Below, piece after piece: positions 1 through 57,591 of a stretch of DNA of 57,591 bases (position 1 is the stretch's first letter; the number at the start of each line of letters is the position of its first letter). The stretch covers positions 265,657 through 323,247 of the forward strand of contig JAQTRS010000001.1 of assembly GCA_028711705.1 (NCBI GenBank), written 5' to 3'. The notes beneath the pieces are model-generated. The model saw only the letters and a program-made list of their open reading frames with translations. It made no database searches and had not been told where the DNA came from. The DNA comes from Candidatus Moraniibacteriota bacterium. GTDB taxonomy: Bacteria > Patescibacteriota > Minisyncoccia > Moranbacterales > UBA1568. Made by a program: the position numbers and the translations under genes.

Positions 1-90
1 GATAGGGAACAAAGCCTCGACCCGTTCATTCGAAATCGCACCGGTCCATAAACCGATACCGACCCGAAACCAATTCATCAATCTTTTCAT
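1..90 (-). CDS. 5' part of an unknown CDS running off the window edge (MKRLMNWFRVGIGLWTGAISNERVEALFPI...)
   Basis: ATG (CAT at 88-90) with an open frame to the window edge; no recognised domain. Confidence 0.35.
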   Translation of the reverse strand, partial: MKRLMNWFRVGIGLWTGAISNERVEALFPI

Positions 91-181
91 ATCGATTTCT
101 CCTCGCCATACCCTGCAGGCAATATAGTATTGTTAACGAACCATCCAACCGTGACATCTTTTACGGCACCCCACCCACCCG

Positions 182-1156
182 TCACTTCGCGAAGCTATTT
201 TCTTCTTCCAAACCGAGCTGCTTCCGTTTGAGGAAATCGGGAAAGGCCAAGAAGCTCAGGAGCATCTGAATGAAACGGCTCACGATAGCGACCGTGATCG
301 CCACTTCGGGATTGACGCTGATGAGCGCGAAAAAGGTGAAGTAGGCCCACTCCTTGACCCCGATATTGTTGACGCTGATCGGAATGCTGGAAATGATGCT
401 GATCAGGAAAATCACGGCGAAGAAATCGATGACCGGGATGGACTGCCCGAACGCCTTAAACAAGATAAGATTGGCAAGGCCGATACCGAATATATTAAAG
501 AGAAGTGAAAGCGTTATCGTGGGAATCAGGATGTCTTTGTGGAAATAATCCCGCACCTCACTCAGGAAAATCTGGACTTTTCGGGGTAAAACACGCACGA
601 TGTGTTGCACCAAAATAAAATCGCTCACGTTTCTCCAGATTATCCCCCAAAATAGAGCTCCCACGACCGAGATGGTCAGAAGTACCAGACACAGCGTCCA
701 TACCGAAGACATTATGACCGTCTCGAATCGCATGAACGAAAACGCGGTCGCAAGCAGAGCGGCGGCGAACAATCCCGACAGACGATCGAAGACGATCGTG
801 GAGATGGCCAGAGTATATCCTTCGCGCTGCTTGCCGAGCCAATGCGTGCGATACATATCGCCCCCGATGAAGCCCGGGAAAAAATTATTGATGAAGGTTC
901 CGGTCAGATAGGCCCGGAAGCATCCGAACGTCGTCCGCTGGAAACCCTTATATCGCGCGATAATCTTCCATTTCTTGGCGGAAAAAAGCATCCCGATCAA
1001 AACAAGCGCGATATAGAGCGCCAAATACCTCGCTTCGACATGACGCACGGTTTCCCACACATCCGCCCACTTCACCTTATAGATGAGCCATAACACGAAG
1101 GCGATACTGATGCCGGCCTTGAGCGCGAATGATTTTCTTTTTGAAAGTGTGAACAT
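182..1156 (-). CDS. Flippase-like / lysylphosphatidylglycerol synthase TM-region family membrane protein (UPF0104-type)
   Basis: Multi-TM protein with the 'NNFFPGFIGGDMYRTHWLGK' and 'SIPISVNNIGVKEWAYFTFF' motifs of this family. Confidence 0.85.
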   Translation of the reverse strand: MFTLSKRKSFALKAGISIAFVLWLIYKVKWADVWETVRHVEARYLALYIALVLIGMLFSAKKWKIIARYKGFQRTTFGCFRAYLTGTFINNFFPGFIGGDMYRTHWLGKQREGYTLAISTIVFDRLSGLFAAALLATAFSFMRFETVIMSSVWTLCLVLLTISVVGALFWGIIWRNVSDFILVQHIVRVLPRKVQIFLSEVRDYFHKDILIPTITLSLLFNIFGIGLANLILFKAFGQSIPVIDFFAVIFLISIISSIPISVNNIGVKEWAYFTFFALISVNPEVAITVAIVSRFIQMLLSFLAFPDFLKRKQLGLEEENSFAK

Positions 1157-1160
1157 GTTG

Positions 1161-2315
1161 TTATGCCGTTGTTTTTTTATATACTTCCGCGTACTGCTGG
1201 GCGATATTTTTCCAACTCATCGACTCGGCCAGGGCGCGGCTCTTTTCGCCCATCCGTTCGCGAAGCGCTACGTCCTGTGCCAGCATCCTTAGGGCCCGTG
1301 CCACATCCTTCGCATCCCGCTTTCGGATGAGCAGTCCGTTCTCGCCCTCTTGCACCAATTCCTCCGCTCCGCCCGTTCGCGTCGTAATGATCGGCAATCC
1401 GCAGGAAAGCGCCTCGAGCATCGCATTGCTCATCCCCTCATTGAGCGATGGCAGCACGAACATATCCGCCTCCTGATAATACCTCAGCGTTTCCTCTCTT
1501 GGGATACGGCCAACGAATGTTACCTGCGATTCCAAGCCGTATTCCGAAACCAACTGCTCCAAACGGGCCTTGGCATTCCCTTCGCCGATGACCTTGAGCA
1601 TGAACGTATATTCCTCTTTCAGAAGATGTATCGCCTCGATGAGGTAGCGGATGCCTTTACGGTCTGTCAATCGCGAGGCGCCGAGTGTCAGATGAAGCGT
1701 ATTTAAATCTTCAAGAGACGCTTTCTGTTTCGGAAAAAAATGCTCCGTATCGACACCGTTGTGGATAATACCTATTTCCTGCTGCAAAGAAGTCTTGTGC
1801 GCCAAGTCTTTGAGTCCTTGGCTATTGGATACGACGGCTGCTGCTCCCCGCCAAATAGCCCGGGCGATCGGGCGGATGAACGGATACAAAAAATCGAAGC
1901 GATCGCTATACCCCGGGACATCCGAACCGCGAAGCGACACCACATACGGCACCCTAAACTCCCGATGCAATTTCCAGGCCACCAATCCGCACGGGACAGT
2001 AAAGAAGGCTTGGGCGACATCGATCTTTTCCTTCTTGAGCAACGCTTTGGCGAAACGATACGACTTCCAGGTATATACGAAAAGATCCTTCACCGATTGG
2101 AAGTGTAAGCTCTTGGCGTTTTTGCCGATAGGCAGCCGATGTATCACGATATGCTCGCCGATACATTCGCGATGATACTGGCTATCGATAGAAGATGTAA
2201 TCAGATTCACCTCCACGCCAGACATGCGCGAAAATTCATCCAAAAGATAGGCGGTAGCATTGGCGGCGCCACCACCCAACGGAGGGTATTCGTAGTTTAA
2301 AAATAGTATCTTCAT
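1161..2315 (-). CDS. Glycosyltransferase family 4 (GT-B)
   Basis: N-term 'YEYPPLGGGAANATAYLL', C-term 'LPSLNEGMSNAMLEALSCGLPIITTRTGGAEELV'; start placed at MKILFLNYEYPP. Confidence 0.9.
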   Translation of the reverse strand: MKILFLNYEYPPLGGGAANATAYLLDEFSRMSGVEVNLITSSIDSQYHRECIGEHIVIHRLPIGKNAKSLHFQSVKDLFVYTWKSYRFAKALLKKEKIDVAQAFFTVPCGLVAWKLHREFRVPYVVSLRGSDVPGYSDRFDFLYPFIRPIARAIWRGAAAVVSNSQGLKDLAHKTSLQQEIGIIHNGVDTEHFFPKQKASLEDLNTLHLTLGASRLTDRKGIRYLIEAIHLLKEEYTFMLKVIGEGNAKARLEQLVSEYGLESQVTFVGRIPREETLRYYQEADMFVLPSLNEGMSNAMLEALSCGLPIITTRTGGAEELVQEGENGLLIRKRDAKDVARALRMLAQDVALRERMGEKSRALAESMSWKNIAQQYAEVYKKTTA

Positions 2316-2321
2316 AAAATA

Positions 2322-2429
2322 ACCAATGACCAAAATCCAATCATCAAAGAAATCCCAATGCCCAAAGATTCAAACCAACATCATCGCCCGAAACGAAGGG
2401 CTATTGATGATTGGATTTTGGTCATTGGT
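2322..2429. repeat. Intergenic perfect 26-bp inverted repeat (2322-2347 / 2404-2429) around a 56-bp spacer
   Basis: ACCAATGACCAAAATCCAATCATCAA ... TTGATGATTGGATTTTGGTCATTGGT, exact reverse complements. Confidence 0.9.
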
Positions 2430-2438
2430 CATTGCGTA

Positions 2439-3746
2439 CTACGCGCCGATGCCGTGATACACGAAGCCTTCCGCTTCCGCTTCGTTGCGATCCAAAATAT
2501 TGCGTCCATCGACGATCACATCACCTTTCATCAAGCGCTTCAGCTCGGCATATTCCACGGTACGGAATTCATCCCACTCGGTCGTGATAAGCAAGGCGTC
2601 CGCACCTTTCAGGGCCGCGTGCGATGACTTCGCGTATTCGATTGGCAATGCCCGCAGTTCCTTCTTGGTGTTTTCCACTGCCACAGGATCAAAGACTGAT
2701 ATTGACGCCCCTTCCAAGACCAAAGCCTTGATAGCAAGGAGTGCCGGGGCCTCGCGGATATCATCCGTGCGCGGCTTAAAAGAAAGCCCCCAAACCGCGA
2801 TTTTCTTCCCCTCCAAAGAACCGAATTGCTTTTTCAGAATTTCCACCGGTCGCATTTTCTGGGCATCATTCACAGTGTCCACCGCCCGCAGGATCTGAAA
2901 CGCCTGACCATACTGCGCGCCCGTCTGGATCAGCGCCTTTACATCCTTCGGAAAGCACGATCCACCATACCCGATACCGGCTGACAGGAATCGTGATCCG
3001 ATGCGAGCATCATACCCCATCCCCTTAGCAACTTCCTTCACGTTGCCGCCCGCCGCCTCGCAAAAATTAGCTATCTCGTTAATGAACGAGATCTTGGTGG
3101 CCAAAAAGGAATTCGAGGCATACTTGATGATTTCCGCGCTTTTGACATCGGTGAAAATCACCGGGCGGCCGGCACGCGCCAAAGAACGATAGATCTTCTC
3201 CATCAGCATCCTCGCCTGCTCGGAACTCACGCCCACCACGACGCGATCAGGATTCAAAAAATCCTTGATAGCGGCTCCTTCTCGCAAAAACTCCGGATTG
3301 GAAACGATATCGAATCCGAATTTCCCTTTGCTTTCCTTGCGCACGATGTCGGACACCTTCTGCGCCGTCCCCACCGGCACGGTCGATTTGTTGACCAGCA
3401 CCTTATACCCGTTCAGGTATTTCCCGAAACTCTCGGCCACGGAAAACACGTACTGCAGATCCGCCTGGCCGGTTTTCTTGTCCTCAGGTGTTCCTACCGC
3501 ATTGAAGACCGCGTCCGATTCCTGTATCGCTGCCTTGATGGAGGTGGTGAACGAAAGCCGTTCTTCCTTCACATTCCTGCGCACCAATTCCTCAAGGCCG
3601 AGCTCATAGATCGGCATGACATGCTTCTTGAGCATCTCGATCTTGTCCTCATCGATATCGGCACAGATCACCGTATGCCCGAGCTCCGCCATGCACGCTC
3701 CCGTCACCAATCCCACATAGCCCGTCCCGATAAATGCGAGTTTCAT
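2439..3746 (-). CDS. ugd: UDP-glucose 6-dehydrogenase / UDP-sugar dehydrogenase
   Basis: MKLAFIGTGYVGLVTGACMAELGH; 'NPEFLREGAAIKDFLNPDRVVVG'; 'GIGYGGSCFPKDVKAL' catalytic Cys. Confidence 0.95.
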   Translation of the reverse strand: MKLAFIGTGYVGLVTGACMAELGHTVICADIDEDKIEMLKKHVMPIYELGLEELVRRNVKEERLSFTTSIKAAIQESDAVFNAVGTPEDKKTGQADLQYVFSVAESFGKYLNGYKVLVNKSTVPVGTAQKVSDIVRKESKGKFGFDIVSNPEFLREGAAIKDFLNPDRVVVGVSSEQARMLMEKIYRSLARAGRPVIFTDVKSAEIIKYASNSFLATKISFINEIANFCEAAGGNVKEVAKGMGYDARIGSRFLSAGIGYGGSCFPKDVKALIQTGAQYGQAFQILRAVDTVNDAQKMRPVEILKKQFGSLEGKKIAVWGLSFKPRTDDIREAPALLAIKALVLEGASISVFDPVAVENTKKELRALPIEYAKSSHAALKGADALLITTEWDEFRTVEYAELKRLMKGDVIVDGRNILDRNEAEAEGFVYHGIGA

Positions 3747-3758
3747 ACACGATATCTT

Positions 3759-4715
3759 TTATTGATTTTTGATTTCCCGGATGGAATAATTCATCGTCTG
3801 GCGGTTCTTGTAGTAACTTCGCACCAATACGTCCGACATGATGCCGAAAATGAACAGCTGAATGCCTGCCAGAATCAAAAAGAGTCCCACGAGCGGCCAG
3901 ATGCGCTCGGAAATAGATTCCATATACACGAGCTTGATGATCGCCATCCACGCAAGGATACCGCCACCCACAAGAATGCTCAACAGCCCCACGCCGCCGA
4001 AAAGATGCACCGGCCGGTTGGCATACTTGCGCCAGAACCAGATCGTGAGCATATCCACGAATCCCTTGATGCTGCGGCGCCAGTTGTATTTGGTTATACC
4101 GTTGATACGCGGATGATGCGACACCACCACTTCCGCCACACGGAATCCCTGCAACTCCAACAGCGCCGGGATGAATCGGTGCATCTCGCCGAACAGGTCC
4201 ATATCGTCGAAACATTCCTTGCGATAGGCCTTCAGGCTGCAGCCCGAATCATGGATACCGTCCTTGATCAGGATCTTACGCAAAAGATTGGCGCCGCGCG
4301 AGAAGAAACGCTTGCCAAAAGAATCCTTACGATGCAGACGCCATCCGGACACCACATCATAGCCCTCGTTCAGCTTTTCGAGCAGCAAGGAAATATCCGC
4401 CGGATCGTTCTGCAGATCGCCGTCCATCGTGACGATCACATCACCTGTGGCCGCCTTGAACCCCGCATCGAACGCCGCCGTCTGACCGAAATTGCGACGG
4501 AACACGACCAACTTCAAAGGCGAGAGCCCCTGGCATTCCGCGACCGTTTTGTCTTTGGAACCATCGTCCACGAAGATAACCTCGAACGGCTTCCCGATTT
4601 TGCGGGCAGCCTCGACGATTTTCGTATGCAACGGTATCACATTCCCCTCTTCATTAAAAATCGGCACAACGATCGACAGATATGGTTTTTCTTGCATACG
4701 ACGGGAAAACAACAT
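3759..4715 (-). CDS. Glycosyltransferase family 2, polyprenyl-phosphate sugar synthase type (GtrB/ArnC/DPM1-like) with C-terminal TMs
   Basis: 'LSIVVPIFNEEGNV', 'DDGSKD', 'DGDLQNDPADI', two C-terminal TM helices. Confidence 0.92.
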   Translation of the reverse strand: MLFSRRMQEKPYLSIVVPIFNEEGNVIPLHTKIVEAARKIGKPFEVIFVDDGSKDKTVAECQGLSPLKLVVFRRNFGQTAAFDAGFKAATGDVIVTMDGDLQNDPADISLLLEKLNEGYDVVSGWRLHRKDSFGKRFFSRGANLLRKILIKDGIHDSGCSLKAYRKECFDDMDLFGEMHRFIPALLELQGFRVAEVVVSHHPRINGITKYNWRRSIKGFVDMLTIWFWRKYANRPVHLFGGVGLLSILVGGGILAWMAIIKLVYMESISERIWPLVGLFLILAGIQLFIFGIMSDVLVRSYYKNRQTMNYSIREIKNQ

Positions 4716-4767
4716 GGATTAGTATATCTTCATTGTAGCCAATCCGAGGCCAAATGACAAACTAACC

Positions 4768-6939
4768 CTACCGATTTCGCCTCATTTCCTCGATGACAGC
4801 TCGGATCTCGCCGTAGCTGTACGCGTCGCCAAGGGTTTCTTTCAAGGCCCGTAGCGGAATAAAGCCGTTTTCCGACAGTTCACCTCGGATGCGCTCGATC
4901 TTTTCTTGCGATACCATATCTGAAAGCGCAAGTTCTCCTATCCCGATAAAAAAGGTCAGATGGCCCTCAATGGTCGAGGTAGTGAGATTGCGAAGCGCTG
5001 CTATCTGAGCCACCGGCTTCCCCTCTAAAAACAGCCTAAGCGTTTCCTGTTTCGTCGCATTGACCTCAGGCTTTCCTTTTTCAACAGATTCTTTTTTCAC
5101 ACGCGTCTTGCGGCTGGATACTTTCTCACCCATCTTCGATGACAACTGATGCTCCTCGCAATACGTAACCACGCCTTCCAAAAACGCTTCCCCATACCGC
5201 GAAAGTTTCACCTCGCCGAAACCGGAAATGCGCCTCATATCATCCAGGGTCAATGGCAGATAGGTTGCAAGCTCCAAAAGCGTCGCATCGGAAAACACGA
5301 TATATGCCGGAATCTTTTCCTTCTGAGCAATCTCCATACGCAAACTCTTGAGTGCTTCGAAGAGCTCCTCTTCATAGGGCAATTCTTTCGCTTCCACCTC
5401 CTTCACATGCACGGATTGCACGAGCGTCACCGCCTCCTCACCCCGCAGTACCGCCGCGCTTTTGTGAGACAAGGTCAATACCGGATACTGATCACCGGAT
5501 TGGCGAAGGTATCCCATGGACACCAAATCCTTGATCAACCGCATCCACTCCGTTTTAGAAATATCCGCGCCCACGCCATAGGTCTTAAGTTCCCTATGCT
5601 CCGCTCGGATCTTCTCCGATTTGGAGCCGCGCAAAAAATCCACCACATAGCTCAGGCCGAACCGCTCCTCCAAGCGCAGGACCGCCGAAAGCGCCTTCTG
5701 TGCGAGCACCGTCCCATCGAAGGTCTCGTATTCCGTCAGACACACATCGCAGCTCTCGCAGGTATCCGGGAATTCCTCGCCGAAATAGTTGAGAAGGTGC
5801 TTGCGGCGGCAGGTCCGTATCTCGCAAAAGTCCGCCATCTGCCCGAGCTTGCGCAGCATGATGCGCGTCTGCTCGGGATTGCCGTCCACTTCCGCAAACC
5901 GCTTGAGTTTCATCACATCCCCGTTCCCATAAAATAGCAGGGCATCGCTTCGGACCCCGTCGCGGCCCGCTCGGCCCGTCTCCTGATAATAGCTCTCCAG
6001 ATTTTTCGGCAGGTCCATATGCACCACGAAGCGCACATTGGATTTGTTGATACCCATACCGAACGCGATGGTGGCGACGATGATATTGATCTCGTCTTTC
6101 TGGAACAGTTCCTGATGCTTGTCCTTGACCTCCTTGCTCAATCCCGCATGATACGGCTTCACTAAAAATCCGTCCATCGAAAGCTTCTCCGAAAGTGCTT
6201 CCGCCGATTTCCTCGAAAGCGTATACAAAATACCCATCTCGCCTTTGTGCGCGGACAGATAGTCCACCAACCGCTCATAGCTATTCTTCTTGGGGACGAC
6301 CGTGTAATGGATATTTTCACGGTTGAAACTCGACACGAAGACGCGCGCATCCTCAAGCCCTAATTTTTCCAACACATCCTTTTGGGTCACATGGTCCGCC
6401 GTGGCCGTGAGCGCGATGACCGGCACATCGGGGAATTCCTGCTTCAACCGGGACAAATGGAAATACTCGGGACGGAAATCATGACCCCATTGCGACACGC
6501 AGTGCGCCTCATCGATGGCGAACAAGGAGACATCCATCTGCTTGAGCATCTCCAAAAACATCCCGCCTCCGGCAAAGAATTTCTCGGGAGCGATGTATAA
6601 AAGCTTCAATTCCCCGCGCCGAAGCGAGGCTACCACACTATCCTGATCGGCGTATTCCAAAGAAGAGTTGAGATAGGCGGCTGCGATGCCGTTCATACGG
6701 AGGGCATCCACCTGATCCTTCATGAGCGCGATAAGCGGCGACACCACCACCGTCACGCCCGGGAATATGAGCGCCGGTATCTGATAGCACAGCGACTTCC
6801 CGCCTCCGGTCGGCATAAGCACGAACGCATCGCCGCCCTCGAGCACGGTCTGAATGATCTCATCCTGCCCATGCCGAAAAGCATCATACCCGAAACGGGT
6901 CTTAAGGACGGTCAAGGCATCGGGTGATTTGGTAGACAT
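4768..6939 (-). CDS. recQ: ATP-dependent DNA helicase RecQ
   Basis: 'FRHGQDEIIQTVLEGGDAFVLMPTGGGKSLCYQIPAL', DEAH, 'QETGRAGRDG', Zn-binding Cys cluster, HRDC-like region and C-terminal HTH. Confidence 0.97.
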   Translation of the reverse strand: MSTKSPDALTVLKTRFGYDAFRHGQDEIIQTVLEGGDAFVLMPTGGGKSLCYQIPALIFPGVTVVVSPLIALMKDQVDALRMNGIAAAYLNSSLEYADQDSVVASLRRGELKLLYIAPEKFFAGGGMFLEMLKQMDVSLFAIDEAHCVSQWGHDFRPEYFHLSRLKQEFPDVPVIALTATADHVTQKDVLEKLGLEDARVFVSSFNRENIHYTVVPKKNSYERLVDYLSAHKGEMGILYTLSRKSAEALSEKLSMDGFLVKPYHAGLSKEVKDKHQELFQKDEINIIVATIAFGMGINKSNVRFVVHMDLPKNLESYYQETGRAGRDGVRSDALLFYGNGDVMKLKRFAEVDGNPEQTRIMLRKLGQMADFCEIRTCRRKHLLNYFGEEFPDTCESCDVCLTEYETFDGTVLAQKALSAVLRLEERFGLSYVVDFLRGSKSEKIRAEHRELKTYGVGADISKTEWMRLIKDLVSMGYLRQSGDQYPVLTLSHKSAAVLRGEEAVTLVQSVHVKEVEAKELPYEEELFEALKSLRMEIAQKEKIPAYIVFSDATLLELATYLPLTLDDMRRISGFGEVKLSRYGEAFLEGVVTYCEEHQLSSKMGEKVSSRKTRVKKESVEKGKPEVNATKQETLRLFLEGKPVAQIAALRNLTTSTIEGHLTFFIGIGELALSDMVSQEKIERIRGELSENGFIPLRALKETLGDAYSYGEIRAVIEEMRRNR

Positions 6940-7013
6940 AAAAATAAGGCCTATTTACATCATAAAAATATTCTCCTTGAATAACCCTATTTTATCATAC
7001 AAAAGACGCCTTA

Positions 7014-7022
7014 TGATATAAT
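7014..7022 (+). promoter_or_regulatory. Candidate extended -10 (TGaTATAAT) upstream of the 7063 operon
   Basis: TG-N-TATAAT about 40 nt before the first ATG; no good -35. Confidence 0.5.
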
Positions 7023-7062
7023 AAGAATATCAGAACAGCTACACAACCACTATCCTACTATC

Positions 7063-7803
7063 ATGATTCATCCGTCACTCTCCATTATCATCCCTTGCTA
7101 CAACGAGGAGTCCATTATCTACAACACCATAAAAACCATAGCCACCTTTCTCTCTGCGAAAGAATTTGACTTTGAGATCATTCCCGTCAATGACGGCAGT
7201 TCTGACGGCACTATCTCAGAAATGAATCGCGCAAAAATCGAGCTCACCTCATTCACCATCAAGCCTATCGATAATACTGCCAACCAAGGCAAGGGGCAAG
7301 CCATAAAAGATGGGGTTCTCCTCAGCCATAAAGATGTCATCGTCTTTATAGATGCCGATCTTACCGTTTCTATCGATGAACTAGAGGCATTCCTTCCTGC
7401 ACTCAAAACACACGATATCGTCATCGCTTCGCGGGCACTCCAAGGAACGACCTTCGAAGAAGAAAATCCATGGTATCGCATATGGCTTGCCAAGGGATTT
7501 CGCTTTTTCCAAACACTCATCCTTGGAGATTTAGATGTCAAAGATACCCAATGCGGTTTCAAGGTTTTCAAAAGAGATGCTGCACAAGAAATCTTTAAGA
7601 AAGTTACTATCAAACGATTCGCTTTTGATGCAGAAGCATTATTTCTTGCAGAAAGACTTCGCTACAGCATACAACAGCTTCCCATCACCATTCGGAGAGA
7701 TCACAGAGTGAGTCGTGTCAACGCCCTAAGCGATCCTATTGACATGCTTTTCGCATTGATAAAAATCCGCATCAATGCATGCTTAGGAAGATACGACAAT
7801 TGA
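7063..7803 (+). CDS. Glycosyltransferase family 2, dolichyl/polyprenyl-phosphate glucosyltransferase-like (Alg5-type)
   Basis: 'LSIIIPCYNEESII', 'NQGKGQAIKDGVL', 'FIDADLTVSIDEL', 'DTQCGFKVFKRDAAQEIF'. Confidence 0.9.
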   Translation: MIHPSLSIIIPCYNEESIIYNTIKTIATFLSAKEFDFEIIPVNDGSSDGTISEMNRAKIELTSFTIKPIDNTANQGKGQAIKDGVLLSHKDVIVFIDADLTVSIDELEAFLPALKTHDIVIASRALQGTTFEEENPWYRIWLAKGFRFFQTLILGDLDVKDTQCGFKVFKRDAAQEIFKKVTIKRFAFDAEALFLAERLRYSIQQLPITIRRDHRVSRVNALSDPIDMLFALIKIRINACLGRYDN

Positions 7804-7864
7804 ACCGATATATACGATACCATGCTTCTGTTAAAAATAGCATAAACCATCACGTAAAAAACAT

Positions 7865-8788
7865 ATGCCCGTTGTTATCTATGGTAGTAATTGCGAAAAG
7901 AATGCTCGGCAATTTTCAAAACTAAAGAAACTTCCCTTTATCAAAGCTGAAAAGATCCCTTTTTCAAATTCCGAATTCAAGATACGGATTACCGGAAAAG
8001 TGAAAGGTGATGAATGCATAATCATTCATTCCATTTGCAACCCTACCAGCAATAGCATTATCGAGCTATTTTTTATTATGAACGCCCTGAAAAACGAAGG
8101 TGCCGCTTCAATTCGCTTAGTGATACCTTATCTCGGATACGCGCGCCAGCATAAACAGTTCCTCAAGGGAGAATGCGTATCGCTTAAAACACTGATCTCC
8201 TGTCTTTCGGCTCTCGAGGCGAAAGACATAACAACTTTTGATATCCACAACGACCGATCGATAGAAAATTGTGCTATACCCATGCGGAATATCTCACTAC
8301 TTCCCTATCTGGCAAGTAAACTGCAACCCATACTCTTAAAAGAGTTTTCCGTACAAAGCATTGTAATCGCTTCTCCTGACAAGGGCGGCATAATCCGCGC
8401 CGCCCTATTTAGGGATGCGTTCCTTCCGAACGGTAATGAATTGGTATTTATTGAAAAAAAACGAGATCTCAATAAAACGCATCATTCTGAAGCGATCTTT
8501 CTCCATGGAGATGTTCTTAATAAAAACATACTCTTGATCGACGATATATCCACAAGCGGCGGTACTTTGATAAACGCAGCCGATATATGCCTCAAAAAAG
8601 GAGCCAGAAGCGTTTCAGCGCTGATCGTGCACACTGATTTGGCGAGAGGCGCTGCAGAAAAACTCCAAAAATCCGATCTTTCAAGCATCTTTGTCTCAAA
8701 TACCATCGAAAACCCCATTGAAAACCTCGCGAAATTCGATAAATTTACCACGATTCCCATTGGTGATTTCTTTAAAAATATGCTATAA
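7865..8788 (+). CDS. Ribose-phosphate pyrophosphokinase (PRPP synthetase) family, divergent
   Basis: 'LVIPYLGYARQHKQFLKGECVSLKTL', 'FDIHNDRS', PRPP loop 'LLIDDISTSGGTLINAA'. Confidence 0.9.
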   Translation: MPVVIYGSNCEKNARQFSKLKKLPFIKAEKIPFSNSEFKIRITGKVKGDECIIIHSICNPTSNSIIELFFIMNALKNEGAASIRLVIPYLGYARQHKQFLKGECVSLKTLISCLSALEAKDITTFDIHNDRSIENCAIPMRNISLLPYLASKLQPILLKEFSVQSIVIASPDKGGIIRAALFRDAFLPNGNELVFIEKKRDLNKTHHSEAIFLHGDVLNKNILLIDDISTSGGTLINAADICLKKGARSVSALIVHTDLARGAAEKLQKSDLSSIFVSNTIENPIENLAKFDKFTTIPIGDFFKNML

Positions 8789-8829
8789 TCCAACAATACT
8801 GACAACTATTCCAAACTGATCTACTCCCT

Positions 8830-9699
8830 ATGAAAAGACTTGCAGCATATATATTGCTTATGCGACCAAAACAATGGATCAAGAATTTATTTGTATTCTT
8901 ACCTGTTTTTTTTAGTCTGCAAATCGGAAATATCACACTCCTCCGACATTCTCTTATCGCCTTTATCGCCTTCTCCCTTGTTGCAAGCAGTATCTATATT
9001 TTTAACGATATTCATGATATCGAGGAGGATCAAAAACACCCCGTCAAAAGAAATCGGCCCATATCATCCGGAAAAATCAATCTACGATCTGCCTATCTGT
9101 TCATGACTGCACTCTTGGCAACGGGAATTCTTGTTGGAACGACGCTTAACGCTGATGTCGTGAGGTTTCTCAGTTATTATCTTCTCTTGAATTTCCTGTA
9201 TACGCTATGGCTCAAAAAGATCGCCATCATAGACACGTTCATCATTTCCATAGGTTTTGTGCTACGTCTCTATATCGGATCCTTCGCCACAGGGATACAT
9301 CTTTCGGTATGGATAATACTGATGACATTTCTTCTCGCTCTTTTCCTCGCCCTTTCAAAAAGGAAGGATGATCTCAATATCTTCGAAGCAACCGGTAAAA
9401 AAACACGGAAAACCCAAGGGTATACGATCGAATTCCTCAATCTTTCAATGACTATTATGGCATCGATCATAATAGTGTCTTACATCATGTATAGCACTTC
9501 TCCCACTATTATGCAGAAAAACAACGGGGATATGCTGTATATAACCACCATTTTCGTGCTTCTCGGCATTATGCGTTATATGCAACTCAGCTTGGCAGAA
9601 AAAACGAGCACATCACCAACAGACATCTTATACACCGACAGAGTCATCCAACTTTCCATATTGGGATGGATCGGAACACTCTTTATCCTTCTTTATTAA
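8830..9699 (+). CDS. UbiA-family prenyltransferase, decaprenyl-phosphate phosphoribosyltransferase (DPPR synthase)-like
   Basis: 'LLMRPKQWIKNLFVFLPVFFS', 'NDIHDIEEDQKHPVKRNRPISSGKI', multi-TM. Confidence 0.88.
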   Translation: MKRLAAYILLMRPKQWIKNLFVFLPVFFSLQIGNITLLRHSLIAFIAFSLVASSIYIFNDIHDIEEDQKHPVKRNRPISSGKINLRSAYLFMTALLATGILVGTTLNADVVRFLSYYLLLNFLYTLWLKKIAIIDTFIISIGFVLRLYIGSFATGIHLSVWIILMTFLLALFLALSKRKDDLNIFEATGKKTRKTQGYTIEFLNLSMTIMASIIIVSYIMYSTSPTIMQKNNGDMLYITTIFVLLGIMRYMQLSLAEKTSTSPTDILYTDRVIQLSILGWIGTLFILLY

Positions 9700-9707
9700 A
9701 GAACATC

Positions 9708-10169
9708 ATGTTCATCACCAATTCCAAAATTAAAGCCCTATCAAACAAGCTTATAATCCTCGACATCGATGGCACGATCGCGTACGATAACCAGCATGAT
9801 ATCGATACCGCGGTCATTGATATCATCAAGATACTGAAACGGAAAAACGATATATACCTTTGTTCAAATTCGAGAAATACGCAACGAAACGCTATCATCT
9901 CCGATGCGACACATATTCCGCTTATCATTTCCCCCTACAGAAAGCCAAGCAAGAAAATCATCCGATACATAAAGAAATCGACTCACACCGATATAGTGGT
10001 CATAGGAGACAAGTTTTTAACGGATGGGATATTCAGTATCAGAATCAAGGGAGATTTCATCAAGGTCAGAAGACTGCGCTCAGGAGAAGAAAGACCCTCA
10101 ACCAAGCTATTTAATCTGTTAGACGATATCGCATATTTCATATGGAAAAAAATGGGAAAAATATCTTAA
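9708..10169 (+). CDS. HAD-family phosphatase (YqeG/HAD-IIIA-like)
   Basis: 'LIILDIDGTIAYD' motif I, 'LCSNSR' motif II, 'KPSKK' and 'VVIGDKFLTDG' motifs III/IV. Confidence 0.8.
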   Translation: MFITNSKIKALSNKLIILDIDGTIAYDNQHDIDTAVIDIIKILKRKNDIYLCSNSRNTQRNAIISDATHIPLIISPYRKPSKKIIRYIKKSTHTDIVVIGDKFLTDGIFSIRIKGDFIKVRRLRSGEERPSTKLFNLLDDIAYFIWKKMGKIS

Positions 10170-11272
10170 TAGGGCTGTACTACTATCATCCATACGTAAG
10201 CGGAGTTTCAATATATGCGAAACGGCTAGCGGAAGGCCTTGCCGCACATGGGCACAATGTTACCATCATTACCACAAAATTTGAGAAGGATCTTAAAACC
10301 GAAGAGAACATCAATAACGTCAGAGTCATACGCAAACCGATACTGTTTAAGCTCGGAAAAGGCGTTGTTTCCCCAAGATTCCTGTTCAGCATTATAGCTC
10401 TCTCTCGAAAATTCAACGTTATAAACCTGCATCTTCCACTCGCGGAATCGGGAATCGCAACACTGTTCATCCCGTCAAAAAAGATTGTCACGACATATCA
10501 GTGCGACATAAACCTCGGAGACGCCTTTTTTTCAAAAATCATCGAAAAGATATCGTTTGCACTCATGGGGATAACGTTACGAAGATCTCGATCGATAGTC
10601 ACGCTGAGCATGGATTACTTTCTCAACTCTAAGATGAAATCTTTCGCATACAAAACGAAGGAGGTGCCACCTCCGATAGAAACCAGTCTTTTTAACAGAT
10701 CACACGATACGGAAAGCTTCAAAAAAAATCTTGGTCTATCCACTGAGAACTTCCTGATCGGATTTGTCGGAAGGATAGTCTATGAAAAAGGGATACAATA
10801 CCTCCTGGAAACAATAGAGACTCTCTCAAAGAGTATTCCCTCCTTCAAAATAATCATTGCAGGAGATTACGAGAATGTAGCTGGCGGGAGCATCAAGAGC
10901 GAACTGGATGCTTATCAGAGCGTATTCCCAGGAAAAATCATATTCACAGGATTCCTCTCCGATGAGGACCTCGTAAGATTCTACTCGACTATCGATGTAT
11001 TGGTCCTACCAAGCATCGATCCGCTCGAAGCATTTGGCATGGTACAGATAGAGGCTATGTGTTGCGGCTGCCCAGTGATAGCGAGCGATATGCCTGGGGT
11101 AGATACCGCTGTACGAAAAACCCATTTTGGGCATCTCTCCAAACCGAAAGATTCTCTCGATATTGCTAAGAAGATTATTAACACCTACCATAATGGGGTA
11201 TCTGGTCGCCAATTTAAAAAAGAAGACTGGGATACTAAAAAGACCGTTCAACGTTATGAGGAGATATTTTAA
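10142..11272 (+). CDS. Glycosyltransferase family 4
   Basis: 'YYYHPYVSGVSIYAKRLAEGLAAHGHNVTIIT', 'GFVGRIVYEKGIQYLLE', 'DPLEAFGMVQIEAMCCGCPVIAS'; overlaps the end of the HAD gene by 28 nt. Confidence 0.92.
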   Translation: MEKNGKNILIGLYYYHPYVSGVSIYAKRLAEGLAAHGHNVTIITTKFEKDLKTEENINNVRVIRKPILFKLGKGVVSPRFLFSIIALSRKFNVINLHLPLAESGIATLFIPSKKIVTTYQCDINLGDAFFSKIIEKISFALMGITLRRSRSIVTLSMDYFLNSKMKSFAYKTKEVPPPIETSLFNRSHDTESFKKNLGLSTENFLIGFVGRIVYEKGIQYLLETIETLSKSIPSFKIIIAGDYENVAGGSIKSELDAYQSVFPGKIIFTGFLSDEDLVRFYSTIDVLVLPSIDPLEAFGMVQIEAMCCGCPVIASDMPGVDTAVRKTHFGHLSKPKDSLDIAKKIINTYHNGVSGRQFKKEDWDTKKTVQRYEEIF

Positions 11273-11293
11273 CGATAATCAATACACAATACT

Positions 11294-12265
11294 ATGAAAA
11301 AAACTGCGCTCATTACCGGTATTCTAGGACAAGACGGTCCGTATCTCGCCAAGCTTTTGCTAGAAAAAGACTACAAGGTATACGGATTGATACGACGCTA
11401 TTCCAATCCGAACTTCGAAAACCTGGAATTCCTCGGGATAAGCGACCGAATAGAATACGTATCGGGAGACATGACGGATGAAGCGTCCCTGATAAATATC
11501 ATCAAGCTCACTCAACCGACAGAAGTCTATAATCTCGCGGCTCAGTCATTCGTCGGATCATCTTGGGATCAATCAAAACTGACTACTGAAGTGAACTCAT
11601 TGGGCGTTTTGTACATCTTGAACGCGATCAAGTTATTCTCACCCCTAACGAAATTCTACCAGGCATCGACTAGTGAAATGTTCGGAAATAGCAGCAATGA
11701 AGGCATTCAGACGGAAGAGACTTCCTTCCACCCGAGAAGTCCCTACGCCATAGCAAAACTCTACGCGTATTGGATGACTATTAATTTCAAGGAAAGCTAC
11801 GGGCTGTTCTGCGCGAACGGCATCCTGTTCAATCACGAATCCCCTATCCGAGGCAAGGAATTCGTTACAAGAAAAATATCTGACGGCGTAGCGAAAATCA
11901 AACTCGGACTATCCGATAAAATCCGCTTAGGCAATATCGACAGCAAGAGGGATTGGGGTTTTGCAGGAAACTACGTAGAAGCCATGTGGCTTATGCTACA
12001 ACAGGAAAAGGCTGATAATTATATCGTTTCCACAGGAGAATCACATTCGATCAAAAACTTCTTGGAGATAGCCTTTGATCACGTAGGAATTTCAGATTGG
12101 GAAAAACACGTAACCATAGACCCTAATTTCAAACGACCTGCAGAACTACACGTTCTGCAAGGAAAATCAGATAAGGCGAAAAACGTGCTGAAATGGATAC
12201 CGAAAGTAAAGTTCGAAGAGCTTGTCAAAATGATGGTTGATGCGGATCTGCAACGACTGCGATAA
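11294..12265 (+). CDS. gmd: GDP-mannose 4,6-dehydratase
   Basis: 'ALITGILGQDGPYLAKLLLEKDYKVYGLIRR', 'YNLAAQSFVGSSW', 'YQASTSEMFG', 'SPYAIAKLYAYW', 'KRDWGFAGNYVEAMW'. Confidence 0.93.
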   Translation: MKKTALITGILGQDGPYLAKLLLEKDYKVYGLIRRYSNPNFENLEFLGISDRIEYVSGDMTDEASLINIIKLTQPTEVYNLAAQSFVGSSWDQSKLTTEVNSLGVLYILNAIKLFSPLTKFYQASTSEMFGNSSNEGIQTEETSFHPRSPYAIAKLYAYWMTINFKESYGLFCANGILFNHESPIRGKEFVTRKISDGVAKIKLGLSDKIRLGNIDSKRDWGFAGNYVEAMWLMLQQEKADNYIVSTGESHSIKNFLEIAFDHVGISDWEKHVTIDPNFKRPAELHVLQGKSDKAKNVLKWIPKVKFEELVKMMVDADLQRLR

Positions 12266-12309
12266 TATATCGATAATGCCCCGCCAATAAAAGCTAAAAA
12301 CCAATTACT

Positions 12310-13119
12310 ATGAAATATCTGTACGAATCGTTATACTTAGACTACGTCTTCCTGTTCAAAGTAAAATTGAACATTCTTTACAAAATAGGCTTTGTCTTTC
12401 TGAAATACCTTTTACTGGTTAAGAACGTCATCGTTTTCAATTATGGCAAGTCCTCCATCAAAGTTTTTGGAAAAAGATTCTACTATCCGAATATTTATGG
12501 CCTCGTTTCGATACAGAGGGTTTTTGCTGACAACTATTTCTTGAAGGAAAACCTGAGAAACTGCGAAACTGTCATCGATATCGGTGCGCATGTCGGAGAA
12601 TTCAATATTTTCGCAAAAAAATACCTCGGGGCAAAGACGGTCCACAGTTTCGAGCCTATGAAAAAAAGCTATTCCCTCTTGCAGAAGAACGTCAACCAGA
12701 ACAACGCATACAACTACGCCATCTACACTGATAAGTCTGCAAACCTGCACATCTCGAGTATAAGCACACAACTCAACTCGATCAAGAACCAGAATGGATC
12801 CGATTATACCGAATCTGAAACGGTAAATTGTGTTGTTCTTGACGAATTCTTGGCAGTGAATAAAGATACTGTCTATGATTTGCTCAAAATAGACGTCGAG
12901 GGCGCGGAATTTGAGGTTATCTCGACTGCTCAAAAAATTATCCAGCGATGCAGGTATCTGATAATAGAAATGAGTGTAGATAGGGCTGGATCCGAAAATT
13001 TTATGACCATTATCAGTCACATGCACGAAAACCATCCCTATTTGGAAATCGCTGCCCTGAACAACTATCACACGGGAGCTCGGTCGATCGATATATTATT
13101 TCATAACAATAGTATCTAA
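12310..13119 (+). CDS. FkbM-family methyltransferase
   Basis: 'VIDIGAHVGEFNIFAKKYLGAKTVHSFEPM', 'LLKIDVEGAEFEVI'. Confidence 0.88.
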   Translation: MKYLYESLYLDYVFLFKVKLNILYKIGFVFLKYLLLVKNVIVFNYGKSSIKVFGKRFYYPNIYGLVSIQRVFADNYFLKENLRNCETVIDIGAHVGEFNIFAKKYLGAKTVHSFEPMKKSYSLLQKNVNQNNAYNYAIYTDKSANLHISSISTQLNSIKNQNGSDYTESETVNCVVLDEFLAVNKDTVYDLLKIDVEGAEFEVISTAQKIIQRCRYLIIEMSVDRAGSENFMTIISHMHENHPYLEIAALNNYHTGARSIDILFHNNSI

Positions 13120-13123
13120 TACG

Positions 13124-13480
13124 ATGTTCACCACCATATCACTCTTTGCAATCGGAATCTTCCTTGGCTCGTGCGGCGCCCTGTTTTTTAAGGTCGGTAT
13201 CAAGGATATAACAACATTTTCTCCGACACTTTCCTGGTTTTATGCATTACTAACGAACCCCTATATATTTTTAGGGTTTCTCAGCTATGTGCTACCGATG
13301 TTTATTTGGATGTATATGCTAAGCAAATTTCCCGTGAGCTACGTTCAACCGATTTTAGCATTGACCTATGCGATTACGCCGATACTCGCATTGCTTTTCC
13401 TGAAAGAGCCGGTCCCATCGTTACGATGGATAGGGATACTCGTGATAATCACAGGGGTATTCCTTATCTCAAAAAGCTAG
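13124..13480 (+). CDS. Small 4-TM DMT/SMR-type transporter (EmrE/ArnE-ArnF-like)
   Basis: 118 aa, four predicted TMs, 'PVSYVQPILALTYAITPILALLFLKEPVPSLRWIGILVIITGVFLI'. Confidence 0.8.
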   Translation: MFTTISLFAIGIFLGSCGALFFKVGIKDITTFSPTLSWFYALLTNPYIFLGFLSYVLPMFIWMYMLSKFPVSYVQPILALTYAITPILALLFLKEPVPSLRWIGILVIITGVFLISKS

Positions 13481-13482
13481 CA

Positions 13483-15474
13483 TCAATCGACCCTTTCCAG
13501 CACTTCCATCGGAAAATTTCCTTCAGTTTCCTTGAACGCAACAATATACTTCGTATCCAATGAGGAGATTAAAGAGGGGTATATCGAATTCGCATACACA
13601 ACAATGTGCCGCGGTTTCATTTTTTCGACAATATTTTTCCATTTTTTGATTTGCTTTTCAGTCGGAACCGTCATCAAAGAAGGACCTTTTGGCCAACGAT
13701 CCATCTCAGTTCCCGGAAGAAATACTACGCGATTGCTATAGGTTCTATTCCACAATAAAGCATGAAACCCATTGACATTCCATCCAAGCATATCGCCAGA
13801 AAGGCTATTATCTCTTATATACTTGATCACTTGCGCGGTCGGATAATTATCATACCCTCCCAAAGACACCTTTTCCGCAACAATCGAGCTCCTATTACGG
13901 AAATCAAAACCATCCGTGCCACTCAATGATTTTATCCATGCTATACTTTTCGTCATATTATCGAAAGGAATAGAAATTGTGAGAACGCAAAGACCTAGCA
14001 ACGCATACATCAACGTATTCAATATCCTTTTCTCGAAGTACATGAAAATATTGATCGCTCCGACTATACCAATAGCTGTCATCACCAAGTTATAACGCGG
14101 TGTAAACAACCCCGGGATGATAAAGGATAATGAAACGATTGCGGAAAGCGCTATATGATAGGCGTTTCGCTCGGCAAGCGTCTTCATCAAAAAAATTATG
14201 AATGGGAAAACTATGGCCAAAATAAATACCGCACCCGTACTTCCGAAAGAATCCACATTCAATCCATTGAACACATCGGCCCATGAAGAATAGAATCTCT
14301 GGATGGAGCTCATGCTCTTGACATCCCCCATGAGCGTATTGACGCCCAATCCGAAATCGGTCGGGTTCATAATCCCTTTAAAAACACTCGTACCTAAGAC
14401 GCTCAGACCTATCGGATATATCGGATTATCATAGGTAATCCAGTTTTCGATATAATGCGAGCTGGACAAAACAAGCGCGGCCAGTGATAAGAAAAAGAAC
14501 TTCGACTTGAAAAACAGGGTGCTGTCGGAAAATATGTAACGGCCACCCTCTTTCGAAAACATCTTCGCGAAAAGCATGATTCCGATGAATAGCGTGGCTA
14601 TTATCGGCACCTTTATCAACGCGGCCAAAGAAAGGGCTAGCGCCGCGAAGAAAATGTCATACTTAAGAAATTTCTTTGGCGATGGCGCTAAAAATGCGAT
14701 TCCGGCGAGTATGCTCGCCCCATAATCCATATCGATATAGCCCGAAATCGTCAGGATATAGAAAATAGGCATGGTCAAAAAAATAATGGCAGCCATAAGT
14801 GACTCACGAATTCCATTTCCGAGTTTCTTCGATAAGACGTAGATCGCGAGCAATAGGTTGAAACCGAAAAATAGTTGGACAGCATTGAATAATAGGTCCG
14901 ACTTCGTCAGCTGCAAGGTCCAATACCACATGACCTCAGCACCGCGCGGATATAGATAGGTCCAGGGAAGATCGCTATCTATATTGGCAATCCTGCCATC
15001 CTGATAAGGCTGAATCGCGAGAGGAATGTGGTATGAAAGAGTATCCGGGGCACTCGGAACAAAGAAAACTCCCGCCAAAAAGTAGACGGGGAAAATAATG
15101 ACAGCCAGTCCAATCAGAAGCCTTTGAAGCAGATCCCCGTTCCCGAAAAAATCAAAAATAACTCTCTTGCTATGCCGCATCAAGTCTTTCCATGCGTCGA
15201 TTTTCCACAAGTACAAAGTACTTGAAACGAAAGCGAAGACCACCGCGGTATGAAACAGCCAAAGAAACCTGAGCGGCCTTTCGATCGGAATAAACGACAA
15301 CAGATAGACTTCAGCGATGACAATCAGAGCGACAGATATACATGATTCCAAAATATTCAAGGAAAGGAAATCATTCCTTATCTTGCCTAAGATTATCAAT
15401 ATGCTTCCGATCAGCAGCGCAAGAGATAGGCATACTGCCGTTACCAATGATACGTTCAACGCTGTAATTAACAT
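13483..15474 (-). CDS. Polytopic membrane protein, GT-C glycosyltransferase-like
   Basis: 663 aa, multi-TM; 'FFVPSAPDTLSYHIPLAIQPYQDGRI' and 'YPRGAEVMWYW' resemble GT39/PMT-like proteins. Confidence 0.65.
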   Translation of the reverse strand: MLITALNVSLVTAVCLSLALLIGSILIILGKIRNDFLSLNILESCISVALIVIAEVYLLSFIPIERPLRFLWLFHTAVVFAFVSSTLYLWKIDAWKDLMRHSKRVIFDFFGNGDLLQRLLIGLAVIIFPVYFLAGVFFVPSAPDTLSYHIPLAIQPYQDGRIANIDSDLPWTYLYPRGAEVMWYWTLQLTKSDLLFNAVQLFFGFNLLLAIYVLSKKLGNGIRESLMAAIIFLTMPIFYILTISGYIDMDYGASILAGIAFLAPSPKKFLKYDIFFAALALSLAALIKVPIIATLFIGIMLFAKMFSKEGGRYIFSDSTLFFKSKFFFLSLAALVLSSSHYIENWITYDNPIYPIGLSVLGTSVFKGIMNPTDFGLGVNTLMGDVKSMSSIQRFYSSWADVFNGLNVDSFGSTGAVFILAIVFPFIIFLMKTLAERNAYHIALSAIVSLSFIIPGLFTPRYNLVMTAIGIVGAINIFMYFEKRILNTLMYALLGLCVLTISIPFDNMTKSIAWIKSLSGTDGFDFRNRSSIVAEKVSLGGYDNYPTAQVIKYIRDNSLSGDMLGWNVNGFHALLWNRTYSNRVVFLPGTEMDRWPKGPSLMTVPTEKQIKKWKNIVEKMKPRHIVVYANSIYPSLISSLDTKYIVAFKETEGNFPMEVLERVD

Positions 15475-15498
15475 TTTCTTATTATTAACGCATTATAC

Positions 15499-16713
15499 CT
15501 ACAAAATTGGCTCCAAAAACTTTTCCATCAGGTGGCTTGAACGCTCCCAGCTCCAATCCTTTATCGTTTCATACCCTCCCGCGATAAGCTTTTCCCTCAA
15601 TTCCGCATCCCGTATCAGCTTCTCCACCGACTTCTTCGCCGCGTCCACATCGCCCATGTCAACGACAAGGGCGTTTTTTCCATCGACGACGTATTCATCA
15701 TACCCCGAGACCTTTCCGACAACTACCGCGCAACCGCACGCCATAGCTTCCATAGGCGGTCCGAAAAACCCTTCGATTCTGCTCATTTTCAAAAAAATAT
15801 CGCACGAGGAATAGAGTTCATGCATTTTCTCGAAAGGAACATTTTCAAAAAACCTATCATATCTCCAGTGGCTCCGCGGCTTCCCGTTATTGCTTACGAT
15901 CCATATCTCGCAGTCGAGGTCTTTAATGGCATCATAAGCGTCATCCATGCCCTTGTACGAAATATTGATCGAGCCTTCAATGAGCACTCTAGGCTTCCCT
16001 GTTTTTTGAACGATAGGACCAACCTTCTTGAAAATATCCAGATCGATGCCATTGGGGACATACGTGGCATCATGACCATATGCATCCTTGAGCCAATACT
16101 GCATCCATCTGGCCGCAGTAAAATATTCGAAATCAATGGCATACCCGACATTTATCTTTTCGGTCAAGACCATATCTTCAGAAAAAAATCGGCTTTCATC
16201 GGACTGCACATAGTAACATTTTCTCCTCGCTGATGACATATCGACAGTAAAGACCGTACTCCAGTTCGTCGCGATAAGGATATCGACAGACCCGCTCCGC
16301 ATCACACCCTCCGCGATGCGGTACGGTACAATTTTCACTTTCTGGTTCGGGAACCAATCGATGCTATCGCTATTACTCAACGAAAAAACCTCGACATCAT
16401 ATCCCTTTCGCAGCAACCTATTCGCATGCTGAAGAACCATGCCGACTCCTCCGGAAATATGGGTTCCAGGTATGAGGAACGCTATCTTCTGTTTTTTAAT
16501 ATCGGATGCATCCTTTTCTGGAACCGTCCTGCTAGCGGCATTCGATTGCCTGTTATGGTACTTTTTCCAACGATCGAATTCGTAATCGAAAGAAAACGAT
16601 TTGATGAACAGCTTATTCTGAAGATAAAAACGTATTCCGGATATGACATGCCTTATCCCATATATCCTCAATTCGCGATAAGCTTTCTTGATCAATACGA
16701 TAATTTTTTTCAT
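15499..16713 (-). CDS. Glycosyltransferase family 4
   Basis: 'IAFLIPGTHISGGVGMVLQHANRLLRKGYDVEVFSL', 'FLKMSRIEGFFGPPMEAMACGCAVVVG'. Confidence 0.88.
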   Translation of the reverse strand: MKKIIVLIKKAYRELRIYGIRHVISGIRFYLQNKLFIKSFSFDYEFDRWKKYHNRQSNAASRTVPEKDASDIKKQKIAFLIPGTHISGGVGMVLQHANRLLRKGYDVEVFSLSNSDSIDWFPNQKVKIVPYRIAEGVMRSGSVDILIATNWSTVFTVDMSSARRKCYYVQSDESRFFSEDMVLTEKINVGYAIDFEYFTAARWMQYWLKDAYGHDATYVPNGIDLDIFKKVGPIVQKTGKPRVLIEGSINISYKGMDDAYDAIKDLDCEIWIVSNNGKPRSHWRYDRFFENVPFEKMHELYSSCDIFLKMSRIEGFFGPPMEAMACGCAVVVGKVSGYDEYVVDGKNALVVDMGDVDAAKKSVEKLIRDAELREKLIAGGYETIKDWSWERSSHLMEKFLEPIL

Positions 16714-16716
16714 TTC

Positions 16717-18132
16717 CTAGGCTTTTACTGATGGAAATATGCCTTTTAGATAGAGCTTGATCTCGTCTTTCTCATTCTTTTCGGCTAGACCTCGCAATTC
16801 TCCGATCAACTCAGCGATGTTCACGGGGCACTCCTCATAGTTTTTCAGGCGGAAAACATTCTCCATCTCCGTTTCGATCAGATTCTCCTTCTCTTTATCC
16901 GTAAAAAGCTCCTCGATTATCTTCTCCCCTTTCTTGAGACCGATGATCCTGATTTCGATATCCTCATGGGGAATAAGGTTCTTACTACGGATCAGGCATT
17001 CGGCCGTTTCATAGATATTTACCAGCTCACCCATATCGAGAATATATATCTCTCCGTGATTATCCTTGGAAGCGCCTTCGACAACAAGCTGCGCCGCTTC
17101 ACGAATCGACATGAAAAATCTCCTGACATCCTTATGTGTCACGGTGACATACTTATTTTTGATAATCTGCCGTTCGAACAGAGGGAGAACTGATCCGTTG
17201 GAGTTGATCACATTGCCGAAGCGAACGATGGTAAATTTCGTCTCTGTCGGAGGAAGACACTTGATATAGTATTCCGCAATCTTCTTGGTCGAACCCATGA
17301 TGCTCGTAGGATTGACCACCTTATCGGTAGAGATGAATATGAAATTTTTCACCTTATTCTTAATAGCGACATCGACGATATTTTTCGTTCCGACAACATT
17401 ATTCAATATAGCCTCATCCGCGTTGTCCTCCATGAGATATACATGTTTATACGCCGCCGCATGGAACATGAGGTCCGGTTTTTCCTCCTTCACGATGCTA
17501 TCGATCTTCGAAACGTTGAGAATGCTCCCCACAATAAGGTGATACCTATCCCTGTCGATTCCGTTTTCCTTCAAATCTTGATCGATGTTGAATATCAGGT
17601 ATTCGGAGTTATCATATACGATGACCTTCTTTACTTCCAAATCAAGAAGCTGCCGAACGATTTCCGACCCGATAGAACCGGCTCCGCCGGTAATAAGGAC
17701 CGTCTTGTTCCGATAAAAGGACTTGAGGTTCTCGACATCCCTTTTCAGAAACGGTCGTCCGAGAAAGTCCTCGAAATCGAGATCCTTGATTTCGGAATAC
17801 AAAACGCGATTCTCACCGATGACTTTCGGACTGCGCGGAACGATCTTGATCGGCGTATTATTCTTGAAATTCGCCTGCAATATCCTTCGAATCAACGCGC
17901 CATCCGCAGAAGGAATCGCGATGATAATCTCATCCACCCTATAAATCTTATTGATTTTGGACAAACCATCGATCTTGCCGATAATATTGAATTTCTGCTT
18001 CGTATCGACATTTTCAGTATCATCAACAAAACCGATCATCTTGACATCCTGATAGTTCTCTTCAATATCCTTTTTTAACAGATCGCCGGCGATTCCTGCG
18101 CCTATGATCAGTACGTTCTTGAATTCATTCAT
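16717..18132 (-). CDS. Soluble CapD/PglF-like nucleoside-diphosphate-sugar 4,6-dehydratase, no N-terminal TM bundle
   Basis: 'VLIIGAGIAGDLL', 'VLITGGAGSIGSEIVRQLL', 'HAAAYKHVYLMEDNADEAI', 'STDKVVNPTSIMGSTKKIAEYY'. Confidence 0.92.
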   Translation of the reverse strand: MNEFKNVLIIGAGIAGDLLKKDIEENYQDVKMIGFVDDTENVDTKQKFNIIGKIDGLSKINKIYRVDEIIIAIPSADGALIRRILQANFKNNTPIKIVPRSPKVIGENRVLYSEIKDLDFEDFLGRPFLKRDVENLKSFYRNKTVLITGGAGSIGSEIVRQLLDLEVKKVIVYDNSEYLIFNIDQDLKENGIDRDRYHLIVGSILNVSKIDSIVKEEKPDLMFHAAAYKHVYLMEDNADEAILNNVVGTKNIVDVAIKNKVKNFIFISTDKVVNPTSIMGSTKKIAEYYIKCLPPTETKFTIVRFGNVINSNGSVLPLFERQIIKNKYVTVTHKDVRRFFMSIREAAQLVVEGASKDNHGEIYILDMGELVNIYETAECLIRSKNLIPHEDIEIRIIGLKKGEKIIEELFTDKEKENLIETEMENVFRLKNYEECPVNIAELIGELRGLAEKNEKDEIKLYLKGIFPSVKA

Positions 18133-18144
18133 AGTATTGTCCGT

Positions 18145-18990
18145 TCATTTACCATTAATTAGGGCTATATTCCTCTTGTAAAAATCGTATGTCTCCTGCA
18201 AACCCTGTCCCATAGGCGTCAATCCGACATTTTCTATAAGCGCATTACTCGCCAATGGGCACACGAGGGTTTCCTGCATACCCTTATCGATAACAGCTAC
18301 CTTTTCATAGATCGATTCTTCGATATGAGAAATCACCTCTCCTAATGTCAGTAATTGTTGCGTCCCAAGGTCGGTGGATCCGTCATAGGATGCCTCGATG
18401 GCAAATCGGACGAATTTGGCCATGTCAGCGGCAAACATAAAATCACGCTTCGCATTCATATCGAAAATTTCCGTCGGCGCATGCATCAGATGATTGCACA
18501 GCACATTGGCGACAAAACTTCCCTGCTTGAATGGTATCTGATACTTCCCAAATATGTTGAACAGCCGGAAAATGACCGGTTTTATGTCATTCGCTTTCGC
18601 ATGCTGCGAAATCACCGATTCAAGGATCGCTTTTCTCTGAGCGTATTCGGAAGTGGGATTGGCATACAGCACTGCCGACGAAAAAAGTATGATCTGAGCA
18701 TTATCCGCGAACCGTATATTGCCAAGCAGCCGCCTCTCCTGTCTCTCAAACTCATCCAGGGATATGGCATTATCAATCAGATGGATCACGATATCAAATT
18801 CCCCTTCGATCCTCTCGGCATAAGGATTCGCGGAAATATACGCATCATTTCGATCTCCTTGAAAAAAAGGTGATTTTGCCACGCCGACAGAATGACACCT
18901 ATAATCGGCGCCCAATTCATCGACGATATTCCTCCCGATAAACCCCTCTCCCCCAAGAAGCAAGATATTTTTCTTATGTGAGCTTAACAT
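18145..18990 (-). CDS. NAD-dependent epimerase/dehydratase (SDR)
   Basis: 'ILLLGGEGFIGRNIVDEL', 'SEYAQRKAILE' YxxxK. Confidence 0.85.
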   Translation of the reverse strand: MLSSHKKNILLLGGEGFIGRNIVDELGADYRCHSVGVAKSPFFQGDRNDAYISANPYAERIEGEFDIVIHLIDNAISLDEFERQERRLLGNIRFADNAQIILFSSAVLYANPTSEYAQRKAILESVISQHAKANDIKPVIFRLFNIFGKYQIPFKQGSFVANVLCNHLMHAPTEIFDMNAKRDFMFAADMAKFVRFAIEASYDGSTDLGTQQLLTLGEVISHIEESIYEKVAVIDKGMQETLVCPLASNALIENVGLTPMGQGLQETYDFYKRNIALINGK

Positions 18991-21900
18991 AATATATCAT
19001 TGTACAGCTTTTTATAATTTTCCGCCAGCATGCCCACCGAAAATTTTTCTTCGACCAGCTTCCTCGCGTTTGAAGAGACTTCCTTCCTCATCTCCGGATT
19101 TTTAATGATCAATTCCAACTTTTTCGCTATTTCATCAGAATTATTCGGTGGTACAAGAAAGCCTGTCACCCCTTCGCTGACGGCGTCGCCTACCCCGCCG
19201 ACATTGGATGCCACCACGCAGACGCCCATTGCCATAGCCTCGATATTCGAAAGCGGAAAACCTTCCATCTTCGACGGCAAGACGAATACATCAGCGGTGC
19301 TCAAAAACCTCGAGATATCCTCTTGATACCCCAAATACTTGATATTGCCGCCGACCGATCCGATAGACTTTTCAATCGAAACCCTCATAGGACCATCCCC
19401 CACGACAAAAAATTTCATTCGATCATTATTCATGATCAGTTTTCTCGCAGCTTCGACAAACACATCCGGATTCTTTTCCGGAGATAGCCTGCCTATGAAA
19501 TATACGGCCAAATCATCTTTTTTCAAATCTAGCTTCTCCCTTTCGCGATACCTATTATACTTTGACGGATCGAATCTGCCATAGCAATCGATACCATTAT
19601 AAATCACGCACACTGAACTCTTCCGGATTCCTTCTTCCAAAAAAGCCGCCCTAACTTTCATGTTATCCGTCGTATGGATATCGATCAAACGGCCCGCTGA
19701 AATAGAGTTCCTCAAATGATCGGCAAGCGTATTGAAAACGGTACTCACTATTTTGATATCCGGAAACTTCTCTTTAACGGTCGGCAAAGAGCTATAAAAA
19801 AAGCTGTTATGCACGATATGTATGATATCGATACTCCTTGTCCTTATATAGTTCAATACGAATTCGAGGTATTCATCCTCCCTCCGGAAAAGATTCGGCA
19901 GATGATAGATATTGCTCGTGATCTCTTTGAACTTATATTCCCATTCATTATCGCTCTTATGTCCGGTTATGATGGAAAAGTTGAATATGTCCTTATTTCT
20001 CAAGCAAAAATTATATACCACCGTCTCAGCGCCACCAAATGTCAGCCATGGCATAATCAACAGGACATTCTTACGATCTAAACTTCCCCGCAAATACTCC
20101 TTCTCATCGAAAAAATTTATAAGCTGGCTGTGTCCGGAGAATATGTATTTCTCTATGGGAACGCCGCGCGCGCTTTTATGAAAATTTGGATGCAGCTTAT
20201 GGATTTTTTGAATGTGCTCATCCTTCTTTTTCTTATCCTCAGTATACCGGGAATCGGCGGCCCTCCGGTATAGAAACAGGGGCTCCGGAATTCTCCTGGC
20301 TACAGCGCCGGATTCTACGGCATTCATCCAAAACTCCCAATCCTCGAATCCGATTCCTGATTTGTATCCCCCGCACTTCTCCCACATGGATCGCCTAAAA
20401 ATGGCGGCTGTGGTGATGATATTATTTTTATAGAGAAGCCTCGGGTTAAATTCCGGTTCCTTGTACACCCTTTCTTCCAATCCAAAAAAATGCATATCGG
20501 AATACACGATATCAATACCCGGATTTGACTCCAAAACGACCAGGGATTTTTCCAAATAAGTGGCATCGATCTTATCATCTGAATCCAAGCAAAGGATGTA
20601 CTTCCCCTTCGCACCCTTAATGCCTTTATTTCGAGCCATCGATACGCCCGCATTGCTTTGGGAAATCTTAATGATTTTGGGATGATTGATCGATTCGAAC
20701 ACATCATTGCTTTCAGTGTCTGTCGAGCCGTCGTTCACGATGATGTATTCAAAATTCTGGAATGTCTGGTTCAAAACGCTCTCAACGGTTTCATTGATCG
20801 TTTTTCCATGGTTATAAAATGGCGTGACGACGGAGATCAATGGACCATCCCATTTCGCGTTGCTGACCTTCTTCGTAATTACTTGGTATTTTTTAGGTAA
20901 AAATTGCCGAGCAATCTCCCGAATGTCTTCGTTCAGGTATTTTTTTGCAGCGCGCAGCAATCGAGCCTCGATTTTCGATTTGATGGTTCTCGCATGATAC
21001 ATGTACACCCTCAACTTATCACGCAACAAGATGACCGGACGGATTATACGGGAATGATACAAATCGTAAAGAGCATCCTCTTTTTCCTGCAGCAAGGCGC
21101 TGTTCTTTTCGATAATAAGGTCTTTTTCCCTTAGAGGAATGTTATTTTGCTGGATTATTTGCTCTTTTCTGAAAAACAGACTCGGGTCAAGGGCGACCTC
21201 GCGACCGGATAGCGCTATCAAATCAGAAACGGTGAAACCATAACGGCTACTCAATATCTCCAATGACGCCTGATCATGGGCCAGCCTGAAAAGCAAAGAG
21301 ATCCCGAAGATTTTATGCGAAATCGTGATATCGTTGTTTAAAGCCAACAGGGCAATGTTATATCTGACATCGATATCATCCTGAATCGGCACGCCTTCCA
21401 GCTCCGGAAAGACTATTTTCACTTCAGTCGCATCAAGATTTAGAAAATTGTCCAGCATAAAAATCATCTCCCATGCGGTTCGTATCCGTTTCTCCGGCTT
21501 ATCCGCACTGATATTCTGACTCTTACTCCTGATCCTATACTTCAATAGCCTTTCCGGCATTATATGGACTTCATATTTCTGACATAACCTGATCCAAAAA
21601 TCCCAATCAGGAACCTGCGCGAACCGCTCGTCATAATAACCGATCCCCCGATAGCAATCCCGCCTGATCAACGCGCTGGGATGAGCGAAGTTGTTTTTTC
21701 CAAAAAAGGCTTCTCTCATCCATCCATACCTGCCCCTATTCTCCTGTTCGAAGTGAACATGATCGAACAGATTCTTGTCAAAAAATTCGTTGCCATCCTC
21801 GTCTATCGGCAAAAGATGCGACACGACCGCTCCGAAATCCCCATGATTATCAAGAAATTCCACCTGCTTTTCCAGCTTATCTTCTACGAACACATCATCG

Positions 21901-22166
21901 GAATTCATCATCGCGATATACTTCCCGGAAGAATTCCGGATGCAATGATTGACGGCAGCAGAAGCTCCTTTGTTCTTATCGAATATGAATAATTTGATTC
22001 TCTTGTCAGTAAACTTTTTGATTTCCTGCACCGTGTCATCGGAAGATCCGTCATCGGTGATAATCAATTCGAAGTCCTGAAAAGTCTGATCCAATATGCT
22101 TTGGATGCACTCTGAGACATACTTCTCATGATTATACGATGGTAAGACGACACTTACTTTTGGCAT
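18984..22166 (-). CDS. Three-domain glycosyltransferase fusion: GT2-GT2-GT4 (1060 aa)
   Basis: Two GT2 starts ('VSVVLPSYNHEKYVSECIQSILDQTF', 'ISVVTPFYNHGKTINETVESVLNQTF') then GT4 ('LTFGGAETVVYNF', 'YFIGRLSPEKNPDVFVEAA', 'PSKMEGFPLSNIEAMAMG'). Confidence 0.92.
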   Translation of the reverse strand: MPKVSVVLPSYNHEKYVSECIQSILDQTFQDFELIITDDGSSDDTVQEIKKFTDKRIKLFIFDKNKGASAAVNHCIRNSSGKYIAMMNSDDVFVEDKLEKQVEFLDNHGDFGAVVSHLLPIDEDGNEFFDKNLFDHVHFEQENRGRYGWMREAFFGKNNFAHPSALIRRDCYRGIGYYDERFAQVPDWDFWIRLCQKYEVHIMPERLLKYRIRSKSQNISADKPEKRIRTAWEMIFMLDNFLNLDATEVKIVFPELEGVPIQDDIDVRYNIALLALNNDITISHKIFGISLLFRLAHDQASLEILSSRYGFTVSDLIALSGREVALDPSLFFRKEQIIQQNNIPLREKDLIIEKNSALLQEKEDALYDLYHSRIIRPVILLRDKLRVYMYHARTIKSKIEARLLRAAKKYLNEDIREIARQFLPKKYQVITKKVSNAKWDGPLISVVTPFYNHGKTINETVESVLNQTFQNFEYIIVNDGSTDTESNDVFESINHPKIIKISQSNAGVSMARNKGIKGAKGKYILCLDSDDKIDATYLEKSLVVLESNPGIDIVYSDMHFFGLEERVYKEPEFNPRLLYKNNIITTAAIFRRSMWEKCGGYKSGIGFEDWEFWMNAVESGAVARRIPEPLFLYRRAADSRYTEDKKKKDEHIQKIHKLHPNFHKSARGVPIEKYIFSGHSQLINFFDEKEYLRGSLDRKNVLLIMPWLTFGGAETVVYNFCLRNKDIFNFSIITGHKSDNEWEYKFKEITSNIYHLPNLFRREDEYLEFVLNYIRTRSIDIIHIVHNSFFYSSLPTVKEKFPDIKIVSTVFNTLADHLRNSISAGRLIDIHTTDNMKVRAAFLEEGIRKSSVCVIYNGIDCYGRFDPSKYNRYREREKLDLKKDDLAVYFIGRLSPEKNPDVFVEAARKLIMNNDRMKFFVVGDGPMRVSIEKSIGSVGGNIKYLGYQEDISRFLSTADVFVLPSKMEGFPLSNIEAMAMGVCVVASNVGGVGDAVSEGVTGFLVPPNNSDEIAKKLELIIKNPEMRKEVSSNARKLVEEKFSVGMLAENYKKLYNDILC

Positions 22167-22167
22167 A

Positions 22168-23310
22168 CTAGTTTCCCTTAAAGCTACTTATCAAATCGCA
22201 GATCCGCTCAGCATCATCAGGCGATATTCCTCCATGAAAAGGCAGTGCCAATACCCGATCAGCCACATCATTGGCAATCGGCAATCGCTCTTCTTTGGCG
22301 GAAAAAAAGTCCCGATAAAATTTGGCATTGCTGCACAATGGATAAAAATATTTTCTTGAAAAAACGTTGTGCTTTTTCAGATTTTCATGGACATAATCGC
22401 GCGAAAAACCAAATTGAGCAGCATTTATCCTGATAACGAAGTACTGCAAACTCTCTTTCGTAACATCCCCGCTTTTCCGCGGCAATATGACCCCATCCAC
22501 ACCCCCCAACCTGTCATGGAAGATGCCTTCGATCATGGCCCTGTGATTCCTCTCTATATCCTTCTCTGTCAGCATCAACAGACCGATCGATGCCTGCAAT
22601 TCATTCATTTTACCATTTATGCCGCATTCGATCACCTCTTCATTCTTGATACCGAAGTTCTTCACGATATCACATTTCTCTTTCAAATGTTTATCCTTAA
22701 AAACGATAGCGCCGCCCTCAACCGTATGAAAAAGTTTGGTCGCGTGAAAACTGAATACGGACGCGTCTCCATAGCATGCAACGCTTTTTCCGTTAAGCTC
22801 CAACTCAAATGCATGCGCAGCATCATAGATAACCTTCAGATCATGCTTCCGAGCAATCTCCGCTATTTTTTCAACCTCGCAAGCTCTCCCAAAAACATGC
22901 ACCGCTAAGATCGCCTTCGTATCAGCCGTTATGAGACTCTCGATTTTCTTGACATCGATATTCATTGAATCCGGATCGATATCGCAAAAAACAGGTTTAA
23001 GACCCGCCCATGTGATCGAGTGCGGCGTTGCCGGAAACGTAAAGGGCGTCGTAATAACTTCCCCGCTAGTGATACCGAGTGTCTTAAACGCGACAATGAG
23101 TCCTATCGTAGCATTTGAAACAAGGGATGTCGGAAATCCATCGAATATCTCGGCTTGGAGACGCGCTTCCAACTCCTGATGCTTATACCCGTTATTCGTG
23201 AGCCACCCCGACTTCCACACCTCTTGCAGTTCACCCTTGAAATCGTCTAAATCCACCAAAACAGGCTTTGCTATAACGACAGGATTTTCAAATGAGGGTC
23301 TGTTAGGCAT
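22168..23310 (-). CDS. DegT/DnrJ/EryC1/StrS-family PLP aminotransferase
   Basis: 'TTPFTFPATPHSITWAGLKPVFCDIDPDSMNID', 'VIYDAAHAFE', 'VFSFHATKLFHTVEGGAIVF' PLP Lys. Confidence 0.92.
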   Translation of the reverse strand: MPNRPSFENPVVIAKPVLVDLDDFKGELQEVWKSGWLTNNGYKHQELEARLQAEIFDGFPTSLVSNATIGLIVAFKTLGITSGEVITTPFTFPATPHSITWAGLKPVFCDIDPDSMNIDVKKIESLITADTKAILAVHVFGRACEVEKIAEIARKHDLKVIYDAAHAFELELNGKSVACYGDASVFSFHATKLFHTVEGGAIVFKDKHLKEKCDIVKNFGIKNEEVIECGINGKMNELQASIGLLMLTEKDIERNHRAMIEGIFHDRLGGVDGVILPRKSGDVTKESLQYFVIRINAAQFGFSRDYVHENLKKHNVFSRKYFYPLCSNAKFYRDFFSAKEERLPIANDVADRVLALPFHGGISPDDAERICDLISSFKGN

Positions 23311-23319
23311 AAATAAGGT

Positions 23320-23862
23320 CTACTGATCAATTTTTTTCGCGACAACCGTATAGTGAATCGGCATCAGAAATCTCTCTGATTCAAGAGCGTTCAGCGCCAA
23401 AATCTCCCACCCATGACTCAACAATGCTCTCCAGCCATGCTCGCTGAATCGCCAGCAATCGGGCAATGGACCGTGTATGCGAAAATCAAAAGGGGCTGAG
23501 AAGAAAGCGAGCCCATCTTGCTTCAGCATCCTTCTGATCTCAACGACCGCAGCAAAAGGATTGAGCGTGTGCTCCAAAACCTCCGCGCACAACACCCTAT
23601 CAAATCGACTGTCAGGTATGATACGCGAATTTTCAACACATATATCCGCGATGTATGTGGCTGAAGAATTCGGATCGATATCTAACGTTTCAATGGAACA
23701 TTCCCTGAACCACTCCTTCGCTCCGGCATGATCCTGGGGCGCAACGTCGAGCAGTAACCCGCCGTCGTCATATTTTTTTGCGCAATCCTCGATAAAATGG
23801 GAAACATTGTCTCTCAGAAGTTTGAAATGTCGCAAATCCCGTTCATCAATTTCTTGTTTCAT
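23320..23862 (-). CDS. SAM-dependent methyltransferase (Methyltransf_11-like)
   Basis: 'LLLDVAPQDHAG', 'FDRVLCAEVLEHTLNPFAAVVEIRRMLKQDGLAFFSAPF'. Confidence 0.8.
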   Translation of the reverse strand: MKQEIDERDLRHFKLLRDNVSHFIEDCAKKYDDGGLLLDVAPQDHAGAKEWFRECSIETLDIDPNSSATYIADICVENSRIIPDSRFDRVLCAEVLEHTLNPFAAVVEIRRMLKQDGLAFFSAPFDFRIHGPLPDCWRFSEHGWRALLSHGWEILALNALESERFLMPIHYTVVAKKIDQ

Positions 23863-23866
23863 GCAA

Positions 23867-25156
23867 TTATTTCTTCCAACTGATTAAACTTTCCAAAGAG
23901 CTGACCTCAAACGTCGGTATAGCTTTCTTTTCATAGACAGCCAGGCGTTCCTGAAAAGAATCGTCGATAAAAATTGAGGGATACTCGTTGATATAAGTAT
24001 CCTTGCTATCAGATACGCCGATATCATCTATACTATCGAAAACTTCCGATATCCTGAATTTCTTCAAGACATCCCTGATGTCCTCCCCGAACCTCTCCTT
24101 GTGCCGGGATAATAGATGTATTTTAATTCCCTCGTTAAAACACTGGTATAGATATGCCATTACGACAGGATTCACTTTTCCGTCAAAGATGATGGTATCA
24201 TCCAAATCTATATATACATGCCGATACTCCAATTCCGCCCGGAACCTGTTGAAAAGAGCCCTATCCATCACGATACCATACTGATTCGGCATGATGCGAA
24301 CATCTATACCCAATGTATCAAAAATACTCAATAATGGGAAATTCACGCCTAAATTTCTATATAAGGCCATACTGCCGGCAATACGGGGAGCCACCTCTAA
24401 TAATGATAATTCCCCATTCCGATCCTCTTTTACCTGAAAAAACCACGCTCCATGAAACAGGAGCTTCTGATTGATTTTCTCCGCCATGGACCTGAATTTC
24501 TGCATATCTGCCGGAAATGTACGTACGCTTATACCGCCAGAGATCCGCCCTCGCTCGCGAGCGCCAGAAAAAAGCAACTCCCGATTCTTATCGGTAAAAC
24601 AATCGATGGTGTATTCTTTTCCTGGCAGGTATTCCAACATCAGGAGCGTTGGATCCTTCTTAGCGTAGAATTCGATGTCCTCGATACATGAAGCCGTATA
24701 GGTACCCCTGGATCCCTGCCCGACATCAGGCTTTAAAAAAACAGGGTAGCTGCGGATTTCATCTGCGGACGCATATATCTGCGGCACATTGATACTCCCC
24801 CTCAAGAAATCATATGTTTTCTTTTTCGATCGACAGGTTTCACATGTCTCGACGGGTGAGCTGATAATTCCGCAAGACAACGCCTGCTTGTTTTGTACCA
24901 ATTTCAAAACGACACTGTCATGGGCGGGAAATATGAAATCTATGGCATATTTTTGGACTATCTCCTCCATTCTTTCGATAAAATCCGCATCCTCAACATC
25001 AGGGATATCCCCTATATAATTCGAGTAGACATATTCCCCGTGATTGGAAACGCTTGAACCTCCAAAAAGGGCCACATGTGTAGACCATTTCAACGCATTA
25101 TGTATCTCAAGGGCGATTTCCGAGCCGCAAGGAAAAACAAGGATGTTTTTTTTCAT
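23867..25156 (-). CDS. ATP-grasp ligase fused to a C-terminal HAD-like domain
   Basis: ATP-grasp 'YPVFLKPDVGQGSRGTYTA', 'LLMLEYLPGKEYTIDCF', 'LLEVAPRIAGS'; HAD-like 'HVYIDLDDTIIFDGKV', 'IHLLSRH', 'SIFIDDSFQERLAV'. Confidence 0.85.
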   Translation of the reverse strand: MKKNILVFPCGSEIALEIHNALKWSTHVALFGGSSVSNHGEYVYSNYIGDIPDVEDADFIERMEEIVQKYAIDFIFPAHDSVVLKLVQNKQALSCGIISSPVETCETCRSKKKTYDFLRGSINVPQIYASADEIRSYPVFLKPDVGQGSRGTYTASCIEDIEFYAKKDPTLLMLEYLPGKEYTIDCFTDKNRELLFSGARERGRISGGISVRTFPADMQKFRSMAEKINQKLLFHGAWFFQVKEDRNGELSLLEVAPRIAGSMALYRNLGVNFPLLSIFDTLGIDVRIMPNQYGIVMDRALFNRFRAELEYRHVYIDLDDTIIFDGKVNPVVMAYLYQCFNEGIKIHLLSRHKERFGEDIRDVLKKFRISEVFDSIDDIGVSDSKDTYINEYPSIFIDDSFQERLAVYEKKAIPTFEVSSLESLISWKK

Positions 25157-25210
25157 AACGATAATCGATACCAAATAACCGGCTTATTCCAGATACTGCT
25201 ACTTCGAAAT

Positions 25211-26485
25211 CTATTTCAATACACCTGCGCCTTCCCATATATAATCCAAAACTATCGGACCTTCGTTCTTATTTTTTGAAATGACCCTGAATTTTCGCAT
25301 TTTTTCAGCGAAAGGATACGCGTATGCCAAATGAGGATGTATCCCGATCACATTGGCATAAACATGAAATAAGCCCTCATGAAGAGGAACATGTTTAAAA
25401 TCTATTCGGAAAAATCCATCTTCAACGTATTTTACCGTATCGATTTTATCTAAGAACGTATTTATTCCGAATAGATATACCCCATTCTCGTCATGAATCC
25501 GAACACCGAAATCAACCGTCTTCGACGTATCGAACAATTCAAAATGAACTTTTACGGATACGTCGTCACCGCTCTCGAACACATTTTTTTCATTATTATC
25601 CGCATCAAAAAATTCTATCCTGGAAATTTCAGCAACCCTACGATTCGCATCATTCGCTTCCGATTCTTCATTTTCAACAGCCTTTGCATTCTTTTCTGAT
25701 TGATCTGCACTCTCCTTCTCCTCATCGATAATCCGTCTCTCTTCATCCGACATGTTTTCATATACATACTCGTTTGAAACTTCCTCAGCCGTTCCTATCT
25801 TCATTATCACGCCATTGCGTAAAAGTATCGCTTTATCGCAATACTTCTGTATCACAGAAATATCGTGGGTCACGATAATAACCGTCCGACCCATATCTTT
25901 ATACTTCACGAATTCCGTAAGGCACTTGCTCTGAAAGTTGCTATCCCCCACTGCTAAGACTTCGTCCATCAGGAGGATATCGCGATTAGCATGGATGGAA
26001 ACAGAAAACGCGAGACGGACCTGCATGCCGCTCGAATAATTTTTGAGTTTCTGATCGATAAACTTCTCAAGTTCCGAGAACTTCACGATGTCGTCGAACT
26101 TCTCGTCGATCTGCTTCTGCGTCATCCCGAGCACGGTCGCATTGAGATAGATATTATCCCGTCCCGAAAGCTCGGGATTGAATCCGATACCGAGCTCCAA
26201 AAACGGCGAGATCATCCCATCGATATGCACCCTCCCCTTATTGGGATGATAGATCCCCGCCAGAATCTTCAGCAGCGTCGACTTGCCGCTGCCATTCCGC
26301 CCGATGATACCGAAGAACTCGCCCTTCTTCACCTCGAAGCTCACGTCATCAAGGGCTTTGAACTCTTCGTAGGTGGAGTGCTTGAAGACGCTCACAAAGG
26401 CCCCGCGCAGGCTTGACACCTTTTCATGCGGGATCCTGAATGTCTTGGAGACGTTGTGTACTTTGATGGCGATGTTTTTGTACAT
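25211..26485 (-). CDS. wzt: ABC transporter ATP-binding protein for polysaccharide export with C-terminal Wzt-type domain
   Basis: 'GIIGRNGSGKSTLLKILAGIYHPNKG', 'YSSGMQVRLAFSVSIHANRDILLMDEVLAVGD', C-terminal beta-rich Wzt_C-like region; start moved to MYKNIAIKVHNVSKTF. Confidence 0.93.
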   Translation of the reverse strand: MYKNIAIKVHNVSKTFRIPHEKVSSLRGAFVSVFKHSTYEEFKALDDVSFEVKKGEFFGIIGRNGSGKSTLLKILAGIYHPNKGRVHIDGMISPFLELGIGFNPELSGRDNIYLNATVLGMTQKQIDEKFDDIVKFSELEKFIDQKLKNYSSGMQVRLAFSVSIHANRDILLMDEVLAVGDSNFQSKCLTEFVKYKDMGRTVIIVTHDISVIQKYCDKAILLRNGVIMKIGTAEEVSNEYVYENMSDEERRIIDEEKESADQSEKNAKAVENEESEANDANRRVAEISRIEFFDADNNEKNVFESGDDVSVKVHFELFDTSKTVDFGVRIHDENGVYLFGINTFLDKIDTVKYVEDGFFRIDFKHVPLHEGLFHVYANVIGIHPHLAYAYPFAEKMRKFRVISKNKNEGPIVLDYIWEGAGVLK

Positions 26486-26492
26486 AGTTTTG

Positions 26493-27272
26493 CTAGATTT
26501 CTTCGGCGACATTAACGGAAAATTTCCTGTACGCAAGGACGCTGAGTCCGAATCCTGCCACAAGGACAGCAAAAAAAGCACTGTATTGCCAACTCTCCGC
26601 GAAGTGTCCGGTTGTGAGGGATTCCTTGGTGAAGTGGATAATAAAGGCCATCGGATTGGCGAGAAGGACCTGTTGAATGTACAACGGAAGCATCTGAAGC
26701 GGATAGATGATCGGTGTCGCATAGAAAAGAATAGTAAGAACGACCTCCCATACCAAAATAAGATCGCGCAAACGCACGTACAATGGGGCCATCAGAAGAC
26801 CGAATGCCAAGACGATGGCATATATGGAAAGAGAGAATAGGATGAACATCACAACAGCCGCAAAACTCGGCAGGAACTGATACCATGCGAAGAATGCGAT
26901 GATCACCACGAGATTCATCGCATAGACCAGCGCCGAATTGAGCGTGGAGGCGACGATGATCGTCCAACGCGGGATGTATATCTTGGTCACCAATTGCGAC
27001 TTGTTAAGGAGCGACGACATGCTCGCCATCGTTCCTTCGGAAAAGAAGTTGAACATGATAATCGCCGTCAAAAGCTGGAGCGTGTAGTATTCATTACCAC
27101 CAGACCCGCGAGGATTGAAAATGGACGAGAAGACGAAATTGAGGATGGCGAACATGAGCAGCGGCTTAAGCAGGGCCCAGACATACCCCAAAACAGACCC
27201 GTGATAACGGAGTTTGAAATCTGTCTTGGCGAGTACCCAGACCAGCTCGCGGTAATTCTCATGTTTGCGCAT
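26493..27272 (-). CDS. wzm: ABC-2 type polysaccharide export permease
   Basis: 'LVWVLAKTDFKLRYHGSVLGYVWALLKPLLMFAILNFVF', multi-TM, adjacent to Wzt. Confidence 0.93.
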   Translation of the reverse strand: MRKHENYRELVWVLAKTDFKLRYHGSVLGYVWALLKPLLMFAILNFVFSSIFNPRGSGGNEYYTLQLLTAIIMFNFFSEGTMASMSSLLNKSQLVTKIYIPRWTIIVASTLNSALVYAMNLVVIIAFFAWYQFLPSFAAVVMFILFSLSIYAIVLAFGLLMAPLYVRLRDLILVWEVVLTILFYATPIIYPLQMLPLYIQQVLLANPMAFIIHFTKESLTTGHFAESWQYSAFFAVLVAGFGLSVLAYRKFSVNVAEEI

Positions 27273-27359
27273 AGTATCCCTTAAAGTGTGTAGTACGATA
27301 CGTTATGCATGAGAGACAAAGCTTTCGCATTGTCTCTCATGTGTCGCCTGCCTTCGGTA

Positions 27360-27794
27360 TTATTCGGTCACCTTCAGAAGACCCCACTGTCCGCCGGCGC
27401 GATGCCCCGGCATGGAACAATAGTAGGTGAACTCGCCCACCTTGTCGGCAGTGAACTCGATCACGGTCTCCTCGTTGAGCGGCGTCATCTTCTTGATACC
27501 GTATTCATCGATAGCGAAATCATGCGATCCTTTAGTATTGGTCACTCTGATACGGACCTTATCCCCCTTCTTGACACTGATTTCCTTGAGCGAGAACCAT
27601 TTCCCGGCCTCGTCATAGTACGAGGTCATCGAGAATTCCTTCATATCGCCTGCGGTAGCTGCAATATCGTCGTTCATCGCCTGATTCTTCTCCACCTGCG
27701 TCGGAGCTGCCGGCGCCGCCGCCTTATCCCCCCGCATGGCAAAAAACGCAACCACCCCGATAACGATCACCGTTCCCGCAATAAGCTTTCCCAT
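27360..27794 (-). CDS. Membrane-anchored cupredoxin-domain protein
   Basis: N-terminal TM anchor; 'KGSHDFAIDEYG' and 'YYCSMPGHRAGGQWGLLKVTE' blue-copper motif. Confidence 0.88.
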   Translation of the reverse strand: MGKLIAGTVIVIGVVAFFAMRGDKAAAPAAPTQVEKNQAMNDDIAATAGDMKEFSMTSYYDEAGKWFSLKEISVKKGDKVRIRVTNTKGSHDFAIDEYGIKKMTPLNEETVIEFTADKVGEFTYYCSMPGHRAGGQWGLLKVTE

Positions 27795-27878
27795 AAAAGT
27801 AGTCTTAAATACTAAAAACTTCCTCTTCAGTATAGCATATCGGGGGGAAAGGGGCTATTTTGAACCCTTTCGCTTCTT

Positions 27879-28271
27879 TTATTTTGCTTTTCTGTGGGCC
27901 CGGACAATAATTATGCCGCTCACAAAAACAAAGATGACAGAAGTCATAAGAAAAACACTCCCCTTTTCAATAGGAAACATCCAATCATGACTATATGCAG
28001 GCGCAAGAACAATAAACAACATAGAAACGGGCGTTGCGATACAGGCAAACTTCCACCATTTCTGAAAGATCTCTTCTTGCATACGATATGTTATGAGAGA
28101 AAAGAGAAAAAGCAGGAAGAATGGAAAGAAAGTTATAGCTATACTATCAAATTTCTCGATACAAGCACCGTAACTATGCGGTGGACAAATACCAATTTCC
28201 CTGGAGAAAATAAAGATTCCCGAAAAAATCATCGCAACAATAGAACCAAACAATACACTTTTCTTTGTCAT
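27879..28271 (-). CDS. Hypothetical 4-TM membrane protein
   Basis: 130-aa ORF with predicted TMs; no recognised family. Confidence 0.55.
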   Translation of the reverse strand: MTKKSVLFGSIVAMIFSGIFIFSREIGICPPHSYGACIEKFDSIAITFFPFFLLFLFSLITYRMQEEIFQKWWKFACIATPVSMLFIVLAPAYSHDWMFPIEKGSVFLMTSVIFVFVSGIIIVRAHRKAK

Positions 28272-28313
28272 ATGCTTATTCTTTTTTAATTATATTTTCT
28301 ACTCTACACGCTT

Positions 28314-31300
28314 TTAATAATAAATCACTATCTTTCCCTTTTCTGTGCGGACGCCAGGCACAACAAGACCTGATATGCGTTCCTTGACAGAAGTTTCACT
28401 ATCACCCTCGTCGTTATGTCCTTTTTCATCGCTCGGTATTCTCCGAACAATACTCGTCATATCATCCCTTGATTGGTACTTCGCTTGAATTCCACCGGAT
28501 TGACTCTTTATTTGCGCTTCAAATTCACGATACGCTTGAGTTTTCTTGTTGATTTCAAATTCATATTTAATAGATGTTTTCGACATATCCGTTTCAACAC
28601 CGCCATATGCTATGGATTGCAATATCAAAACATCCTGCTTCTTCTCATCCTTTTCTTTGTTTGATCCGAAAACAAGCGCTATTTCATGTCCCGCCTCATC
28701 CTTCAATGTCACAACACCACCCTTTGTGGCAACAGCTACGGAGGAAAGAGCGTCTATGCCGACAATGTTTATTTTCTGCATCAACGGATCGAATGCTATC
28801 CGTGCTTCTGGAGCTATCGTATCTATCCTAACCGTAACCTCACGAGTCTCTTCCTTCATTCCCTGCATATTCACAGAAAAATACCGTACTTTTGAGAGTC
28901 CCTCTTTCGTAATAGTAAATGGTTCCGCATAGACTGTCCATGTTTCACCATCATCCAGAGAATATCGCGTTTCAGCAATGCCGCTTTCATCATCTACAGG
29001 AGACAGGGTTACCGCGGCATCACTCATATACCAACCGCCAGACCCGGCCTTCCCTTCAATCGAGTATGTCGTTATGGGGGCGGTCGCATCAAAAACAATC
29101 TCTTCCCCTACTTTTGGGTACAAGTGAAAGTCTTGAGCACCGTCACCGTCCTCATCTACGCGAAGTGCGGATATTTCAGTGAACTTTTCGGTTGTGTCCA
29201 AAAAGACTTTGGTCTCTTTGGTTGTGGGAACATCTTTAAACGTGACTTTCCCCACAGAAGCATCACCCCTCAATTCCTCAACCTCGAAAGTGAATACTCC
29301 CTCATCATATCCCTCCATGCTCACGTGCAAAGGAGTTGTTTCATCGGCAAAGATATATTTCACCTCACCGAATTGTCGATAATATGTCCCCGGAATTTGC
29401 TCTTCGATACGACCATCCTTATCCAAGCCCGTATGACGGCCCTGGTCATCGGTAAGATTAAGTGATAGCGGTGAATGTAGGGAGTATTGCAAGCGAGTTC
29501 CATCAGACATTGGCACTTGGGTTACAATATACTCGTACTCATTTAATGGTCTCGATGTATGAGTAATAATATCCTCAACAAAAGTATCAATCTCCGTAAT
29601 CTCAAACAAATCTGAATGGTCAACTTTTAGTAGTCGCCCTTCTCTAGCTCTACTTGAGAGGCTATTATATTTCCCCATATCCACCCAGTACCGCTCAGCG
29701 CCATCCATCCATAAGGCGCTCGGCGTCACGACCGTTCCATCTCCATCCACCGTAAACATCGGGCTGGATTTCAACGTATCTTTTTCCATGGTATACTGCA
29801 TGCCGCTCACAGTTGCAGGCACACCCCAGCCGGCAATCTGCACAACTTTCACACCAGAAGGAGCATGCCAACCATCCACCTCATCATGCCGATTCTCAGC
29901 AGCAGAAAGCAGGTCATTATCAAGCTTACTCGGCTTTTCGGTATCCGAACTTATCGCATCCACCCGCTCATATACATCCGTAAGAAAATTATGCATGCCT
30001 TCCTGCGAATTGATAACATCCCCATATTTCCCACTCCATTCAGGAAGCTTTTCCGAATCGAAGGTAACCACAGGCGTCCCAACGGTATCAAAATACTTAT
30101 CAGAAGGAAGCAGGGTGTACGCTGAGGACATATGTTCTGCCAATCCGCGTGCCGTCGATTTGGAAAGAATCAATCCGCCAAGCAAATCCTGATCATACCC
30201 GTGAAGCATCGCGCCAACCGCGACGGGCGTCCCAAGTTGCGGGACACCAACCATCACAACCTCATCGATAAGCTTTTGAGTCTCCACATCACCTATCTTT
30301 TGCATCAAAGCCTTGGCCACCAAACCGCCGTTCGAATGCGTAACGATCGTAACCTTTCCAGTCCTCGACGACGACGCCAATCGCTTAAGTTCACCGATGA
30401 TATGCGGTGCGATCGATTCACCGTTATACGAAATATTCTCTCCGCTGACCACGCCTCCGTTCACAATATCTTCAAGGGACAACCTCCAATCATACGGAAC
30501 TGCTTGCCAATCATTGATAAGATGATCATCATTCTTCAAAGAATCCATCGTATCAATAAATGACTCATAAATATTTGACCCGGAGATATTGACCTCGTCC
30601 AAAACATCCCGGGTATAAATATCGTATGCATCTGTGCTTTTTCCGTTTGAATCCAGATATAATTTCTTTACATCCTCATTGCGATTCGGTTCCCACAGCT
30701 GATTCTCACAATTGACGAACGTACAATCCGGATCATCTTTGGCATACAATCGACTCGCCTCAACTCCCGGCAAAAACAAAACATTCGAAAAGCAATCCTC
30801 AATGCAACCGACCGGCTGCATCCGGACGAACGGTGCTTGTGCGAATGGGCGGAAAAGCAAGACGCCATCGCCCTCGATCCTATCGCCCGAAGCATCGGCG
30901 TTGGACGCTTCGAAAGCGGATGCTTGGAAATTCGGGCCACTCGCATCGCCCCACCAATTGTTTCGCATCACGACTTTCTGACGGCATTCCTCCGCAGGAA
31001 ATTCAGTCGAGCAATACCCACGGGAAACGACCGCCGTCGATTGGGCATTATCCCCGAAATTCGAATTCGAAACGTGAAAAAAGTCCGTCCTGTTATACTC
31101 GACGAATTGTCCATTAACCCAAATATCCGCGTAGCGATTGCCGATAAAATCGACATGCTCGAAAGTCACCCGCCCGCTCATATACACCACGGCCGGCATC
31201 CCCCACGCGCATTCGCCCGCCGCCAATGCCGTATCGATCAGGAGGGACCTGAAATACGAGGTCGTCCCGCATTCATCCGGATCGGTATATGATCCGCCTG

Positions 31301-31757
31301 ATGTGATATCCACATACTGTAAAAGCGAAGCCTTTCCGACAGTGCCATCTATCCCCTCTTCATAATCCACGAATGTTATGGTAAACGGCGTATTATTATC
31401 CGAGGTAAATACGATAGGCTCGCTTTCCGTTCCCGAGGCAATAATATTGCCCCACATCACGTCCATGGCACCGCCGTTCAGACGCACCTGGGCTCCCGCC
31501 TCGATGGTAAGTGTCGCATTATTATCGATAAAAACCGGCTTATCGAAGGTGAGCGTGTCACTTTTGTGCCACACGGTATCCAAATTGATGTACTCGTACT
31601 GCGATGTCCAATCTTCCTCCCCCGGAGGGATATCGTTCAGCGCCAAGGCGTGTGGAATTACCGATTGAAACAAGAATCCGCCCATCCACATGGCAACAAC
31701 CCCGAAAACAAACGCAAAAACACCTCCATAAACCCTCCTTCTCGCTCCTTGCAGCAT
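28314..31757 (-). CDS. Large secreted protein: beta-helix-like N-terminus, LCAT/PGAP1-like alpha/beta hydrolase, C-terminal OmpL47/Ig-like region
   Basis: N-terminal TM/signal; 'LTIEAGAQVRLNGG...SEPIVFTSDNN'; 'NVLFLPGVEASRLY...LWEPN', 'VTIVTHSNGGLVAKALM' Ser nucleophile; 'TRYSLDDGETWTVYAEPFTITKEGLSKVRYFSVNMQG'. Confidence 0.87.
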   Translation of the reverse strand: MLQGARRRVYGGVFAFVFGVVAMWMGGFLFQSVIPHALALNDIPPGEEDWTSQYEYINLDTVWHKSDTLTFDKPVFIDNNATLTIEAGAQVRLNGGAMDVMWGNIIASGTESEPIVFTSDNNTPFTITFVDYEEGIDGTVGKASLLQYVDITSGGSYTDPDECGTTSYFRSLLIDTALAAGECAWGMPAVVYMSGRVTFEHVDFIGNRYADIWVNGQFVEYNRTDFFHVSNSNFGDNAQSTAVVSRGYCSTEFPAEECRQKVVMRNNWWGDASGPNFQASAFEASNADASGDRIEGDGVLLFRPFAQAPFVRMQPVGCIEDCFSNVLFLPGVEASRLYAKDDPDCTFVNCENQLWEPNRNEDVKKLYLDSNGKSTDAYDIYTRDVLDEVNISGSNIYESFIDTMDSLKNDDHLINDWQAVPYDWRLSLEDIVNGGVVSGENISYNGESIAPHIIGELKRLASSSRTGKVTIVTHSNGGLVAKALMQKIGDVETQKLIDEVVMVGVPQLGTPVAVGAMLHGYDQDLLGGLILSKSTARGLAEHMSSAYTLLPSDKYFDTVGTPVVTFDSEKLPEWSGKYGDVINSQEGMHNFLTDVYERVDAISSDTEKPSKLDNDLLSAAENRHDEVDGWHAPSGVKVVQIAGWGVPATVSGMQYTMEKDTLKSSPMFTVDGDGTVVTPSALWMDGAERYWVDMGKYNSLSSRAREGRLLKVDHSDLFEITEIDTFVEDIITHTSRPLNEYEYIVTQVPMSDGTRLQYSLHSPLSLNLTDDQGRHTGLDKDGRIEEQIPGTYYRQFGEVKYIFADETTPLHVSMEGYDEGVFTFEVEELRGDASVGKVTFKDVPTTKETKVFLDTTEKFTEISALRVDEDGDGAQDFHLYPKVGEEIVFDATAPITTYSIEGKAGSGGWYMSDAAVTLSPVDDESGIAETRYSLDDGETWTVYAEPFTITKEGLSKVRYFSVNMQGMKEETREVTVRIDTIAPEARIAFDPLMQKINIVGIDALSSVAVATKGGVVTLKDEAGHEIALVFGSNKEKDEKKQDVLILQSIAYGGVETDMSKTSIKYEFEINKKTQAYREFEAQIKSQSGGIQAKYQSRDDMTSIVRRIPSDEKGHNDEGDSETSVKERISGLVVPGVRTEKGKIVIYY

Positions 31758-31913
31758 ATTCTTTATCGTTACTTATTACCCATGTGTATCAGTATACGAT
31801 AGAAAATATGAAGAAAAAATAAAATCTTTCACAATCTCTATAAAACCAATTTTCTTCCCTTTATAAAAGCAAAAAATATCATAATCATGTTACACAAAGG
31901 CCAGATAAACACG

Positions 31914-31960
31914 CCTACATTCTACCTTGAATCGCAATCGATTTCAAGGTAGAATGTAGG
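31914..31960 (+). terminator. Perfect 17-bp inverted repeat hairpin followed by TTTTATATT; candidate terminator or cassette boundary
   Basis: CCTACATTCTACCTTGA-ATCGCAATCGATT-TCAAGGTAGAATGTAGG. Confidence 0.75.
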
Positions 31961-32023
31961 TTTTATATTCAATTGTACTTTGTGGCTATGAGATGAAGTT
32001 AAAACCTTCTTATCCATTTAAAA

Positions 32024-32236
32024 TTAGCTTACTCCCGTAGAATCTTTAATATTATCAGAAATAATCCTCAACAAGTCAGTATAGAAATTCACTGCACTCG
32101 TAATAGATGTTAATTGAAGGCGAATTGAATGTGATAAGTTAGTAGCTTTATATGCTTTTTTAATATAATCAAAATCTGATGGAGTATATTTTTTTCCATC
32201 GCCATGTACTAAACTATTCTTCTTGAGTATAGCCAA
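32024..32236 (-). CDS. Hypothetical; TTG-start ORF that may be the frameshifted 3' part of the preceding gene
   Basis: 70 aa, overlaps the end of the 201-aa ORF; a stop (TGA) lies directly upstream of the TTG in its frame. Confidence 0.4.
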   Translation of the reverse strand: MAILKKNSLVHGDGKKYTPSDFDYIKKAYKATNLSHSIRLQLTSITSAVNFYTDLLRIISDNIKDSTGVS

Positions 32237-32814
32237 TCAGCATATCCAATAATACTATTTGGCAGATTTTTATTACCTGTTGTTTTTTTAAAAACCTTTC
32301 CATCGCTATTATTAACTCGTGGCTTCATGCAGTCTTTTATGTCCAAACATACTTCTAAAATTTTTAAAAGCTTTGAAGAATGTCTGCTTCTAAGTACATT
32401 TGATCTAGTTAATTCTTTAATCTTTTCTGTAATTAGCTCATAAGAACGCTCCTTTGCAAAAAATATTTCAAATACTTCCTTTTTTGTAATAACATCTTTA
32501 TCTACAGTGTTAAGGATTGTATCGCGCATACTTTTATTATTAATAGAAAACCAAAGAAGTAAATTGTCAATTAAATAATCAAATCTATTTATTAAATTAA
32601 CATAGACTAATTTTTGTAAATGTTTCCTATTTCTTTCTACAGTAATGCCCTCAAGCTCTTTAGTTGCCGATTGTATATCATTTTTACAGAAATCTAAAAA
32701 TACCTCTATATCATTCAGAGGCTCCTTTATTGCAATATTTTGAACATCAAGTTCTTGAAAATCCGTTGTTTGACTAACCTTTTTTGGCATTACTGTTTCT
32801 GAATAATGATTCAA
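32209..32814 (-). CDS. Hypothetical helical protein in the AT-rich cassette
   Basis: 201-aa ORF of distinctive AT-rich composition; no recognised family. Confidence 0.65.
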   Translation of the reverse strand: MNHYSETVMPKKVSQTTDFQELDVQNIAIKEPLNDIEVFLDFCKNDIQSATKELEGITVERNRKHLQKLVYVNLINRFDYLIDNLLLWFSINNKSMRDTILNTVDKDVITKKEVFEIFFAKERSYELITEKIKELTRSNVLRSRHSSKLLKILEVCLDIKDCMKPRVNNSDGKVFKKTTGNKNLPNSIIGYADWLYSRRIV

Positions 32815-32965
32815 TATACTTATCCTTTTCTATATCTGGCATATTTGGATCAAGGGATTCTTTTATAATTTTTTTTGCATCTTCAATTGATAAAATACCC
32901 TTTGCCAACAGGGAATTAATAACATTGAAAATTAATTTTAACGGGTCAAATGGGCCTAATAACAT
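32774..32965 (-). CDS. Small hypothetical protein in the AT-rich cassette
   Basis: 63-aa ORF overlapping the start of the 201-aa ORF (coupled arrangement). Confidence 0.5.
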   Translation of the reverse strand: MLLGPFDPLKLIFNVINSLLAKGILSIEDAKKIIKESLDPNMPDIEKDKYIESLFRNSNAKKG

Positions 32966-33189
32966 GGTTTATAGTTTCATTTTTATCACATCAATTCTGA
33001 GTACAGAGTAGCATTAAACTCACAATTATTCAACAACTTGATTTTTTCAAGTTTATCGGAGAAAATGAAATTTTCCTCTTACGGGAAAATCTTCGGATCC
33101 TTTATCTTCCATCAAAAAAGCAGGACTTGTAATTAACCTTTACCAGTGAGTTATTGGTTTGGCATTTAATAGAATTTGAGTTAAATGCT

Positions 33190-33218
33190 TTGACATAGCA
33201 CAATAACAGTTGTATAGT
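33190..33218 (+). promoter_or_regulatory. Near-consensus sigma70-type promoter
   Basis: TTGACA - 17 nt - TATAGT, 54 nt upstream of the ATG at 33273. Confidence 0.75.
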
Positions 33219-33272
33219 AACAAAAAAGAGGTCTAATTTTTTGTAAGTTCTACGAATTCTAAAGCTACTTAT

Positions 33273-33947
33273 ATGAAGAAAATGTTTGAAAAAATTAGAA
33301 ATATGAGTTACTCGAGTCCTGTGATTAAACTGATCGAAAAAATAAAACTAGTATTATTCCACCTTGGAAAGATGTTACTTTGGTTAATGCCGGCTGCTAT
33401 TTTTTTGATTGCTTTAAGCTTACCGAGAATGATATGGAATATTAGCTTTCGCAACTATCTTGATTTTGTAAAAGTTTTAATTTGGCCATTCACTGCATTA
33501 ACTATACTTTTTTTCTTTAAAGAGGTTGTGACTTATTTATTTTTTTCCATGCACGAATTTAACTTTTTTGGTGCAAAGGGTAATTTAAAAAATGTTAACG
33601 AAGTTATAATGGATGGCGTTAATAAAAAATTTTTAGAAGAAAAAAATGAACGAAAACGAAACACCGAAATGCTAAAGATGAGCACGAAAATAAAAGAGAA
33701 TGAGAATGAGATTAAGGCAGCAAGAGGAAATGCTGAAGAGAACTTAGATCTTGCAAAGGATATTTTTAAGCAGCTAAGAGCATCGGAAAATGAGTTTAAA
33801 GAAATTATAGCTGGTCTTGAAACAGAAAATAAACGCCTCAAGGAAGCAACCTTTGGCTCCACACAATTAGTTTCTGAAGTAAACTCTTTGCCTAATATCG
33901 ATAATAATGCTACGAGTGATCCTGTGCTCGAAGAAAATAGTAATTAA
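33273..33947 (+). CDS. Hypothetical membrane protein: N-terminal TM helices plus long coiled coil
   Basis: TM segments at about residues 30-55 and 70-90, then charged heptad-like region 'KNERKRNTEMLKMSTKIKENENEIKAARGNAEEN...'. Confidence 0.7.
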   Translation: MKKMFEKIRNMSYSSPVIKLIEKIKLVLFHLGKMLLWLMPAAIFLIALSLPRMIWNISFRNYLDFVKVLIWPFTALTILFFFKEVVTYLFFSMHEFNFFGAKGNLKNVNEVIMDGVNKKFLEEKNERKRNTEMLKMSTKIKENENEIKAARGNAEENLDLAKDIFKQLRASENEFKEIIAGLETENKRLKEATFGSTQLVSEVNSLPNIDNNATSDPVLEENSN

Positions 33948-33964
33948 AAATAAACGAAAAAACT

Positions 33965-34243
33965 ATGAAAATATTTTTTATATCTTACGATTTAGGTGGC
34001 CCAGAAGCATACTCTGATTATGTAATACTTTCTAATCACATCAAAGGCTTATTTGAATTCTGGGCTAAACCGGTAAAATCCGCGTGGATTGTAAAATCTA
34101 ATAAAAGCGCTGGACAAATAAGGGATGAAATCAAGATCAAACTTGATTCTAATGATAAGTTAATTGTTATTGAAATAGCTAAAGACTGGGGAACTTATAA
34201 TATAGCGAGAGAGGTTACTGATTGGATGAAAAGAAATATCTAA
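33965..34243 (+). CDS. SinR-family-like small protein (possible Cas2-type ferredoxin fold)
   Basis: 'MKIFFISYDLGGPEAYSDY...WAKPVKSAWIVKSNKSAGQIRDEIKIKLDSNDKLIVIEIAKDWGTYN' matches the remembered pattern of proteins annotated 'SinR family'. Confidence 0.6.
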   Translation: MKIFFISYDLGGPEAYSDYVILSNHIKGLFEFWAKPVKSAWIVKSNKSAGQIRDEIKIKLDSNDKLIVIEIAKDWGTYNIAREVTDWMKRNI

Positions 34244-34352
34244 TAGACTGTAACTCTTATCTCCTACATCACAAATGATGTGCGTGAGGCGATTCAAAAA
34301 ACAATATCTCTACATAGAGCCATCAAAAACGTCTTTTTTATAAACCACAACG

Positions 34353-34381
34353 CCAAAAAATCCTTTTTAGGATTCTTTTTT
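34353..34381. terminator. Rho-independent terminator, potentially bidirectional
   Basis: AAAAAATCC-TTTTTA-GGATTCTTTTTT. Confidence 0.65.
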
Positions 34382-34407
34382 GTTTAACAGAATGATCCTC
34401 AAACCCT

Positions 34408-35364
34408 CTAAGCCCCATAATACCCCTTGTACCACTCCACGAAGTTTTTGATCCCTTCTTCGATATTGGTGGTGGGGGCCCAGCCCATGGCGCGGAGCTT
34501 CCCGATATCGGCCACGGTGGATGGGACGTCGCCGGGTTGAATCGGCATCAGTTTCTGGTCCGCCTTCTTCCCGATATTCTCCTCGATCACTTCGATAAAC
34601 CGCGTCAGCTTTTCTTCCCGGTCGCCCCCGATATTCACCACATCGTACTTCAGGTTCGCATTAAGCGTGGTCAGTATGCCCGAGACGATGTCGTCGATAT
34701 ACGTGAAGTTACGCGTCATGTTGCCGAAATTATACACCTCGATCGGCTTGCCTGAGGTGATTTTTTCCGTAAAGCCGAACAGTGCCATATCCGGCCGTCC
34801 CCACGGTCCATAGACGGTGAAGAAGCGCAGCCCCGTCGTATTGAGCCCGTAGACATGGCTGTACACATGCGCGAAGAGCTCATTGCATTTCTTGGTCGCG
34901 GCATAGGGCGAGATCGGCGTGTCGACGGAATCGCTTTCGGAAAACGGGAGCTTGGTGTTATTGCCATAGACCGACGAGGAAGAGGCGTAGACGAAATTTT
35001 GGATTTTGTGCTTCACGGCCGCATCGAGCATATTGAGCGTCCCGCGGACATTCACCTCTTCATACAAGCGCGGATCGAGCAAGGAACTGCGCACGCCCGC
35101 CATCGCCGCCAAGTGCACCACCTTGTCGATGGATTCCTTGGCAAACACCTCCTCAAGGAAGGCAGTGTCGCGGATATCCCCTTCATAGAGAGTGAATTTC
35201 CCCGCGTAGTCCTTCAAAAAAATATCCAAGCGGTCATGCTTGAGCTTGGGATCATAGTAATCGTTGAAATTGTCTATCAGCACCACCTCATCGCCACGGT
35301 CTATCAACGCCTTCGCGGTCGCTGATCCGATGAATCCGGCGCCGCCTGTTATCAATACTTTCAT
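34408..35364 (-). CDS. NAD-dependent epimerase, UDP-glucuronate 4-epimerase-like
   Basis: 'VLITGGAGFIGSATAKALIDRGDEVVLIDNFNDYYDPKLKHDRL', 'VYASSSSVYGNNTKLPF', 'SPYAATKKCNE', 'TVYGPWGRPDMALF'. Confidence 0.9.
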   Translation of the reverse strand: MKVLITGGAGFIGSATAKALIDRGDEVVLIDNFNDYYDPKLKHDRLDIFLKDYAGKFTLYEGDIRDTAFLEEVFAKESIDKVVHLAAMAGVRSSLLDPRLYEEVNVRGTLNMLDAAVKHKIQNFVYASSSSVYGNNTKLPFSESDSVDTPISPYAATKKCNELFAHVYSHVYGLNTTGLRFFTVYGPWGRPDMALFGFTEKITSGKPIEVYNFGNMTRNFTYIDDIVSGILTTLNANLKYDVVNIGGDREEKLTRFIEVIEENIGKKADQKLMPIQPGDVPSTVADIGKLRAMGWAPTTNIEEGIKNFVEWYKGYYGA

Positions 35365-35385
35365 AGAGTTATTTCAGATTATTGC

Positions 35386-36639
35386 TTATGCTGGAAATGA
35401 CCTTGTTACCTTGCTGTGCAGATACTCATAATATTCCTTGTTCTGCGCATTGGCGGTCGTATACTTCTGCATCGCTTTCGCTTTGGCCTTCTCGCCCATC
35501 GCGGTGCGCAACGGTGCGTCCTCGATCAAACGACACAGTTTTTCCACCCATTCTTCCGTCGTACTGGCGACAAAACCGTCCACGCCATCCTCGATCGCCT
35601 CCTTATACGGCGCCGTGGCCGAAGCGACGGTCGGCACGCCAACGATGCCGGCCTCGAAAAACTTGAGCTCCGATTTGGATTCGCAGAACGGGTTGCCGAT
35701 TTCGAGCGGCGCAAGGTTGATATCCACCGAAGCGACATTGGCGAAATGCTGCGCCCTCGCTGCATACGGGAACTGCTCTATCCTGTCCGCAAAAACGCTG
35801 AGTTTGCTTTCGGTTTCCAATGGTCCCACCAAGAACAATCTAGTCTGCGGATATTTTTCAAGCACTGTCGCCAGCGCATCCGTAATCGTCGCGAAGTCCT
35901 TGTTATGGCTCAGGGTACCGCTGAAATAGCCGATCTTGATGGTATTTTTCCGATTGTCATCCCGAGCATAGTCGAGGGATCCCTTTGCTACTGAAGCAGA
36001 TTCTTCGACAAGCTCAGAATGACACTTGTTTGCAATAACAGCTTCCGCTACCGCCACATCCTCCTGCGTCAATTTATTGGGCACGATAAATACCCGCTTT
36101 CCTTTCTCGCGTAATTTCTCCGCCAAAAAAGTCGTGGTCGTGGTGCAGACTTTCACATATGGATCATTCAATATCTCCCCGCCCACGCCGTTCTCATACA
36201 ATTTCCTTTCCAAATTGTTCATCTTCTGGAAATAGTCCATAAACTTCAGGTACTGCGGATCGAACACCAGATCATCCGTCTCGAAGATGATTTCCTTGTC
36301 CTGCGCCTTGATACGTTCCATCAATTTGGCGACACTGGGCGTATAGAGCACGCGATGGAAAATGAAGACAGAGAATTTGTCCGCATAGCTCGGCAAAAAC
36401 GGATTATCCTGCACCGTGATACCGGTCGTAAGCCCCTGGATTTCCAATTCCTCGGCCACGTGATGCGCGCGATACAGGGCGCTATCCCCCACTCCGCCCG
36501 TGATAAATAGCACATCGCCCGAACCCACCCGTCGGAACAATGCGAAAAACGCCTTGGAAACGCGCCGTCCTCCGCGCCACAAACCTTCCCGTTTCAGGGT
36601 ATGCAAGGCCTTCCCGATTTTTATGAGCAAGAGGTTCAT
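35386..36639 (-). CDS. Glycosyltransferase (GT-B, GT4/GT1-like) carrying an in-frame repeat-derived peptide
   Basis: C-terminal 'FFEAGIVGVPTVASATAPYKEAIEDGVDGF'; 'KIGYFSGTLSHNKDFATI'; internal 'CHSELVEESASVAKGSLDYARDDNRK'. Confidence 0.85.
   Translation of the reverse strand: MNLLLIKIGKALHTLKREGLWRGGRRVSKAFFALFRRVGSGDVLFITGGVGDSALYRAHHVAEELEIQGLTTGITVQDNPFLPSYADKFSVFIFHRVLYTPSVAKLMERIKAQDKEIIFETDDLVFDPQYLKFMDYFQKMNNLERKLYENGVGGEILNDPYVKVCTTTTTFLAEKLREKGKRVFIVPNKLTQEDVAVAEAVIANKCHSELVEESASVAKGSLDYARDDNRKNTIKIGYFSGTLSHNKDFATITDALATVLEKYPQTRLFLVGPLETESKLSVFADRIEQFPYAARAQHFANVASVDINLAPLEIGNPFCESKSELKFFEAGIVGVPTVASATAPYKEAIEDGVDGFVASTTEEWVEKLCRLIEDAPLRTAMGEKAKAKAMQKYTTANAQNKEYYEYLHSKVTRSFPA
35955..36024. 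repeat. Dispersed imperfect palindromic repeat, copy 1, inside a CDS
   Basis: TGTCATCCCGAGCATAGTCGAGGGATCC ... AGATTCTTCGACAAGCTCAGAATGACA. Confidence 0.85.
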
Positions 36640-37811
36640 ACGGTTTTCAATAATGTTTCCAATTTTTCCGCCGACACATCCCAGCTGAACCTAAACGCGC
36701 GCTTTCGGTTCTCCTCGCCGAAGCGCTTGCGTTTCTTGGGGTCATTCACCAGGTTCACGATAGCGTCTGCCAGCCCCGAAGGAGAAAGGTCTTGAGCCAT
36801 CTCATGCTCGGCGCCCAGGTATTCGCGATTGTTTTTCGTATCGAAGCACGCGACCGGAAGACCGGCACCCATATACTGGAGCGTCTTGCCGCTCGCCTGG
36901 CGCACCGACACATCCTTGGGATCCACCCCGATATCGCTCGCATGCAAAAGTTTCGGAAGCTCGAAATACGACAGCGGCGAAATGAAGGTTATGGACGCGG
37001 AAAGGTTCTTACCCTCGAAAAAAGGCTGTATCAGATCGAGCGGAAAGCCGGCAATGACGAAATGGACATCGGGATTAGATCGCAGCACCAACGGTATCGA
37101 CTCAAGAAAATACTGAATGCCTTTGTTGGGAATCAGCGCGCCCGTATAGGTCACGATCACCTTGTTCTCAGGCAAACCAAGTTGTTTTCGTGCTTCCGAC
37201 TGCGAAGGCAGATGCTGATACCACGAATCATTCACGCCATCCAAAAGCGTTTCCGTCGATTTCCCTTTCCGTATCGCGCTGATTTCCTGCGTGTTCTCCC
37301 ACGAACTCGTCACGGCCACATCGCCCATATTATCGATGCGCGCCTCGATCCACTGAAATACCCTTTTCAAAAAACCGGCGCCCAGATAATCATGCGAGAC
37401 CATTTCCTTGGTCAGGCTCCCGTGGAAATCCCCCACCAGCTTGATGCCGCGCCAAAACAGCAGCTTCTGCACGATCCATCCAATGGCCACACCTTCATGC
37501 AGATGCGCGTGTATCACATCGGGCCGCTTTGTTCGCGCCAAGAAAAACACCTTCTTTATGAGAAGTAGATCGAGGATGATCTTCTGCCAATCCGGACCAG
37601 CCTCGAGTTTCTTATACCAGAACAAAAGCCGCCTGATGCGCCGGACATCGATATTCGTCTCAAGCCTCTTGGGCAAATCAGCCCCGATGTGATACGTGGC
37701 CAAAGTGACGCTATGTCCGCGTTTTTCCAAAGCCAAAGCCTCTTCCAGTATGCGGATATGCGTCCCTCGATCAGAGAAAAATGGTGTCGGCGCGATAACG
37801 AGAATTTTCAT
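36636..37811 (-). CDS. Glycosyltransferase family 4
   Basis: 'MKILVIAPTPFFSDRGTHIRILEEALALEKRGHSVTLATY', 'VTYTGALIPNKGIQYFLE', 'ASGKTLQYMGAGLPVACFDT'. Confidence 0.92.
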   Translation of the reverse strand: MKILVIAPTPFFSDRGTHIRILEEALALEKRGHSVTLATYHIGADLPKRLETNIDVRRIRRLLFWYKKLEAGPDWQKIILDLLLIKKVFFLARTKRPDVIHAHLHEGVAIGWIVQKLLFWRGIKLVGDFHGSLTKEMVSHDYLGAGFLKRVFQWIEARIDNMGDVAVTSSWENTQEISAIRKGKSTETLLDGVNDSWYQHLPSQSEARKQLGLPENKVIVTYTGALIPNKGIQYFLESIPLVLRSNPDVHFVIAGFPLDLIQPFFEGKNLSASITFISPLSYFELPKLLHASDIGVDPKDVSVRQASGKTLQYMGAGLPVACFDTKNNREYLGAEHEMAQDLSPSGLADAIVNLVNDPKKRKRFGEENRKRAFRFSWDVSAEKLETLLKTV

Positions 37812-37877
37812 ATGGTTTAAGTATAGCGGAAAAGTGAAGCGGCTCAAAATAGCACATTCTTACTTTATCCAACTATT

Positions 37878-37886
37878 TGGTATAAT
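37878..37886 (+). promoter_or_regulatory. Candidate extended -10 (TGGTATAAT) just upstream of the 37893 ORF
   Basis: TGG-TATAAT ending 6 nt before ATG; predicted near-leaderless. Confidence 0.5.
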
Positions 37887-37892
37887 ACGTCT

Positions 37893-39677
37893 ATGAACAC
37901 ACCCGCGCCTTCCATGCAAGAGTATCGCTTTTTCACTGCCATCACTCTCGGCTTCGTTTTTTGGCTTTTCCTTGGCCTTATTCTTGCCCTCAGCCATGCT
38001 TTTTTCACGCCACTCCTCTGGATTTCCCTGGCGGCCACGCTCGGTTTGGGCGCCTATATCGTTCATATCAAAAAACTCTGCCGCGATATCTCAAAGGAAT
38101 TCCTTATCGTTACGGGTATTGCCATCGCTATCGCCGCAAGCATCGCCTTCATCACCGCTCCCACCATTTTCTCCGGGCGCGACCAAGGGTCCTATAGCGC
38201 CGCCGCCATCCACCTGGCACAAAACCATCAGCTCGCATTTTCCACTCCCGCGTCGAGCGCCTTCTTCGATGTGTACGGTCCCGGCAAAGCCCTCAATTTC
38301 CCCGGCTTCGACTACACCAAGGACGGATTCCTCACCACCCAGTTCCCTCTCGGGTATATCGTCTGGCTCGCCTCCTTCTTCGCGCTTTTCGGACTGGCAG
38401 GACTTGGCATCGCCAACGCCGTCACGCTCGCGCTGTTTTTGATCGCCTTCTATCTCCTCATCAGACTCTTCGCCTCCCGTTTCTATGCCATCTGGGGACT
38501 GGTCATCGCGGCCACCTCCCTCCCGGTCGTCTGGTTTTCCAAATCGACGCTGAGCGAAAACCTCGCACTCACGCTCTTCGTTTTGCTCGCGCTCAACCTG
38601 ATCCTCGCCTTCAAGGAAAGATCCACGCTCCACACGGCGCTCTCGCTCGCTCTCGCCTCATTTTTCATCTTCACCCGCATCGAGGGGTTCACCTTTTTCG
38701 CTATCACCCTCATCCTTCTTTCCTTTTCCGCCAAAGCTCGCGCGCTTTGGAAATCAAGACCATTCGCCCATGCGATCTTTCCGGCAATCATCCTCTCTAT
38801 CCTTTTCATCCGCAATTTCTTCGCCGACCTCCCTTTCTACAAGGCTATCGGCAAGGCCGGCCAAAGCAAATGGCATTCCTTTTTCAAGCCCTGCATTGCT
38901 GCTGATTGCATCGACGACAAGACCCTTTCCCTCTGGAGCATCTTCTGGCCATACGGATTGATTCCTGTTTTCATTATCGGCACTGTCAGCCTCATCATCC
39001 TCGCCAAAAGCCGCAACAAACTTGCGCTCATCCCGCTTATCCTCGCCCTCCCGACCTTTTTCTATGTATTCTCACCAAGCATCTCCATCGATCACCCCTG
39101 GATGCTGCGCCGCTTCATCTTCTCGATCTATCCGAGCCTCCTGTTTTCGGCCATCCTCGGCATCGCCACCATCCAAGCCTTCCTCACCAAACGATACGCG
39201 AATCACTTCCTTTTCAAGCGGCACTACTATAGCCTCCTTCTGCTTGCCGCCCTTCTCATTTCCCAGCTCCCCTTCGCCCTAAAGTATGCGACCTTTTCCG
39301 AGAACAAAAACCTTCTCATACAGACCCAGGAATTCGCCTCCCATTTCTCCGGGGGCGATCTGGTTCTTGCGGACCGACTGGCCACCGGCGATGCCTGGTC
39401 CATGCTTCCCGAACCGATGCATTATTTCGGCATACGAAACGCCGCCTATTTCTTCAATCCGGAAGACTTTGCTAGACTGGATACATCCGGTTTCAAGCAT
39501 GTCTACCTTATCGTCCCGGAGGCCGAAGCCGCCCGCTACACGCAAGCGTCCTCCAAACAGTTCACGCCGATCGCAACCTTCGACTTCGATTCCGAAAGGC
39601 TGATACCATCGACCAAAAGCATGCTTCCGCAAAAGATAAGCGAAACAACCACAGCGCTTGTCCTAAAAGTTGAATAA
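37893..39677 (+). CDS. Polytopic membrane protein, GT-C (PMT_2/GT39)-like
   Basis: 594 aa, many TMs; 'FSGRDQGSYSAAAIHLAQNHQLAF' loop; 'FLTTQFPLGYIVWLASFFALFG'. Confidence 0.75.
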   Translation: MNTPAPSMQEYRFFTAITLGFVFWLFLGLILALSHAFFTPLLWISLAATLGLGAYIVHIKKLCRDISKEFLIVTGIAIAIAASIAFITAPTIFSGRDQGSYSAAAIHLAQNHQLAFSTPASSAFFDVYGPGKALNFPGFDYTKDGFLTTQFPLGYIVWLASFFALFGLAGLGIANAVTLALFLIAFYLLIRLFASRFYAIWGLVIAATSLPVVWFSKSTLSENLALTLFVLLALNLILAFKERSTLHTALSLALASFFIFTRIEGFTFFAITLILLSFSAKARALWKSRPFAHAIFPAIILSILFIRNFFADLPFYKAIGKAGQSKWHSFFKPCIAADCIDDKTLSLWSIFWPYGLIPVFIIGTVSLIILAKSRNKLALIPLILALPTFFYVFSPSISIDHPWMLRRFIFSIYPSLLFSAILGIATIQAFLTKRYANHFLFKRHYYSLLLLAALLISQLPFALKYATFSENKNLLIQTQEFASHFSGGDLVLADRLATGDAWSMLPEPMHYFGIRNAAYFFNPEDFARLDTSGFKHVYLIVPEAEAARYTQASSKQFTPIATFDFDSERLIPSTKSMLPQKISETTTALVLKVE

Positions 39678-39682
39678 CCTCT

Positions 39683-40690
39683 ATGACACACACCCTCTCC
39701 ATCCCGAAACCCTGGCAGGCGCGCTACAACATCGCCCGCGTTTTGCTCGTACTCGCCTTCACCTTCGCCGCCGCCTACTTCGCCTTCCTCGTCCTTTTCC
39801 CTTCACAATCACTCGTCTTCGATTTCAAAAACCCGCAAGCTTCAAAGAACACCTTGCTTGATCCTCGCGGTGCCGATGACTCCATACTTGATAAAGGCAA
39901 TATCCCCGCGCTCATGCCTCTTCTTGTCGACGCTCCCGTTATGCGAGGAGATTATTCTCTCTTTCACATCAATATACTCACGGACAGTAAGTTTACCAAA
40001 TCGAAAGCAAATTTCACTTGGCCTACCGGTGAGACGACCCTGCGAAAATCATACCGCGCCTTTTTCTTGCCGATAGGATCACCCATTACCGAAATCAATC
40101 CAAACCAAACCGCCATACACAGCGGATCGCTCCTGTCTTTCGCGGATGGCGTCTTTCTCATTGATGGCAATCTCGTAAGACCCATAGGCGATGCGAGCAT
40201 CTTTGAAAATCTCGGATACGACTGGGATGATGTGATGCCTGCCAGCGAGGAAGACATGGGCGCTTATGAAAAAGGAAAAATCGTCACACTGGGAAACATC
40301 CATCCGGATGGAACCGTCTTGCATGAGATCGATACCGATGCGTATTTCCTGATACGAGATGGAGAAAAACACCCATTACTTAATAAATCCATCTCGCAAA
40401 GCTACCTTCAGGGTACGCATCCCATCGAAATATCTTCGGCATCAAGCACAGTAATACAAGGCTGCATCCTTACCATTTCGGGATTATTCAGCAAAAACTA
40501 CGCATGTGAAACGCCGATAGACGCGCTCGCACCGCTTCCGGGAGACACGTTCCAGATAAGCACCCAACTCGATCAGGAGATCGCATTTCAAACTATGGAC
40601 ATCGAATTCACGGACACTGTCAATATCAAAAATATGCGCGTATCATTAAGCACGATCAAACAAAGAATTTTAGCGCATTACGGACAATAG
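39683..40690 (+). CDS. Hypothetical single-TM envelope protein
   Basis: 335 aa, one N-terminal TM, coupled to the upstream GT-C-like gene. Confidence 0.6.
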   Translation: MTHTLSIPKPWQARYNIARVLLVLAFTFAAAYFAFLVLFPSQSLVFDFKNPQASKNTLLDPRGADDSILDKGNIPALMPLLVDAPVMRGDYSLFHINILTDSKFTKSKANFTWPTGETTLRKSYRAFFLPIGSPITEINPNQTAIHSGSLLSFADGVFLIDGNLVRPIGDASIFENLGYDWDDVMPASEEDMGAYEKGKIVTLGNIHPDGTVLHEIDTDAYFLIRDGEKHPLLNKSISQSYLQGTHPIEISSASSTVIQGCILTISGLFSKNYACETPIDALAPLPGDTFQISTQLDQEIAFQTMDIEFTDTVNIKNMRVSLSTIKQRILAHYGQ

Positions 40691-40711
40691 TAATCAACAA
40701 TTAGCAGCCTG

Positions 40712-40743
40712 CCCGAATCGCGACGCGAAACGTTGCGGTCGGG
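40712..40743. repeat. Strong intergenic hairpin (about 13-bp stem with a 1-nt bulge)
   Basis: CCCGA(A)TCGCGACG-CGAAA-CGTTGCGGTCGGG. Confidence 0.7.
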
Positions 40744-40770
40744 TCAACAAATAACAATTAACGGTCAGCG

Positions 40771-41181
40771 ATGAACATTCAACGATTTACAACTATTTTC
40801 AAGCAAGATGGTTTCTGGCTGATGCTTCATTTCCTGCTTCGTGACGCGCTCGCGCTTTCCCTCCTCGCCTTCGCGGGATTGATGACCATCGAGGGCCTGA
40901 TGCCCGGCTTCGTCTCCGGTCACCTCAATCTCGCCAAAGTCCTCTTTGCCATCGCGCTGCTTTTCTTCGCTTTCATCGGCATCGGACAACAACCAGCCTT
41001 CGCTAAAGCTACGGCGTGGCAAGGAAAAACTTCAAAATGGCTGATTACAGGGTTGCTTTTTTGGTCTTCTCTTCTGATTCTCAATTCCCTTATCAAATTC
41101 CCGCTCTACGCCATCGTCATCACCTTCCTTTTGACAGCCGTCATCGGGAAACTTTTGTACGACGAATTCTTCACGAAATAA
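40771..41181 (+). CDS. Hypothetical 4-TM membrane protein with an in-frame 'PAFAKATAWQGK' peptide
   Basis: 136-aa ORF, hydrophobic segments, Gly/Ala/Lys-rich insert between TM2 and TM3. Confidence 0.6.
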   Translation: MNIQRFTTIFKQDGFWLMLHFLLRDALALSLLAFAGLMTIEGLMPGFVSGHLNLAKVLFAIALLFFAFIGIGQQPAFAKATAWQGKTSKWLITGLLFWSSLLILNSLIKFPLYAIVITFLLTAVIGKLLYDEFFTK

Positions 41182-42376
41182 TATACTCCATCGTCTCTTT
41201 CGCGCATTTGTCCCAGGAGAACTTTTTGATATTCTCATACCCTCGGCGTATCATCGCCGCACATAAAGATTCTTCCGTCCAGAGCGATTCGATACGCGAC
41301 GCGAGCTCCGAGACATTGAGCGCCTCGAAATACAGCGCCGCATCCCCGCCCACTTCCGGCAGGCTGGAATTATTGGAACAGATTACCGGGGTGCCCGCCG
41401 CCATCGCCTCAAGCACCGGGATGCCGAACCCCTCGTAAAGTGACGGGAAAACGAACATCTTCGCCTGCGCATAGAGCGCCGCCAAATCCCGGAATGAAAC
41501 CTTGCCCGTCACGATAATGTCCTCACGAAACGGATGCTTCTCGATCATATCGACCGTCTCTTTCCAAAGCCACGCTTTTTCTCCCGCCAAGACCAGTTTC
41601 ATATCCGGGTGGCGCTTATGTTCCAATTCGAACGCCTCAAGCAGCACCAAGATATTCTTGCGCGGCTGGATGGCCCCGACATAGAGGAGGTATTTCTTCG
41701 TTTCCAAAGAATACTTTTTCAAGATATTGTCCTGAACCTCTCTTTTGTCATCCTGAGCGTAGTCGAGAGATCTACCGGTATTCTGAGAAGATTCTTCGAC
41801 AAGCTCAGAATGACCACTCAAAGACTGTTGTTGAGTGTTAATTGTTAATTGTTGACCGTTCTCAAATCCATGGTAAATCACGCGAATCTTGGAGGCATCC
41901 ACATCAGGATACCATTTCAGGATATCTCGTTTGGTGGATTCCGAAACGGCGATCAACTTATCCGCCTTCCTCACCGCGAAGTCCGCGAACATATGCAATC
42001 GCCGCTGATCCTTTTTCGGGAAGTGATCCGGAAAGTATTTGAAGGCCAAGTCATGGATGGTCACCGTCGTCTCGATGCCCTTGGGCAAAAAAAACGGCAA
42101 AGCCTGCACCGGCATCCAGAGTTTCTCCGGCCGCAACTTCCACATCTCCCACGCGAAGCGAGTCTGCGTCCAATAGAAAGGCACCGTCACGGTGTGGACG
42201 GTATAATTCGGAAAAGTCGGAGGCACAAGTTCCGGATTGAAAGCGCTTCGATGATATAAATGCCACTGATTCGATGGATCGATCATGCCGAAACGCTTCA
42301 AAAGCTGCGACAAATACACGCGCGTCCCGTCGATGCGATCGGCATCCAGATCTGCCGCCTGTACAGCTATGTTCAT
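41171..42376 (-). CDS. Glycosyltransferase family 4 carrying an in-frame repeat-derived peptide
   Basis: 'TVTIHDLAFKYFPDHFPKKDQRRL', 'YLLYVGAIQPRKNILVLLEAF', 'FPSLYEGFGIPVLEAMAAGTPVICSNNSSLPEVGGDAALYF'; internal 'GHSELVEESSQNTGRSLDYAQDDKRE'. Confidence 0.93.
   Translation of the reverse strand: MNIAVQAADLDADRIDGTRVYLSQLLKRFGMIDPSNQWHLYHRSAFNPELVPPTFPNYTVHTVTVPFYWTQTRFAWEMWKLRPEKLWMPVQALPFFLPKGIETTVTIHDLAFKYFPDHFPKKDQRRLHMFADFAVRKADKLIAVSESTKRDILKWYPDVDASKIRVIYHGFENGQQLTINTQQQSLSGHSELVEESSQNTGRSLDYAQDDKREVQDNILKKYSLETKKYLLYVGAIQPRKNILVLLEAFELEHKRHPDMKLVLAGEKAWLWKETVDMIEKHPFREDIIVTGKVSFRDLAALYAQAKMFVFPSLYEGFGIPVLEAMAAGTPVICSNNSSLPEVGGDAALYFEALNVSELASRIESLWTEESLCAAMIRRGYENIKKFSWDKCAKETMEYIIS
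41746..41814. repeat. Dispersed imperfect palindromic repeat, copy 2, inside a CDS
   Basis: TGTCATCCTGAGCGTAGTCGAGAGATCT ... AGATTCTTCGACAAGCTCAGAATGAC. Confidence 0.87.
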
Positions 42377-43086
42377 ACGGCATCATCCTTAATCACAGTA
42401 CCCTCGAAAGGCTCGCCGTCCAGGTAGGCCTCAAGGTTGGCGATACCCTCACCGTTCAAAATAACCACTTCCATGCCGGCATCCTGAGCCAACTTCGAGG
42501 CGATCGGATCGAAAGGCGCGCTCATGCCAGGGGACCACGTATCCCCCACCAAGGCGCGGAATTCCGGCCACGTTATTTTCTCTTTCTTGACGGCATCCGG
42601 AAACTTTCGCGGATCCTTATCGTACACGTAATCGATATTGGAAAGGTTGATCACCCGCTTCACATCCAGATACTTGGCAAGCAAAACAGCATCATAGTCC
42701 GTCGAGCACCCCGGCCGCCACCCGGCCGCCACGAGTATCCCCTCCTTGAAATCATAGAAATCCTCCAGATTGTGCGGGTTCGTATTGATGCGAGGATGCG
42801 CGTAATCGCGGAACACGGTACGTATCAGATGGGCATTGAGCCGTGTCGTGTGGATACCGAGCCAATCCTTGTCCTCATCGGTGATGACCGAAACCGTGTC
42901 CGCCGCCTCGATATACCTTCGCGCGGTCTTGCCGCCACCCGTCACCAAGATAAACGAATACCCCTTGCCCAGATACTTCACGATACATTCCTTGAACGCG
43001 GCGATAAACCCCGTATCGATGCCGTCGGGTACCAGAAGCGAACCTCCCAAAGAAATCAATATCCGTTTTGAAGTGTTTTCTGGCAT
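42373..43086 (-). CDS. pyrH: UMP kinase, amino-acid-kinase family (archaeal-type PyrH-like)
   Basis: 'RILISLGGSLLVPDGID', 'FILVTGGGKTARRY', 'GWRPGCSTDYDAVLLAKYL', 'VINLSNIDYVYDKDPRKFPDA'. Confidence 0.85.
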   Translation of the reverse strand: MPENTSKRILISLGGSLLVPDGIDTGFIAAFKECIVKYLGKGYSFILVTGGGKTARRYIEAADTVSVITDEDKDWLGIHTTRLNAHLIRTVFRDYAHPRINTNPHNLEDFYDFKEGILVAAGWRPGCSTDYDAVLLAKYLDVKRVINLSNIDYVYDKDPRKFPDAVKKEKITWPEFRALVGDTWSPGMSAPFDPIASKLAQDAGMEVVILNGEGIANLEAYLDGEPFEGTVIKDDAV

Positions 43087-43105
43087 ATATCATTGTGTAT
43101 TCGAA

Positions 43106-44341
43106 TTATTTCACTTTTTCCAAAAGGGCCTCGACGGTCATGATGACGCCCGTTTCTTCCGTTCGTCCCTTCACTTCCGCTCCGCCCTGCTCGAGCGACT
43201 TCTTGCCCACGACCACTCTGTATGGCATACCCATCAAATCACTGTCGGCAAGCTTGGCGCCCGCACCCATATCCCTGTCGTCAAAAAGCACTTCAACACC
43301 GGCCGCCGTCAGCTGCTGATATATTTTTTCTGACTCTTCATCTTTCCCTAATGACAAGAGATGTACTTTAAACGGTGCTACCGCCTCCGGCCAAACAATA
43401 CCTCCATCATCAGCAAAGCATTCCACAATCACACCCATAAGACGCGTCACTCCGATACCGTACGAGCCAAGGATTACTGGCTGAGAAATTCCATTTTCAT
43501 CCTTAAAAAACAATCCGAGCTGTTCGCTTTTCGCTCCGCCGAAACTAAATATATTTCCAACCTCTGCCGCCTTAGCCTCTTCAAGCTCCTCTCGTTTCAC
43601 TCCGAGCAAAACCATGACCTCATCAGTCAACACTTCCTGATTGATGGCAAGCTTCTTCTCTCTGTGTATATAAATAATATCCTCACCCGCATCGGTGATC
43701 GTTTGGAATTCATGACTAAACTGAGTAAAAGCTCCGCCGGATGCGAAGGTAAAAAAAGTTCGATCGCCTAAACCGACTTTTTCAAAAACCCTCAGATACG
43801 CCGCCGTAGTGTCATCATAAAAAGCCTTGTGATCCTCTTCGGATCGGCAGTAGGAATACATATCTTTCATCACGAACTCGCGACATCGCATGATGCCGCT
43901 CTTGGCACGCGTCTCATTTCGCAGTTTACCTTGAAATTGATACACGTATGTCGGCAGATCCCGATAACTGGATATATAATTCGTCATCATTTCCGTTATC
44001 TGCTCCTCATGAGACCAACCGAATCCGACTTCCGTCCCATTTTTCAACGCGGACTTGAACCACACATCGACTTTCTCATCATCCCACCTATCGGTCTTTT
44101 CCCACAATTCCTTGCGCTGCAGACTGGTCATGATCAGCTCCTGACCACGAATTCCGTTCATTTCCTCGCGGATGATGTTTTTGATATTCTCGATAACCCG
44201 GAGCCCCAACGGCAAAAACGCATATACGCCTGCCATTTCCTTATGGATGAATCCGGCGCGGATAAGCAGTTGTGCGTTCTTACTCACCTCGTCTTTCGGC
44301 GCTTCTTTGCGGGTTTTGGAAAATAACTGGCTTTGTTTCAT
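43106..44341 (-). CDS. proS: Prolyl-tRNA synthetase without the INS editing domain
   Basis: 'KNAQLLIRAGFIHKEMAGVYAFLPLGLRVIENI', 'MRCREFVMKDMYSYC', 'GSYGIGVTRLMGVIVE'; start set at MKQSQLFSKTRKEAP. Confidence 0.95.
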   Translation of the reverse strand: MKQSQLFSKTRKEAPKDEVSKNAQLLIRAGFIHKEMAGVYAFLPLGLRVIENIKNIIREEMNGIRGQELIMTSLQRKELWEKTDRWDDEKVDVWFKSALKNGTEVGFGWSHEEQITEMMTNYISSYRDLPTYVYQFQGKLRNETRAKSGIMRCREFVMKDMYSYCRSEEDHKAFYDDTTAAYLRVFEKVGLGDRTFFTFASGGAFTQFSHEFQTITDAGEDIIYIHREKKLAINQEVLTDEVMVLLGVKREELEEAKAAEVGNIFSFGGAKSEQLGLFFKDENGISQPVILGSYGIGVTRLMGVIVECFADDGGIVWPEAVAPFKVHLLSLGKDEESEKIYQQLTAAGVEVLFDDRDMGAGAKLADSDLMGMPYRVVVGKKSLEQGGAEVKGRTEETGVIMTVEALLEKVK

Positions 44342-44415
44342 AAGGATCGAGAATAAGGAATTAGGCACCGATAATACGCTTCAATCATAGGCAATCCGGC
44401 TCGGGATGTCAAAGC

Positions 44416-45633
44416 TTACCCCTCCCCTTGCGCGATAAATCCGTTCATTTCACGCTCGGAAGCATTATCGACCAGCAAAAATGCTGGGACAAGACCCAAG
44501 AAGAGCACACCGGCTGCGACGAAAAAGACGGCTGAGAGGGGGATGAAAAGTAGACTGACGCCAACGACGCTGGCGGCCGAGATATTGGCGACAGGTCTTG
44601 CTGTCCTGAAAAACGCGATGATATCCACATCCTGCGAGCTGACCCGCTTATAGAAATAGGAATCCCTGAGTATATCCATACCTGCAGCCCCGACCCTGGT
44701 CATAAACAGCGCGAACGACCACATCCACAATCCTCCTGACACGATAAAGGGCAGCCACGCTGTCGACACGATCATGATGACCAAGAAGAATATGAGCATT
44801 TCCTTCTCCCCCAATCGCTTGTCCGCCAGAACGCCCAAAGGGTACTGGATGAGCACGAACGGCACCAGCATAGCCGTGAACATGATACCGATATCGTCCC
44901 AACCGAAACCGAGCTCGAGCAGATAAAGCGGCGTATAGACGATCATAACCGCATAGAAAAACTCGATCACGAAGGCGATGGAATAGATATGGAGGATATC
45001 CTTCTTGCGGCGGATCTTCTTCAGGATCTGGCCCGGCGTGATTTTTTCCTTAAAGCGCTGATTGACGCGGCGAAGACCCAAGAGAGCCACCACCAAGATG
45101 CATGAATACATCACCAATCCGGCAAAGAAAAGCCCGGCGTATCCCGACTGAGACAGGATGCGAGTGGAGAGTATCGGTGCCAACAGCCAGCCCGAATTCA
45201 CGATAGTCAAAAACAATCCGCGGATGCGCCCCGATTTCCCGTCTTCGGAAAACGACTCCAGAATGATATCCAGATTGACCCAAATAAGATTGGACACCAC
45301 GAGATGGATCATGAGCACGACTATCGTGAACCATGATGGGTCGAACAGAATGAGCGTCGCATTGGTCATGATCGCCACGATAAAAAGCAGGAATAACAGC
45401 ATGGTCTTACCCACCCTCCGCACCAGATCGTGCAGGTAAAACAGCGCGATCAAGACGATACTGAAAGAAACCAGATAGAAAAAACTCACATTTTCCGTGC
45501 CGAAAACTTCTTTGAAATAGGACGAGAGCACATACACCAAAAAGGCGTCCGCGAAACCGAACATAAAAGAAATCAAACTTATCAGCTTGATTTTGGAAGG
45601 GTTGGCGCGCTCATTATTGGATGGTTGTTTCAT
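44416..45633 (-). CDS. MFS transporter
   Basis: About 12 TMs; 'YPLGVLADKRLGEKEMLIF'; start set at MKQPSNNER. Confidence 0.85.
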   Translation of the reverse strand: MKQPSNNERANPSKIKLISLISFMFGFADAFLVYVLSSYFKEVFGTENVSFFYLVSFSIVLIALFYLHDLVRRVGKTMLLFLLFIVAIMTNATLILFDPSWFTIVVLMIHLVVSNLIWVNLDIILESFSEDGKSGRIRGLFLTIVNSGWLLAPILSTRILSQSGYAGLFFAGLVMYSCILVVALLGLRRVNQRFKEKITPGQILKKIRRKKDILHIYSIAFVIEFFYAVMIVYTPLYLLELGFGWDDIGIMFTAMLVPFVLIQYPLGVLADKRLGEKEMLIFFLVIMIVSTAWLPFIVSGGLWMWSFALFMTRVGAAGMDILRDSYFYKRVSSQDVDIIAFFRTARPVANISAASVVGVSLLFIPLSAVFFVAAGVLFLGLVPAFLLVDNASEREMNGFIAQGEG

Positions 45634-45639
45634 TGCTGT

Positions 45640-45648
45640 AGTATACCA
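45640..45648 (-). promoter_or_regulatory. Candidate extended -10 (TGGTATACT) for the MFS gene
   Basis: Ends 6 nt before the ATG; predicted leaderless or near-leaderless. Confidence 0.5.
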
Positions 45649-45662
45649 TGATATAGGGGGGA

Positions 45663-45740
45663 GAAAAAATGTTTCGGATTTCACTTCGCGGCCTGAGCGA
45701 GTACGCAACGGCCACTACGCAAAACCCGAAACATTTTTTC
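45663..45740. terminator. Long hairpin with 15-bp perfect outer stem between the 45763 gene and MFS gene
   Basis: GAAAAAATGTTTCGG ... CCGAAACATTTTTTC. Confidence 0.7.
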
Positions 45741-45762
45741 TTAAATAGTGCGGGAGGTGGGT

Positions 45763-46197
45763 TTATTTGAGGCAGCCGGCTACGTAACCTTTGGATTTCG
45801 CGTCCTCTTCCGAAACGAAGCATCGCCGATTTTCCGGTTTGATCCTTTTTACGACAGCACAGGTTGAAAGATGGTACTTGTCCGAATTTTTTGAGCCGAC
45901 GAACGTGCAATTCTGATCAACATTAGTGTTCTGGGTTTGCGTTAATACCTCACCGCTAACCGTCTTTTGAATTTCTTTCTGTTCCGACGAAACACCGGCA
46001 ACCTGTGCCACCGGCGACGGTTTGGCCGGCACCTCGATCACCAACGGCTTGGACTGCATCGACTGCCCTTCCACCAAACCGATCTCGAAACCGACGATGC
46101 CCACCAAAAACACCCCCGCAAAGAGCCCTATCTCGCGCCCATGAGCCTTCCATGTTTCTTTTAGCTTATTTAAAGCATATTTTATATGCTCCGCCAT
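45763..46197 (-). CDS. Single-TM protein with C-terminal Ada-type Zn-binding-like domain
   Basis: TM near residue 25-45; 'CTFVGSKNSDKYHLSTCAVVKRIKPENRRCFVSEEDAKSKGYVAGCLK'. Confidence 0.75.
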   Translation of the reverse strand: MAEHIKYALNKLKETWKAHGREIGLFAGVFLVGIVGFEIGLVEGQSMQSKPLVIEVPAKPSPVAQVAGVSSEQKEIQKTVSGEVLTQTQNTNVDQNCTFVGSKNSDKYHLSTCAVVKRIKPENRRCFVSEEDAKSKGYVAGCLK

Positions 46198-46224
46198 AGC
46201 ATTGTGCTTATTTGGCCGTTTTGT

Positions 46225-46253
46225 TTGACAAAAGGCGCATCTCTAGCTATACT
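46225..46253 (+). promoter_or_regulatory. Sigma70-type promoter for rpmA
   Basis: TTGACA - 17 nt - TATACT, 38 nt before ATG. Confidence 0.75.
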
Positions 46254-46291
46254 GTATCATAAACGGTGTAATCTGATAACTAGTAATCGAT

Positions 46292-46579
46292 ATGGCAACC
46301 AAAAAAGCCGGTGGCTCCACCAGTAACGGCCGTGATTCCATCTCCAAGCGACTTGGCGTGAAAATCTACGGCAACCAGAAAGTAGCAGCAGGAAACATCA
46401 TCGTCCGCCAGCGTGGCACCAAATTCCATCCTGGAAAGAACGTGAAACGCACAGGTGATGACACGCTCATGGCTCTTGCGGACGGACTTGTCCAGTTCAA
46501 GAAGAAGAAAGCTGTCGACTTCACTGGAAAATTCATCAACCGAACATTCGTGCACGTTGTTGAAGCCGCTACCGAATAA
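46292..46579 (+). CDS. rpmA: 50S ribosomal protein L27
   Basis: '[48 protein letters not shown]'. Confidence 0.97.
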
Positions 46580-46600
46580 ATCTTCCAAAGATTTCTTACA

Positions 46601-46631
46601 AAAAAACAACCTCGAGCGAGGTTGTTTTTTT
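46601..46631 (+). terminator. Rho-independent terminator after rpmA
   Basis: AAAAAACAACCTCG-AG-CGAGGTTGTTTTTTT. Confidence 0.88.
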
Positions 46632-46647
46632 GTGTCCGCCTGCCCAC

Positions 46648-48309
46648 TTACTTCACGCAGGCTTTAAGAAATTCCACAAACAAAGGGTGTGGGTGAAGCG
46701 GCGAGGACAAAAACTCCGGGTGGAACTGGGAACCCACGAAGAATGGGTGCTCGGAAGCCGGAAGCTCCGCTATTTCCATCAGGCGATGGTCAGGAGACGT
46801 CCCTGAGAAAATAAGTCCCGCCTCCTCGACACGGGCGATATATTCTGGATTGACCTCATAGCGATGGCGATGGCGCTCAATGATCTCTTTTTGCTTATAC
46901 GCCTTACGGGCGATGGTTGCGTTTTTCAAAACCGCCTCATAGGTGCCGAGCCGCATCGTCGCGCCATAATTCTTGTCACGCAGGTTCTTTTTCTGCTCAG
47001 GCATGATATCGATCACCGGGTTTTGCGTTTTCGGATTCACTTCCGTCGTATGCGCATCCGCGATACCGCAAGCATTGCGGGCATACTCGATCACCATCAG
47101 CTGCATGCCGTAACAGATGCCGAAATATGGGATGCCATTCTCGCGACAGAAGCGTATCGCTTCGATCTTCCCTTCGATACCGCGCGAACCGAATCCGCCC
47201 GGAATCAAGACGCCGGCATATTTCTTGAGTTCCCTAAGCGAGCTTGGATTCGTCTCGTATTCCTCACTATCGATCCAGTGCAGCACCGGCTTGCGCTTCA
47301 GGGCATAGGCTGCATATTTGAGCGACTCGATAACGCTCAGATAGGCGTCGCTCAAAACATAATCCCCCGTCTTGAAATACTTCCCGACCACGGCGATATC
47401 CACGGTTTTTTGCGATTCCTCGACCCGGGAGACGAATCCCTTCCAGTCCTTCAGATCCTTCTGGCGCGGACGGAGATTCATTTTTTTCAGCAAAATGGTG
47501 CTCAGATTCTGTTCCTCGAAATTGAGCGGGATATGGTATACGCTATCGACATCCGGAGCGCTGATCACATCCTCTTTGCGGACGCTGCAAAAGAGCGCCA
47601 GTTTTTCCTTGCGTTTCTCATCCAAGTCCCGATCCGCCCGCGCCACGATGATATCCGGCTGTATACCGGCGCCATTGAGCGTCCGTGTCGCATACTGCGT
47701 CGGCTTGGTCTTCATCTCGCCGATCTTGCTCGGTGTCGGCAGATAGCTCACCAGCACGAAAAAGACGTCTTCCGGGTGCATATTCTTCAGCATGCGCGCC
47801 GCTTCCAAGAAAAGAATGTTCTGATACTCGCCGATCGTTCCGCCGATCTCGATCATCGCGATATCGGCTTCCGCCTGTTTGGCAGCCCGCTTGATGCGAT
47901 CGATCACCTCCATCGGGATATGCGGCACCACCTCGACGCACTTGCCCTTGTATTCCAGATTGCGTTCGCGATTGATGACGGATTGGTATACGCGGCCGGT
48001 CGTCATATAGTTATCCCGGGAAAGCGTCACGCCCAAGAAGCGCTCATAATTCCCCATATCCTGATCGCATTCATCGCCATCGCTGAGCACGAAAACCTCG
48101 CCATGCTCCGTCGGATTCATCGTCCCGGCATCGACGTTGATATACGGATCTATCTTGAGCGCCGTCACAGAAAAGCCTCGTGACTGCAGTATCTTCCCGA
48201 TCGAGGAAGTGGTGATGCCCTTCCCCACTCCGCTCATCACGCCGCCGACCACGAAGATATACTTCGTCTTCTTTACTGCCCCCTTCCTTGGTGTTGTCTT
48301 TTTTGCCAT
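46648..48309 (-). CDS. pyrG: CTP synthase
   Basis: 'KYIFVVGGVMSGVGKGITTSSIGKILQSRGFSVTALKIDPYINVDAGTMNPTEHGEVFVL', 'PYFGICYGMQLMVIEYAR'; start set at MAKKTTPRKG. Confidence 0.97.
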   Translation of the reverse strand: MAKKTTPRKGAVKKTKYIFVVGGVMSGVGKGITTSSIGKILQSRGFSVTALKIDPYINVDAGTMNPTEHGEVFVLSDGDECDQDMGNYERFLGVTLSRDNYMTTGRVYQSVINRERNLEYKGKCVEVVPHIPMEVIDRIKRAAKQAEADIAMIEIGGTIGEYQNILFLEAARMLKNMHPEDVFFVLVSYLPTPSKIGEMKTKPTQYATRTLNGAGIQPDIIVARADRDLDEKRKEKLALFCSVRKEDVISAPDVDSVYHIPLNFEEQNLSTILLKKMNLRPRQKDLKDWKGFVSRVEESQKTVDIAVVGKYFKTGDYVLSDAYLSVIESLKYAAYALKRKPVLHWIDSEEYETNPSSLRELKKYAGVLIPGGFGSRGIEGKIEAIRFCRENGIPYFGICYGMQLMVIEYARNACGIADAHTTEVNPKTQNPVIDIMPEQKKNLRDKNYGATMRLGTYEAVLKNATIARKAYKQKEIIERHRHRYEVNPEYIARVEEAGLIFSGTSPDHRLMEIAELPASEHPFFVGSQFHPEFLSSPLHPHPLFVEFLKACVK

Positions 48310-48425
48310 ACAAATAGTCTTAAAATCTGTTAGACTTTCCAAAACTTTCCCATTCGATACAATCTTATACGCCGCATCCCAGGGATCCGGACAATACGAA
48401 AATGTACCCCATGGGCACATCTATG

Positions 48426-48866
48426 TTACTCCCCCTGAATAATAACCGCTATGGAGCACGTCATGCCGGCCCCGAAATCGAGCGCGACATCATGGCATCC
48501 TGCCGTCTTGAGATGTTTCTTCAAAACGATCGCCTTTTCGGAAACATCAAACCCTTCTTTCTTCAGCGCCTCGGCGATATCCCTGCCCGTAATGGATCCG
48601 AAAAGCTTGCCGTCCTTTGACTTCATCGTGAGCACGACAGATTTTCCCTTCAGCGCCAACATATGCTTCCGAGCCGCCTCGATCGCCTCTTTCTTAAACT
48701 GTTCTTTCTTGGCAGTCTCCAATTGGGCTTGCCTGATAGCATCGGGCGTCGCCACCTTGGCGAGCTTTTTGGGGAGCAGAAAGTTCTGAGCATATCCTTC
48801 GGACACCTCCTTGATATCGCCCTTGCGGGCCACGCCCTTCACGTCTTGTAGAAAAATGGCTTTCAT
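48426..48866 (-). CDS. rplI: 50S ribosomal protein L9
   Basis: '[40 protein letters not shown]'. Confidence 0.95.
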
Positions 48867-48868
48867 AG

Positions 48869-48942
48869 TGGGTGTATCCTGACTCGAACAGGAGACCTCG
48901 CCGATGTGAACGGCGCGCTCTAACCAACTGAGCTATACACCC
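48869..48942 (-). tRNA. tRNA-Val (anticodon CAC)
   Basis: GGGTGTA..TACACCC acceptor, GCTC/GAGC D stem, CGCCG-TTCACAT-CGGCG anticodon arm, TCCTG-TTCGAGT-CAGGA T arm; CCA not encoded. Confidence 0.93.
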
Positions 48943-49133
48943 ATACTCTATTCCCTATCTACAATAGCAGTTTTTACCAAAAAATCAAATGGACGCCCTG
49001 CTTTTGTGCGTTTATATACGAAAAATGAGGCTCCTTCCCCAGAGCCAGACTCGCACGAAGCCCCTGAAAAATCAAAAAGCGCTACGCAATTCCTTTGCAT
49101 AACGCCCTATCGCCTTGCGACGTGCCTGAAACC

Positions 49134-49490
49134 CTATAGGGTCAAGACCACGAAATAAAGAAGGCCTACTATATCCGAACGCACTCCCTGAGCGCTGATT
49201 GTAAGGTTCTTCTCACGAAGATAGCTTCGCAGCGTATCTTTATGCTCCGGCGGTACGTCGATCAGCACATTGCCATCCGACGCGTACCGAGCATAGGATG
49301 CCATACTGAACGACAATCTGCCAAGGTCAAGTACCATCCCGCGATTATTGGTCAAAAGACCTAACTTTTGTCTCAGTACCGCAAGTTCCCGTTCTTTTTG
49401 CGGACTTCCTTCGATTTTCATTTGCTTCACCATTCTATGACGAGGAATTTTCCTCGCCTCAAGAGTAGCATACTTTACCGAAAAAGTCAA
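49134..49490 (-). CDS. Hypothetical protein
   Basis: 118-aa ORF; unknown family; start uncertain. Confidence 0.45.
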   Translation of the reverse strand: MTFSVKYATLEARKIPRHRMVKQMKIEGSPQKERELAVLRQKLGLLTNNRGMVLDLGRLSFSMASYARYASDGNVLIDVPPEHKDTLRSYLREKNLTISAQGVRSDIVGLLYFVVLTL

Positions 49491-49504
49491 TGATTTTTCG
49501 GCTT

Positions 49505-49741
49505 CTAATCCACTCGGATAATCCCCACAGGGCAGGCTGCGGCCGCTTTTTTGTTATTGTCAAGATCGCTCTCATCTATCTTGGAAACCTTGAACTGATC
49601 CCCTTTCCACTCCGCGCCCAGAAGATCGGATTTGCCATCTTCTTGGTTCATGAACCACTGTTTCGGCGCATACAAAACACACGACCCGCAGCCGATGCAG
49701 TCATTGCGTTTGTGACAGACTGTGATTTTTCGTACTCCCAT
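49505..49741 (-). CDS. 4Fe-4S ferredoxin
   Basis: 'CIGCGSCVLYAPKQW...AAAACPVGII'; start set at MGVRKITVCHKRN. Confidence 0.88.
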   Translation of the reverse strand: MGVRKITVCHKRNDCIGCGSCVLYAPKQWFMNQEDGKSDLLGAEWKGDQFKVSKIDESDLDNNKKAAAACPVGIIRVD

Positions 49742-49941
49742 GGAGGTGGTTAGAGATTGTATACTTATTTTCAAACCCGCCAGACCGGCGCTATCATTTA
49801 TAATCCTTCTCGAGATAGAGAAAAAATAACATCCACGCAAGTCTTGCTTTCGTATATCTATCATCTCACCGCGCCTCCAAATGGCGGGATTCGAAAATAA
49901 GTATGCAATCTCTTGCTGTAACGTAAACGAAAAAATTGATA

Positions 49942-51204
49942 TTATCCTTGAAGCGATTCGCGATCCTTGAAGAGGAAGACGTTGTCGTTGTCGCGGACCT
50001 TGCCGGTGACGGCGAAAGTAACGACATCGCCTTTCTTTCCGGTAGTGATAGAAGTCTTGTCATCCGCGCGCAGGCCGATGACCTTGCCTTCATAGACGCC
50101 GGTCGTGGTCCCGATGATGAGGATATCATCCCCTTCGGAAAGATCGCCCGCACTCATTTCCACTTCCACCACGCCGATCTTTCCGAAGTAGTGTTTCACC
50201 TTTCCGACGCATTCCTTTTCCTTGGTCGCCTTCGAGCCATAGGCATCCGAATACTCGCCCAATTCTTTGCCAAGGTAGTAGTTACCCTTCGACAGGCCGC
50301 GATTATACACCGTTTCCAATCGCTTGTAGTAGCCCTCGATCTTTTCCTTGGTATATTCCCCGTTCTGGATATCCAAAAGCGCGCTCTTATACGCCCGCAC
50401 CACCGTGCTCACATATTCCGCCGAGCGGCCGCGCCCCTCGATCTTCATCACCTGCACGCCCGACTCGAGCAATTTGTCCAGGAAATCTATCGTGCAGATA
50501 TCCGCCGCGCTCATGACATACTGATTATCGATAATCAATTCCTTCCCGGTGTCCACGTCCGTCACCTTGTATTTCGCGCGACAGTTCTGATTGCAGGCGC
50601 CGCGATTGGCCGAAGCATTGTGCGTGTGCAGGCTCATGAAGCAGCGCCCCGACTGCGCCACACACAGCGCACCGTGTATAAAAGCTTCGATTTCCATCAG
50701 ACGGCCCTCATTGCCCATCAACTGCTCTTCCAAAATTTTCTCGTGGATATCCTTGATCTGATCGAGCGTCAACTCGCGAGCCAACACCACGCGGTTAGTC
50801 AGGCCGGTAAAGAATTTCAAGGACTCATAGTTGGAAACGGAAAACTGCACCGAAACATGGGCCGGCACGCCGATTTCATTGCAATATTGAATCGTTGCGA
50901 AATCGAAAGCGATCACCGCGTCCACGCCGTTTTCTTTGGCGGCATCCACTATCTTGCGCATGATCATCACGTCATGATCATACAAGAGCGTATTGACCGC
51001 CAAGTAGGCCTTCACGTTATTTTTGTGACAGACGTTCATGATTTCCGCCAAATCGGCCAAGGTCAGATTGGCCGCCGCACGAGCGCGCATATTGAGCTGT
51101 GTCACCCCGAAATAGATCGAGTCGCACCCGGCCTGTATGGCCGCCACCAAGCTCTCAAAACTCCCCACCGGCGCCATTATTTCCGCGTCTTTTGCCTGAA
51201 TCAT
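49942..51204 (-). CDS. Peptidase U32 family protein
   Basis: 'EIMAPVGSFESLVAAIQAGCDSIYFG', 'VDAVIAFDFATIQYCNEIG', 'ALCVAQSGRCFMSLHTHNASANRGACNQNCR', 'VMKIEGRGRSAEYVSTVVRAYK'. Confidence 0.93.
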   Translation of the reverse strand: MIQAKDAEIMAPVGSFESLVAAIQAGCDSIYFGVTQLNMRARAAANLTLADLAEIMNVCHKNNVKAYLAVNTLLYDHDVMIMRKIVDAAKENGVDAVIAFDFATIQYCNEIGVPAHVSVQFSVSNYESLKFFTGLTNRVVLARELTLDQIKDIHEKILEEQLMGNEGRLMEIEAFIHGALCVAQSGRCFMSLHTHNASANRGACNQNCRAKYKVTDVDTGKELIIDNQYVMSAADICTIDFLDKLLESGVQVMKIEGRGRSAEYVSTVVRAYKSALLDIQNGEYTKEKIEGYYKRLETVYNRGLSKGNYYLGKELGEYSDAYGSKATKEKECVGKVKHYFGKIGVVEVEMSAGDLSEGDDILIIGTTTGVYEGKVIGLRADDKTSITTGKKGDVVTFAVTGKVRDNDNVFLFKDRESLQG

Positions 51205-51336
51205 AGTATGAGATATTAACATTAAGCCTGCCCGCTTTGACCGCCATATCGCCGCAGGATAGAAATATCAGTGTACCAAAAAATCACTCTGAAAGCAAAT
51301 TCGGAACGATAACAAGACTTACCATTCCATTATCTG

Positions 51337-51407
51337 TGGACCTGGGGAGAATCGAACTCCCGACTCAGCAATGCGAATGCTGCGTAATACCACTTTACTA
51401 CAGGCCC
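51337..51407 (-). tRNA. tRNA-Ala (anticodon CGC)
   Basis: GGGCCTG..CAGGTCC acceptor with G3:U70 Ala identity pair, CAGCA-TTCGCAT-TGCTG anticodon arm, GGGAG-TTCGATT-CTCCC T arm. Confidence 0.92.
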
Positions 51408-51454
51408 ATACTCTTCCATACATTAGGATTCTCACTCTGGTTGGTTGCTCTTTG

Positions 51455-51474
51455 TACCACTTTACTACAGGCCC
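51455..51474 (-). repeat. Exact 20-nt duplicate of the tRNA-Ala 5' end
   Basis: TACCACTTTACTACAGGCCC present at 51388-51407 (in the tRNA) and 51455-51474. Confidence 0.9.
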
Positions 51475-51541
51475 TTCCGCGCCCTGTCTAAAACAATGGT
51501 AGTATAGCCGCTTTTCAAAAGAAAATCAATACCCTCGTTTA

Positions 51542-51569
51542 TTGTCATGACCGAAAAGAGTGGTATAAT
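51542..51569 (+). promoter_or_regulatory. Promoter with extended -10 for the PP2C gene
   Basis: TTGTCA - 16 nt - TATAAT with TGG directly before (TGGTATAAT). Confidence 0.65.
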
Positions 51570-51613
51570 GCAAGTATAAAAACCTTCTACTCCCAAGTTA
51601 ATACAAGCGCCCT

Positions 51614-53293
51614 ATGCTCAAATACGAACGACCGCTATCAAAAGACCTGTCAAAAAAGAATGAAAAAAAAGAATCCCGCGAAGAGCTGCACTGGGAACAC
51701 GGTTCGGCCATAGAATGCGGAGCGTATCATCAAGAGCGGGGCAAGGAAAACGAGGATGCGCTCGCCATGATCGGCAACAATATCCGTGTCTGCGGCGATG
51801 GCGTCGGCGGGCATGAAAACGGAAAGCTCGCTGTCGAAACGACTCTCCGCGCCTTGAAAGAAATTCTGGAGCCCTTCGGATCGAGAGACGATATCCCATC
51901 CGAAGAGGCGGAGATACATGCTGCACGAGCGCTGCATCATGCGAACGAAGAGGTCAAAAAACTTCCTGCGGAAACAAAGGATAATCCTCAAGCATCGGTA
52001 TCCATCATCTGGAAGACAAAGCAGGGAAGAGAAATGGTCATCGGATCGGTCGGGAATTGCCAGGTATTCCTTAATCGGGATGGCAAGGTTGAGCCTCAAT
52101 TCATCGAGGATAAGCGCGGCTTGCACATCGACAACCGCTTCAATGAACGCAGCGATATCCGAAAGATCCAGCAGGGTATTTTCTCAGCCCGCTCCTATGA
52201 AGAATTGGAAGCGTTTCTCGGAAAGGATGACGCCCGCTTCATCGACAAATCACCGGAAGCATCCTATATGACGCAACTCGTCGGGAACAAGCATCGCGAT
52301 TTCTCCCCCAATATCCGAACGGTATCCGCCCAGGAGGGCGACCGCATCATCATGTGTTCGGATGGGGTCTCATCCGTCACGAGCGGACTGAATGAACAGG
52401 AGTGGCTAGAAATCCTTAAGCATAATCCGGATGCGCAGTCCGCCGCTCGCGTTGCCATACGCGCCGTGGATAATGTGAAGGGTTGGCGCGATCCCGAAGG
52501 CGACGATCGGAGCCTTTTCATCATCGATGTGAAGGCGGCATCCGCAAGAGAACAGGCTCCGACGTATCAGCAATCCCGAAGCGGAGGGGTTCGATCGAAG
52601 AGTCCGGATGAGCAAGCGCATTGGAATGAAATCATTCCGGCTTCTTTCGCGGATCTGGACGAGACTATCGCACGCCAACTCTGGGCCACGGAAGAAGGAA
52701 AACTCATCGACAAACAAACGCTGCGAGAAAATATGGACATCATCCGGCGATGTTCATCGGCCGAGCTGGATGCATTCTTAAAAAATGTTCCTGAAATCAT
52801 CAGAAGCGACAAAAGGCAGTCCATCCATCTCAGACGAGCGCTGACTCAGATGAAACTCGGCGAACATTTCAACCGCTCCGATAGGCAATCGTCTAAAAAA
52901 GAGGGCTCGGAAAAACGCCCGACGCAAGCGCCTCCTCAAGAATCTTCCGGATTGCTCAAAAAAGCTTGGGGTTGGCTGAAAGAATTCGGGAATCCGCAAG
53001 CGACGAAGGCGAATATATTCGAGGCCAAGGCGAAAGAATTGAAATCCATCACCACGTTCGATGAACTCATCCAGGCTCTTGATCTCTCGAACGGTTTATA
53101 CGGAAAGTGGATCTCAGAGAGCGACAAAACGGCCTATGACGTACAAAAATTGAGAGAGGCCGTCATGCGTTACCAAAACCATCCCGATGAGATTGTTCTC
53201 CCGAGAAGCATCTTCGCGTTCGTAGAGGAGAAAAAAGTCTCCCTAAACCTTCGCGAACTTGCCGCAAAACTTCTCACGAGTCAATATAAGTAA
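51614..53293 (+). CDS. PP2C-family protein phosphatase with long C-terminal extension
   Basis: 'GAYHQERGKENEDALAMIGNNIRVCGDGVGGHENGKLA', 'DRIIMCSDGVSSVTSG', 'DDRSLFIIDV'; about 250 aa of unknown C-terminus. Confidence 0.87.
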   Translation: MLKYERPLSKDLSKKNEKKESREELHWEHGSAIECGAYHQERGKENEDALAMIGNNIRVCGDGVGGHENGKLAVETTLRALKEILEPFGSRDDIPSEEAEIHAARALHHANEEVKKLPAETKDNPQASVSIIWKTKQGREMVIGSVGNCQVFLNRDGKVEPQFIEDKRGLHIDNRFNERSDIRKIQQGIFSARSYEELEAFLGKDDARFIDKSPEASYMTQLVGNKHRDFSPNIRTVSAQEGDRIIMCSDGVSSVTSGLNEQEWLEILKHNPDAQSAARVAIRAVDNVKGWRDPEGDDRSLFIIDVKAASAREQAPTYQQSRSGGVRSKSPDEQAHWNEIIPASFADLDETIARQLWATEEGKLIDKQTLRENMDIIRRCSSAELDAFLKNVPEIIRSDKRQSIHLRRALTQMKLGEHFNRSDRQSSKKEGSEKRPTQAPPQESSGLLKKAWGWLKEFGNPQATKANIFEAKAKELKSITTFDELIQALDLSNGLYGKWISESDKTAYDVQKLREAVMRYQNHPDEIVLPRSIFAFVEEKKVSLNLRELAAKLLTSQYK

Positions 53294-53305
53294 TCGGGAT
53301 ACGCC

Positions 53306-53914
53306 CTATTCTTTAGCAGCGAACAATCGCTCTTCATTCTCACGAAGCAACTGGATAAACTCATCGAAATACCGCTTTACTTCCGGCGATATCTTGACCT
53401 TGTCTTCCTTATTCTCGAAAAGCATTTCCAGAGTCACTTCCTTCTCTTTCCAGGTATCGCCATTATCCAGATAGATATTGAGCATGGGCTGTATCTTATC
53501 CAAAGCATAGACGAAACGGCTCTCAGCATCTTCCCTGCTTTCGTATCGCACGATCAATCGGTGCAACTCCTCAAACTCCGCGATTTCCGATCGCAATCGT
53601 TTCCGCGCCTCTTCTTCACGGTCATGTTTGCCCTCAAGGTGTTTCTTATCCGCGGAATAGATATAGGTATCCCCGGCATACACTTCCACCAGATCATGAA
53701 TCAGGGCATACTTCACAACCAGTCCGACATCCAGAGGAAGTTTTCTCGCGTCCGCGATATACCAAGCGAGCATCGCCAACTGATAGCTATGCTCCACATC
53801 GTTTTCCCAACGGTCTTCCCCGTTCACTCGGACAACGCGAATCACTCGTCTGAACTGGTTGAGCAGTTCCGAAAACTTCAATGCCTGCTGCAGAGCCTCC
53901 CTCATCGTTTCCAT
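53306..53914 (-). CDS. HD-domain phosphohydrolase (YfbR/5'-deoxynucleotidase-like)
   Basis: 'RWENDVEHSYQLAMLAWYIAD', 'YALIHDLVEVYAGDT'. Confidence 0.88.
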   Translation of the reverse strand: METMREALQQALKFSELLNQFRRVIRVVRVNGEDRWENDVEHSYQLAMLAWYIADARKLPLDVGLVVKYALIHDLVEVYAGDTYIYSADKKHLEGKHDREEEARKRLRSEIAEFEELHRLIVRYESREDAESRFVYALDKIQPMLNIYLDNGDTWKEKEVTLEMLFENKEDKVKISPEVKRYFDEFIQLLRENEERLFAAKE

Positions 53915-53924
53915 AATTTCATTA

Positions 53925-55022
53925 TTACAATATCAGCATACTGTCACCGAACGAATAGAAGGCATAGTTTTCTTCAATCGCGATAGCATACAGGTCCATG
54001 ATGTTGCGCTTCGCCTGTTTGTCCGCAAGAAACGCATCCACCAACAGCATGAGCGAGCTTTTCGGGACATGGAAATTGGTCAGCAAGATGTCCGCTATCT
54101 GGAAATGATAAGGCGGGTAGATGAAGATGTCCGTATTTTTTATAAGCGGTTGCACGCGCTCATCTTTGGCGCATGATTCCAGCGTCCGCATCGCCGTCGT
54201 TCCGACCGCGATCACCTGCCTGTGCTCATTTTTCGCCCGATTGACAATCTCGGCCGCCTCTTCCGAAACGGCTATTTTCTCGGAATGCAGTTTTCCCGAG
54301 AGGAAGTGCTCGTCCTTAAGCGGAGCGAAGGTTCCCATGCCAACGTCGAGCGTCACCTCCGAAAACTCGACACCCTTGGCGTTAAGATCAAGAAAAACCT
54401 GTTCCGTGAAATGAAGCGAGGCGGTCGGAGCAGCTACTGATGCGCCGCCCTCCGCGAAAATGGTCTGGTAGCGCTTGCGCAAGATCACCTCATTCTCATT
54501 CCCATACAAGGTCGCCTGAAGCCCGACACGCGGCTGCGCCTTGGTATCTTCCAGGTAATGTGGGATCGGGGTCTCGCCATATTGTTTCAGCAGCTCCTCA
54601 AGATTCTTCTCGCTATGCAGTTTCACGAAAAATTTATTCTCCTCCTGACGGGCCACCTCGAAATAGTCCTTATTCGGGAAATAGATCTTCCAGCCCACCA
54701 TGCACTTACGATCCACCAGCACCGGAATCTCCGTCTCGGCATCGCAGGCATGCAGGTCTATCTCATTGGCCAAGACGAAGACCTCGATTTTCCCACCGGT
54801 CTCTTTTTTGAGGAACAATCGAGCGGGCACCACCTTGGTATTGTTGAGCACCATCACGGAATCGGTCGGCAAAAACTTCGGCAACTCAGAAAATACCGCA
54901 TGGGTCACGGTATCGGTTTTAGTATCATACACGAACAATCTCGCGCTGTCGCGAGGCTCGATTCCCTGCTTCCGGATCAATCCTTCCGGCAAATCATAAT
55001 TATATTTCTCAAGGTCTATCAT
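53925..55022 (-). CDS. queA: S-adenosylmethionine:tRNA ribosyltransferase-isomerase
   Basis: 'YDLPEGLIRKQGIEPRDSARLFVYD', 'VMVLNNTKVVPARL', 'VTLDVGMGTFAPL', 'NFHVPKSSLMLLVDAF'. Confidence 0.96.
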   Translation of the reverse strand: MIDLEKYNYDLPEGLIRKQGIEPRDSARLFVYDTKTDTVTHAVFSELPKFLPTDSVMVLNNTKVVPARLFLKKETGGKIEVFVLANEIDLHACDAETEIPVLVDRKCMVGWKIYFPNKDYFEVARQEENKFFVKLHSEKNLEELLKQYGETPIPHYLEDTKAQPRVGLQATLYGNENEVILRKRYQTIFAEGGASVAAPTASLHFTEQVFLDLNAKGVEFSEVTLDVGMGTFAPLKDEHFLSGKLHSEKIAVSEEAAEIVNRAKNEHRQVIAVGTTAMRTLESCAKDERVQPLIKNTDIFIYPPYHFQIADILLTNFHVPKSSLMLLVDAFLADKQAKRNIMDLYAIAIEENYAFYSFGDSMLIL

Positions 55023-55028
55023 ACTGTT

Positions 55029-55517
55029 TTATTCCGCATATTCATATGAAAGCGCATTATACTCCTGCGTGCCATAGATGACAATACCCTCCTGATGCCA
55101 TAGCACGAATTCCTTGATTCCGGCATCCAAAGCCATTTTGCTGCAAAGAGTACAATACGGCTTCCCTGCTTTGCTTGCATTCCCATCTTCGCTAAGACGG
55201 ATGAAGTATAATCTTGAACCCACAAGTTTTGCAGGATTTCTCCGAAGGGCATCCATAATCGCCCGCTGTTCCGCGTGCACGCAACACGTCTTATCCGTCA
55301 CTTTCTTGTGATAGCCTTCTTTCGGCACGGTGCATCTCCGCTGATTCTCATCTTCTCCTGCAGGCGAATTGAATCCTTCCCCGATACTCTCCTCATCTTT
55401 CACGATTACTGAACCGCATTTCGAACGAAGACAGGTGGCATCATGAGCGATCACTACCGCGTGATCAATCCACTTCATCACATCTCGTTTCTCATGTTCA
55501 TCAGCAGTATACCTCAT
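55029..55517 (-). CDS. Cytidine/deoxycytidylate deaminase family protein
   Basis: 'CCVHAEQRAIMDALRRN' (HAE) and 'GKPYCTLCSKMALDAGIKEFVLW' (PCxxC-like). Confidence 0.87.
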   Translation of the reverse strand: MRYTADEHEKRDVMKWIDHAVVIAHDATCLRSKCGSVIVKDEESIGEGFNSPAGEDENQRRCTVPKEGYHKKVTDKTCCVHAEQRAIMDALRRNPAKLVGSRLYFIRLSEDGNASKAGKPYCTLCSKMALDAGIKEFVLWHQEGIVIYGTQEYNALSYEYAE

Positions 55518-55523
55518 AAGCGT

Positions 55524-55832
55524 TTATGCTTCTTCCAAAATAATCCTCTTTTCGAAACCTCCCCGCTCCTCGCGCTTTCTCTTTTGAACTTCGATAATCT
55601 CCTCGATCGTCCACTGCTTCTCTTTCAGGATGGCAGTGATAACCTCGAAGACATCCGCCATCTCCTCCTTGTTCTCTGCTTCCGAAAATTCCGCCATCTC
55701 CTCCTGCAGTTTCTCCTTCAACTTCTTCGCGTATTCGCCGTCCGTCGCGATATGATACGAGGCCCGCTCACCCTTCGCCTCGATGATATCGACTATCTTG
55801 TCGCGCACCAATTTATCGTATCGCATAAGCAT
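55524..55832 (-). CDS. MazG-like / phosphoribosyl-ATP pyrophosphohydrolase-like NTP pyrophosphohydrolase
   Basis: '[18 protein letters not shown]', '[33 protein letters not shown]' (EExxE..ExxD). Confidence 0.87.
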
Positions 55833-56041
55833 TATTTATTTTTTGATTCATACTCGGCTTTCAAACGCGCCTCCTCCATCACTATCCTCTTTTTCATATT
55901 CTTAACGACACCATGCAGGAATAGTGTGATGCGTAAGCGAGCAATATACGTGAAAGCAATCGTCAATGTAGCGATAAAAACCGTCGCTGCCACACCTCCC
56001 CAAAACTGCGGCCAAAATTGGCCCCAAAATTCCTCGGTCAT
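55832..56041 (-). CDS. Small single-TM hypothetical protein
   Basis: 69-aa ORF, one TM, abuts its neighbours in the operon. Confidence 0.5.
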
Positions 56042-56045
56042 AGCA

Positions 56046-56504
56046 TTATGCGCTTATATGGTTATCTTCCACATATTTTCTCGCAACGTCGGCATTCTCG
56101 ATCGAAAGGATGGTGTGGTGATAGCTGAAAAACGCTTCGATCAGCTGCCGCATATCTTCCGCTATATCCGACCAGTCCTGAATCGCCTCTTGGGTCTCGT
56201 CGGCCGCCACGATCTTATCGTCCCCATCCGATCGCCGGATAAGAGCGATGGGCCTCGCCTCGATTTCCTGCCCTATACCGAATTCCTTGCTCGAAAGCAC
56301 CAAAGCATCGACTTCGTCATCATCTTTCCAATTGAGCGTACCGGGAATATATCCGTAATGGACGGGCATCACGCCATCATTCACCGGAATCGCGTCACGG
56401 ATGGGACCAAGGTCTATGAAACCGGTCTTGTTATACTTGAGGTGACGCCTCCTCGTATCGCCTTTCGGCATTTCGATGACTATTTTCATGCTATTTCGTA
56501 TCAA
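56046..56504 (-). CDS. ppa: Inorganic pyrophosphatase (family I)
   Basis: 'VIEMPKGDTRRRHLKYNKT', 'HYGYIPGTLNWKDDDEVDALVLS', 'DGDDKIVA'. Confidence 0.93.
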   Translation of the reverse strand: MIRNSMKIVIEMPKGDTRRRHLKYNKTGFIDLGPIRDAIPVNDGVMPVHYGYIPGTLNWKDDDEVDALVLSSKEFGIGQEIEARPIALIRRSDGDDKIVAADETQEAIQDWSDIAEDMRQLIEAFFSYHHTILSIENADVARKYVEDNHISA

Positions 56505-56521
56505 TTAATTTAAAATCGATA

Positions 56522-56989
56522 TTACGCTATTGATTCCTCCTCTTTCAAGGCACATTCCAAAACGCTGTCCCCTTTGCCGAACAGGATTTTTCCAGTAAAT
56601 TTCTTCCCTTCCAAAAACATCGGTATCCAATACTCGTCATCCGGCCACATATCCTTAAGCGGTATTTCATTCACCGAAAACCATTGCGGTTGCATCTCCT
56701 CGCCTTCGGCTGGCTCGCCCACGAACTGCGTTGCCCGGAAAATATGGACTTCCAAAATTTCCGGGTTGCCTTGCCATTCGAATTCAATGATGCCGACTTT
56801 TTGAAGGTCGGTCACATCGATACATGCCTCTTCAAATACTTCGCGTCTCGCTGCCTCCTCGATAGTCTCGCCCTTTTCCACTTTTCCCCCGAATCCGTTC
56901 CAGCGTCCCATACCGAAACCGCGCTTCTTCATACCCAAAAGCACCCGATCGCCCTGATGAATGATGCACAGTGTGAGGATTTTATTCAT
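56522..56989 (-). CDS. NUDIX hydrolase, MTH1/8-oxo-dGTP diphosphatase-like
   Basis: 'GFGMGRWNGFGGKVEKGETIEEAARREVFEEACI' Nudix box, 'WPDDEYWIPMFLEGKKFTGKILFG'; start set at MNKILTLCIIHQGD. Confidence 0.92.
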   Translation of the reverse strand: MNKILTLCIIHQGDRVLLGMKKRGFGMGRWNGFGGKVEKGETIEEAARREVFEEACIDVTDLQKVGIIEFEWQGNPEILEVHIFRATQFVGEPAEGEEMQPQWFSVNEIPLKDMWPDDEYWIPMFLEGKKFTGKILFGKGDSVLECALKEEESIA

Positions 56990-57008
56990 ACCGTTCTTCT
57001 TAATGGTA

Positions 57009-57581
57009 TCATTGGTGGAAAAGCTGTTCACTCGACATATCATGCACCAAATCCCTTTGCAAGGCCGACATATACCGATAATTCTTTTTCTGGAACGACG
57101 GGTCCTTCCAGTCATTTCCGGTAATCACCTTACGGCAATGCCTATCGCCGCATTTGCATTTCAGGACATAGTCGGGATTGGACATGACCAAGGCATAATC
57201 GAAGCAGAGTTCCTGGCCCTTCCGGATATTCTTGATCGCGACAAAATCGCTTTCCTCATCGCAGCCGACATTCCCATTGCAGCAATGATTCATATGCATG
57301 GGAATCGAAAGGTAATTCAGATCCAACGGGCAATAATATCCATCCTTATCCTGGGCGCAGAAATCATGCATGACGCCCTGCGTGATCGGATCGATCTTTT
57401 CACAGTCTTTCCACGGGATAAAGAACTCTTCCGTAATTTTCTCGACATCGCAGATAATCGTGCCTTTCGGTATATCCCGCAACGCGAAAACGCCGATGCC
57501 CTTGTACTTCGGCGATGGCTTTATCTTGAACAAAGCTTCCGCCATCATCTTCTTATTCGATTGAATTCCTTTATTTTCCAT
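57009..57581 (-). CDS. SET-domain protein with post-SET Cys cluster
   Basis: 'KGIGVFALRDIPKGTIICD', 'MNHCCNGNVGCDEESDFVAIKNIRKGQELCFDYAL', 'LKCKCGDRHCRKVITG'. Confidence 0.9.
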   Translation of the reverse strand: MENKGIQSNKKMMAEALFKIKPSPKYKGIGVFALRDIPKGTIICDVEKITEEFFIPWKDCEKIDPITQGVMHDFCAQDKDGYYCPLDLNYLSIPMHMNHCCNGNVGCDEESDFVAIKNIRKGQELCFDYALVMSNPDYVLKCKCGDRHCRKVITGNDWKDPSFQKKNYRYMSALQRDLVHDMSSEQLFHQ

Positions 57582-57591
57582 GGCACTTCTT

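Follow-up and report, generated by a model that had tools for sequence, protein, structure and literature searches.

Two different glycosyltransferase genes in the window (the whole stretch of 57,591 nucleotides that was analysed) carry the same palindromic element, in the same reading frame and at the same interdomain linker. Why should one short repeat be found twice at equivalent points of two proteins? An earlier note on this DNA, which had pointed out the pair, offered two readings: the linker is a tolerated landing site for the element, or the peptide that the element encodes is selected. We have compared the two genes with their orthologues, and the element with related repeats within the genome, across its order and in the literature. 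The results favour the first reading.

Two repeat copies in glycosyltransferase genes

Copy 2 of the element (41746-41814, minus strand) is a 69-bp head-to-head dimer of TGTC-tagged REP-like monomers, as judged by its sequence, its similarity to other genomic copies and its hairpin, whose predicted DNA folding energy (dG -13.8, compared with -6.6 in shuffled sequences; z = -3.6) is well beyond chance. On the plus strand, its 69 bp begin with TGTCAT and end with ATGAC. In the coding sense, a 5' arm (GTCATTCTGAGCTTGTCGAAGAATCT; 41789-41814), which is identical in copy 1, is followed by a 15-nt spacer (41774-41788) and by a 3' arm formed by the inverted monomer (AGATCTCTCGACTACGCTCAGGATGACA; 41746-41773). 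The host gene (41171-42376, minus strand) is a 401-aa ORF coding for a GT4-family GT-B glycosyltransferase, with the N-terminal domain (PF13439) extending to residue 171. The minus-strand reading of the repeat in this ORF is GHSELVEESSQNTGRSLDYAQDDKRE, ca. 23 residues, and the linker peptide in frame is [G]HSELVEESSQNTGRSLDYAQDD. The placement of the element in frame in this gene, reported in the earlier note, is confirmed by both the sequence and the ORF. Its position immediately before the second Rossmann domain has to be corrected, since native residues, VQDNILKKYSLETK (helix 212-221 in the structure model), separate the insert from the sequence KYLLYVGAI.

The copy-2 linker contains a second addition. 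An AT-rich tract, AACAATTAACAATTAACACTCAACAACAG (41815-41860, minus strand), encodes the stretch QQLTINTQQQSLS that precedes the repeat and is missing from the orthologues too, so that the net insert relative to the orthologues is ca. 30 aa, not 23. The tract was also considered as a second repeat family and rejected, its frequency being no higher than that of a reversed control.

The copy-2 enzyme has a predicted fold that matches the structures of MshA, BshA, and GlgM; by its profile, it matches GlgM and enzymes related to it. In a structure model, built on a shallow alignment of 10 sequences, the C-terminal Rossmann domain is confident, while residues 174-210, which contain the insert, have pLDDT values below 50. 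The model is also poor over the N-terminal 100 residues because the alignment is shallow, and disorder of the insert beside the folded C-terminal domain is therefore suggested by the model rather than proved.

Copy 1 (35955-36023, minus strand), a REP-like dimer of the same length, encodes CHSELVEESASVAKGSLDYARDD in frame in a neighbouring gene (35386-36639, minus strand; 417-aa ORF). The product is a divergent GT-B glycosyltransferase, with PF00534 at residues 231-387, whose profile found no relative among solved structures at E 1e-4. By Pfam, both host enzymes are of the GT4 type, and the C-terminal glycosyltransferase domain (PF00534) starts at residue 216 in the copy-2 enzyme and at residue 231 in the copy-1 enzyme. 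The copies share the 5' arm, have similar 3' arms and are read in equal frames; within each gene, both arms are in the same frame. The further observations of the earlier note, that two different GT-B enzymes share the element, its frame and its linker and that the frame stays open across the palindrome, hold for both genes: copy 1 lies in the equivalent linker, both ORFs read through the repeat, and the glycosyltransferase motifs are conserved. Elsewhere in the window, 18984-22166 encodes a 1060-aa protein in which GT2-type and GT4 glycosyltransferase domains are fused.

The repeat family

A DNA similarity search of the genome revealed the second copy and seven further places (E from 7e-13 to 7e-4). 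A covariance model built from seven copies, themselves dimers, found ca. 13 related sites in the 1.16-Mb genome, the weakest being other stem types. Five of these sites are in frame in long genes, namely the two window glycosyltransferases, a third glycosyltransferase, CysS, and RtcB. The typical site pairs two monomers in inverted orientation, each with a TGTC or CGTC tag at its outer end (mostly TGTC; copy 2 has GGTC at one of its ends, and CGTC is present in one copy of this genome and at other loci). The first stem bases are AT in every aligned copy (GTC-AT...AT-C). By inspection, the monomer is made of ATTCT/AGAAT, a tandem GA and a GC pair; when the dimer is folded, pairing between the two arms is favoured. 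The tail is CT or TCT in repeats of the copy 2 type, and CCA tails are present in other REPs of the same order. With a model that was itself built on dimers, the copies are mainly head-to-head dimers, and one tail-to-tail case was found (genome G031). Across the seven copies, there was no excess of compensatory base changes, a sign of a selected hairpin. Four palindromic elements with differing stem types are clustered within 2.6 kb of the same genome (G000:C9:179185-181816; L012, L017, L019, L021). The window itself contains three further inverted repeats, at 2318-2433 (30-nt arms, 97% complementary, 56 nt apart, ACCAATGACCAAAATCC-like sequence), at 45662-45741 (32-nt arms, 81% complementary) and at 49752-49913 (27-nt arms, 89% complementary).

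Within the order, the element is carried by 26 of the 57 genomes searched and is patchy even within genera. Among the matches listed, more than 100 stretches contain the exact 26-mer arm; most are from Bacteroidota and Clostridia, and others from Balneolota, Chloroflexia, Deferribacteres, Pseudomonadota, and SR1. The patchy occurrence, together with the presence of the arm in many phyla, fits a repeat that has spread, rather than one inherited with a gene. Spread by plasmids was rejected, the element having no match in a plasmid collection; in viral sequences, the exact 26-mer was found in five viral contigs only. A literature search for the arm sequence found no paper on repeats in which it is printed.

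By its sequence, the element appears closest to the CGTC-tagged REP superfamily (PMC3733652). As described there, CGTC REPs have CGTC (often TGTC) at one end of the monomer, AT as the first stem residues, a stem of 8-9 bp, a loop of 4-5 nt and a short unpaired tail, usually but not universally CCA, and form mainly head-to-head dimers. The element of the window is similar in its (C/T)GTC terminal tag, in the AT at the start of the stem and in being mostly a head-to-head dimer, and, as with the described repeats, it is present in several phyla, lies in some cases in frame in conserved proteins and has no dedicated transposase. It is set apart by its stem (ATTCT-GA-GC...TCGAAGAAT) and by its TCT tail in place of the usual CCA.

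According to PMC3733652, the superfamily includes protein-coding palindromes of Rickettsia, RPE-4 and RPE-6 being of the CGTC type, and intragenic CGTC and GTAG repeats are found in many species, where neutrality through flexible linkers or loops has been proposed. The Rickettsia palindromes (RPEs, work of Ogata and Claverie) are in frame inside conserved housekeeping proteins, and the enzyme that was tested, guanylate kinase, retains activity (reviewed in PMC2229807). The element studied here is also a small in-frame palindrome in conserved proteins, but its lineage and, by description, its sequence differ, one linker has been hit independently by different repeats, and Rickettsia is absent among the exact-arm matches listed. 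Short palindromes, dimers and occasional intragenic copies are also features of GTAG REPs and RAYT REPtrons; unlike these, the window element has no GTAG tag, and no flanked RAYT gene was found. MITEs such as ERIC or Correia (NEMIS) are likewise non-autonomous inverted repeats that can fuse in frame to ORFs (PMC2229807), but the window element is much shorter. Since in-frame Rickettsia palindromes and intragenic CGTC and GTAG repeats have already been described, the element belongs to a known kind.

No Y1 transposase was detectable in the genome of the window (PF01797 is absent), and, in its relatives, RAYT-like genes do not regularly have the element beside them; on these grounds, mobility driven by a RAYT was rejected for this genome. 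Across genomes, the presence of REPs and of PF01797 was weakly correlated (18/8/13/18, p = 0.06). The absence of a flanking transposase agrees with the published view that CGTC repeats have no dedicated transposase. The mobilising enzyme was probably supplied in trans or has been lost from this genome.

The interdomain linker in orthologous enzymes

None of the 29 orthologues of the copy-2 enzyme that were sampled contains the repeat, and their linkers are short; the excess of ca. 30 aa at residue 176 is seen in the window protein only. An orthologue of this enzyme in G038 (L028) has a 37-aa insert in another loop, made of an unrelated C-rich palindromic sequence (CTCTCCTTGGATAAGGAGAG...CCCCCTCCTTATCAAGGAGGGGG).

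The copy-1 enzyme was compared in 55 sequences. Insertions of at least 6 aa occurred only at the interdomain linker (ca. residues 196-234), and were present there in nine sequences. REP-type dimers occupy the linker in five genomes: that of the window, G038 (a dimer similar to the window's, in another frame), G008 (a heterodimer of two other REP types), G011 (a dimer with a different stem) and G031 (a tail-to-tail pair). The linker of G047 contains an unrelated perfect palindrome, and those of G052, G046, and G056 contain non-palindromic or tandem-repeat DNA; in G035, a further hairpin is present with no added length. Because the inserts are unlike one another in sequence, architecture and frame, and the genomes that have them span several families, they are most simply explained as independent events.

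Recurrent insertion was also seen elsewhere. In a further GT4 enzyme of G052 (L237), an element occupies the corresponding linker, and GT4 enzymes have a second site in the loop that follows the first C-terminal domain helix (L011 in the genome of the window, L046 in G016). In TsaD, different REP dimers are in the same loop in the congeneric genomes G016 (L216) and G022 (L350); divergence was too high for this comparison to reveal an exact empty site, and it was the comparison that exposed the second, different REP. An AT-rich addition is found at this loop in TsaD of G001 (L346). Class I tRNA synthetases of G031 (L214) and G011 (L230), which are from different families, have different palindromic inserts in the same loop, just ahead of the AWTTTPWTL motif.

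Different repeats have thus entered the same linker repeatedly, which supports the linker as a tolerated landing site. Of the two readings offered in the earlier note, this one is upheld; selection of the peptide was rejected, since at the same linker the peptides vary, as do the subfamily, orientation and frame of the repeats, and some of the inserts are not REPs. The note had also proposed a survey of insert positions in related GT-B proteins, and had held that random frames and positions would make the pair a coincidence. Frames do vary in the survey; positions are not random.

Linker recurrence could partly reflect a target preference besides tolerance. A stronger proposal is that the linker is the preferred DNA target of the mobilising enzyme, i.e., a true insertion hot spot. 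The very strong concentration of several unrelated repeat types in one linker of one enzyme family would be expected from it, and REPs are reported at about the same site in recB of two Xanthomonas species (PMC3733652). Yet the use of the same linker by unrelated palindromes and tandem-repeat DNA would not be explained by a sequence-specific enzyme, the sites are united by protein loops (in TsaD, tRNA synthetases and glycosyltransferases) rather than by a shared DNA motif, and no common flanking sequence was apparent by eye in the aligned sites. We consider a true hot spot improbable.

Coding context of the repeats

In the genome of the window and related genomes, 98 sites, the best-scoring matches, were examined. 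At 32 of them, the element is within an ORF of at least 200 aa that stays open through it, and 29 of these ORFs have Pfam support. The proteins concerned are GT4 glycosyltransferases (6), class I tRNA synthetases (CysS, ArgS, two of the I/L/M/V group), RtcB, TatD, IPP transferase (MiaA type), RrnaAD (KsgA type), UvrD, QueA, TsaD, LigA, FemAB, WecG, an integrase, and Wzy-type membrane proteins. GT4 enzymes account for more of the 29 copies than expected (6, where their share of coding DNA is taken to be 2.5 to 4%; p = 7e-5 to 9e-4), and the interdomain linker is likewise over-represented among GT4 copies (4 of 6; p = 5e-4 if the linker makes up 8% of the protein); these p values are post hoc, depend on background fractions that were assumed, and treat two orthologues as separate counts. 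Lengths divisible by three are enriched in in-frame copies (16/8/8 versus 15/14/37, p = 0.008; p = 0.053 when repeats of the repeat-rich genome G052 are removed).

Phase use in the 29 Pfam-supported copies (1:9:19) did not differ significantly from that expected from stop codons (4.2:10.3:14.5; p = 0.14), and gave p = 0.03 against a null from all copies. The frame of the CHSELVEES type was used by 19 of the 29 (one-sided p = 0.03). In the sample of 26-mer sites from other phyla, among the matches listed, all displayed long ORFs read CHSELVEES or, on the other strand, ILRQAQND. The ORFs with the identical 26-bp arm in these distant phyla (L078-L157) code for, e.g., PrmC-, TilS-, and ketoacyl-synthase-like proteins; in a Flavobacteriaceae genome, outside the order, the arm directly precedes the catalytic domain of a PrmC-like methyltransferase (L135).

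These frame preferences, and the presence of the repeat in two glycosyltransferases of one gene cluster in the same frame and linker, are what could be expected if the peptide were functional, e.g., if it served GT-B enzymes in binding or regulation, and were under positive or purifying selection. The insert is nevertheless absent from the 29 orthologues of the copy-2 enzyme and from most of those of the copy-1 enzyme, where orthologues do have an insert at this linker, the peptides, repeats and frames are others, the same peptide is found in unrelated proteins (CysS, RtcB, TsaD, LigA, and others), and the insert is predicted to be disordered. A function of the peptide is, in our estimate, slightly less probable even than a hot spot. 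The bias towards the CHSELVEES frame looks as if peptides of one kind were tolerated rather than functional, and the bias towards CHSELVEES and ILRQAQND in the sample from other phyla may reflect tolerance of these peptides. Least credible of all is a single event in which duplication or gene conversion between the two glycosyltransferases produced the pair: the pair does share its 26-bp arms exactly, as well as its length of 69 bp and its frames, but the copies are only 83% identical with different spacers, the distantly related enzymes align by BLASTP over a weak 97 residues (32% identity, the repeat itself included), and the insert is missing from every sampled orthologue of the copy-2 enzyme.

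Discussion

We propose, with a probability of about 0.86, that a mobile or formerly mobile REP dimer of ca. 70 bp, with TGTC/CGTC tags, entered the linkers of two GT-B enzymes in frame and was retained because these linkers tolerate additional hydrophilic residues. REP dimers would insert at many places, and the element is indeed repeated within the genome and across genomes. Copies that break genes would be lost; those that survive in coding DNA would be the ones that, by their length and frame, leave the ORF open and that add their peptide to a flexible loop. Both window ORFs are intact, their inserts are absent from orthologues, and different REPs recur in the same linker. Insertion as an event and neutrality of the survivors would complete this scheme.

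Intragenic REPs as such were already known. The new part is that one linker has been occupied repeatedly and independently by different repeats in multiple genomes. At least five different REP dimers, as well as other palindromes and repeats, in one linker, with no other site of insertions of at least 6 aa in the copy-1 enzyme, provide a direct comparative test that separates a tolerated site from a selected peptide. For annotation, segments similar to CHSELVEES or SLDYARDD should be regarded as repeat-derived and ignored in homology work. The repeats are also a natural record of the protein positions that accept extra residues. More speculatively, a small and predictable set of loops (GT-B linkers, the TsaD loop and the class I tRNA synthetase loop) might serve throughout the order as docking sites at which palindromes of many families become coding sequence; invasion by REPs would then steadily supply proteins with new linkers, perhaps tuning domain motion.
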